A stretch of 64,000 nucleotides of DNA from Gyrodactylus bullatarudis. Taxonomy: Eukaryota > Platyhelminthes > Monogenea > Gyrodactylidea > Gyrodactylidae. Below, one piece after another: positions 1 to 64,000 of the stretch; position 1 is the first letter of the stretch; every line of letters begins with the position of its first letter. Below the pieces are notes generated by a model. That model was not told where the DNA came from. It did not search any database and worked only from the letters and a program-made list of their open reading frames with translations. The DNA lies in NCBI GenBank assembly GCA_012064415.1, contig SSNU01000063.1:903977-967976 (forward strand), written 5' to 3'. The translations under genes and the position numbers were made by a program.

Positions 1-1105
1 ATACATGTACTTGTTTCTTGACTATATCCAAGTAATTATACTTGTCCAAGTACCTCTCAATACTTGACCATGATTGGTCAATATCATAAATACTCAATTT
101 TATTGGTTAATTTATAAATTAGTCATCAAAAATGATGAATCAACATTGTTATTATTATATTGCTTCCGATATAAAGTCATGCTGTCTAGAAGAATGAAAT
201 TTTTCTAATTTTAGAAAAAAATACAAGAGTGCCAAAATATTTGGATTTAGTTTTTCAGATTGACTTAACAATTCAAAATGACTAAATTAACTTTGGTTTT
301 TAGTTCAAACTGATTCTTCTCGTTAACGGAACGCTAATGATATGGCCTAGAACCTATTCTAACCTTAACTTAGGGATCATGGAATTAGGTATGAACATTG
401 ATGGGGTCTCCAGTCTAATTTCAGTTGAATATTTTATCTATATTTTATGAAATAGCATCAAAATTGACTGATAAAAATAACTTCAAATTTCTCTACCTCA
501 AAAAATGTAGGTTGAGATCACTGATAAGTTATCAGTGATAAGGTATCATCGAAACGAAGGTATCAAAATAATACATTTAACGACCTCATAACTTTGAACA
601 CTGTCATAATAGATTTTTTATTGCTTTTAATGGTTCTTAGAACAGAGATAATATCTGGTTTAAATAAGTATTTCATTACTTTTTGGTGCTCAAGTGATTA
701 TGATTTATATTTGAGTATTTTTGCTCATCTTCATATCAACTGATTGTACTTGAATAACCTTCAAATTATTATTGTTAAGGAAGAGATAACTTCAATCAAA
801 GAATGGCATCCTTTGTCTCACATTGTTTTGTCGCCAAAGAGAGAAATATATGTGCAATTAGCATTAGAATAAATCTCCATAGGCATAAAAGAAAAAATCA
901 AGCAAACATAAAAAAATTCCAACTCAATTACAATTAATGGATGGATTTTATGTCAATAAAATTTGAAATCCATTTTCAAGTTGGAAGGGAAATTTCAGTT
1001 TTTTATATAAGGTTGTCAATTTAATTTAATGGAATTAAGTGATAATGATAGAAAATCACGAGGGAAATATTTCATCTAGCCCAAAACCAGATGGAGAATA
1101 CTTAC
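1..1105. other. left-end intron or intergenic sequence, no exon recognised
   Basis: AT-rich sequence at the left edge. It should be mostly intron of the Kirre/nephrin-like gene, whose first exon ends at 1106 on the minus strand with a good GTAAGT donor. I could not recognise a second exon here, so the rest of that gene probably lies outside the window. Short ACTTG-type repeats occur in the first 70 bases. Confidence 0.4.
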
Positions 1106-1421
1106 CATGTTGTTCGTCATAGTTGAAATGGAAACGGTTGCCAAATATCGTATCCAGATCAACTTTGGTATATCCGAAATTATCAATGATCCATTGTACG
1201 TTGAGCAGATCAAAGGAGAAAGTTTCATCCTCTATCCTCTTCTTGAATTGACATGTAAATTTGCCATTTTGGTTTAAACCAATTGTTACATTGTGCGACT
1301 TTTCAAGGACCAATTCTCCTCCCTCTTCCATGTAGGCCAGAGTTATTTGATAGGAAAAGATTGTCAGGGCTATTAAAACCTGCATGATAATTCTCTTTAG
1401 ATGATTTTTAGCTGGGGACAT
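1106..1421 (-). CDS. first coding exon of a Kirre/nephrin-like Ig adhesion protein (partial)
   Basis: The exon starts at ATG 1421 (an internal in-frame ATG at 1385 is an alternative) and ends at a strong GTAAGT donor after base 1106, in phase 1. It encodes about 105 residues: a basic N-terminus, a hydrophobic signal segment (about residues 11-29), then the first half of an immunoglobulin domain with the first Ig cysteine in FTCQF and the core tryptophan in VQWII. The 'W-x3-FG ... NRFHF' stretch resembles the first Ig domain of the IRM family (Kirre/Roughest, Sns/nephrin), which mediates cell adhesion in myoblast fusion and slit-diaphragm-like contacts. The second Ig cysteine is not in this exon. 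A CAG lies just upstream of the ATG, so a 5'UTR intron or trans-splice site is possible. Family assignment is inference from half a domain; a secreted or surface Ig protein is safer. Confidence 0.55.
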
Positions 1422-4400
1422 TTTAATTCCTGTTTAAAAGAAAGATAAAAAGCATTTAGAGAAGATCTTGGAAAATTAAAACTAATATTAAAATTTTTTT
1501 TTCGTTAATCTTTATGAAAAGCACATTTTTCAGTAATTCTTGATTTCAAACATAATCTTAGAGAAATTTACCTTAAAAATAAAAGAAAAACACTGATATG
1601 AAAATTGAACGCTGTTTTTTGGGTCTCGCAATTCAAAATCTTACAAAACTACTCTCAAGACTACAACGAGTGTAATATTGCCTGATTTTCTTATCCTCAA
1701 CTCTGTCGGTATTTCGTTGATATTCTAGTACCTGGCCAAATATTGATTTTTCTCATTTAATATTTGATTGGGTTTATGGAAAACAAGTTTAACTATAGCT
1801 TCATGCATTGGATATTGGTTTGTACAATCTCTTTTACTTTTGAACTGGAAGACTAAGCTAACTGAACTGAAAAAGGAATACTTTTCCACTTCATTAAATG
1901 ATACCAGATTTAGAATAGATAATCAAGCTTTTAATTAATTTTTAACTTGAGACAATTAGTAATTTTTTCATCTTTTTAGTGAGGGCAAACGGCCACGTTT
2001 TACCCTCTCATACGTATCTATCTATCCTCGATATATCTATTTTAGGAATGAAAATCAGAAATAAAATTATATTTTCCTACACAAGTCAAGGAAGGACACT
2101 TCCACAAGTCAAGAAATAGTTACTTCTGGACGATATACACTTTAATTCATCCTTGAATAATATCCAATGAATATGAAGAGAGAATTATAATTTTATTATC
2201 TTCATTCCCAAAATTTTATACATTTTATTATTAGTGAAATGACTCATTGAGGATCCAATATCACTTTCAGAGAATGAAGACTAGTCTATTTATTTTTCAT
2301 GGATATAATAATAATCATCATCATACATTTCTTCATAGTTTCTTGTCTGACAAAGGAAACGTTGGCTTCAACAATCCCTCGCAATATCTCCATGATATAA
2401 GGAAAATAACATTTTTATGAACTAGTTGAGAGTTGTCAATTCAAGAAAAATGGGAACGGAAAAAAGAGAGAAGAAACTTGTTGAAATAAATTTCAACTAT
2501 TCATTAGACAATTATCCGAGAGATTTCAACAAGATATCCCTTCTTAACTATTGTATCGCAGTAAGCGGGGAAATTAATTTTATTTTGAAATCTAAGAGAG
2601 GAAATCCTAGAGCGATCCTACTCCTGATTTTTCAATTCCTGGAGCTAGTATTTGGAAAAGTTTTCCTAGACACTTCATTAGAAATAAAGAGAGAAGGACA
2701 AGAGACTAATTCTAGTTAATCAAATAAAATCAACAGTCATTTTCATTACTTATGCCAACTACTAAGTAAGATTGGCATCAAAGAGAGGAAAAATACTAAA
2801 AAACTTTTTTTTTATTGTGCCTCTTGCAGTGGATGGTATGAAATGCAAATTTTTCTTGAGACTTTTTCAAGGTTACATTGAAATTGATTTGTCAATCAAA
2901 TATAAAAAGTAACAAAAAGTAAAGGCAACTTCGAGAAATTTTGTCCTCGCGTTTAAAATTGTATCAATTCCATGAGAGATGTAAGCATATGTATCATATA
3001 AAGATAAATAAATACAGTAGTACTCTTAAAAAATAAAAGATAGCCTTAAATACACTCAAATTTCAGTATACTATTCAGAGTCTCATATACATAGTTGGGA
3101 AAAAATCTCGATTTTAGCCTGATATGGCTTCTGATAGAGCGAAAATTTCCAAAGAAAACAGAAAATTTTAAGAACGTTCTTTTAAATGCGTTAATAGATA
3201 CAACAATATAAATAAAATACTTGAATAGTATAATTCTTAAATTCATTATACTCATTTATTATATATTTGCTTTTTCTCATTTCTAATAGTTCTAACAAAT
3301 TTCTATCTAATGAATATGTTTATATTTACGACTCTCTGAATACCTTTGACAAGTTATAGACGAAACATTTAAATCGCTCATCAGTCTGACGAATGCTAGT
3401 AGACTTAATGATTTTACCGAGGAAACTCGAATGGAAGATCAAGAAAATTATCGAAAAATTCGAAAAAGGATAAAAATTTAAAAGAAAGAGAAAAAAATGC
3501 CTTGAATTTGATTCTAAGCGGAGAGCTTGTCGACGATGTCACGAAAAGACGGCCATGTTGCTCAACTCAGAAATCATGCCCAATTATTTTTTGGCGCTCA
3601 TTCTAAAACTCATTCGAAGAGATTTATCTTGGTTAGTTGATTGATTCTGACCAAGCATCCTAGCTCTATTGTATCCTATTTCTGCGCATTCAATCTGAGA
3701 GGAGATGGACAAAGAACAAATTTATTATTCATGATTTAAAATTACCATAAAAAAATTAACTATGCTTGAATTATACATGTGTCTAATGAACTAACTTGGC
3801 AGAGTAAACAAAAATTAATGAGATGATAATAAAATTGGTTGTGCTTGCCAAGATGCATGGGGATATATTCAGTTTATTGTTCGTGTAAGAAAAAAACAAG
3901 GAAAACTTATCCAAGTCGATATTTCAGGCAGGGTAGCTGATAGAACCATTCTATTCCTCCAAGGATCCTTCAAGATCACACCGAAACAGTAAAATAGGCA
4001 ATAGTTCTACTTCAAAAAAGACATAGAATGAATTTATTAGCGAGAAACTCAATCCTAGTTTGAGTATAGTACAGGGGAAATTAATCGTCTTAAAAAAAGT
4101 GTTAAAAAATTGAAAATCTCTCTACTCTAATTATCTATGGATTCTTTAGTTTGATTGACGATTCAATTAGTCTAAATGAACTCTTTTTTTTAGTAACTTT
4201 AGTAAGATCAAAGCCCAATCTTTTTGTTTACTTTTGGGAATTGTTATTGTCTGGTCTCAAAGAAATCTTTTCGTCAAAGAAGAAACGTTTTCTTCTCAAA
4301 TTAAAGAAAAATTTATCAAATTTTTAAATTCATTGCACCTCAATCCAGTCAAAAGATTATTGATACGAGCGTTTATACAATATTTTCAATAATTAAGCAG

Positions 4401-5244
4401 ATTATACTGATCTTTTCCTTAACACGCAAACAACCATTGATAATAAAAATTATTAGGGAAAATCTCTGTCTTATATGAGCAGAAAGACTCTCTTTTTTGA
4501 CTTGTATTTTCCTTCTCAAGTGAATGAGGTAAAGAATGATTTTGTCTTTTTCCCTCTTTTTTTATTCAGCATTGTGGTAGGCGTACTAGAGAGAAGGATG
4601 TATGTCATAGTAAATTGGGATCATTATTATTAGCACATTTGACAGAAGAGATTTTACAACTACTATTCTCATTGCCCAAGTTATATTTCTACCTTGGTTA
4701 AACGCGTATTCCCATATATGGGTTATACGTATGAAACGCCCAGATTAAATTTTCAGATATGAATGAATTATTTGAAGAAGATTGTTTGATTCTACAACTC
4801 TTGCCAGAGTACAAACGAAAATGAAAACAGTTTTCAGTTACAAAAGCTTCGATAATTGGCTATGAGAAAACATGATGACTAGATGGGAAACAGACTGAAA
4901 ATGTTATCTATAGTTGACATTTAGAGTTGAGGACAATGGAAAAGAAGTTTATGCAATATTACAATGGAAAAAAGATTTAATTATCCCTGTTGTTGTAACT
5001 TGTTGTGAACGTTTTAGTTTAGCGAAAATAAAAATAACTAATAAGCATAACATTCCGATTCATGCCGAAGAGAATGTTGATATATATTAATTTTACTCAA
5101 TTCTCAGATGATTTTTCATAAATTCAGAATTTGACAATTGAAGTGGTTGAATGCTGATAATTGAGATTAAAAACAGACGAATATGACCAAAGAAAATCAA
5201 AGGAATTCGTCATGATTGAGTGAAATCAAATAATCTAGATCACG

Positions 5245-5425
5245 AGATGCCCAAAAATCAAAAAGTTTAACTTTTTCTTTAACATAAAAGATCTTTTGAG
5301 AACCTCTTTGATGAAATTCGAATCATTTCTCTAATGTTGATCACAAACTTGCTTCAAATCTTCGAAATCGTTAAAAACTATGGACGCATTTTCGAAATTC
5401 AAAAAATAACCTAATTTTGGCCAGA
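5245..5425 (-). repeat. diverged copy of the 8-kb foldback repeat
   Basis: The reverse complement of this stretch matches 8120-8290. For example, a 'GCATTTTCGAAATTCAAAAA' block and a 'GATCAACATTAGA'-type block occur in the same order in both. It looks like an old, partial copy of the same interspersed element. Confidence 0.55.
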
Positions 5426-6761
5426 TTGATTTATTTGGAATTCATTTTAATTCAAGTAACTTATTGGCTCTTTCCATCAAAGTAACATAATTTTGTTCCC
5501 GGCTATTATTGACTAGGCTAGCAGTAAGAAGTTGTGCCAGTAAAGAACGAAAATTTTATAACAACCCTTTGAGATCAAATTTAATTAAGATCGCTTATCG
5601 CATCCGAATTGGTTGTTATCTTTATTTTAATGACAAGAGATATAAAAGATACCAACGAAGGCTGAAAAAATATGAGCTCCATGAATTTGTTATTTTTGTT
5701 TTCTAGCTTCTTCTATTTTTTCCATCTCACGATAAATTGCAGTATGCAATGCATGATAGAAGGGAGAGAAGAAGTGTGAAATTTTAATGAGCTCATCATT
5801 AAGGCACATTTGTTGCTTAAGCCATATGTATGGATGCATATGGAAAATCTTGTTATTCCACAATTTCTTGCTGCCTGCCTGCTTCTCCTTGTTACCTAAC
5901 ATTTCTTTTTCCTTTTTACGAAAGAAATTAGCAGAAGTAGTAGTACAAGGAGAGACAGCGAACAGACACCAACCAACAGCATCAACAGCAACACAGATGA
6001 AATAAATTATGCAATACGAGAAAGGAGTGGGAGAGAATATGAAATATAAAATAATAATAATGATGCTGATGCCAACTGTGAAAAATGAGAAGAATGAAAC
6101 AAATGATAGGGGGAGGGGAGCTGAGTAAGAGGCCAGGAAAAATATCAATGGAACAAAGGGAAATATTTTTTCATTGTGGGAAAAAAATATTTGTTCGTTC
6201 TATTTCTACAAGTCCAGAGAACTATTTTGATCAACAACTTCAAAATCCTTGATCAGAGGAAAAATTTGGATCATACGGAGAAGTTGTAATTAAAACCTTG
6301 ATTACAAGGCGAGATCATCACTTCACTTAAGGAGGGTGGAGTTTTATTTTCTCCGACCAACTCACGAGAGTACTTGGACGAAATTTTGCAAAATTACTTA
6401 AATCGCCCATCTTAAATCTAATCTCGAAGATTAGATTTATAATATCGATATATTAAACAGAACATGATCAATAAGTTTGTGAAAATCAAAATCAAATAAA
6501 AAGCTCAATTGGTTTTTTACCTGGTAACGAGCCGGTTATTGATCGAGATATTTAGGATCCTAGTGTAGGAGTAAACATTAATAACATGAAGAATATTCAA
6601 CGATTATATAATAAATTATTTAGATTGATAACCCTGAAGTAGATAATCTAGATATTATGGCTAGCGAGAGAATAACAAGATCAAAACAATACTCAGGCAT
6701 TTCCATTGTTTAATTGCATTGACCTCTTTAGATAATTTACCAAAGAATTGCTTATAGTTTT

Positions 6762-6783
6762 ATGATGATGATGATGATGATAA
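6762..6783. repeat. (ATG)n trinucleotide microsatellite
   Basis: Seven consecutive ATG/GAT units in noncoding AT-rich sequence. Other short microsatellites in the window are (GA)n at 20050-20068, (TTC)n at 41787-41803 and CTCA repeats near 42538-42560. Confidence 0.85.
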
Positions 6784-7989
6784 TAGGAAGTAGAGATAAA
6801 GAATTAATTATTCTCTTTTAAAAATATCCAATCTACTTTGTTGTTTGGTATTCTCAACCATAAATTATTCTAGTTAATTGAAGTGTAATGATCAACTTTT
6901 AAAAAGATCAAGTGAATCTTCTTTTATGAATCAATGCCCGGGTGGGTTGTATATTTTATCCTGTATATAAAACATACTTTCAGTATTCTTGTGAGGTAAC
7001 GCTTCGAAACCCTAGGCCAGAACCCCTATTTATCTCCTATTACTCAATACTCAATAATTATACAAATTTTAGACATTCAAAATACTAGCAACGTCTGGTC
7101 ATCAAGTAAGATTTCAATCGACATTGTAAAAAGTTATTAATAATAAGTTATCATATGTATGCATTGTAATAAGATCAAGATCTACTTCTTAATATGCTAA
7201 TTTTCTATTCACCAGGATGATCTCCTTAAAAATGAGAGCCAACTTGACTGAAAGAGAAACTGGATCGCGAAAAAGTAGAACCCTAGCCGAAAACTTATTC
7301 CAGAATTATATCTTGATGAAAATCTTTTTCAAATTTTACAGACATTTAGAAATATTCCTCCATTAGAGGAATTATCCAGGGTATGAGGCAAAGTTTTATT
7401 GCTTTCTGTAGGAAAATTTAAACAAACAAATAGTCTTGAATTTGAAATTAAAATCCCAGATACATAACCATATAATGAGTGTTAAGTGTTGAATGGGGAG
7501 GGTGAAAGTTTTATTAGAAAAATGGTAAAGGTTCCACTTTAACATTCTCATGTAATTTCAATTTATTGGTTTTTATCTTTGGATAATAAATTGAGTGTTG
7601 AGTAGCTCAATTCAGACTTTGAATCTAAACATTAGCTCAACTTATCGACGATAATAAAGGCTGATAAATTGGGCTTCAAGAAGTCTTAAAAAGCCAGGAT
7701 CTCGGAGTTTAAAGCTATAAAGTATCATTTATTCTTATGATACCTTTTTTGATCGAAAGTTTAATCCTTTTAATTTAATATTGAAAAATCAAAAAGCGAG
7801 TTGGAAGATCATTTTCTTTCATATCGATAATCTTGAGAAATTTTTCGAATTAAATTCTACAATTTGATGAAAATACTTTGAGCCTATTCATAACTTTTTA
7901 ATTGATTCATTAAAATATACATAAAAACCCTAAGATATATTTTAGTGTATTAAATTTTATTTAAACAAATCTATAGTTATAGTTTATAA

Positions 7990-8470
7990 GACTAGTTGAC
8001 ATGAAGATGAGAATTTACTATTTTTACAAAAAGCTCAATGTTTTTCTCCGGATTCAAAGAAAAAAATAATTTTTTGAATTCTAAAACGGAATAACCTAAT
8101 AAGGTGAAAAAATTTCGAAAAAAATTCAATCTGACCAAAATTTAGCTGTTTTTTGAATTTTGAAAATGCACCAAATTTCCACTTTTTCAACTTTTGAGCT
8201 CAAAATTTTTATCGATTTCGATTATTCGAAGCAGTTAAGTGATGATATTTGGGATCAACATTAGACAAAGAATTCGAATTTAGCCATAGAAATAGCGAAT
8301 AACTTACTGTTTGCGAGAAAAAGTTAAACTTTCAGATATGGGATAATTTGCCTTCGTGATAATCGAAAAATTTAAAGGGTTCGATTTCCCACAGTAATGA
8401 TGAACTTTTGCAGGTGAATTCTAATTCTTCGTTCAATTTTGATCCCAAATATCATCACTTAACTGCTTAA
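7990..8470. repeat. foldback repeat with 50-bp inverted arms
   Basis: Bases 8231-8282 and 8414-8466 are near-perfect inverted copies (arm core GCAGTTAAGTGATGATATTT) separated by about 130 bp. The left part, from CTAGTTGACATGAAGATGAG at 7992, resembles the end of the palindrome at 53918 (CTAGTTAATATGAAGATGGG), so both belong to one repeat family. No coding capacity is visible; a non-autonomous, foldback-type mobile element is the likely nature. Confidence 0.65.
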
Positions 8471-11400
8471 TATAAACTTTATATTATTAACACATATTAA
8501 TTATAATAGTCAACAGTAGTGTTTTCATCCAATGAACAAAATGTGAATAATTCCCAGAAATTCAGAAACTGCTATTATTAATTTTGACACAAGTATTTTC
8601 TCGAGAAAGAACCAGACAAGCTATTGTCAAATTTTACAAGAGAATATTCACTGAGTAATAATTCTCAAATCTATTTACTACTATTCAGAGAATCATCTTT
8701 CTGATTTTGACATTTGATTGTCTGCTAATTAATCGTTATTACATGCACAATTGAATAGAAATTCTATTATTTAAATCCAAATATTTTGATAATTCTATGA
8801 AATATGTTATGATAAATTGCCAATATAAATTATTAAAAAAGAATTTATCTCATGATATACACTTGACAGGAGTAAGCATCTACTTTCTACTAAGATAGCA
8901 ATAGATTAAGGAGAATCATTACTTTGGAATAGCGAAAGATAGAACTGATCCTCATAATTATACTCACGCTATTAATTTCATTCAATAAATAAAAGAGGAC
9001 TAACCAAAAAAATTATGTTTGCCTTTATGATCACAATAGTGGTAAAGAGGGAACGTGTCAAGATAATTCCAAAATTATTCCAAAAACTGTCTAAATGGTC
9101 CGGTACTTGATACTTTGGGATTGAGACATTTAAATCAGCTACTCTATTGCGAAAATTGAGAAATTTGTAAGTTCCTTAGAATCAGTGTATGTATCATGCT
9201 TTTTATTAAGTAAAATTTTATACCACTCTGATTGGTCCATGATTCTGATTGGTTGAAGTGGACGTGTTGAACTTTCCTAGCCAACTGGTATCAGCTGTAT
9301 TACAGTGAATGTCTATATGCCCAAATTAATACATGCACTTATCTCAGTGTGAAATTTAATTAACAATCAGAAAAAGAAACAACAGATTCACCTTGAGGCG
9401 GGAAAAAATCTTTCTCTTTTCCCAATTCCTTGTATGAATGCAAATTCTCTACAATTTTCATTCTCCATAAAAGTTATGAGTCATTGTTTAGCAATAGAAT
9501 ATCTAATGTTGCACATTTGAGCATGAAAAAAGGGATAAATTATTCTCATCTTCTTCAAATGAAAAAATAGCATATTATATTATATGACGAAAGAATATCA
9601 GAGAGGAGATGACAATTTCGAAATAAAACTAATAGAAAATGATTGATTTATTCCTTATTGAATAGAAAGCTTACATTGCTTTTACCGTACCATAAATAGA
9701 GGAATTGAATTGAATAAAAAAGATGTATGGGGTGGGGTGGATAAAATTTACTTGTGGAATGTTTCAAAAATAATAATATAAGGGACCCATATTATCCTAT
9801 TGGCGCGTTGGTACATGAATTCATCTCTCAACTCTGGCATGCTTAATGAAGAAAACGTTTTTTATTCAAATATGATAATGACGATATGGTGATAAATTAC
9901 TCTCTCTTTATCTCTTCACAAATAACAGGAACAAAATAATAGAATGTAAATTAATCATCTTGACATTGAATAATCAGTTTGATTGGGGTATATTGAAGAA
10001 TACTCATTTTGAGTAAAGGAACAAAGATCTTATGTACATCTTGAATCAGCTGCATATTCGAGCTTTTCTAATGTGAATCTATACAGAATTTTGTTTTTGA
10101 TGAATTTAACTTGTGCTTCTGTTCTATGAGTGTTTGTCTATTCAGATTAACATGATTTCCAAAATAAACTTTGTACAAATCTCAAGATCACAAATGGTAT
10201 TATTTCAAGTTTGTGTGAAATGAAGAGCTTTAGTAAATAAAAACGAATGATATCAAATAACTTTCTTTTGAAGTGCCGAAAAAGATTCCAAGGTCCTTAA
10301 TTGTGAGAGAAACAAATGCACATCAGATAAGCTACAATCAATAATAATTAGATAAAAACGTCTCACACATGAGAGTTTTGTAGGAAAGATGAATCTGTCT
10401 CAAAATTTCTAATTTACAAAGAACTGTTAGCCTCCGGTTATACAATGAAGCGAAGAAGGAACTCACCTAATCTAGTTAACTACATTCATTTATTGTAGAA
10501 GAAGTTTTGATTATTTGGATTATATGAGAATGAAGAGAAAAACTCCCTTGCAAAATGAAAATTAGCCAGAGAGATTAGAGAAATTGGTAACAGTCTCATC
10601 GGGGAATTGACGAGAGAAGAGAAGCCAGTAAGAGTTTTATACTATCGTCAATTATTTCCTATTATTTTATAAATTATTAAAATTCTCTCCAAAACACTAT
10701 TCCATCGTTGTCTTGAGTTTCTTAAACTAAATTGACAAATTTATACTTGATGTTTTAAATCAAATAGAAAAGTAAGCTTTGATCAGAATAGTATCAGAGG
10801 CTTTTCCAGAATCTCGATATTGAGATAGCCATGTACTCGAAAGTAAATGAGAAACTCTCTTAGAATGCTCATTAAATTTGAAATAAAAACTTATAATAAA
10901 AGTAAAACTTATTTTATCCTTTATCACTGAAAAGCTTTGACTGTGGAAATTACAATGAAACCAGCTAGACTTTTTCTTCATTTTTATCTTTTTTCTATTC
11001 AACTTTAATAGATTTCTTGAAAGATATGATATTGAATGAAAGGCCTTTAAATTCGAAGGATAACTAAGTTATTACATTAATTAATTTTTCCATTATGTTG
11101 ATTGCAATACTCATGATGAGAGTACAACTTTTCATAGACATAGAAAAGAGCTTAATTGAAAACATTCCAAAGATTTCTCTTAAGAAGAGTAGTGCTTTTA
11201 AATTATAGAAAATTGTCTAAACGAATGTTCCGTTTGTGACATCCAGTTCGAAACCCCTAATACTGAATCGGTCTATTTGAAATCCACCTACCTATTCCTA
11301 ATTTCTTATACAGAAAAAGGGAAGAACATTGTTTTCCTCTAAATCCCAATAAGACTAATTTTCAAAAACTGAAAAAGAAACATGGGTAATTTCATGCCTG

Positions 11401-14400
11401 AAAAAAGATAAAGATTTGAGATTTTCCTATGTTTCTTTTTAACTTACACATATGTGTACTACAAAGATATAGCTGAAATACTATTTTATATGTATTTATG
11501 TATTGTATCTCGAAATAGTAATACAGATAAGAATTTCAATATTTTTCCATTCATTTTTATGAGAGGCCATTGCAGTTTAGGTAATATTTTTTTGTTTTTA
11601 TTCTCCTAGCCCAATTTTACTACAAGTTTAGGTGGAAAGAACTTTCTGTTTGAAATTTAACTCCATATTATTCAACTCTGTATTATTATTTGTTATTATC
11701 TTTGGGGATTGAAAGTTGGCAAGCTTTTGTACTTTTAATATTTAATAATTATTTCTCAGCAATAAAGGGTGGGGTATAAATAAAATACAATGATATAACT
11801 ACAGGATCAATGAAAACATTCGGATATTACTCGCCATTTTCATCTGTAAATTTGAAATTATTTTTAATTACAAAATGACTGTATTTCTATTTACCCGTTG
11901 GTCATAAATATTAATCCAGATTTGTACGAACACATACCTATAAGAGATATCCCCTGTTGTTTTACTTTGTGAAATTACTCTATAAAGAGAGTACATTAGC
12001 TTTTCTGTCCTCAACAAGACTAATAGAAAGAGGGGAAGAAATTACAAATTCATTTCGCTCATTTCTTGCATCAATAGGAAATAATAATGAACATTTATCA
12101 GCATAAAACATCATCTAATACATTCTGATTAGTAGTAATAGCGAAGGAAATAAAAAACCTCACTGTATTTCCTACACTACAGATGTTATTGATAAGTGTA
12201 GTGTATTCTTCTGATGATGATGAAGGAACAATTGCTCTTATTTTTGAGAATTCATTCAAATGTAACGGTTATTTAAAAAATGGGTGATGAAATTTTTCAA
12301 GTTATCTTCAATGAGTCAGTGTTTCTCCTTTTATTTTATTCAACGATGAATGAAGTGATCACCTGAAAACAAAATTTAATTCTCGTATCTTATCCAAGGA
12401 CAAAAACATAAAACTCAAAGAATTCTAGTTGAGATTGTAGTTAAAGTCTCTTGCATAATTCCAACTTAAGAATACTTTGTGAAAATTTGAATCCTGCGCC
12501 AAAATTTTTAAACTCAATTCAAATTTAGAAAGGCAGTTTTATCATCATAGATTTAAGAAAAAATGATTCCCTTTTATCACTGAAATCGTCTGAGCTTTGG
12601 AATGATTGCCTCAATTACATTACCATACTTTTCTTCTAAAGAATTTTATTTATAATTCCCATGAATGTTTTTTTTCGCCTCCAATTTTCTATGGCATCAA
12701 TCCTACTTTGCGAAGAATGCAATTAGTGAAGAATACATCAGATCAATAAATGAATTCTATTATTATTTCTATGTATCCTATTAAGAAAGTGGTGTGCTTT
12801 TGGTATGTTTCAATGGAAAATGATCTTTCATTTATTTTTATCTATGTTTATGAAAGACATGTGAATTGATTAGATTATTACAAATTCTGTAATACGGAAA
12901 ATAACATCTCTGTGAGAACTATCATCTAGGATTAATCTTGGCTCTCTAATCATGTATTAGTAATCATCCATTTCCCCTAGTATTCATATCCATCCAATCC
13001 ACCCTGGGTTATCTTTTTCTAGATCTATAAAAATGAAATCTACTCAATTTTTTACTCATCAAGGACATTGTGATAAAACTGTACAACTATACATTGTACA
13101 ACAGAAATTTATTTCCCTAGGATTACGCAAATCATTCAAAGCAACAAGGAGTTAATTAATAATAGAATAGAACAAGCAAGGGTAGGTGAAATTCTATTGT
13201 TCCACTAGCTGTTTCGTAGCAAATTTGATCAAATTTCATCACTAGAAAAGAGCCGAGTTCTAGAAATAGATGCATCTTTATTCTTGAGTAGTCATGAGTC
13301 TGGTTACAAGAATCCAGACGAAAAAGCAGACTTTATGACCCCCATTAGGTAAATTTTTTCTCTTGTCTGATTAAATTGATTAGATTGATCAATGAAAGTA
13401 AGCCTGTAGGAAAGTTTTTGATCTTTTGATGGTCTGCTGTAGGAAATAAATTTAATCTAGTCTCAATGAGTTATTCTCGTAAAAGCATAAAAATTCATTC
13501 AATAATGTGTAAGAAAAGGGAATTCATTTTTGAATTTAAAATAGCAGTCTGATTCTGACTATTTGTAATACACTAAAGATCTACTGATAGTGATATTATC
13601 TTATCTCTGGGCTAATTCAAATATTGCTTGAAATTCATTTTGTTTGCGACTATTTGAATTAAAAAATCGCTTGTCTATGTAGTATAATCGATAATTATAA
13701 TTATGATTATTACTTATGACTCATGGCGACAAAAAGTGTGCAATTTAAAAAAAAATTAAATGCCATTTTCGAAAAAAATATGTCGAAATATGTAGTTCAT
13801 TTTTTTAGGTACTATTACTTCATAATATTTTAAATGGTAAAAATGAAAAATATTTCATTGGGAAATGCTTGTTGCTTGACACCTATTTTAATGATTGACT
13901 CTGAGAACCGATTCAATAACTTTAAATTGTACCAATGAGAGAGAAGTATGATTATTAAAATTTTATCATATTCTAATTGTTTCTGTTCAATCTGTTCACT
14001 ACAATGGAGGTTTGTATCACATTTATCTCAATCAGCCTACTTTGTTTGAGAAGGGATGAAAAAATTGTTGCTTAGTTCTATAATATGCATAAAATAGTGT
14101 AAAATTATGCACTCAGAATAAAAATGTGATAAGCTTAAAAATATGTAAAATATGCGGTCTAAAAATTAGAATTTTTAAAAACAGTTTACATAACTACATT
14201 TGCATTGGATTTCTAAAAGGGGTATATGACAGTTTTAAAAATATGCAAACACATATTTTTTCTCGCCCTACTTATAAGTAAGCAGTATGGTGTAACAAAT
14301 TTGATAAAGTAATTAATCTATTCCTTTTATACGTTTCGCCTACTAAAGGATAAGAAGCGTTCTTGTTGAGACAGGCTCTGTCCAGATTTTCATAATGTTT

Positions 14401-16106
14401 ACTACTTTATCATTATACACAAAATATATTCTAATCAATGGGAAATAATGATCCAACTGGAATTTAGTAAAGGGAAACAAACTGGTTTCCTCCACATTCT
14501 CAATAGAAAATAAAAACACAGGGGTGCCAGTTATTAACGAGTTTTTAGACATGTATGTAAATAATAAGAGTTTCTTATCAACAAAAGAGCCTAGAAAAAG
14601 AAACCCGCCAAAATGAATTACAAAATGTATAATTCTCTTCATTGTACAGAGAATTTCAAAAAAGTAAAGACTCAATCTTGTTAGGAAAAAGAATTTTCTC
14701 TTTATGATTTATAAACTCTGTCCGCTGTCGTTACATGTGAAGAAAACACTTAGCACGGATCAGTTATGTTGTTGCACATGTATCTATAGAAATTAGTATG
14801 ATTTACTATTTTACAGATGATGTATTTACAAGAAATTTTACATTGTTCAAGAGATATATTTCTTTTTCACCTTTTCCAGAAATATTACATACTAATTTTT
14901 CAAATCCAAAAACAAATAATACCTTTCCGATGGCCTATTTTGCTGTCATCCTTTAATTTAAAAAAATTTCATTAGTGATAATTAATACTGTATTTTTCTA
15001 TGGATACGGAAATAAAATAATTATCACTTAAATCAATCATCAAAAAGAAACAAATTCAACTTTTTCACTAGCAGCCATCTGATACGTCACATATTTCTAA
15101 ATGTATAAGATATTGATTCTTTGATAAAACTCTAACTTGGAACTTATTCAAAAGTTTAATCTTCTATAGGAACATAATCAAAGACATGTTAAAGTTTAAG
15201 GCTCACCCCTCTTCTGATAAGCTCAATGATTTATTCGGTGAGTGGGTTTCTGAAAGAAGATTTCATTCTCATCTCAGTAGGTCTTCGCTGACAATATGAC
15301 GATCAATTTTGAAACAGGTGTGATCAATAAATCTCTGAAAGCAAAACACTATTTTCTCGTGATAAGACAAATAACAAACCAATTCCTTTCCTGCCTGTTA
15401 TTCAGATTTTCATTAAAAATAAAAAGATGAAAAGTTTTAATCAATCAATCCCCTTAGCTCCCTTATCACCAACTATTCATTGTAGACGTGGTTTATGAAT
15501 TTTTCAAATCTACCGCTTATTTAAAAATTTTATTCTACAGTTTAACAACAAAGAAATGTATTGGAAAATCAAAATCCTTAAACTTCATCTAATTATTACA
15601 ATAATCTTCTTTTTCATTTGAGGTTTGGAGAATTTTCTCCTGAACAAGCCGATTTAGGAGGTTAAACTTTTTATATTGGTAACTCAGTTTGAATTAGATT
15701 TTCTTAAGAAAGAACTATTGAACTACTAAATGCCTCTTTCTTAAAAGTCATTGAGCAAGAAAAAATACTGAAATGTTTTCATGAATTAATTATGACTCTT
15801 TAATGGTGAGCTCAAGTGTGTGAAGAGAGTTGAATTAATATATTGTAGTATTTTGAAAAAACTGACAATTAAGCTGGTGAATATATCTTCATATTATTCA
15901 ACTATTATACACTCTATGATTGACTTCCAACAGACACTTGAAATTTTCACATCTTATCATTATTATCGAGCGTACTCATTAGAAGTCAATAATTCTACTT
16001 TTTCCTGTGTAAAACACTACACGCCCTCATTAATTGCGAAATACGCACTTTCACCCCCTTGAGTTTGAGATTTTTTACCTCAATGTCTGTCTTTTTTGGT
16101 CTAAAA

Positions 16107-17137
16107 GAACTATACCTTTTGCACACGAAATTGAGAGTAAATTCAAAGTAAAAATTATTTTTTTCAAAGCAAAAGTATACAATTATGTACAAAAACATAA
16201 TGTTATTTTAAAGGCCAGTATACAATTATATATGCAGATCTATAATTAATGGTATGCCGGAAAATTAGTGCATGCAGTGATGAAAAATAATTACAAATCA
16301 AAGCAAGAGCATGTTTTTTTCAAACTGAGAACATTTTATTCAATCAAATTCTGTATAATCATAATAGCTTTTTAAAATTTTTAAAAATCTCTTCGAAAAG
16401 TCTATTTGTTCTCTAAAACATGGTGAAAATTCAACAAAAAAACCCAAAAATTCGAACATTACCTTTATTTGGCGTTAATTTCCGAAAGCCGATAAAACTC
16501 CACCCCTACAAAAGTCATATCAATAGACGCAGAATTTAATTTCTCATCTAATTGCGAAACAATTAATACAATAACATTTACGGTTTTTGCGAAAATTAAT
16601 TTTAAAAATTTGGGAAATTTGGAATTTTGGGAAATATCGTTTTTTCCAATTATCTCAGAAATTATAGGGAATTTTACAGATCTGAGCACAGATTCGGGAT
16701 CAGCGCAAAATTTTACACCAGAATCAGTTTTATTTTACTTTTTACCGCAATTTTGAATTTTTCATGACCCCCTGTGTAATTGAGTAATATTTTTGTTTGT
16801 GAAGTGTACATTGAGCAACTGTACTTGGAGATTATTCTCTTATTGAGTGTTCTGCAGCAACCTCCAGGATTCTCATGTTGAAATCAGACTTTGGAATGTC
16901 ACCTCCATTGATTGAATATTCAATGATATCCTGTCTTCTTTCACTCAATTTCTTAAGTCATAAAATTGTACAAGAAATACATGCTAACAAAAGTTACTCG
17001 GACCCCCTTGAATCAACCAATCATTTTTTATTTAGGATTTGACCTTAAAATTTAACATTGAAATTCGTAAATAACACGGTCTCTCACTTTGAATAAAACG
17101 ACCTCTCAATTTCGTCTGCAAAAGGTATACTATTGAG
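16107..17137. mobile_element. about 1-kb element bounded by inverted repeats
   Basis: Bases 16107-16136 (core TATACCTTTTGCACACGAAA) recur inverted at 17106-17134 with one or two changes, and partial similarity continues inward (ATTCAAAG). The interior has no intact transposase; short ORFs inside are not recognisable. Target-site duplications were not identified. A non-autonomous DNA transposon or a decayed larger one is the best reading. Confidence 0.45.
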
Positions 17138-18093
17138 CTCATCTGTACTACAGCATATATTCAATTGGATTTATTAATTACAGTATAAATTGAAAGCTAA
17201 GTGGGTACGGTACAGGTTACTCTCTTGATATTTCCCTTAAAATTATTGATTACTACGTAACGAACGTAGACATAATAGAGTCGAATTCAGTGTACGGTTG
17301 ACTCCACACATAAAAATTTAAATGTTTTCGATTCTCCTTCTAACAAGTGAAGAAGAATGAAGAAACAGAACTAGGATAAAGACAGATTAATTATAACATA
17401 TTATGTATTATGATCATCAAAATTGTCTAATACAATGGTTTTATATATACAATGAATAAATACAATCGTAATTGTGAATATAGGCGATGTTTGTATGTTT
17501 AGCCATAAACACAAGATAAATTATTATTACATTTTTATACGAATTGAACAATTCTGTCTGCTATTCTTTTGTTTTGGGATAACTAGATCAAGCATTCTTC
17601 ATCTGTTATTTGAAATTAGAATGTGTTAAAAAAGATGAATTAGCTGAACCTTTACGATTACTAGAAAAACATCAAAGGCCATTAATAAAGCTACTCTATT
17701 CTACAGTATTTCTCTATTCTATATTTTAATTTAAGTTAAAAAATTTTTTTTGGGAGCATTATCCTGCATTTATCTCTATTAATGTAGAGCCCTATGGCTT
17801 CAATGGAATCTTTAAGAAGTGAGAAGTTGTGATTTATTTTAATAATGTCTAATGCATTTACTGTATTTACTTTAAAGATGAATTTCAAATCATCAGCATA
17901 TTTTAAAAGGTCGCGCTCAACATCCTTAGAAAGCTAAATATCAGCGAAGCAAAGATTAAAAAGAAGAGGTCCTAATCCTAAAAAATCTTAATACAGGGGG
18001 TAGTGGTTAATAGTGGCATAAAGTAGTATAACGAATCGCTATTTAACGATAGGGCATTTTTGAAAAGAAGAATTTTTATTTCTATAGTTAGTA

Positions 18094-18555
18094 TCAGCAA
18101 AATTGTATGCATCCATCAACATTCTTTATAAAACCGGTAATATTTTTACCATTGATGGCACTCTTGAAACAGCCACCTAAGCATTTATCGCTGCAACTGT
18201 CAATTTTCTCATTGAACTTTTTCTTTGCTGATATTTCACAGGACTCGTTGCAGTTTGAGCCTGTTTCCTCAGCATACTCATACAAAAGCTCATAACAATA
18301 CTTTGAGCACTCGAGGCATAGAAATGCATAAATTATTTCGTTGAATACTGCTTTATCCAGTTTCTTAGAGAAACATGTCTTGGCACAGCTATCAGGACAC
18401 TGGTCTAGTTCACCTTTGACTCGATGCAGTTACTCTTTGAATTCACTCTCACTGCTGGTATTGATGCTGCTGGATTCTTTCATTACATCCAGCACGCAAG
18501 ATTGAGTTGCAAGGACTATCAACAACAATATGGAAACAACTCTCAAGCAAGACAT
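18094..18555 (-). CDS. small Cys-rich secreted protein with a probable 33/39-nt intron
   Basis: From ATG 18555 the frame encodes a signal peptide (Leu/Ile/Val-rich residues about 5-17) and continues to a TGA at 18094-18096, except for one TAA at 18430-18432 (codon 42). The downstream part is rich in cysteine, with spaced C-x3-C pairs, charged helical segments and no known domain. A GT...AG segment, 18452-18414 (39 nt) or 18446-18414 (33 nt), contains the stop; either removal keeps the frame, so an ultrashort intron is likelier than a pseudogene in this genome. The gene has a TATA-like GTATAAAG about 40 bp upstream of the ATG and AATAAA about 15-20 bp after the TGA. The mature product would be a secreted disulphide-rich protein of roughly 120 residues. 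Function unknown; a recent pseudogene or stop readthrough remains possible. Confidence 0.6.
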
Positions 18556-18591
18556 AATTCTTGTGAGCTTCTGTCAAATTCTCAGTTCTCT

Positions 18592-18599
18592 TTATACTC
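18592..18599 (-). promoter_or_regulatory. TATA-like box of the Cys-rich secreted gene
   Basis: Reading the minus strand, GTATAAAG lies about 37-44 bp upstream of the ATG at 18555, giving a short 5'UTR. No other upstream exon is needed. Confidence 0.45.
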
Positions 18600-21551
18600 A
18601 GGCATCTTGCTACAAATTACGAGTAACTATTGAAAAAATGTACACACGGACCCTATCATGTTGCAAACTTATTTTTTTTTAATTCAGAATAGATTCTGTA
18701 AATTTTTAATGAAGATATCTAACGCTTTTATTTCTGACTCTATCTTGGTTGACCAGAAATTGGTTTCCTTGCCTTTTGGAATAGGTCGTGTTCAAATACA
18801 ATTCTAAAATTAGAATCAATTCTTTCTTCATTAATTTTATTTTAGGGATTAGGAATAAGGGCTGTAGTCTCAGAGTTAAGACTCAGGGTGGTGAATATTG
18901 AAAGCAATCTCAATGAAATCTTCTAGACCTATTTTTAGTTTACTAGTAGAAGATTTCATTGAAAAAGTAAAGAAATCTTGTTTAAAAAATTAAGAGACAA
19001 TACTTTCTCATTATAGATTTGTACTTTACATTGAAATTGAAATAGGATAGTTGCATTTTATCATATTATCTGATAGAATTGAATTGGATAATTGTAACAT
19101 CTGTCTCCTTGTGAACTTTTGAATTGATTAAAAGTTTTCTATCATTCTTTGATAGACACTACAGTAATGTATGTAAGCTAATAAGATGGATTTTCTAATA
19201 ATTATGAAAATAAAAAAAAGATCTATAGGACACAGTGTAAAATTTCATGATTTAACAAACAAAAATTATTTGGATAGTCTTTCAATCAAGATGTAGAATG
19301 AAAAATGATTTATCTCCCTATGCTCAGTGTACTGCACTGGACTCATTGAGAGAGTTGTTTTCTTGCCTCTCACTTTCTTAGAGATTTTGTTTTCTCCTCT
19401 AACAAATTCACGCATTTGAATGCACTCCTCATGATCATACGAGGGATGAACGCTAAAAGTCGATCAAAAAGGGAAATCAAACCAAATTAATTTGGAGTTT
19501 TTAAGGAGATTTATGACACAAAAGTAATCATTTTTACTTCTACGTCTGATGCAGGGTTTGAAAAATTAGACTAGACTTTTATAAATGTATCCTCTTTGAT
19601 AAATCTTGCATCATTTTAGTATTCTCATCTCAACTCAGAACAAAAAAATCAGGAAAAGGATTAGGAAAAAAAATAATTTTCATTAAAAATGAATGAGAAG
19701 CAAAGTAGCATAATAATACCTTTATTGTCTTGCACAAAAAAATCAGGATTATCAATGTTTTCAACCCCTGAATTTGATTAATTATTTAGTTATTCCTAAT
19801 ATTATATTATATGAAAACTCACCGCAAGGGATTCGTTTTTATTTCATCGGTGTTAAAAAGCCCTTAGTCTCTTTGTCATTCAGAAAAATTACTGCAAAAC
19901 AAGAGGGGGCCAATGTTCTATGGATTAGTTGTTGAGAGAAAATTGCAGTTAGAGAGATATTCCAGGTAACACACCCTGTTCCCATTAAATTCGATTGAAT
20001 CTAAGACAAATAAAGTACTCTTTTAGATCATCCAAATCTGGATCACAAAGGAGAGAGAGAGAGAGAGATAAAATTGAATAAAATCTCAATGAGAGATAGT
20101 TCACAATGGAAATTTCATTTCAATATCAATTTATTAGCCTCACAACAGCCCACCACCCTTCATTTAAACTCTGCTCTCCATTATAAACTCAGGTCATTGA
20201 TTAATTACATTTGTATAAATCCTATTATGAATGAAAAAAATGCCTGTCATTGCTCGATTGTTTCTGTGGCAGTAATACCCAAATTTTTCGATAGGAAAAA
20301 TTGTAGTCGAAAAGTGTCAATTTCCAAATAAGCTCTGAGTCATTTGTATTTTATTTCAAGAGTTGATAAAAAATTCTTTAATCCCATATAAAATCAGTTT
20401 TGAATTAAAAAAAGACTAAATTAGTTTTTTCTTCCTGTCAGTAAGAAGAAAGTATTTTTTTCATATCCCAAATGATTCATTAAATATCCAGATGGACCTC
20501 TGACTGATAGAAAGTTCAACATTTAGGAACTAATGTTGATTAAAATTCATTTCCAGGGACTAATACACATATTCCAGAGAATCTTCAAATGGAAAGATGA
20601 CTAAATCCCAGAGAGAGGGCTAATAATAAAGCTTTAGAAATTCAGATACGATATTCAATTCAATTTTATGACTATTGAAAATGAATTGAAAGGAACTCTT
20701 TACGATGCAATAATTATGTAGGGGATTTTACAATGCACATTATTACAACAGTAGATATACAACTCACGTAACATATTCAAAAGACGCCCGAGAAAATAGT
20801 GATTGTCGAGACTTTTGATGAATCATAAATTTTATTGCACTTATTTTCTGCTTTAGTATCAAGTTTTCAAGATTATGATACGATTGATAGAACTTCTTAT
20901 TTTTAAAGCAAGTTATTGAAAAAATTCTGCCACAAATGTCGTATCATTCATCGACCGAGCTAATGAATTAAAATATAGACGAATTCCAGCTGCTGATATA
21001 TTTTTTTTTTTTGAAATCGAAAATTTTTATTTATATACAGAATTATAATGATTAAGGATTGTACAAATAAGAGAACAGAGAAAGAGTGTTCAATGTGCCC
21101 GGTGTGGAACCTTGGATCGAGAGTAAGGGGGTCCGAATAAGAGGTAAGATAGATACCACTACGCCACACCGGGCAAAGGCTTGTCGATATCTCAGGCTTT
21201 TGACAAATTACCTTTCAATGTTATTGTTATGGACTAGGCTATATGTATTGGGCAAGTAAGAAGAGTAGACGTATTGGGCTGGGACTTCATTAAGTCTCTG
21301 TCTTTCACCCAACATTCAACTGGAGCCAAATATTCTTCCCTTATTTGTATCTCAGATCAAGGACGATAAATTTAAACGTATTTAAAAACTAAAAAATCTC
21401 ATAGATTCGAAAATAGTATCGCAAACTTTGTACCAGATCATCTGGTCTAGATGCACATAATTGTTTTACTAACTTTTTAAAATAAAAATCTTATTTATTA
21501 AGTAAAATCTAGACTTAAAATAAAAAATAATTTTATTAAAAATTTGCATAT
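18600..21551. other. intergenic, no gene recognised
   Basis: AT-rich sequence between the Cys-rich gene and the 3' end of the Ly6-like gene. It contains a (GA)n run at 20050-20068 and a tRNA-like hairpin at 21097-21174. The open frame at 20074-20331 has no ATG start and no recognisable content. Confidence 0.5.
21097..21174 (-). repeat. tRNA-like hairpin (degenerate tRNA or SINE head)
   Basis: The two ends, GCCCGGTGTGG and CCACACCGGGC on the minus strand, form an 11-bp perfect stem closing a 78-nt segment. Just inside the 5' arm is GGCGTAGTGGTATC, which fits a tRNA A box, but the T-arm/B-box is not canonical and I cannot fold a clean anticodon arm. It is therefore called tRNA-like, not a functional tRNA. 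Confidence 0.5.
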
Positions 21552-22024
21552 CTACTCATGAATAAACTTGACAAGGAAAAAGGGTAAAAAGAGCAAGAAT
21601 TTCCATGATGGAATATTGGAAGAATTCTAAAAATATGATTAGAAATTACTTACTGGAACGTAATAATTACATTGATCACTGTCGCAACAATTAACACATG
21701 TCCAATCACGGATGTTCGAAACTGTACATCTTTCGGATAACATGTCCTTTTGAGCTTCGCATGCAAGCTTAGTTGTACAACCTTTACTAACAAAAGGTCT
21801 TCTTTCGTCCAGAACAGTCCAAAAAGGAGGAGCTTTATTTAATATTATGGTTAGATAAATTTACTTCGGTATTGAACAACTGAAATGCAATAATCTTGTG
21901 AAGGTTGGCACTGAACAGTTGATGAGATGCAATCTTCCCAATTACCAACTACATTCTCGCATTGATAACATTGAAGAGAGTGAGTATTTTGGATGAAATA
22001 AGACAAAATAATAAAAAATAGCAT
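21552..22024 (-). CDS. GPI-anchored Ly6/uPAR-type (Quiver/Sleepless-like) protein
   Basis: Complete three-exon gene: 22024-21865, 21832-21654, 21626-21552, joined by introns of only 32 and 27 nt (both GT-AG, frame kept), giving 137 residues. The product starts with a signal peptide (hydrophobic residues about 1-18), then the Ly6 hallmark LQCYQCEN, scattered cysteines, and the closing CVNCCDSDQCNYY motif (CC-x3-4-CN) of a three-finger fold. The last exon adds a small-residue stretch (NSSNIPSW) followed by a hydrophobic tail ending near KFIHE, as expected for a GPI-attachment signal. It should sit on the outer plasma membrane; insect relatives such as Quiver/Sleepless regulate channels or septate junctions, but no specific role can be claimed. 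The start was taken at the ATG at 22024 because the more upstream in-frame codon is TTG. Confidence 0.85.
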
Positions 22025-22148
22025 TTTTTTCAAACTTCCACTATTTATAAAAACTTAAATTTAAACAACAAATTAAGTGTGAGAATTTTGTTTATAATCA
22101 TCTTGAAATTTAAGTTTGCATTGCTTTTGATCAGATCTGATAAAAAGA
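22025..22148. promoter_or_regulatory. 124-bp divergent promoter between Ly6-like and LONP1
   Basis: The two start codons face away from each other with only 124 bp between them, so both promoters must overlap here unless 5'UTR introns extend further. On the minus strand a TATAAATAG lies about 20 bp before the Ly6 ATG (22043-22051), close enough that its UTR would be very short. No element was verified. Confidence 0.4.
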
Positions 22149-25100
22149 ATGAACAGAATCATCTCCTGCCGTATTACAAATGTCCTTCGTAGAAACTACT
22201 CCTTTTGTCATCAAAGTATTTTAAATTTGTCAAAATTTTCTCTAAAATCTTATCAACCTATAGTTAAAGTAACTCTTGGATAATCATTTTTAGTTTCATA
22301 ATTCCCCAATAAAATTTGATGGTTCTTTCAAAAGCAACAGAGGATCGATGCAAGAAGATCCTAGTCGGCATAATGCTCTCTCTACTCAAATAATACCTGA
22401 AAATTTTCCTAATGTTCCCATAATTCCCATTGAGGGGACTCCTCTTTTTCCGAAATTTGTTAAAATGATTGAAATAACTGACGAAAATCTTATGACTATT
22501 ATAAGAAGGAAAATGAAACTTAATTTACCATATGCTGGAGTATTTCTAAGGAAAAATTCATCAGATAAACCTCTTAATGATATTTCTGAAGTTCATAACG
22601 TGGGTACATTTGTACAAATCCCTGAATGGGATGACTTGGGAACAAAAATTCGTTTATTAGTTATTGGTCAGCGAAGAATTCAAATTGTCCGATCAATTAA
22701 CGATGATCCATCTCTAGTGGAGGATTTAGATACTCCTGAAACTCCTACCCCGAAGCCTGCGTTCAAACGAAGACTTAAACGATCATCACCAAAAACTGTT
22801 GAAACTGATGATCTTAAAATAGATACAGTAACAATGGCTGAGACAATAAATTTGTATCATGAAGAATTTGAATCCACTCAAGAAATTAAGGCATTGAGTG
22901 CCGAAATTGTTAAAACTATAAGAGACATAATAAATCTTAATCCAGTCTATCGTGAAAATGTATTGGCAATGTTGCAGGCTGGACAGCGAGTTGCTGATAA
23001 CCCTGTTTATCTAAGTGATCTTGGAGCAGCACTCTGCGGGGCCGGAGAGAATAATGAAATACAAAATGTGTTGAAAGAGCTCAATATTCCTAATCGCTTG
23101 CGATTGTCCTTAGACCTGGTTAAGAAAGAATACGAACTTGGTAAACTTCAGGCAAAGATTGGTCGTGAGGTTGAAGAAAAGGTCAAGCAGCAACATCGAA
23201 AATACATGCTTACAGAACAGCTAAAAGTTATAAAAAAAGAACTAGGCTTAGAGAAAGAGGATAAGGATACTATTGTCGAGAAATTCCGATCTCGCATCAA
23301 GGACATGAATGTACCTAAGCATGCAATGGATGTAATTGAAGAAGAACTCAACAAAATACAACTTCTTGACAATCATTCTTCAGAATTCAATGTTACACGA
23401 AACTATTTGGACTGGCTAACAAACCTACCATGGGGTGTTTCCAGTGTTGAAAATTTAGAATTAGACCAAGCAAGAAAAGTCTTGGACGAGGACCATTACG
23501 GAATGGAAGATGTTAAGAAGCGAATTCTGGAATTCATTGCTGTTAGCCAGCTCAAAGGCTCAACTCAAGGTAAAATACTCTGCTTCCATGGTCCTCCTGG
23601 TGTTGGAAAGACTTCAATTGCCAAATCAATTGCTCGTGCTCTTAATAGAAATTATTTTAGATTTTCTGTTGGTGGCATGTCTGATACATCAGAAATTAAG
23701 GGTCATCGTAGAACCTATGTCGGTGCCATGCCAGGAAAGATTATCCAGTGCTTTAAAAAAGTCAAAACTGAGAATCCTCTCATTCTTATAGATGAAGTGA
23801 GTTTAGTAGAATTTCAAGGTGAATTGCCTACCAATAATTCTTTTAAAATAGATTGATAAACTCAGCAGAGGATTTCAGGGTGATCCAGCTTCTGCAATGC
23901 TTGAGCTCCTTGATCCAGAACAAAACTCGAATTTCCTTGATCATTATCTTGATGTAACTATAGACTTGAGTAAAGTCCTGTTTATTTGCACTGCTAATGT
24001 TCTTGATACAATTCCTGAACCCTTGAGAGATCGCATGGAACTCATTCAAGTATCTGGCTATGTACCCGAGGAAAAATTGGCGATTGCCAATAACTATTTG
24101 ATTCCTACAGCTGTAAAGAATGTTGGTCTTAAAAAGGATGAAATCCAGATTGAAAATGAGGCTATTCAAAAGCTCGTTAAGCAATATTGTCGAGAATCAG
24201 GTGTAAGAAATTTGCAAAAGCATATTGAGAAAATTTGTCGAATTGCTGTCTACAATATTGTCAATAAAGAAAAGACCGCTCCAGTTCATGTTAAGTCAGA
24301 TAATCTCACAGATTATGTTGGTCAGGCCATTTGGCAATCAGAGAGACTTTATGACTCCATAACACCACCTGGCATCGTGATGGGCCTAGCATGGACAGCT
24401 ATGGGAGGCTCTGTCCTCTTTCTCGAATTAAGCATTAGAAATTCTTTAGCTTTGAACCTCAGTAAGACAATTGAAGAGGATGATTCAGATAATTGGCCTT
24501 CACGTAAAAAGAAACCCTCATCAAGCGATGATGGTCCAACAACCAAAGATATCTCATCTCTCCGTGTTACTGGCAGTATCGGACGGGTGATGCAAGAGTC
24601 AATATCAATTGCAAACACCTTTGCCTACTCCTACATTGCTAATGGAGCTCCTGGTTTCCCCGGTACCATGAAATATGAAAATTCCCTGATCTCCAAGGAT
24701 CTCTCAAAGAAGGCTCTCAAGTTTTTAACTCAATCCTCCATGCATCTCCATTTGCCACAGGGAGCTGTTTCCAAAGTGAGTGAAGCAGCTTGAACTATCT
24801 CAACTGTTCGTCTTATGGTGATAATAATTTAAAATATTAATATTTTCTTTTAGGATGGACCCTCTGCTGGTATAACCATTGTCACTTCATTGCTAAGTCT
24901 GGCTATGAATAAAGGAGTTAAACCAGATTTGGCCATGACCGGAGAAATTAGTTTAACCGGTAAAGTTTTACCAGTCGGTGGAATTAAAGAAAAGATTATT
25001 GCAGTGAGTTTAATGACCTACTCATGTTTTAAGCAATAAGTATCTCTTTATTTGCTAGGCAAAAAGATCCAATGTCAAGGAGGTAATTATGCCAGAAGCC

Positions 25101-25211
25101 AATAAAAAGGACTTTGAAGAACTGCCCGACTTTATCAAGGATAATATTATAGTTCACTTTGTCTCTCATTATTCTCAAGTGTTCCCAATAGCCTTCCCTA
25201 ATCTCGAATAA
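22149..25211 (+). CDS. LONP1: mitochondrial Lon protease
   Basis: ATP-dependent serine protease of the mitochondrial matrix that degrades damaged proteins and takes part in mtDNA maintenance. Five exons: 22149-22268, 22294-23796, 23852-24775, 24854-25003, 25059-25211; about 949 residues, matching the usual ~950. Exon 1 encodes an Arg/Ser-rich targeting presequence ([17 protein letters not shown]). Exon 2 carries the LON substrate-binding domain, the coiled-coil [11 protein letters not shown] region and Walker A GPPGVGKT (about residue 473); ILIDE begins Walker B and is completed across the next junction (DEIDK). Exon 3 has the rest of the AAA+ module and PPGVVMG-type start of the protease domain. 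The catalytic serine is in DGPSAG (about 853) and the lysine is the second K of GGIKEK (about 896); their spacing of 43 equals the family's. Intron 1 is only 25 nt; the others are 55, 78 and 55 nt. The presequence exon is less certain than the rest. Confidence 0.95.
22269..22293 (+). other. 25-nt intron 1 of LONP1
   Basis: GTAACT...TTTTTAG, 25 nt, phase 0. Without it the presequence frame hits a stop and the conserved Lon frame begins only at an internal ATG at 22348. With it, a basic presequence joins the Lon frame directly. Confidence 0.7.
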
Positions 25212-25348
25212 AAATTCCACAAGACATGTATTTAACTATAGAAAGATTTTTATGATTTTTAATAAAATTTAATTTTTTCTCAAACGATTTTATTGAATAT
25301 CAAAATGCCAAATTCTTTGAACGAAATAACATTTTTCTTCTAGATAAA
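25212..25348 (+). terminator. LONP1 3'UTR and possible trans-splice acceptor before ACL4
   Basis: AATAAA-type signals occur at the LONP1 stop (25207) and near 25259-25265. The sequence then runs into TTTTTCTTCTAG (ending at 25343), five bases before the ACL4 ATG at 25349. Only 137 bp separate the two coding regions. This is the arrangement expected for a polyadenylation signal followed by a spliced-leader acceptor, although a 5'UTR intron within a separate transcript would look the same. Confidence 0.45.
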
Positions 25349-27342
25349 ATGGGAAAGTCTGTGATAAAGAAAAAGGAAAATACTATAACAAAGAAGAAAA
25401 ATAAAGTTCTGAAAGATCTCAACCTCTTGGAATCGGTTAACGTCAAGGGGCTATCTGACATTGAAATGTGTCATGCTTACGTTTCGCGTGCCACCGAATT
25501 TGAGAATGACTTCAAGCCCAACAAAGCTCTCGTCTTCTACAACAAATGCATTGAAATTCTCAATCCTAAGTCTGCTGAGAACAAAGATTACTTGGATAAT
25601 CTCATCAAATGTCTCGAGGCATCCGCATACATTCTCATTGATTTAGATCGTAAGGAGGAAGCAAGAGAACGACTTCTCAAGGTCACTGTACTAAATCCGA
25701 ATGTTGGCTACGAGAAATACATGTTCCTCGCTCAGTTATCTGATGGTGAGAATGCTGTCAACTTGTATGACAAGGGAATCTACACAATTGAAAATGAAAT
25801 TCGAAATTCAGCCTCAGACACGGAAAAGGTTAAAAAGCTCTCTTTTGATCTTTCCCAATCATATTGTGCCTTGGCTGAAATATATATGACAGATCTTTGT
25901 GATAATCCAGACGCAGAAGAAAAATGCAAAGAATATGTTGAAAAGTCGAAGAAAACCTGTCCAGATAATGCTCAATCTTATTTGATTGCTGCCAGCTTTG
26001 CTACTGTCAAGGCTAATAATGAAGTTTGTTATGATTTTAATGAAAGAAAAATCTGTTAACTTTTTATCAAACTATTTATTTTAATCATTTATACTACACG
26101 TATTCTCTTCTGATGTTATTTATTTTTCGTCTTGTTTATTTATTCAGTTTTTGTAGAGTCAGATTTCCTGGACTTCCTTCTCTTACTACGACCTGATTTG
26201 GGTTTTCTTGAATGACTCCGTCTTGCCTTACGACCTCTAGATTTACTTCTTCTTGCCGATGAGTTGTTGGTATCTTGAGAGTTTTTCATTTCACGTTCTT
26301 GAATTTGATCTTCCATAATATTTGATGTTCCTCAAGATTCTCCTATATACTTTATGAATGAAAAATACTACCACTTAATCAATTTAACTTTTTCATTCAG
26401 ATAATCTTGTTCTATGAATTTTAAAATTTACTAAAATTGTAACTTTTCTATACTATTATAATTGGAAGATAAATCTCGAATAAAATTTTTATTGACTTCA
26501 ATAATTCAATAGGAAGCAAAATCTAATCTGAAAAAGTGTCTCGAACTCTGGTGGCCTCCTGTTAACAAATTTCTCGACGAACAAAAAACTGAAACTGACA
26601 AGAAAGAATCTAAAATGGATGATGAAGACGACGAAGACAATGAGGATGAAGGTGGACAGATCGATCTTGAAGAGGTATTTTCAAATCTATTTGCATTTTC
26701 AGAACGTGCATTCATGAATCATATTTCCTTTCAGCTAACCGGAATTCCCTTCCAAGCACACATATCCATGGCTAAAAACCTGTATGAGGTAGAAATGTAC
26801 CAAGTAAGCACTTGAATGAGCCCCTGAAAGTTTTCATCCTAAAAAAATTCTCTTTTCCTAGGAAGCTGTTGATGTCCTGGAAGTAATCTTGGAAGAAGAT
26901 GATGAAGATCCAGAGGTAACTCCTTCATACTTTCATCTATTTCTTCTAGATTTACTACCTATTAAGCCATGCGGGCTCCAAATTAAATTGGAAAGAAGAA
27001 GACCCTGACAAGTTGAGATATTTTGCCACAATCTGCAAAGTTATCAGTACAAAGATGCAAGACCAAGAAGTCTGTGATGAAATGAACAAGATTCTTGAAG
27101 GCTTGCCAGAACCTAAAGGTGATTTATTCAGATTAACTTTTACCTGTGTATCATTTTGATTTTAATCAATAACAATACTTTCAGATGATGAAATGGGGGA
27201 ATTCGAAATACCCGATACTGATGAGGATAGTGACGAATATGAGACTATGGACGAGGATGAAGATTCTGATGAAGATTCCGATGCTGACTACGATAATAAA
27301 GATGATAATAAAGAATCTGAAGAGGAGATGGATGACAAATGA
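25349..27342 (+). CDS. ACL4: TPR protein, ACL4-type chaperone of ribosomal protein uL4
   Basis: Six exons: 25349-26023, 26513-26674, 26735-26803, 26862-26915, 26950-27118, 27185-27342; all junctions GT-AG with consistent phase (first donor is GTTTGT). The product (about 428 residues) starts with a basic stretch (GKSVIKKKE), then helical TPR-like repeats (for example NKALVFYNKCIEILNP, and later KNLYEVEMYQ joined to EAVDVLEVILEEDDEDPE and ILYLLSH) and ends in a very acidic tail of Asp/Glu runs. The 'VLEVILEEDDE...YLLSH' block and acidic tail fit the ACL4 family, which binds newly made RPL4 and escorts it to the nucleus for 60S assembly. It follows LONP1 on the same strand by 137 bp. Intron 1 (489 nt) contains an antisense basic-protein gene; the other introns are 33-66 nt long or slightly more. 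Function is by family; TPR content and architecture are visible. Confidence 0.8.
26140..26316 (-). CDS. 58-aa Arg/Ser/Lys-rich basic protein nested in the ACL4 intron
   Basis: A single-exon frame from ATG 26316 to TAA 26140-26142 lies antisense inside ACL4 intron 1. The first 20 residues are polar and mixed (MEDQIQEREMKN...), and the rest is RS/RK-rich: 21 of 58 residues are Arg or Lys and 12 are Ser, in runs such as SARRSKSRGRKARRS and GRSKRRKSRKS. Codon choice makes it GC-richer than the surrounding intron. A TATATA lies about 30 bp upstream of the ATG and AATAAA overlaps the stop. It could be a sperm nuclear basic (protamine-like) protein or a small RS-domain protein; neither has a diagnostic domain and it has no cysteine, so the role is inference. 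Confidence 0.6.
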   Translation of the reverse strand: MEDQIQEREMKNSQDTNNSSARRSKSRGRKARRSHSRKPKSGRSKRRKSRKSDSTKTE

Positions 27343-28053
27343 TCTATTGAAATCTTATTTTGAAAATAGAATGATTTTTTATCTATTACAGTTTCTTTCA
27401 TTCTTTGGATCAGTATTTTGAAATAGAAAGCCCTCATGACCCATTGTTCCATCAGTGGGACACGATACTTTCTGAGCTATATAATGAAAGATATTTGATG
27501 TATCAGTAAAGATGGCTTTTTACCGATGATAACCTAAGATACTTAAAGAAAGGGGAAAAAAAGATAATTTTCCATCGTAAAAAATTAGCTGTCAAATGTG
27601 CAATCGCTTGCTCGGAGATTTCTTTTCAAAAATTGGTAATTTATATTTAAAAACATACTCACAAGCAATGATGATGTTTAAAAAAATTCTATTTAGAAGT
27701 TATGCTTAAAAAATCAATCCTAAAGTGGTTATTGGGATGACTGTAGTTTAGAAGATGACTAGTTTTAAAGCCAAAAAATGCCAATTTTAACCTCAGTTAT
27801 CTTATTTTCAATTTTGTATCAGATGACTATGTTACAAACTTTTTTAAATAAAAAGGAATTCAGATTTTGAATCAGCGTAATTATTTTGGTGAGGTGTTAT
27901 GAAAAAAATAATTTGGGACATTAAGGGTTAATTAGTAGATGAAACTTGTATACATTATCTACACTGTTTAGTTCTGTATTTTTAATAATTATTTGGCACT
28001 AAAAGCTTTCTCTCATGAATAGAATGTGAGCAATTATAAAAAACAAACCCCTT
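27343..28053. other. convergent intergenic region between ACL4 and PIGN
   Basis: AT-rich 3' flanks of two converging genes. No gene, repeat or RNA recognised. Confidence 0.5.
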
Positions 28054-30651
28054 TTACATCAGTATCTTTGGTTCTATTAATAAACCTATAAAGATACAAA
28101 TTATGTATTGAATAATGTCAATATAAATATTTGCAAATGCTTGAGACTTGTTGACAAACAGGGAGGATATAAGAGGCAGATAAAAATTGATTCGCAACAG
28201 CAGAAACTTTTGGTTCTTTCTCCATTGTTCCGAGTCCTTCTTTCTATGCATGAAAAAAGATACTGCCTAGAATACAAGAGTATAGATAAAGTCTTCAAGT
28301 GAGCATATCCAAGATTCAACTTACCATTAGAATTGTGTAAGGGTGCCAATGTTGTAGGTTTGCAACCATTAATTTTGAAAATTTCTCACTAGAACAAAAA
28401 GAACAAGAAATTGGATTAGAAGGATCTACTTACTTGACAAATAACCCAAAGAGTTGGCCATTCACAAGAATGATTCGTTTCAGGGAATTCTTGAGGGAAG
28501 GTGAGCTGTATTCATAATTCACTTCAGATAAATCACTGGCTTCGAGTGGTGAATCCAAAAAGTATTCATTCATCAAATGCATAGATATGGACCAGAGAAT
28601 TTCGATTCTGAAACATGTTAATTAAAGTTTTTATTGGAAAAGAAATCCATAAAAAACAACTATAAAGCTCGAAAAATCAATTTATCCAAATAAGACTCTT
28701 TTGAGACTATCAAATATACATCCACTTTGGCTTCGAAGAATCGCCGCCTCTCCTTCACTTTTCAGTAAAAATTCGCCACCTTGACTGACTATTTATTCCA
28801 TTACTATTTTAAATAAATTCTTTGAGAAAAAAATGTTTTTTTCTCTTAGAATTTGAGAAGAAAAAGACTCGTATTTCAATCTACTCTATAAGAATTGCAA
28901 ATTGAAGAGACTCACGAATTGAATGAATTGTAAATTGGCACACTGTAAATCAGATAGTCAAGTTGATGATCTTCTCTTCTTGTTCCTTTCGAGTTTGAGC
29001 AAAAACCCCTTGTTAAAATATAGCCAATGGAAATACCTGAACAGATTACATAAATAAAATTATAAATTCATACATAAATATTAAAAATGCATGAGTGATT
29101 AATGTAATTAATAAATATTGGGGTATTACAATGTTCCATGCTTTAATATAAAATTGTTGTTTTAACCGAGAAAAACACATTTTTGAAAATCAAAATGTTC
29201 TGATATATACAAAAATCTCATTTTCCCTAAAATCATCAAAATTGACATAATCTCCTAGGAATTTCTTTCAACATGTGAAGAAAGACTGAGTTTTTACCTT
29301 AAGCCCTAATTTTATTCAAAATTAGAAAAAACTATTCAAAAATCGTAATTTTGTCCTTTCTTGTAGCAAAATTCATTGAGAAAATCTTGGCGCGTGTTTA
29401 AAAATTGTCGTTTCCAATCGAGATTTTGTATATCAGAACAAACTCGAAAACGTATAGTTTTTTAGGAAAAATGCTCAGTTTTCGATTACCTTCAAAATGA
29501 GATTAAGGCTGCGAAAAGTTGAAAATTTTGTCCTACTCTAATAAATATTTTCAAGATTACTTACAAGTATGAATAAAAATTGCAAAATTGATCATATTTA
29601 AACTGGGAGTATACGGTAGTTGGTACTTAATATGAAGATATCTGGTTGATAAAACGATGAATGACATCAAAATCTAGGAAGGAGATAAATGTTAGGCTTT
29701 GACATATGGTATATATTGATATAGGGACTATTGTTTAAACCTTGATTGTTTCAAAAACCTCTCGAAAATAAAATAAATAGAGCTCAAGTAAAATAAATAC
29801 AAACTAGATTCAGATTATAATCTGAAATTGATAATTCTGAATCAAACAAATTTTTTCTATAACATTACTATGACTTTATGAATACTCACGCAATAATAAT
29901 GAGGCCATGAATATTTGTTGAATTTGTTCGGCAAAATTGAGCACATTCTCCAACAGAGGAATATCGATCCAGAGAAATAGCTTTAAGAGTAAGTATAAAA
30001 TCTTACCTTATTTCAAAATCATCAGAGTTGAGGAAGGCATAATTCAATAAGAGGATTATCCAGACTAGAAATCTTGAACTATGGAACTTCTTCCTATTTC
30101 CCTGATAATAAACCGAGCTTAATGTCAAGCAAAGTATGGTCAGGTGATTGATCCAAAAGTACTTTAAGGATAAAATCTAAATTCTATTAGTTTCTATGAA
30201 GATACCATAAGAGTTGTATATGCTAACGTTGAAATGTTGGTTAATTTGCCAAGAATACTATTTTTGATGATGCGTTGGAATGAGAAAATCTCAAATTGCG
30301 CAAAAACAAAACAGATTGGCACTCGACATAATAGAAACTCGTCCAGAGATACGTGAGAAACTAGAAGTAAATTTTTATCAATTTCATATCGATATTAGAC
30401 TTTTTGATTAAAAATAATACTTGTGAGTAGATTTAAAAAATATAAATTAATTTAAGCTCACAGATAAAGAGAATCACGGAATATGCTAAAAACCTGAATA
30501 AATTGATTTTCTGGCGAAAGCCGAAAGATACAATCTGATCCAAAGTTAAGGTAAAGAGCAAATTCAAAATCCATCTCTCAAAACGAGGAAATGATTCATA
30601 GAAAAAGTACCATTTCATCAAATATTCTCGATAGCTAACCAAATCATCCAG
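28054..30651 (-). CDS. downstream exons, probably the membrane part of the PIGN-like gene (uncertain model)
   Basis: Minus-strand coding pieces follow the PIGN catalytic exons: 30651 to about 30433 (WYFFYESFPRF..., hydrophobic end), 30101-30007 (a Leu/Ile-rich membrane segment), 29980 to about 29890, one near 29030-28920, 28610-28430, 28390-28330, and a last one of about 190 nt ending at TAA 28054-28056 with a hydrophobic tail. The short GT-AG intron 30006-29981 (26 nt) fits the local style. However the reading frames of the 30101-30007 and 29980 exons do not join cleanly in the frame that looks best, and I could not align the last exons to known PIGN C-termini. They may contain an unseen exon, a sequencing error, or belong to a second membrane protein gene. 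Confidence 0.4.
29190..29445. repeat. inverted repeat inside a PIGN-region intron
   Basis: GTTCTGATATATACAAAAAT at 29196 has an inverted counterpart (AGATTTTGTATATCAGAAC) at 29421-29439, with weaker pairing on either side. It is a short foldback of about 25-40 bp arms in noncoding sequence. Confidence 0.5.
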
Positions 30652-31857
30652 CTAAAAGAATTAAAATATTTGATTACCTCATTGGACTCGGGAAAAACCT
30701 CCTCAAAAGTTGCAAGACTAGGAATTTCAATGATTCTTTTCCCTTGGAATTTTAACTTTTGAATCTACAATAAGGTATAAAAATATGCTATGAAAATTCG
30801 AACTCACCAAAACAAGTCGCTTAGTGTGCTCAACTAAAGCTCGGTAAAGATTAATTTTATTTTCATAATCCAGATTAAGCATTTCGATTGGTAAGTCGCC
30901 CTTGAGTTATATAATTTTCAATTCAAAACTTACAGTTGATAAGACAGGTATTTCATTGCCAAGTAAGAGAGAAATTAGGACGGAAAAATCTTCTTGTTGC
31001 ATAGGGGTTTGGCTATTGATTCCAGATTTAATGTAAGCTCCAAAAGCCAATAACTGAACTGTAGTTTCTTCTTTAGTATTTCCACCATGGCCACCCTCAG
31101 CTAATGCTCCATGATCGCTTGTTATGATAAATGTTGAATCGCTAAATTCATGATCAGACAATTGAGATGTGAAATTCTTTAGATTTTCAAATGTTCTCGC
31201 AAGAATTCTTTCAAGAACATCTACAGGTTGGCCTAAAAAATGAGAAACCAAATCTGGACTTTGCAAGTAGAGAAAAATCAGCTTCTTATTTAGAGGATGC
31301 TGGTGTGAAAGATTTGGAAAATGTTCCATTAGCTTTTGGAAGACAAAATCATCGATTTTGTCAACATAGTTTGGCCTAAATTTAAACTTGTACTGATTTT
31401 CTGAGTAAAGATCAAAGAAATCTTTTGAATTGTCAGATAATATATATTTAGCGAAAGTCTCATTTTCTCCAATAAGAAGATTGACATTTTGTGAATGAAA
31501 TATGTTCTTGTCGAAATCTAAAATGAAGATACTTTTATTACTTTTAAGAGAAAATGGATTTCCCTGTATACCTGTGAACAGGCTAAAGTGACGAGGTCCT
31601 GTTTCTGTAAGGCCAAAAGTCTTCACCAGACTATGATAGGAATTTACATATTCTTTGATGTAGTCCTTTAAATCGAGTTTTTGACTCAGACCATCAAGGA
31701 GAATTACAAAAACATTTTTGCTTAGAACAGGAAAAGTTTTCGACTGATTCTGAGTTGATTTTTTTAAATCAATAAGATGTGTCTCATCGAAGAACTGATA
31801 GTATAACGAAACTAAAGATACGTAAATGAACAATAAATAGTTTGAGTGCTTAAGCAT
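30652..31857 (-). CDS. PIGN: GPI ethanolamine phosphate transferase 1-like, catalytic exons
   Basis: PIGN adds ethanolamine phosphate to the first mannose of GPI precursors in the ER lumen. Exons 31857-30934, 30900-30808 and 30764-30678 are separated by introns of 33 and 43 nt; a 26-nt intron (30677-30652) leads to the downstream membrane exons. The start is ATG 31857, giving an N-terminal signal-anchor (YLLFIYVSLVSLYYQFF). The alkaline-phosphatase-like lumenal domain shows VFVILLDGL (metal site), LTETGPRHFSLFTG (nucleophile region, compare PTESRPGH), FIITSDHGALAEGGHGG (metal-binding SDHG/HGG) and, after the 33-nt intron, PVLST/GDLPIEML, matching the PIGN 'SVGILPxxYL' site. The membrane-spanning C-terminal part is described separately because its exon chain is unclear. 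Family assignment is strong; PIGN over PIGG/PIGO rests on the LSTGDLP block and the ITSDHG context. Confidence 0.85.
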
Positions 31858-33601
31858 AAATTGTATATTGTTGAATGTATAGTATAATCAATATTTTGAA
31901 TATTGGTTGATTAAAACAATTTATAAAATATTTACCAAAAAAAAACAATGATATACATCACAACGAGTTAAAAGTTTACTACCAATCCTAAGTTTTATGT
32001 TAGAGTGTGCGGTTGGCAGTAAAAAAACGTTTATAATTATGTTGTGTTGTCATGTGAGTTCTCAAGTTATTTATTCAGAATAATGTGTTTCAATTTCTTC
32101 CAAAACTTGATTAGTTGCCAACATCTTTGAATTTTAAATCTAATCTAATTGGCAGTCTCATTAATTGAGATTCATTTTTCAAATAAACTTTTATTTTGTT
32201 GAGAATATAAAGGTTTGAGCAAACAACTCGGAGCCCTCATTTCAATCATGTATTTATTCTTTAAAAAGTAACAGTTAATAGCAGAAAAATATTTTTTTCA
32301 TAGTGAGTTCATCTTATCAAAAATATATATTCAATTCAGTTACCGGCTATGTTCGTGATCTAGGACTGTTCTCTCTAAAACGTCTGAGATCACATTTATA
32401 GTCGATCATTTGAATTATTGAACAACTCGGATTTCTTGAAAAAAAATTTTTATGAATGTAATTTTTAATTTTATTCCTCATAATTATTAATGAAGACCTC
32501 ATTCAAAACTTTTTCGTGAATGTTTTTTCCGACAAGAATAATTTTTTTCTATACATTTGTTTAAATTTTAAACTTTCAGGACAATTTTTTTCATTTCAAA
32601 AAACATAATCAAATAAACTTAATAATGTAAAGTTTATGCTGCAAAATTTAAATAAATTTATATCCAATTAAACTCTTAATTTTTGTTTAATAATATTCAT
32701 TCTAAAGGGTTGAAATAATTTATAAAATATTGCGAGTTGTTCTGGGATTCATGACTCCTATGGTTAAAACTTTGATCATCAATGGAGATGAAGATAATCT
32801 AGTTCTCATTTATTGTTCTTTCCTTTTAGAGAATTATAATTTGAAGCATAAAATTCAGATTTACAAGGATTTGTCAAGTTGTATAAGTTCGTTAAAAACT
32901 AAAACTGTAGCTAGACTTTCTGGAATCTTTCAGGCTTTGAGAGTATTTTTTCTATTTTTTATTTGTATAACAGATAAATTGATATAATTTATGATTTTTT
33001 TATTCAAATAAAAAATATTCAATAAACGAATCCAAAACATTACTTGTCAATATAAATTAAAACAAAAATTCACTACAAAACTTGAATTGTTTACTCTAGT
33101 TTTCTCAAACTGTGGAAATGAGATATTTTTCACTCGAGTGAAAAGCAAGTGTGATTCAAAAGAGTTTTTATAACTTCTCAAATCGATCATTTTTTATATC
33201 TGATGAAAAGTGAAAGATTGTGGTCATTTCTAGAGTTTATTTGAGTAGTATGAATCGCTTCTTTTGGATTATCAAATTTCGATGCAGAGTGCAACCTTGA
33301 AATGCGTGATAATGAGATCATAGATCAACATAATCTATATTTTATAGTATATTATAGTAGACACTCACACATAATAAGACACCTCAACACATATGAGATT
33401 TGTCTTTTGAACGAATTAAATAAGAATGTGAACTTGCATGAACGAGTTTCGCTGAAAATGTCTGTTTTGATCATTTTTACTTTAAACAGCTAACGTAAAC
33501 GTATTTTATTCGTGTTGTACATTTGTCAAAGAGAACGAAAGAGATATTCGATAAATCCCTTGTAAATCAAAAAGAACTTGGAAGTAACTATTAGAAAAGG
33601 A
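31858..33601. other. intergenic between PIGN and the EF-hand gene
   Basis: AT-rich, mostly without recognisable content. One plus-strand frame from ATG 32751 to 32987 (78 codons, mixed hydrophobic and charged residues, hydrophobic C-terminus) is protein-like in composition but has no recognised domain or splice context. I leave it as a candidate only. Confidence 0.4.
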
Positions 33602-33716
33602 GTAAGTACACTCTCATATAATTCTATAAATCCACTTCTCTATACTAATGTATTTGATTGGGATATTTATATTTTTTAAATCTCTGAACCCCTCAATATT
33701 TTCCTATTTTTTACAG
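33602..33716 (+). other. 5'UTR intron of the EF-hand gene
   Basis: A GTAAGT donor at 33602 and a pyrimidine-rich TTTTTTACAG acceptor at 33716 bound a 115-nt intron just upstream of the 12-nt exon that carries the ATG. The upstream exon is noncoding. Confidence 0.5.
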
Positions 33717-33723
33717 ATCCAAT

Positions 33724-34367
33724 ATGAGGTATGTTAATTTGTTGATGAAAAAAAGAAGGTTCGATTTAATTTTGGGTATTCCTTTCCCATAGGCGATTCT
33801 ATCGAAGAGAAGACGTTGGTCGTCGACAGAGGTTAGTTGATCTATTTCGTAGAATGGATGTTAATCAGGATCGGATCCTTACCAGGAATGAAGTCAACTG
33901 TTTCCTCAGACAAAATGGATACGACCAAGCAGCCATTGCAGTAGGTCAATGGAGTTATTACTTTTGAGAATTTTTCCACTAACAAACATTTTATCTTTAT
34001 CAAGGGCTTCTGGCAGACTTTTGATTTGAATAGAGATTGTCAAATCACGGCAGAAGAGTTTAACCGAGTCCTCGACAGACTACCCGATGACTCAATCGAG
34101 TAAGTGAACATATTCTTATTTGTTTATTCAAAATTAAATTTTTTATCTTCAAGTGAAGAACGTCTCAGAAGAGTTTTCAACCTGTTTGACGTGGATAATT
34201 CAGGAAGAATTGAACTTGAGGAAATTAAACAAATTTTATATCAATTAGGCAACGGTGGTAATGATGACTTGATCAGAGCCATCCTTGCCCAGAACGGTAT
34301 CTCACCAGATGGTGGTATTGCTTTCGATGATTTCCTGTTGCTCTTTTCTAATCCGTCCCTTGTTTGA
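33724..34367 (+). CDS. small EF-hand calcium-binding protein
   Basis: Four coding exons: 33724-33728 (only ATG plus two bases), 33793-33940, 34005-34099, 34154-34367; phases 2, 0, 2 and GT-AG throughout; 153 residues. It has a calmodulin-like layout with four EF-hand positions: DVNQDRILTRNE, DLNRDCQITAEE and DVDNSGRIELEE are intact 12-residue loops with acidic positions 1 and 12; the fourth (around NGISPDGGIAFDDF) is degenerate. The N-terminus is Arg-rich (RRFYRREDVGRRQR), unlike calmodulin, and there is no myristoylation Met-Gly. It should be a cytosolic calcium sensor; no orthologue can be named. An AATAAA lies near 34628. Confidence 0.9.
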
Positions 34368-35291
34368 AGAAAAAAACTTTAAGAACATCACAAGAATCAT
34401 CATTATCCACATTTCTTTGTCAAGAAAATATTTACAGATTTTTCAAAACATTTCCTGCTGGAATAGTCGTCAAGACTGATACACAATTTGAAAAGCAAAA
34501 ATTCCCATCCCATGATTTTAAATTTCCGTCTACATTTTTCCTTGGAAATCTGAAATCCTTTTTACGAGGAGAAATGATCAAAAAATATATTATATAAAAT
34601 CCTGTACAGATTTTTCAATAGTGAAACAATAAATTTATCTCATCCAAGAACTACACTGCTCAGATTTCTTTTCATTTGAATTGGTACAAATTTTGTCAAA
34701 TCGATTAAACCTATATCTAATGTATATTTCTGTTTTCAGCATTAAACATAGTAGAGATGCAAAAATATCAGTATCAATTGATCATTTACATTTTTAATGC
34801 AATATTTCAAAAATACTGCTAATTTCATCTGGGCCATTTTGATTGGTTCGTTTAAATTATTTTTTTTATTCAGTGAAAATTTATCGAATTTCATTTCTTT
34901 TCATAGAATTCAATCATCATGAAATAATCAATATATCTCTGCCTAAAATATTTTCATTTTACATTAAACGGGCTAATTTATCATTCATTACATTTGATCA
35001 CGGGAATATTTTTGTAAATAAAAAGATGGGTTTTTGACAAAATAATTTTAATAAAAAAATAAACCAATCTAAGAAATTTGGCTTTTTATGGAATGTTTTA
35101 ATCTTTGCTACATATATCCATAATACGATAATCTACATAGATAGGGTTGTCTAATACTTTGTGTGTGGATGACATCTGTTTAGTGAAGATTCTCACTTGG
35201 AAACATGATCTCTTACCAAATCAAATAGTCTCTCGTGATAATTTGGCACCTTTTTGCAAGCTAAGACAAGATGAAAAATAAACATAATACA
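34368..35291. other. convergent 3' flanks of EF-hand and ITPK1 genes
   Basis: Contains the EF-hand 3'UTR (AATAAA near 34628) and AT-rich spacer. Small frames here have no supporting features. Confidence 0.5.
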
Positions 35292-36300
35292 CTACATCTC
35301 ACTTGGAAAAATATTCAAGTCTATGAGGGCGATTTCCTTAATATTTTCACCAATTTTCCTTGTAATTAGCAGGTCCAGATTGAATACATCCAATTTAGAA
35401 TAATGACGAAATAGTTGACTAAACCTTTCTAGTTTTTTCTTCTCTTCATCGGGTATATCAAAAGATATCTTGAGAATGAAATCAAATCTTTTTACTTTTT
35501 TTGAATTCTTTTTAGTTTGGAAGGAAAAACTTTGATGAATTTCATTTGAGTTTTCGATAGATTCGATTTGTGTAACAAAGGAAAACTTTCCCATCACATA
35601 AATTTTTACAATAACTCCATTATGATTCAGAAACTTCTGACAAATGATGGGAAATTTAATCTGCTTTGTAATCGAATCAAACTTATTCATGAGAAAGATA
35701 CACTAGAAATTAAATGGTCAGTGTCAAATCAATACTTCATGCAGTTTTGAGTTTTTTCCATGGGAATTAAGTGACTTTATAACTTAACGATTTTATAAAA
35801 ATTTGAAGTTTTATACTTGTGGGAAATTGATTGATAACGCAGTCATTAAACTCTTCAAATGATTTAATAATCTGATATTCTGGGATAAAGGCTTCTATTT
35901 CTTTGTATTCATTACGAATTTTATCAATTATTTCTTGGCAAAATTCCATTTCATGTTGTCGATCTGTGAGCTTAGAAATGATATCAAACGAATTAATCGT
36001 TTTAATGCCAGACAATTTTTCCTAAACTATGACATTAAAGTTACTTTTTGCTTATCCATAAAAGATATTACTTCATTGTGATTACCTTCATCAAATTTAA
36101 AAACATCAAAGAATTTCGATATTATCAAATCTGGTTTGTAATCCAACGATTCGTCAAAATCGAAAACCTAAAAATAAATGATTCATTTAACTTACTAGAT
36201 TTATATCATAAATTTCATTAGAAAATAATTCAAAAAATCTTTCAGTTTTGAAAGTCTCAGATCGAACCTGTGAAGTAAGAAAGACTATTCTGATTTTCAT
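35292..36300 (-). CDS. ITPK1: inositol-tetrakisphosphate 1-kinase
   Basis: Exons 36300-36196, 36167-36045, 36021-35776 and 35702-35292; introns 28, 23 and 73 nt, all phase 0; 294 residues. ITPK1 phosphorylates inositol tri/tetrakisphosphates (ATP-grasp fold, cytosol), feeding InsP5/InsP6 synthesis. Matches in order: an N-terminal KIRIVFLTSQ strand, LDYKPDLIISKFFDV (compare DVIIHKLTDV), the INSFDIISKLTDRQHEM block (family: DP...LLDRSKSYEL), FPTSIKLQ with the ATP-contacting lysine, FPIICQKFLNHNGVIVKIYV (family: VVQNFINHNAVLYKVFV), and the terminal metal-binding LIDLNIFPSE (family: VIDINAFPGYE). The family's HGTxSHEM loop is strongly changed (IKSLSYKCIFLMN after splicing). The protein ends right after the metal motif, so it lacks the C-terminal tail of the ~410-residue vertebrate enzyme. 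Donor 3 is GTCACT, a weak site chosen because it restores the family alignment. Confidence 0.85.
36022..36044 (-). other. 23-nt intron of ITPK1
   Basis: GTAACT...GTTTAG on the minus strand, 23 nt, phase 0, joining MDKQK to EKLSGIKT in the ITPK1 frame. Without it the frame reaches a TAG within the segment. It is the shortest intron I could support in the window. Confidence 0.7.
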
Positions 36301-36394
36301 TCAATTGATACTACAAACTTTGCATTCATAAAATTTCTATTTTGAATTCAAATAAACAATAATAAAGTGAAGTAAAGGTTTGTTTCAATCATTT
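36301..36394. promoter_or_regulatory. 94-bp divergent promoter between ITPK1 and the 97-aa protein gene
   Basis: ITPK1 (minus, ATG 36300) and the coiled-coil protein (plus, ATG 36395) start only 94 bp apart. No specific element was recognised. Confidence 0.35.
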
Positions 36395-36688
36395 ATGGAT
36401 TTTGAAAAACTTGATCTTTACTCACTTGTGGACTCTCTCACCGCTTATCACTATAAGGATTTATCATCTGATCAGAATGAGATAGCCAGCACCGATGAAA
36501 TCTTAGAAAAATTAAATAATGCTCACGCAAACATTCAGACTGCACTTAAAGAGATTAGAGAAAATAATTCTTGCAATCTAGACGAAGAATCGCAAAATAA
36601 TCTATTCAAGACAAGATGTATCTCTCTTGCCACCAAAATTCAACTCATCAATAATATTAAAACTGAGCTGAACTCTATTTTGGAATAA
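36395..36688 (+). CDS. 97-aa helical coiled-coil protein, possibly MED9-like
   Basis: Single-exon frame from ATG 36395 (an upstream in-frame TTG is not used) to TAA 36688. The product is acidic and mostly helical: an N-terminal segment (FEKLDLYSLVDSLTAYHY), then an amphipathic coil with ILEKLNNAHANIQTALKEI and a second helix around LATKIQLINNIKTEL. The layout 'helix, short Asn/Glu loop, helix with K-x-LI-x-K' is like Mediator subunit 9, but it is too short and diverged to be sure; other small coiled-coil subunits would look similar. It lies between divergent ITPK1 and convergent ARL14EP (59 bp between stop codons). Confidence 0.5.
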   Translation: MDFEKLDLYSLVDSLTAYHYKDLSSDQNEIASTDEILEKLNNAHANIQTALKEIRENNSCNLDEESQNNLFKTRCISLATKIQLINNIKTELNSILE

Positions 36689-36747
36689 ACTTTATTCTGT
36701 TTAATTATAAAGCAAAATCGTTTCTTATCTCGACATTGATTCAGCTT

Positions 36748-37203
36748 TCAACCAAACTCCTGAGGCTACAAAAAATATATTAATCGTAATCATTAGGAAT
36801 ATGAGAGGTCTGATTTTTACCTCATGATATTTGAATTTTCTCGAAATTCTACATGACGGTCCACATTTGGTTGAGCCGCATGACAGGCACTCAAAAAAGC
36901 AACCCTCGCACTGACTCATGCTACAATCACACACGTCTAAATTGTTCAATAAATAACGTCCAGTATAATCATACAAGGGAAAGTCTTCAGTGCTGAGAAA
37001 AAATCATTATATAGAGAAAAAAATAAATTACTCAATGCTTACACATGCTTCTGGTGAAATCTTCTCGCTCTATCCAATTGTCTTCGTAGCTGTGTAGCTT
37101 GGTTTATCATCATCGAAGGTTGTTGTGCTTTAATTAAATTATTAATTTTGCTTCGATTTATTACTGTGTTGTTTGTACTCTTTCGACACACTTGACGTGA
37201 CAT
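36748..37203 (-). CDS. ARL14EP: ARL14 effector protein-like (ARF7EP_C domain)
   Basis: Exons 37203-37043, 36992-36821, 36765-36748; introns 50 and 55 nt; 116 residues. The N-terminal half is basic and helical (RQVCRKSTN, QATQLRRQLDRARRF). The C-terminal half carries the ARF7EP_C cysteine signature: DYTGRYLLNNLDVCDC, then SQCEGCFFECLSCGSTKCG and PSCRISRKFKYHE, matching CDC-x4-C-x2-CF-x2-C-x2-C-x3-KCG-x2-C of ARL14EP, thought to be a small zinc-binding module. In mammals ARL14EP links ARL14 to myosin 1E on MHC-II vesicles and also occurs in chromatin complexes; the role here is open. The acceptor CAG directly abuts the ATG. Reading through the last intron would instead add a hydrophobic tail, but its GTAAAA donor and TTTTTTGTAG acceptor favour splicing. 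Confidence 0.85.
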
Positions 37204-37386
37204 CTGAAATGAAACTGTCCGATTAATTACTGCCGAAGAGAATAATTTTGAAAGATAAAAAAGTAAAATTTATTACAATATCATTATTTTAGATCAAGAG
37301 TAAATTTTTCATGAAATAGAAATCTAATTTTAATAATAATTCAAAAAGATGATGTGATTTAATCACGATCAAAATAATCAAGTAAA
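37204..37386 (-). terminator. ATG3 3'UTR with AATAAA and acceptor abutting the ARL14EP ATG
   Basis: On the minus strand, ATG3 ends at 37387, an AATAAA follows near 37270, and a TTTCATTTCAG acceptor sits immediately against the ARL14EP start. The spacer is 183 bp. As with LONP1-ACL4, this fits either a short downstream 5'UTR intron or polycistronic transcription resolved by trans-splicing. Confidence 0.45.
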
Positions 37387-38286
37387 TCATAGATTAAATG
37401 TTCTGGTATAGTCGTACTCAATTGTGGGTATCACAGCCGAAACAAATTTCAAGAAAATCATAATATATTGAAAAACTTCGAGTTGAGCCCCATTTTCAGC
37501 AACAGTATTTATAAGTCTTTTCATAACCTCAGATTGCTTGCAAGGATGGATACTTGCCATAGAGACATTTTCGTAATGTGGATGTGATTCCATAGTGACT
37601 GTTTTCTTGGCATGATCTTGACTAAAATCCTCATACATTTGGTCTTCAGTGAGCAATTTACCATTCTCATCATAACCTTGAAGCCAGAGACGAGAAGTCC
37701 TATAATATTTATCATAAGTAATGTACAAGTCATAAGTACGCGAAGAAACTATGTCACAATCATCAGATAGTTTAAGATTATTTTTGAACTCGTTATTTAC
37801 AGTGGCCATATCAGAAGAGTCCAATAGACCAGAGTCAATGTAATTTTCAATGTCTAAAGGCTCGTTATCATCACTATCGGTGATATTTTCTTTCATTTGA
37901 TCAGCACATGCATCTTCTATATTAAAAGGCTTCTCTGTTAGTGATGTAGAGAAGTGATGAGTATCAACCCAACTTCCTTCATCAGTCTCAAGAACCATCT
38001 CCAAATTTTCATCGTGTTCGGAAACTTGTTTGAGTCGCTTACAACACGGGACACTACGTGTCATGAGAAATTGCTTATCTTTAGGCAGATATTGTTTAAT
38101 TTTACTTTCATCTCCCGAAGACCAAAACCAAGTAGGACAATGATACACAAGGAAGTCTCCAGCTGCAACAAACTCTTCCGGATTTATGACCCCAGTATCT
38201 CGGAACTGGGAATCTTTTAAAATAGGAGTTAAGATCTCAGCAAAGTTAAGGGCTGTCCTATTAATTGCCTGTTTTACTGATTGCAT
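37387..38286 (-). CDS. ATG3: autophagy E2-like enzyme ATG3
   Basis: Intronless frame of 299 residues (family about 310). ATG3 transfers ATG8/LC3 from ATG7 to phosphatidylethanolamine during autophagosome growth. The start is ATG 38286 because MQSVKQAINRTALNFAEILTPIL matches the amphipathic N-terminal helix of ATG3 that senses curved membranes; the longer frame to 38310 is not needed. Further matches: TGVINPEEFVAAGDFLVYHCPTW, an acidic flexible region (about 110-170) where the ATG7/ATG8-binding loop sits, RTYDLYITYDKYYRTSRLWL, the catalytic HPC motif (Cys about 249, in SMASIHPCKQSEVM) and the C-terminal FLKFVSAVIPTIEYDYTR. Lack of introns contrasts with neighbours that average several. An acceptor-like ACTTACAAG lies a few bases upstream of the ATG. 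Confidence 0.95.
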   Translation of the reverse strand: MQSVKQAINRTALNFAEILTPILKDSQFRDTGVINPEEFVAAGDFLVYHCPTWFWSSGDESKIKQYLPKDKQFLMTRSVPCCKRLKQVSEHDENLEMVLETDEGSWVDTHHFSTSLTEKPFNIEDACADQMKENITDSDDNEPLDIENYIDSGLLDSSDMATVNNEFKNNLKLSDDCDIVSSRTYDLYITYDKYYRTSRLWLQGYDENGKLLTEDQMYEDFSQDHAKKTVTMESHPHYENVSMASIHPCKQSEVMKRLINTVAENGAQLEVFQYIMIFLKFVSAVIPTIEYDYTRTFNL

Positions 38287-54902
<16,616 letters not shown>

Positions 54903-55151
54903 GTTTATTTTTTTTAGTTTTCATTCATTTTTGACCCTTTTGCTATTTTAATATTTTCATATAGCATAAAATTTAGTTATGAAAATATTCAATTATTTAG
55001 ACCACATTTTGGGCTTAAGTTTATACTTTAATTCATCCAGAAATCTGTCAAACTAATAAAGTTACAGGTTTGAAAATGTCTAATGGATATTATCCATCTG
55101 CACCAAAAGGGTTAATGAATAAATTACCATAATACAGTCTTGTCAGTAATA

Positions 55152-55718
55152 AGTAATAACTAGGGCGGTCACAAAATAGCATTTTTTCAGAAAAAAATAG
55201 CACAATTTTCAAAAATTATTGCATTTTTGTAGCATATGATAAATACATTATATACTACTTGTAAGTAAATTATAGAAAATATTTTTTTCGTTTGGGTTAG
55301 ACAGAACAATGCGTCCAAACATGTCATTACTGATCAGAAATTTAATTATGGAACGAATGAAATTCAAATAACATCTCAAGCTTGAAATTTTCTTCGACCA
55401 ATCAAAAATCTTCAGAACAGGTCTTATTACAAGATTGAGACGCTTTAGAAACAGCTTAATTCAAATGATGATAGTTATCAAGAAAAATAAGATTTTTTCT
55501 CCTGTTACCATTTATCTGACAAGGACTTAGCCCGGAGAAATAGCAAAAAAATAGCAATTAATTAGTGGAAAAATAGCATTCGATTTTGAATAGCAGAAAA
55601 ATAGCAAAATTATTTTCGTGAGGGAATAAGTTGATGCTCAAGAATGTTAATTTCATAAATCTCATTAAAATTCTAGCAACATATCAAAAATAGCATTTTG
55701 ACCGCCCTAGTTATTACT
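55152..55718. mobile_element. 567-bp MITE with 20-bp terminal inverted repeats
   Basis: AGTAATAACTAGGGCGGTCA at 55152-55171 is repeated perfectly inverted at 55699-55718. The ends carry many AAATAGCA motifs, and there is no coding capacity. It has the look of a non-autonomous DNA transposon (TAGGG-type ends are seen in hAT-like elements). I could not assign a clean target-site duplication because the flanking bases also pair. It sits in the last intron of the Ig-EGF gene. Confidence 0.8.
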
Positions 55719-57908
55719 AATAGCTAATAAAATTATAATTTCAAAATAAATCATTGAAAAGGATCACAAACTTTTCTATCTAATTTCACTGGAGACTTCA
55801 ACTCGATTGGATAATAAACTGAGTTAGTTGGACTATTTGTAATCTCACACAGATTGTTACTATCCACAAGAAGGAACTTGGATAATTGCATTTCATTACA
55901 ATTGGCCAAATCACTTTCCTTTTCTTTAATATGATAAATGGGCGCTTTGATTGACTTGAAATCGGCCAATCCAGGATCTGACATATAACTTGTCTGATTA
56001 AGACGATTCAACTATTACGAAATAAGAAAATAACTTTTGGTTTACATTTAGATAGATTCATCTTAATATAAAAGCAATTTAATGTAACGAAATTATTAAT
56101 TAATAATAACATTATAATGTTTCCAATAAGGCAAAAATAACGAAAAAATATAACTTTGGCTACTTGTAAAGAATGTCCGAAATTCAAATCAGAAAAATAA
56201 AAAACTCTTCAGTTTAAACAAAATTTCTTCATTGAAATTTGGGTTTTTTATCAATGAAGAATTTAAATGTAAATTTCATTTATGAAAAGTTAATAACAAT
56301 AAAAACAAAGAAAATTTGGAAATAAATGAAACTCAACTCACATTCGTAGACGATCTCAATCTTCTCTTCCTCGATTGGATTTTTCTAAAAAAAATGAGAG
56401 GCAATCAAATTGAATTTTTTCTTCCAAAATTTCTGTAAAAATTCTCTTTTTTCTGTGTAAGCATTGATAAATTAAATCAAGTCTTTCTCTTCTTCATTAT
56501 TTTTTTTATCATCATTGGAAATGGATGGATCTGTTTTCTTGTTTTCAATTTAACTCCTTCAAAAATGAGTAAAATATTGGGCATAGTTAAACATGGATCA
56601 AGAGAAAACGTTCTGTATGAAATCATCAATCTTTTTTTGTTAATTTTACAGTTATAAACAGTAAGTTAAAGGAAGAAGGAAATTAATCTTGGCTTTAATT
56701 TAAAATTATTCATTTTCTAAAGTATCTTGTTCATAATTTTAATTTTAATAACCATCATTGTTCAAAATTCTTGGATCTTTAAGAAATAAAATTGAAAGAA
56801 ATTTTAGATTAGAATGGGGCAGATAAGTTTGACTTACCGAATTACTAGAGTACATACAACTATTGCAAGGAGTAACAAGCTTATAACTGCTGTAATAGAA
56901 AGTACATTGAGCATTGTATCTGATCTGAATGGGAAGCAATCTGAAATATAAAGACGAATCTATTTATTATTCTTAGACTGGATATCTTGAGAAAATTATT
57001 GGCCCAGGAGAGAGTAGAACAACTCTTTGATCAGGAGCTTTCCTTTCTTCTTTAGAAATTCATTGCAAAATCAACATCCGAAAATAAAGTTTCAGTCTTT
57101 TATTATTCATGGCTAAATAATTAAATGATGGCTATGATCCTACATTAGTCTGAGAAGATTTTCAAGATGTTTGTTCAGTTTCTTACTTACTTTTAATCTG
57201 ATTTTAACAACAAAGCTACTGAAGATCTCTACTAAGCAATGAATAATCGTAGTTGAGATACAATAAATTTTCCATCAGAAAGGCTAATCATTTGTGATAA
57301 ATAATCGCAGTTAATCTAATATTATTCAATACTATCTCTTTCAATATGATTTCCGAAATCAAATTATTCCAGCATTATTACGTAAGAGATTTTGAAGAAA
57401 CTTATGACTTACATGGACTAAATCTATTCTCATCCGTTTCACAATATACACGGGATGAGTTAGATGTTGTAATCAAATAACTCAGATCTTTTTTAGTACC
57501 CTTGTCGATAATGGGCGAGGATACTTTTTCAAATACTCCATTAACATTTTTATTGTCGTTAACATTGTAAGAGTCTTCGTTCTGCCACATTGTTTGTTTT
57601 TCACAAAATTCTCCAGAATAATTTTCCTGGCATGAACAATAGATGTTTCGATCAATACCCTTGGTAAGACATAGTCCATTGTTTAAACAGGGCTTCAAGG
57701 AACATGGATCATCTAAAGAAAAGTAAACAAATATTTATATTTATATTTGGAATTTTTTTTTATCACTTACACTGCTTCTGACTAGCGGGAATAACTAAAA
57801 AGAATAAAATAATTTTATTTGTACGATAAGATTTTCAGTCAAGAATAATATATTTGGTGTCTAAACTCATAAGCTAAGTTTATTTTAATGATAAAGTTTA
57901 TATTGTAC

Positions 57909-57972
57909 CTTCAGATTCTTCGATGATTGTCATTAGAAAAAGATTACATTTTAGCGACAGTTTAGAAGTCAT
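57909..57972 (-). CDS. possible alternative first exon of the Ig-EGF gene
   Basis: ATG 57972 opens a 21-residue frame (MTSKLSLKCNLFLMTIIEE-type) ending in phase 1 at a GTACAA donor after 57909. Phase 1 is exactly what the following 24-nt microexon needs. Use of this exon would give an isoform lacking the Ig domain. The hydrophobic part is weak as a signal peptide, so this is tentative. Confidence 0.3.
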
Positions 57973-60780
57973 AATATTAAAAGGAGCTCCAAAAAGAGCT
58001 TAAATTAATACATTTTAATTACTAAAAATTAGTAATTTTATTCGAATATTTAACTTACAGATGTCTGGCAAAAAGAGAATTTTATTACAAAAAGATTTTA
58101 AAAAGCGGTTAAGATTTTCCACGTTGAATTACTTTTTTCTGTGCTTCTATTTCTATTAAGAGACCACCTAGTTAGAGAATATACGACGTAATCTAAAATA
58201 TTCTTTTGAATAATTAAGAAAGTCGAGAAAATTTTAATTTAATCTATTTTACTACGCTACTTTTGTACAAGTTGAAGATGATATTTTAAATCACATTTCT
58301 AAAAGGATCATCAGTAGATTCACTTTAAAAAATGATAAAAGTTTCAAAATAATTGATATAATAGGAAATTTTTTGTGATCCATAATGGAATCTGAAATCT
58401 TAAATAAATATATTTATTAGTAAAAGTAGACTTAACTGGAATGTAAAAAAACTTTTTGGTTTCAAGGTTTATTTTATTTTGAATGGTTTTTCAGATTTGG
58501 ACCAATAGGTTTACTGAGGTTTTTAGATAAAATTGAAGAGAGTTCAGATTATTAGCGTATCATCCACAGAAGAAAGTATTTGCATATGTCAGTACTAAAA
58601 CCTCTGGAAGAAACTTTTTAAAAAGTTTGCTTATATTCCAATAAAATCTACTTTTACTAATATTTAACGGTAATAGAATTTATTATAAATTTTCGAGATA
58701 AATTATAAAAGTTTTAAAAAATAAAGAATATAAAGTCTAAAAGAATCAGTAATGTGAAACAAAATACAGCACCAAATCCATGCTTTACAATGGATAAATC
58801 CATGAAGAAGAATAACTAACCTCGCAGCTGGAAATTTTTTGATGGATTCTTATCAATATTTTTAATGTTTGCTATGCAGGAATAATTGCCGGTATCGGAT
58901 AACAAGAGGTTTTCAAGGCTCAATTTTGATGAATTTCTAAAAATGAAAAGAATTTTTTAGTAATTTTCAAATGTCACATTTCCCATTATTATTTTCTTCT
59001 TCATTTTTATTGCTATTATTTTTAAAATTGTATTTTCTTTTGGAAAAATATATCCTGACATGTATTGCTTCCCCGCTTGGTAGTGAAGCAAAGCAATGTC
59101 TAGAAGTTTTCCTATTGATCCAAATGAATTTATTTAGAAGTTGTGAAAATCCTAAGCTCCTTAATGACCATATTAATCTGGTAAGTTAATTTTATTCCCA
59201 CCAGAAATAGTTAATAAAATTGATGATAAACTTAATCCTTCCCTCTTTGATAATCTGATTCAATCAAAGTTTAAATATAATATTTAATCTACTAATGAAA
59301 AATTTTTATTTTCAACTCGGTCTTTACTTAATGATGGGCAGTTTGAAATTTTTGAAGATAAAAATTTTCATAATTGACAAAACTTAACCTTTAAAAGTAA
59401 TAATTTCGAAGGATATTACACAAGACTATTTCGTGATATTATTATTAAAAAGATGATTTCCTACCTAGATTCTACAGGGCCCTGGAACCTTAGTAACAGT
59501 GATTAGAATAAGCATTATTATTTTCCAATTTTTCAATAATTTTTTTTCTAATAAGAATACACATTTAATTACTGTATTTTTAGAGTAAATTCAAAAAAAT
59601 AATATTTTCTGACTTGTCAGAAGAGATGAAATGAGGTTTCTAGTAAGATTAAATTACCATTAATCGAATTACAATTACTATGAATTTTGGACTGATTCAA
59701 TCTCATCATTTTTGCAATAGGATGAGACTTTAGTTAAACTTTAAATAACAGAATGACACTAGTATGAAATGTGTCAAATTCAATTTTCCCCCATATAATT
59801 TGAGATTTGATTTTATTGCAATGAATATAATTCATTATATCAAGTATACACTATACATACATTGAATGTATCACTTTATCCAGTTATTAGTATCCATCCA
59901 TGAAAATACACGTATTCTGTACGCTCATCAAGGAATAAGGGGTGGGGAATGAAATCGAAAAAAGAAATTTATTTCAGGAAGGATGACACAGGAAGAATTT
60001 ATACAAAATGAGCTATCTATAAAAATGGGGAAAGAGTTGTAGAAAATAAAATAACTGAAATTCCTCTTAATCTTCTGATTTCAACTTTTTTGATAGAAAT
60101 AAAAAAAGAATTTCATTTCCTAATTGATTAATCATCTTTGCTACTGATACAAAATTCTCTTTTCTAGTACTACTTATGAGTAAATTCAAAATGCGTTATA
60201 TAATAGATTAGAGTTTATCGTTGTATATTTGAATACAGCATATATATGTACATTAATTTTAGCATAGGAAACTTTCAGTAATAAAAAATAAACTTTTTCC
60301 AGAACATCCATCTTCCTTGTTGCACAAGTAACTGACAGTGAAAATAAAAGATAATTCGATAATAGTACTGGAGAATTTCTATATTTTTTAATGCAAAAAT
60401 CGCTTGATTAAAAAAATAATTATCCTCATTTGGGTATGCTACTAGAGATAAGCATATTTTAAGGCATTACATTTCCGGAAATATATGGTAGTATCCTCAA
60501 GTATTGGGTGGAGTTATCAATTGAATGATGATGATGATAAAAATTCTAATTACAACAGGCCCTATGTGTGTGATGAAACTAGTGAAATGATGTAACAATT
60601 TGAATCAAGGCATAACAATATTGAGAGAAAACCATACAACAATTATTTTGGGAAAATATAATTTATGAATTAGCCTCAAGTGGCGGAAGGAATATCACGA
60701 AAGTTTCATACCGATGGAAATTGAAAAGAATGATTCTATGCTCACTCAATGAGTACAGTACCTTCAAACAAAAAAGGTGA

Positions 60781-61185
60781 GTGTGGTCAGTGGTTATTAC
60801 TATATCCTTGTGAAACTAACTTGATGGAGATTGTCTTCTCACACCTAGATGTTAGAGTTCGGATAAGCAAGTGTCAATTCCATATGAGAGTCGCATAATA
60901 TTCAACTCACGGTGGCAGATGTATACGCCTTTCGTCCTTATTAGGACTCGTCAGTACAACATAGCCTGGATTCGAACCCGGGTCTTCAACGTTGTGAGGC
61001 AACGCTTCTAACCACTAGGCTCTATACCCCGTTCGTCTCTATACATCTGCCACCGTGAGTTGAATATTATTTGACTCTCTTATGGAATTGACACTTGCTT
61101 ATCCGAACTCTAACATCTAGGTGTGAGAAGACAATCTCCATCAAGTTAGTTTCACAAGGATATAGTAATAACCAGTGACCACACT
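60781..61185. mobile_element. foldback element with a tRNA-like core
   Basis: 60781-60924 and 61041-61185 are long, near-perfect inverted arms (about 145 bp; inner ends CGGTGGCAGATGTAT and its complement). The ~115-bp loop on the minus strand reads as a tRNA-like unit: A-box-like CCTAGTGGTTAGAAGC, a possible anticodon arm and a canonical B box GGGTTCGAATCC. It looks like a tRNA-derived SINE head, or two SINE-like units in head-to-head orientation; no protein is coded. Confidence 0.75.
60955..61030 (-). repeat. tRNA-like promoter unit (A and B boxes)
   Basis: A box TAGTGGTTAGAAGC and B box GGTTCGAATCC are spaced as in tRNA genes. The acceptor-stem ends do not pair, so it is a tRNA-derived repeat head, not a functional tRNA. 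Likely read by RNA polymerase III if active. Confidence 0.6.
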
Positions 61186-62429
61186 TAGCTAGTAGGTTTA
61201 ATGTCTAAAAACAATGTAATTTCTACCTTGTGCTTATTCAAAAAAAGGTGAGTCTTCATTTGTTAGAATTGATGGAAGAGTTAAATTCAAGTAAATTTGC
61301 TTGTAGTGTACTTTGAACTAACAATCAGATATAAAAGTTGCTTATAAATCTTGACTTTAAAAGATTGAGTTGAGTATTTGAAAATTATGAGAATGAAGAA
61401 TTTTCTATTTTCATTTTATTGTCCAGAATCTAAAGTATAAGATATCTTAGAATACTTGTAAAATTAGATAAAAACATGTCAATAATATTCGAGATAAACA
61501 TTTCTATTGATACTTTATGATCTGATTTCAAAACTATAAATCAAAAAAGTAGCTGAATTATAAAATCACGACACGAAATTAGCTATTGAAACATAGATTG
61601 TCAACATAGAAGAGAGACTATGAAGAAAAGACTGGTATTCTATTTTTTTCAATTTAAAATTTCTTCCTAATCAAAAAAATGGTAATAAATCTTTCTTTAT
61701 TTTTGTGAAAAAAAAAGATTTTTATGATCCTAACGCCAAATAGGAGGAAAAGAGGTTAGAGGAATCTTTATCAAATACTTTTGGATAATTAAACTGTATT
61801 TCCTATTTCTATTTTAAATGTCTGTTCATATTCAATGAAAAAAGGAAAAATTTCTGGCAATAAAAATATTATGAATTTCTTGGCGTAAGATTCTTGATTG
61901 ATATTTAAGACAATTTCTTCAAGATTGAATATGAATTCTTTTATTAATTCTTGCTAAAACTAAGAAAAAAATGTTAAAGTATCACAAATCAATTCTAGTC
62001 AGTAGATTATGGAGTTCAATCTTTGTAAATCTCAATTATTGATGTACGTAAATGATTATTTTTTTCAGTTTAGGAAAGCATATTTGACCCAACAAGTCAC
62101 AAACGATGCTTTGGTAATTTTTGAACTTATGTTAATGTTAATCATTCCAGCCAAATCGCCCTAAGACGAGGAAAGGTTTTAAGTTAATATAAAACTATTC
62201 AAATAGAAATTCTATTTAATTAAAATTCTCTTGGTCTCTCCTGAAAAAGTCATTTTTCTATTGAAATTCCCAACCAATTTTTAGTAGGTGAAAACAAAAT
62301 TTTTATATTCCTGTTAAACTTTTATCAAAGTTCAGACACCTCTTGGAGATTTTTCGAGATTCATTCAGTGTAAATCATGGAATAAATTATTTGGTATCAG
62401 TCAGTAATTCTCAACAATTTAATTTAGAA

Positions 62430-62993
62430 TCTCACAACTGAATAAATGTTCCGGTTCCAAAAGAGCTTGTAAAAGACCTAGGTGTGGTATATAATTGGAA
62501 GTTTGAATTCACACAGCATTACAAGGACATCATAAAAAAGTTCATTAGCAGATTAATCCATATTCACAAATGTGTTAAAACCGACTCAATGAAGGTCCTT
62601 CTATATAGGATATATGCTAGACCGACAATAGAATATTGCTCAGCCGTATGGAATCCAGAAGGAGAAAATTAGTCTGAAAAGATTAATACAGCATTCAAGA
62701 AATTCAGGAAAAGGCTTTCTCCTTTTTTCCAAGACGAATTGGGTTTTTCGAGAGATAACTTCAGATTAATACGAGAACTCAAAAGCATATTTCTGATCAA
62801 ATCATCGCCAATATTATATAACACAAACCGCTCAGGACTGAGATCAAATACTCCTGAATTCGGACAGCTAAAAAAACTTGCCATTTTTAATAAATGTAAA
62901 AATATTTTCAAAAAATTAAACAGAACAATTAAAAACATGAGATTAAATGAATTTAAAAAAGAACTTAAAAATGAGATTTATAATGAAGAATAA
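62430..62993 (+). mobile_element. LINE (non-LTR) reverse transcriptase relic
   Basis: The plus-strand frames encode the RT thumb and C-terminal region of a non-LTR element: VPKELVKDLGV, YNWKFEFTQHYKDII, then the typical YARPTIEYCSAVWNP motif, followed after an in-frame TAG (62670-62672) by AFKKFRKRL and a Lys-rich tail to a stop at 62991. The palm domain with YxDD, the endonuclease and the 5' part are missing. It is a broken, inactive fragment. Confidence 0.75.
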
Positions 62994-63673
62994 TATTGTA
63001 AAAAATTGACTTAACACATGTATTGTTAATAAATTATTATTAAACAAAAAATATTGCAGGTATCACGCCCTCTGACTCTGGTACTCTACTATGTCATAAT
63101 AGTGATCAATGGTACATGGATCCAATTCATTAAGAGCATTTAAAATCAGATTTTTCTCTCGTTCTTTTGTTGTGAAATTCATAAATTCTGATCTATATTA
63201 ACTAGCTTTAGTAAGAAATAAAATGTGAAAAAAGAATTTGAAATATTTCTAGTGTCAGTCATAAGAACCAATAATAATATCTTAAATTTTCATCTTATCA
63301 CTCAAATTTCATCATTTTTCCCATTTCAAATCATATTTTTAATCAGAAATACTATGATTCGCTCGTTTTCTGGAGAATATATTCCAACATTCTTTCTCCA
63401 ATATTAAAATGAATTTTGTTTGAACAAAATAATTACGTCGAAGCAAGCTATGAACATGTTCAATCTAATGAACATTATCATAATGTATCTCATTTAGAGT
63501 ACATCTTGATAATAAATCATTTTAAAGGTACATGCTTAAATGACTCACTCAGTCCAAGTTATCTTTACTCGGGAGTCAAGATATTCATTAATTTCCTTGT
63601 CATTTTTGTACCAATTAATATTACTTCCATGTACAATCTTGTTAGCGCACCTAGCTATGAAATGATTTCCTTC

Positions 63674-63739
63674 ATGGATTTCAATTTCATTTTTCGACAT
63701 TTCTTGCTTGCTTTATCAGTCTGTTCACTTTCCCTTCAG
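63674..63739 (+). CDS. possible signal-peptide first exon of an off-window gene
   Basis: ATG 63674 opens a 22-codon frame (FRHFLLALSVCSLSLQ core) that ends at CAG/GTAAAT, phase 0. It would be a secretory signal exon of a gene continuing right. No second exon is visible before the window ends. The upstream in-frame sequence is open for 80 more codons without features, so the real start is uncertain. Confidence 0.3.
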
Positions 63740-64000
63740 GTAAATTCTGGTGTTGACTATACGAAACCTAAACAGTAAATAAACTTGCAATCAATCTTGA
63801 TTAATAATATATCTTAATAAGAGATTTTTGGGAAATATTCTTTATTAATCCATAAGAAATTCTGGATTTCAATGACATTTAACTGAGCTTTTTTAAGAAA
63901 CATACAACTTGAAAAAAGATTAAAGGTATAAATTTATCACGGAAGAAAATAGGATAAGAAATGCGGCAAGCTTTTTCAAACCAACTAAACAATAAAGTGA
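63740..64000. other. right-edge sequence, nothing recognised
   Basis: AT-rich sequence without visible exon or repeat. Confidence 0.4.

Follow-up and report, generated by a model that had tools for sequence, protein, structure and literature searches.

Probable introns of 23-37 nt form a separate size class in a genome that is most likely a flatworm's

Introduction

Very short introns, called microintrons, have been described in flatworms, including a free-living one (PMC6530080). Intron lengths of Opisthorchis felineus peak at 37 and 90 nt, and the microintrons, which were annotated with RNA-seq support, show a 5' preference and clustering. Their polypyrimidine tract is often (not universally) lost and their donors are nearer to the consensus. 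The same source attributes two short-intron peaks to Monogenea, namely Gyrodactylus salaris (Hahn et al. 2014, as cited by PMC6530080), a species of similar genome size class to the one studied here. For gyrodactylid assemblies, published values are 67-91 Mb, 31-39% GC, mean introns of 353-773 nt and low BUSCO scores of 55.6-63.4% (PMC12677651). A closer account of 23-33 nt introns in a monogenean was not found in the literature searched, which was thin on subscription papers.

Two more distant systems are relevant. Dicyema japonicum is, like the present organism, an animal with very short introns, with a mean of 38.2 nt (PMC6736024). In Trichomonas vaginalis, type A and type B introns have non-overlapping lengths of 23-25 and 56-196 nt and class-dependent splice motifs; this organism is a protist, its active introns number 63 and their motifs are extended, so it serves as an analogy only (PMC12316389).

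Here we analysed a stretch of 64,000 nt (C130:903977-967976, hereafter the window) from an assembly of 77.3 Mb in 471 contigs with about 30% GC, together with additional loci of the same genome.

Results

A sequence-only reading of the window had listed eight GT-AG segments, of 23, 25, 26, 27, 28, 32, 33 and 43 nt, as introns required by the reading frames. All eight were located at the positions it gave, with GT...AG ends, and the frames were open after their removal. The frame is changed by six of them (23, 25, 26, 28, 32 and 43 nt), and the 27-nt and 33-nt segments are interrupted by stops whichever of the three frames is read. The coexistence with introns of 50-80 nt was likewise borne out, as LONP1 holds further introns of 55, 78 and 55 nt and ITPK1 one of 73 nt. 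The putative introns of these genes are as follows.

21833..21864 (-), Ly6 gene, intron 1, 32 nt; changes the frame
21627..21653 (-), Ly6 gene, intron 2, 27 nt; 3' of the last cysteine of the domain; stop in each frame
22269..22293 (+), LONP1, intron 1, 25 nt; links a 40-residue N-terminal exon with the LON domain frame
23797..23851 (+), LONP1, intron 2, 55 nt
24776..24853 (+), LONP1, intron 3, 78 nt
25004..25058 (+), LONP1, intron 4, 55 nt
26916..26949 (+), TPR-like gene (25349-27342), micro-intron of 34 nt; absent from the sequence-only reading
30901..30933 (-), PIGN, 33 nt; stop in each frame
30765..30807 (-), PIGN, 43 nt; changes the frame
30652..30677 (-), PIGN, 26 nt; changes the frame
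36168..36195 (-), ITPK1, intron 1, 28 nt; changes the frame
36022..36044 (-), ITPK1, intron 2, 23 nt; changes the frame; the shortest found
35703..35775 (-), ITPK1, intron 3, 73 nt; weak donor (GTCACT); assigned by frame in this analysis

Seven of the eight segments fall in the 23-37 nt class defined below, and the 43-nt PIGN intron lies outside it, in the trough between two classes. LONP1 and ITPK1 were named from Pfam, ITPK1 also from PDB, and the Ly6 gene from Ly6-type families. The TPR-like gene showed a weak TPR match under the Pfam cut-off. The first PIGN exon contains a phosphodiesterase domain (Pfam), and a PDB search with this exon gave no match; the name PIGN is that of the sequence-only reading and is putative.

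That conserved proteins demand the removal of these segments held in so far as the frames reopen, but overstates the case for the junctions of the window itself, where homology gives little support. In ITPK1 the Pfam match was confined to the C-terminal domain, the tested PIGN stretch had none, and in LONP1 the 25-nt intron is located 5' of the LON domain that was matched. Splicing scarcely altered the scores of the Ly6 gene: UPAR_LY6 gave 22.2 bits for the spliced protein versus 22.1 for exon 1 alone, and the CD59 score dropped from 29.3 to 25.9, with the spliced match then covering the domain. When the N-terminus of ITPK1 was aligned locally to a human sequence, the score was 47 for the spliced form and 46 if the 23-nt segment was retained, so the alignment is uninformative on that junction. 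A protein search with spliced ITPK1 covered 1243 candidates, and none reached E<=0.001. Because Pfam, PDB and this protein search left the micro-intron junctions of the window uncovered, other genes were examined.

Intact conserved genes were obtained by a chaperonin family search and a MutS search. For 11 micro-introns (25-37 nt) in these genes, the spliced protein and the PDB chain that matched it best aligned with no gap at the junction.

CCT4: 29 and 33 nt
CCT6: 31 and 30 nt
MSH2: 25, 33, 29 and 33 nt
CCT1: 29 nt
MSH6: 37 and 32 nt

Seven of the 11 change the frame and four hold an in-frame stop; for eight, the only source is the gene finder run with splice weights. An unweighted alignment guided by proteins placed CCT introns of 30, 31, 33, 54, 58, 59, 60, 63, 68, 69, 109 and 118 nt.

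Intron lengths were also estimated from the exon coordinates of family matches without use of the sequence, an approach that reproduced four CCT introns exactly (58, 59, 68 and 109 nt) and a fifth within 3 nt. Applied to myosin, kinesin, kinase and SNF2 genes, it gave 59 estimates: 28, 34 and 35 nt (from myosin, kinesin and SNF2 genes), 40 and 49 nt, 18 of 53-82 nt and 36 longer. This set skips 11 pairs in which an exon was missing, and leaves out SNF2 C308 (overlapping matches), a mirrored C163 copy and the myosins C327 and C470. With three of the 59 estimates in the range, micro-introns are a minority in internal domains. Introns whose length is a multiple of three may be read through and hence missed.

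To compare the length class with chance, we employed a gene finder built on codon frequencies, start and stop codons and one dinucleotide pair, with near-zero length preference and no splice-site model. The data (304 kb) comprised the window, 20 loci chosen by place, two MutS loci and nine chaperonin loci, overlapping ones being dropped. All 256 dinucleotide pairs were run unweighted, and 115 of matched frequency were compared with GT-AG. At 23-37 nt, GT-AG yielded 19 introns versus a matched-pair mean of 4.25 and a maximum of 9. The counts on either side were low, with one intron at 12-22 nt (matched mean 2.55) and one at 38-52 nt (5.41); at 53-82 nt, GT-AG gave 23 versus 12.16, a number reached by 3 of the 115 pairs. 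The excess at 23-37 nt was found in genes scoring >60 (9 versus 1.70), in the homology-chosen loci (9 versus 1.74) and in the window plus the 20 loci chosen by place (10 versus a mean of 2.51 and a maximum of 7). GT-AG ranked top at this length in all four data splits and was reached by none of the 115 matched pairs. In total coding score GT-AG was not top among the 256 pairs, because AT-rich pairs allow the model more freedom.

The unweighted GT-AG run formed clusters at 23-37 and 53-72 nt. With trained splice weights, 184 introns were called in 39 genes: one below 23 nt, 26 of 23-37 nt, four of 38-52 nt, 46 of 53-82 nt and 107 longer than 82 nt, so that long introns are common here, unlike in dicyemids, and the micro-introns make up only a small part. 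The separate mode that had been predicted near 25-33 nt was thus seen against matched controls as a class of 23-37 nt. The micro-introns are a separate size class and not the tail of one distribution.

We curated 14 genes with 47 introns: 22 of 23-37 nt, one of 43 nt, 21 of 54-78 nt and three longer. The intron order (5' to 3') in nine of these genes, in which the short introns precede the longer ones, is listed below.

CCT8: 32, 69 nt
CCT1: 29, 118 nt
CCT2: 28, 63, 54, 59 nt
CCT4: 29, 33, 58 nt
CCT6: 31, 30, 109, 57 nt
MSH2: 25, 33, 29, 33, 72 nt
MSH6: 37, 32, 58, 56, 66, 64, 62 nt
LONP1: 25, 55, 78, 55 nt
ITPK1: 28, 23, 73 nt

Micro-introns occur in runs of four in MSH2 and of two in MSH6, CCT4, CCT6 and ITPK1. 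The micro-intron lay 5' of the longer intron in 32 of the 36 within-gene pairs (p=0.0004, 20,000 permutations); the four exceptions are in the window's TPR-like gene and PIGN. On raw, uncurated gene models the 5' bias was not significant (p=0.20), because these models extended into neighbouring genes. As neighbours or junk, curation removed introns of 56, 212 and 137 nt from CCT8, 190 and 642 nt from CCT3, 383 and 245 nt from CCT1, 119 and 723 nt from CCT2, 480 nt from CCT6, 142 nt from MSH2, and 283, 1136, 1620 and 444 nt upstream in the LONP1 model; the whole HSP60 locus L036 (242, 241, 29 and 33 nt) was also removed. PIGN is represented by three introns only, and about 26 further called genes, several with retroelement-like frames, were left out.

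In the curated set, the micro-introns and the introns of at least 53 nt differed at the donor. GTAA opened 19 of 22 micro-introns versus 4 of 24 longer ones (p=4.1e-6), a contrast that emerged post hoc from these data as one of eight features tested. It appeared in the window genes (8/8 versus 1/8) as well as in the other genes (11/14 versus 3/16), and survived leaving out any one gene (worst p=8.8e-5). Position +3 was A in 21/22 micro-introns versus 9/24 longer introns, and position +5 was G in 10/22 versus 20/24; the +5 contrast was missing in the window genes alone (3/8 versus 5/8). Among 11 unweighted short calls outside the curated set, only one began with GTAA, which could be either noise or counter-evidence.

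Mean donor scores were 4.64 for micro-introns and 4.74 for longer introns, and acceptor scores 4.86 and 5.16. With GTAAGT-like donors and TTAG acceptors, the micro-introns have a U2-type donor and GT-AG ends. The pyrimidine fraction in the last 12 nt before the acceptor was 0.69 in micro-introns versus 0.73 in introns of 53-82 nt. The candidate branch-point motif TAAY was found in 12 of 22 micro-introns versus 7.06 expected (p=0.016), a weak signal from one of six motifs tried.

Genome-wide, the pattern GTAAGT...TTTTTAG occurs at 302 places (161/141). A reversed control pattern is commoner (584/573), so only the length spread was used. Among the 100 places listed of the 302, 47 were 23-32 nt long versus 32 expected if flat (p=0.0015); after removal of three repeat copies and the window's two places from that listing, 42 of 95 remained versus 30.6 (p=0.0098). 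For GTAACT and GTTAGT in the same pattern, among 100 places listed of 475 and 503, respectively, the length spread was not significantly different (p=0.68 and 0.20). The GTAA contrast therefore rests on the 22 plus 24 curated introns.

The sequence-only reading had suggested a dicyemid or a flatworm lineage. The COX1 reading frame, on a mitochondrial contig of 14,926 bases, is open with TGA read as Trp; of three AAA codons within the alignment to solved COX1, two fall on conserved Asn, one on Asp and none on Lys. With AAA read as Asn, the host genome is most likely that of a flatworm. Echinoderms share the flatworm mitochondrial code; an echinoderm host is presumably excluded. NAD3 lies upstream of COX1 and the rRNA matches downstream, and the order NAD3, COX1, rrnL, rrnS is typical of parasitic flatworms. 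Dicyemids have mitochondrial minicircles, and a dicyemid lineage is unlikely because the COX1, NAD3 and rRNA matches sit on one ordinary contig. Of the two proposed lineages, only the flatworm was upheld. The size of the genome, its GC content of about 30% and the length of the mitochondrial contig would fit a small monogenean, perhaps a gyrodactylid.

Discussion

The segments are very probably genuine spliceosomal introns with GT-AG ends that belong to the flatworm microintrons; the genome has two well-separated classes of small introns as well as long ones. Most likely a U2-type spliceosome handles them through intron definition. According to this interpretation, the ordinary major spliceosome would excise the micro-introns from pre-mRNA, mostly near the 5' end of genes, and donor, putative branch point and acceptor would nearly touch within each intron. 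Removal at the RNA level, the major spliceosome as its agent and the branch point are what we infer from the genomic sequence. As in the flatworm microintrons described so far, the short class stands apart, another short peak and long introns occur beside it, and there is a 5' preference; the classes here lie at 23-37 and about 53-82 nt, separated by a trough at 38-52 nt, whereas intron lengths of O. felineus peak at 37 and 90 nt (PMC6530080). Unlike in that account, loss of pyrimidines before the acceptor was not found here, the two classes having about equal fractions, and donor scores were equal overall but with enrichment of A at +3. The phenomenon is very likely real and of a kind ordinary for a flatworm, at the short end of the known class; what is notable is the length of the introns and the gap between the classes. 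Since flatworm microintrons are already described in PMC6530080, the surprise is less than the sequence-only reading had supposed.

Frame breaks alone would look the same if the segments were assembly insertions or pseudogene lesions that resemble introns. We consider this very improbable, as lesions of that kind are at odds with GT and AG ends, with a tightly confined length class whose count greatly exceeds that of the matched pairs, and with recurrence in otherwise intact conserved single genes such as those of the CCT and MSH families. It is equally improbable that GT...AG pairs were fitted to noise, as chance short gaps either in frame or shifting it. GT and AG are common, matched pairs average several such introns in the same 304 kb, and the 11 short unweighted calls outside the curated set are partly noise-like; however, no matched pair equalled the GT-AG count, and at eleven junctions the fit to solved structures is exact. 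That the segments are kept in mRNA and translation skips them, through bypassing or frameshifting, or that they are eliminated at the DNA level, has a negligible probability, because their donor and acceptor profiles are those of ordinary splice sites and their Opisthorchis counterparts are annotated with RNA-seq support (PMC6530080).

Splicing of ordinary, if very short, introns remains the preferred reading, and within it the GTAA start of the micro-introns is possibly a new feature. A bolder proposal, which we regard as tentative and rather unlikely, is that two intron types are told apart at the 5' splice site: micro-introns with GTAA and a relaxed +5 position, placed first in genes, and introns of at least 53 nt that favour G at +5 (GTTAGT, GTGAGT), with lengths of 38-52 nt nearly forbidden. 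If true, this would be an animal counterpart of the type A and B introns of Trichomonas, and would suggest a second early recognition mode in which, for example, U1 and U2 need not adjoin. Should the donor difference hold, the organism would be a tractable animal for studying the splicing of introns too short for U1 and U2 side by side.

The analysis adds a flatworm genome whose conserved genes hold introns near the known lower limit for animals. Genes of this sort would be modelled wrongly by gene-prediction and read-mapping software whose minimum intron length is close to these sizes or exceeds them, a problem that PMC6530080 raises for Clonorchis. Our guess would be that missed micro-introns may contribute in part to the low BUSCO scores of the gyrodactylid assemblies (PMC12677651).

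Additional observations

At 21097-21174, the window contains a block flanked by an 11-nt inverted repeat (GCCCGGTGTGG / CCACACCGGGC) that looks like part of a repeat element. tRNA calling over the window called none. Reverse-transcriptase-like frames are present at 51164-51445 (-) of the window, a frame for which Pfam gave no match at E<=0.001, and in L015, where they presumably represent one Penelope-type element and a second LINE-type one. On contig C163, mirrored myosin copies with identical match scores lie at about 68.6-71.8 kb (-) and 78.9-82.0 kb (+), either an inverted duplication or an assembly artefact. Adjoining the genes with very short introns, a single-exon frame at 37387-38319 (-) of the window encodes an autophagy active-site domain (PF03987, 193 bits).
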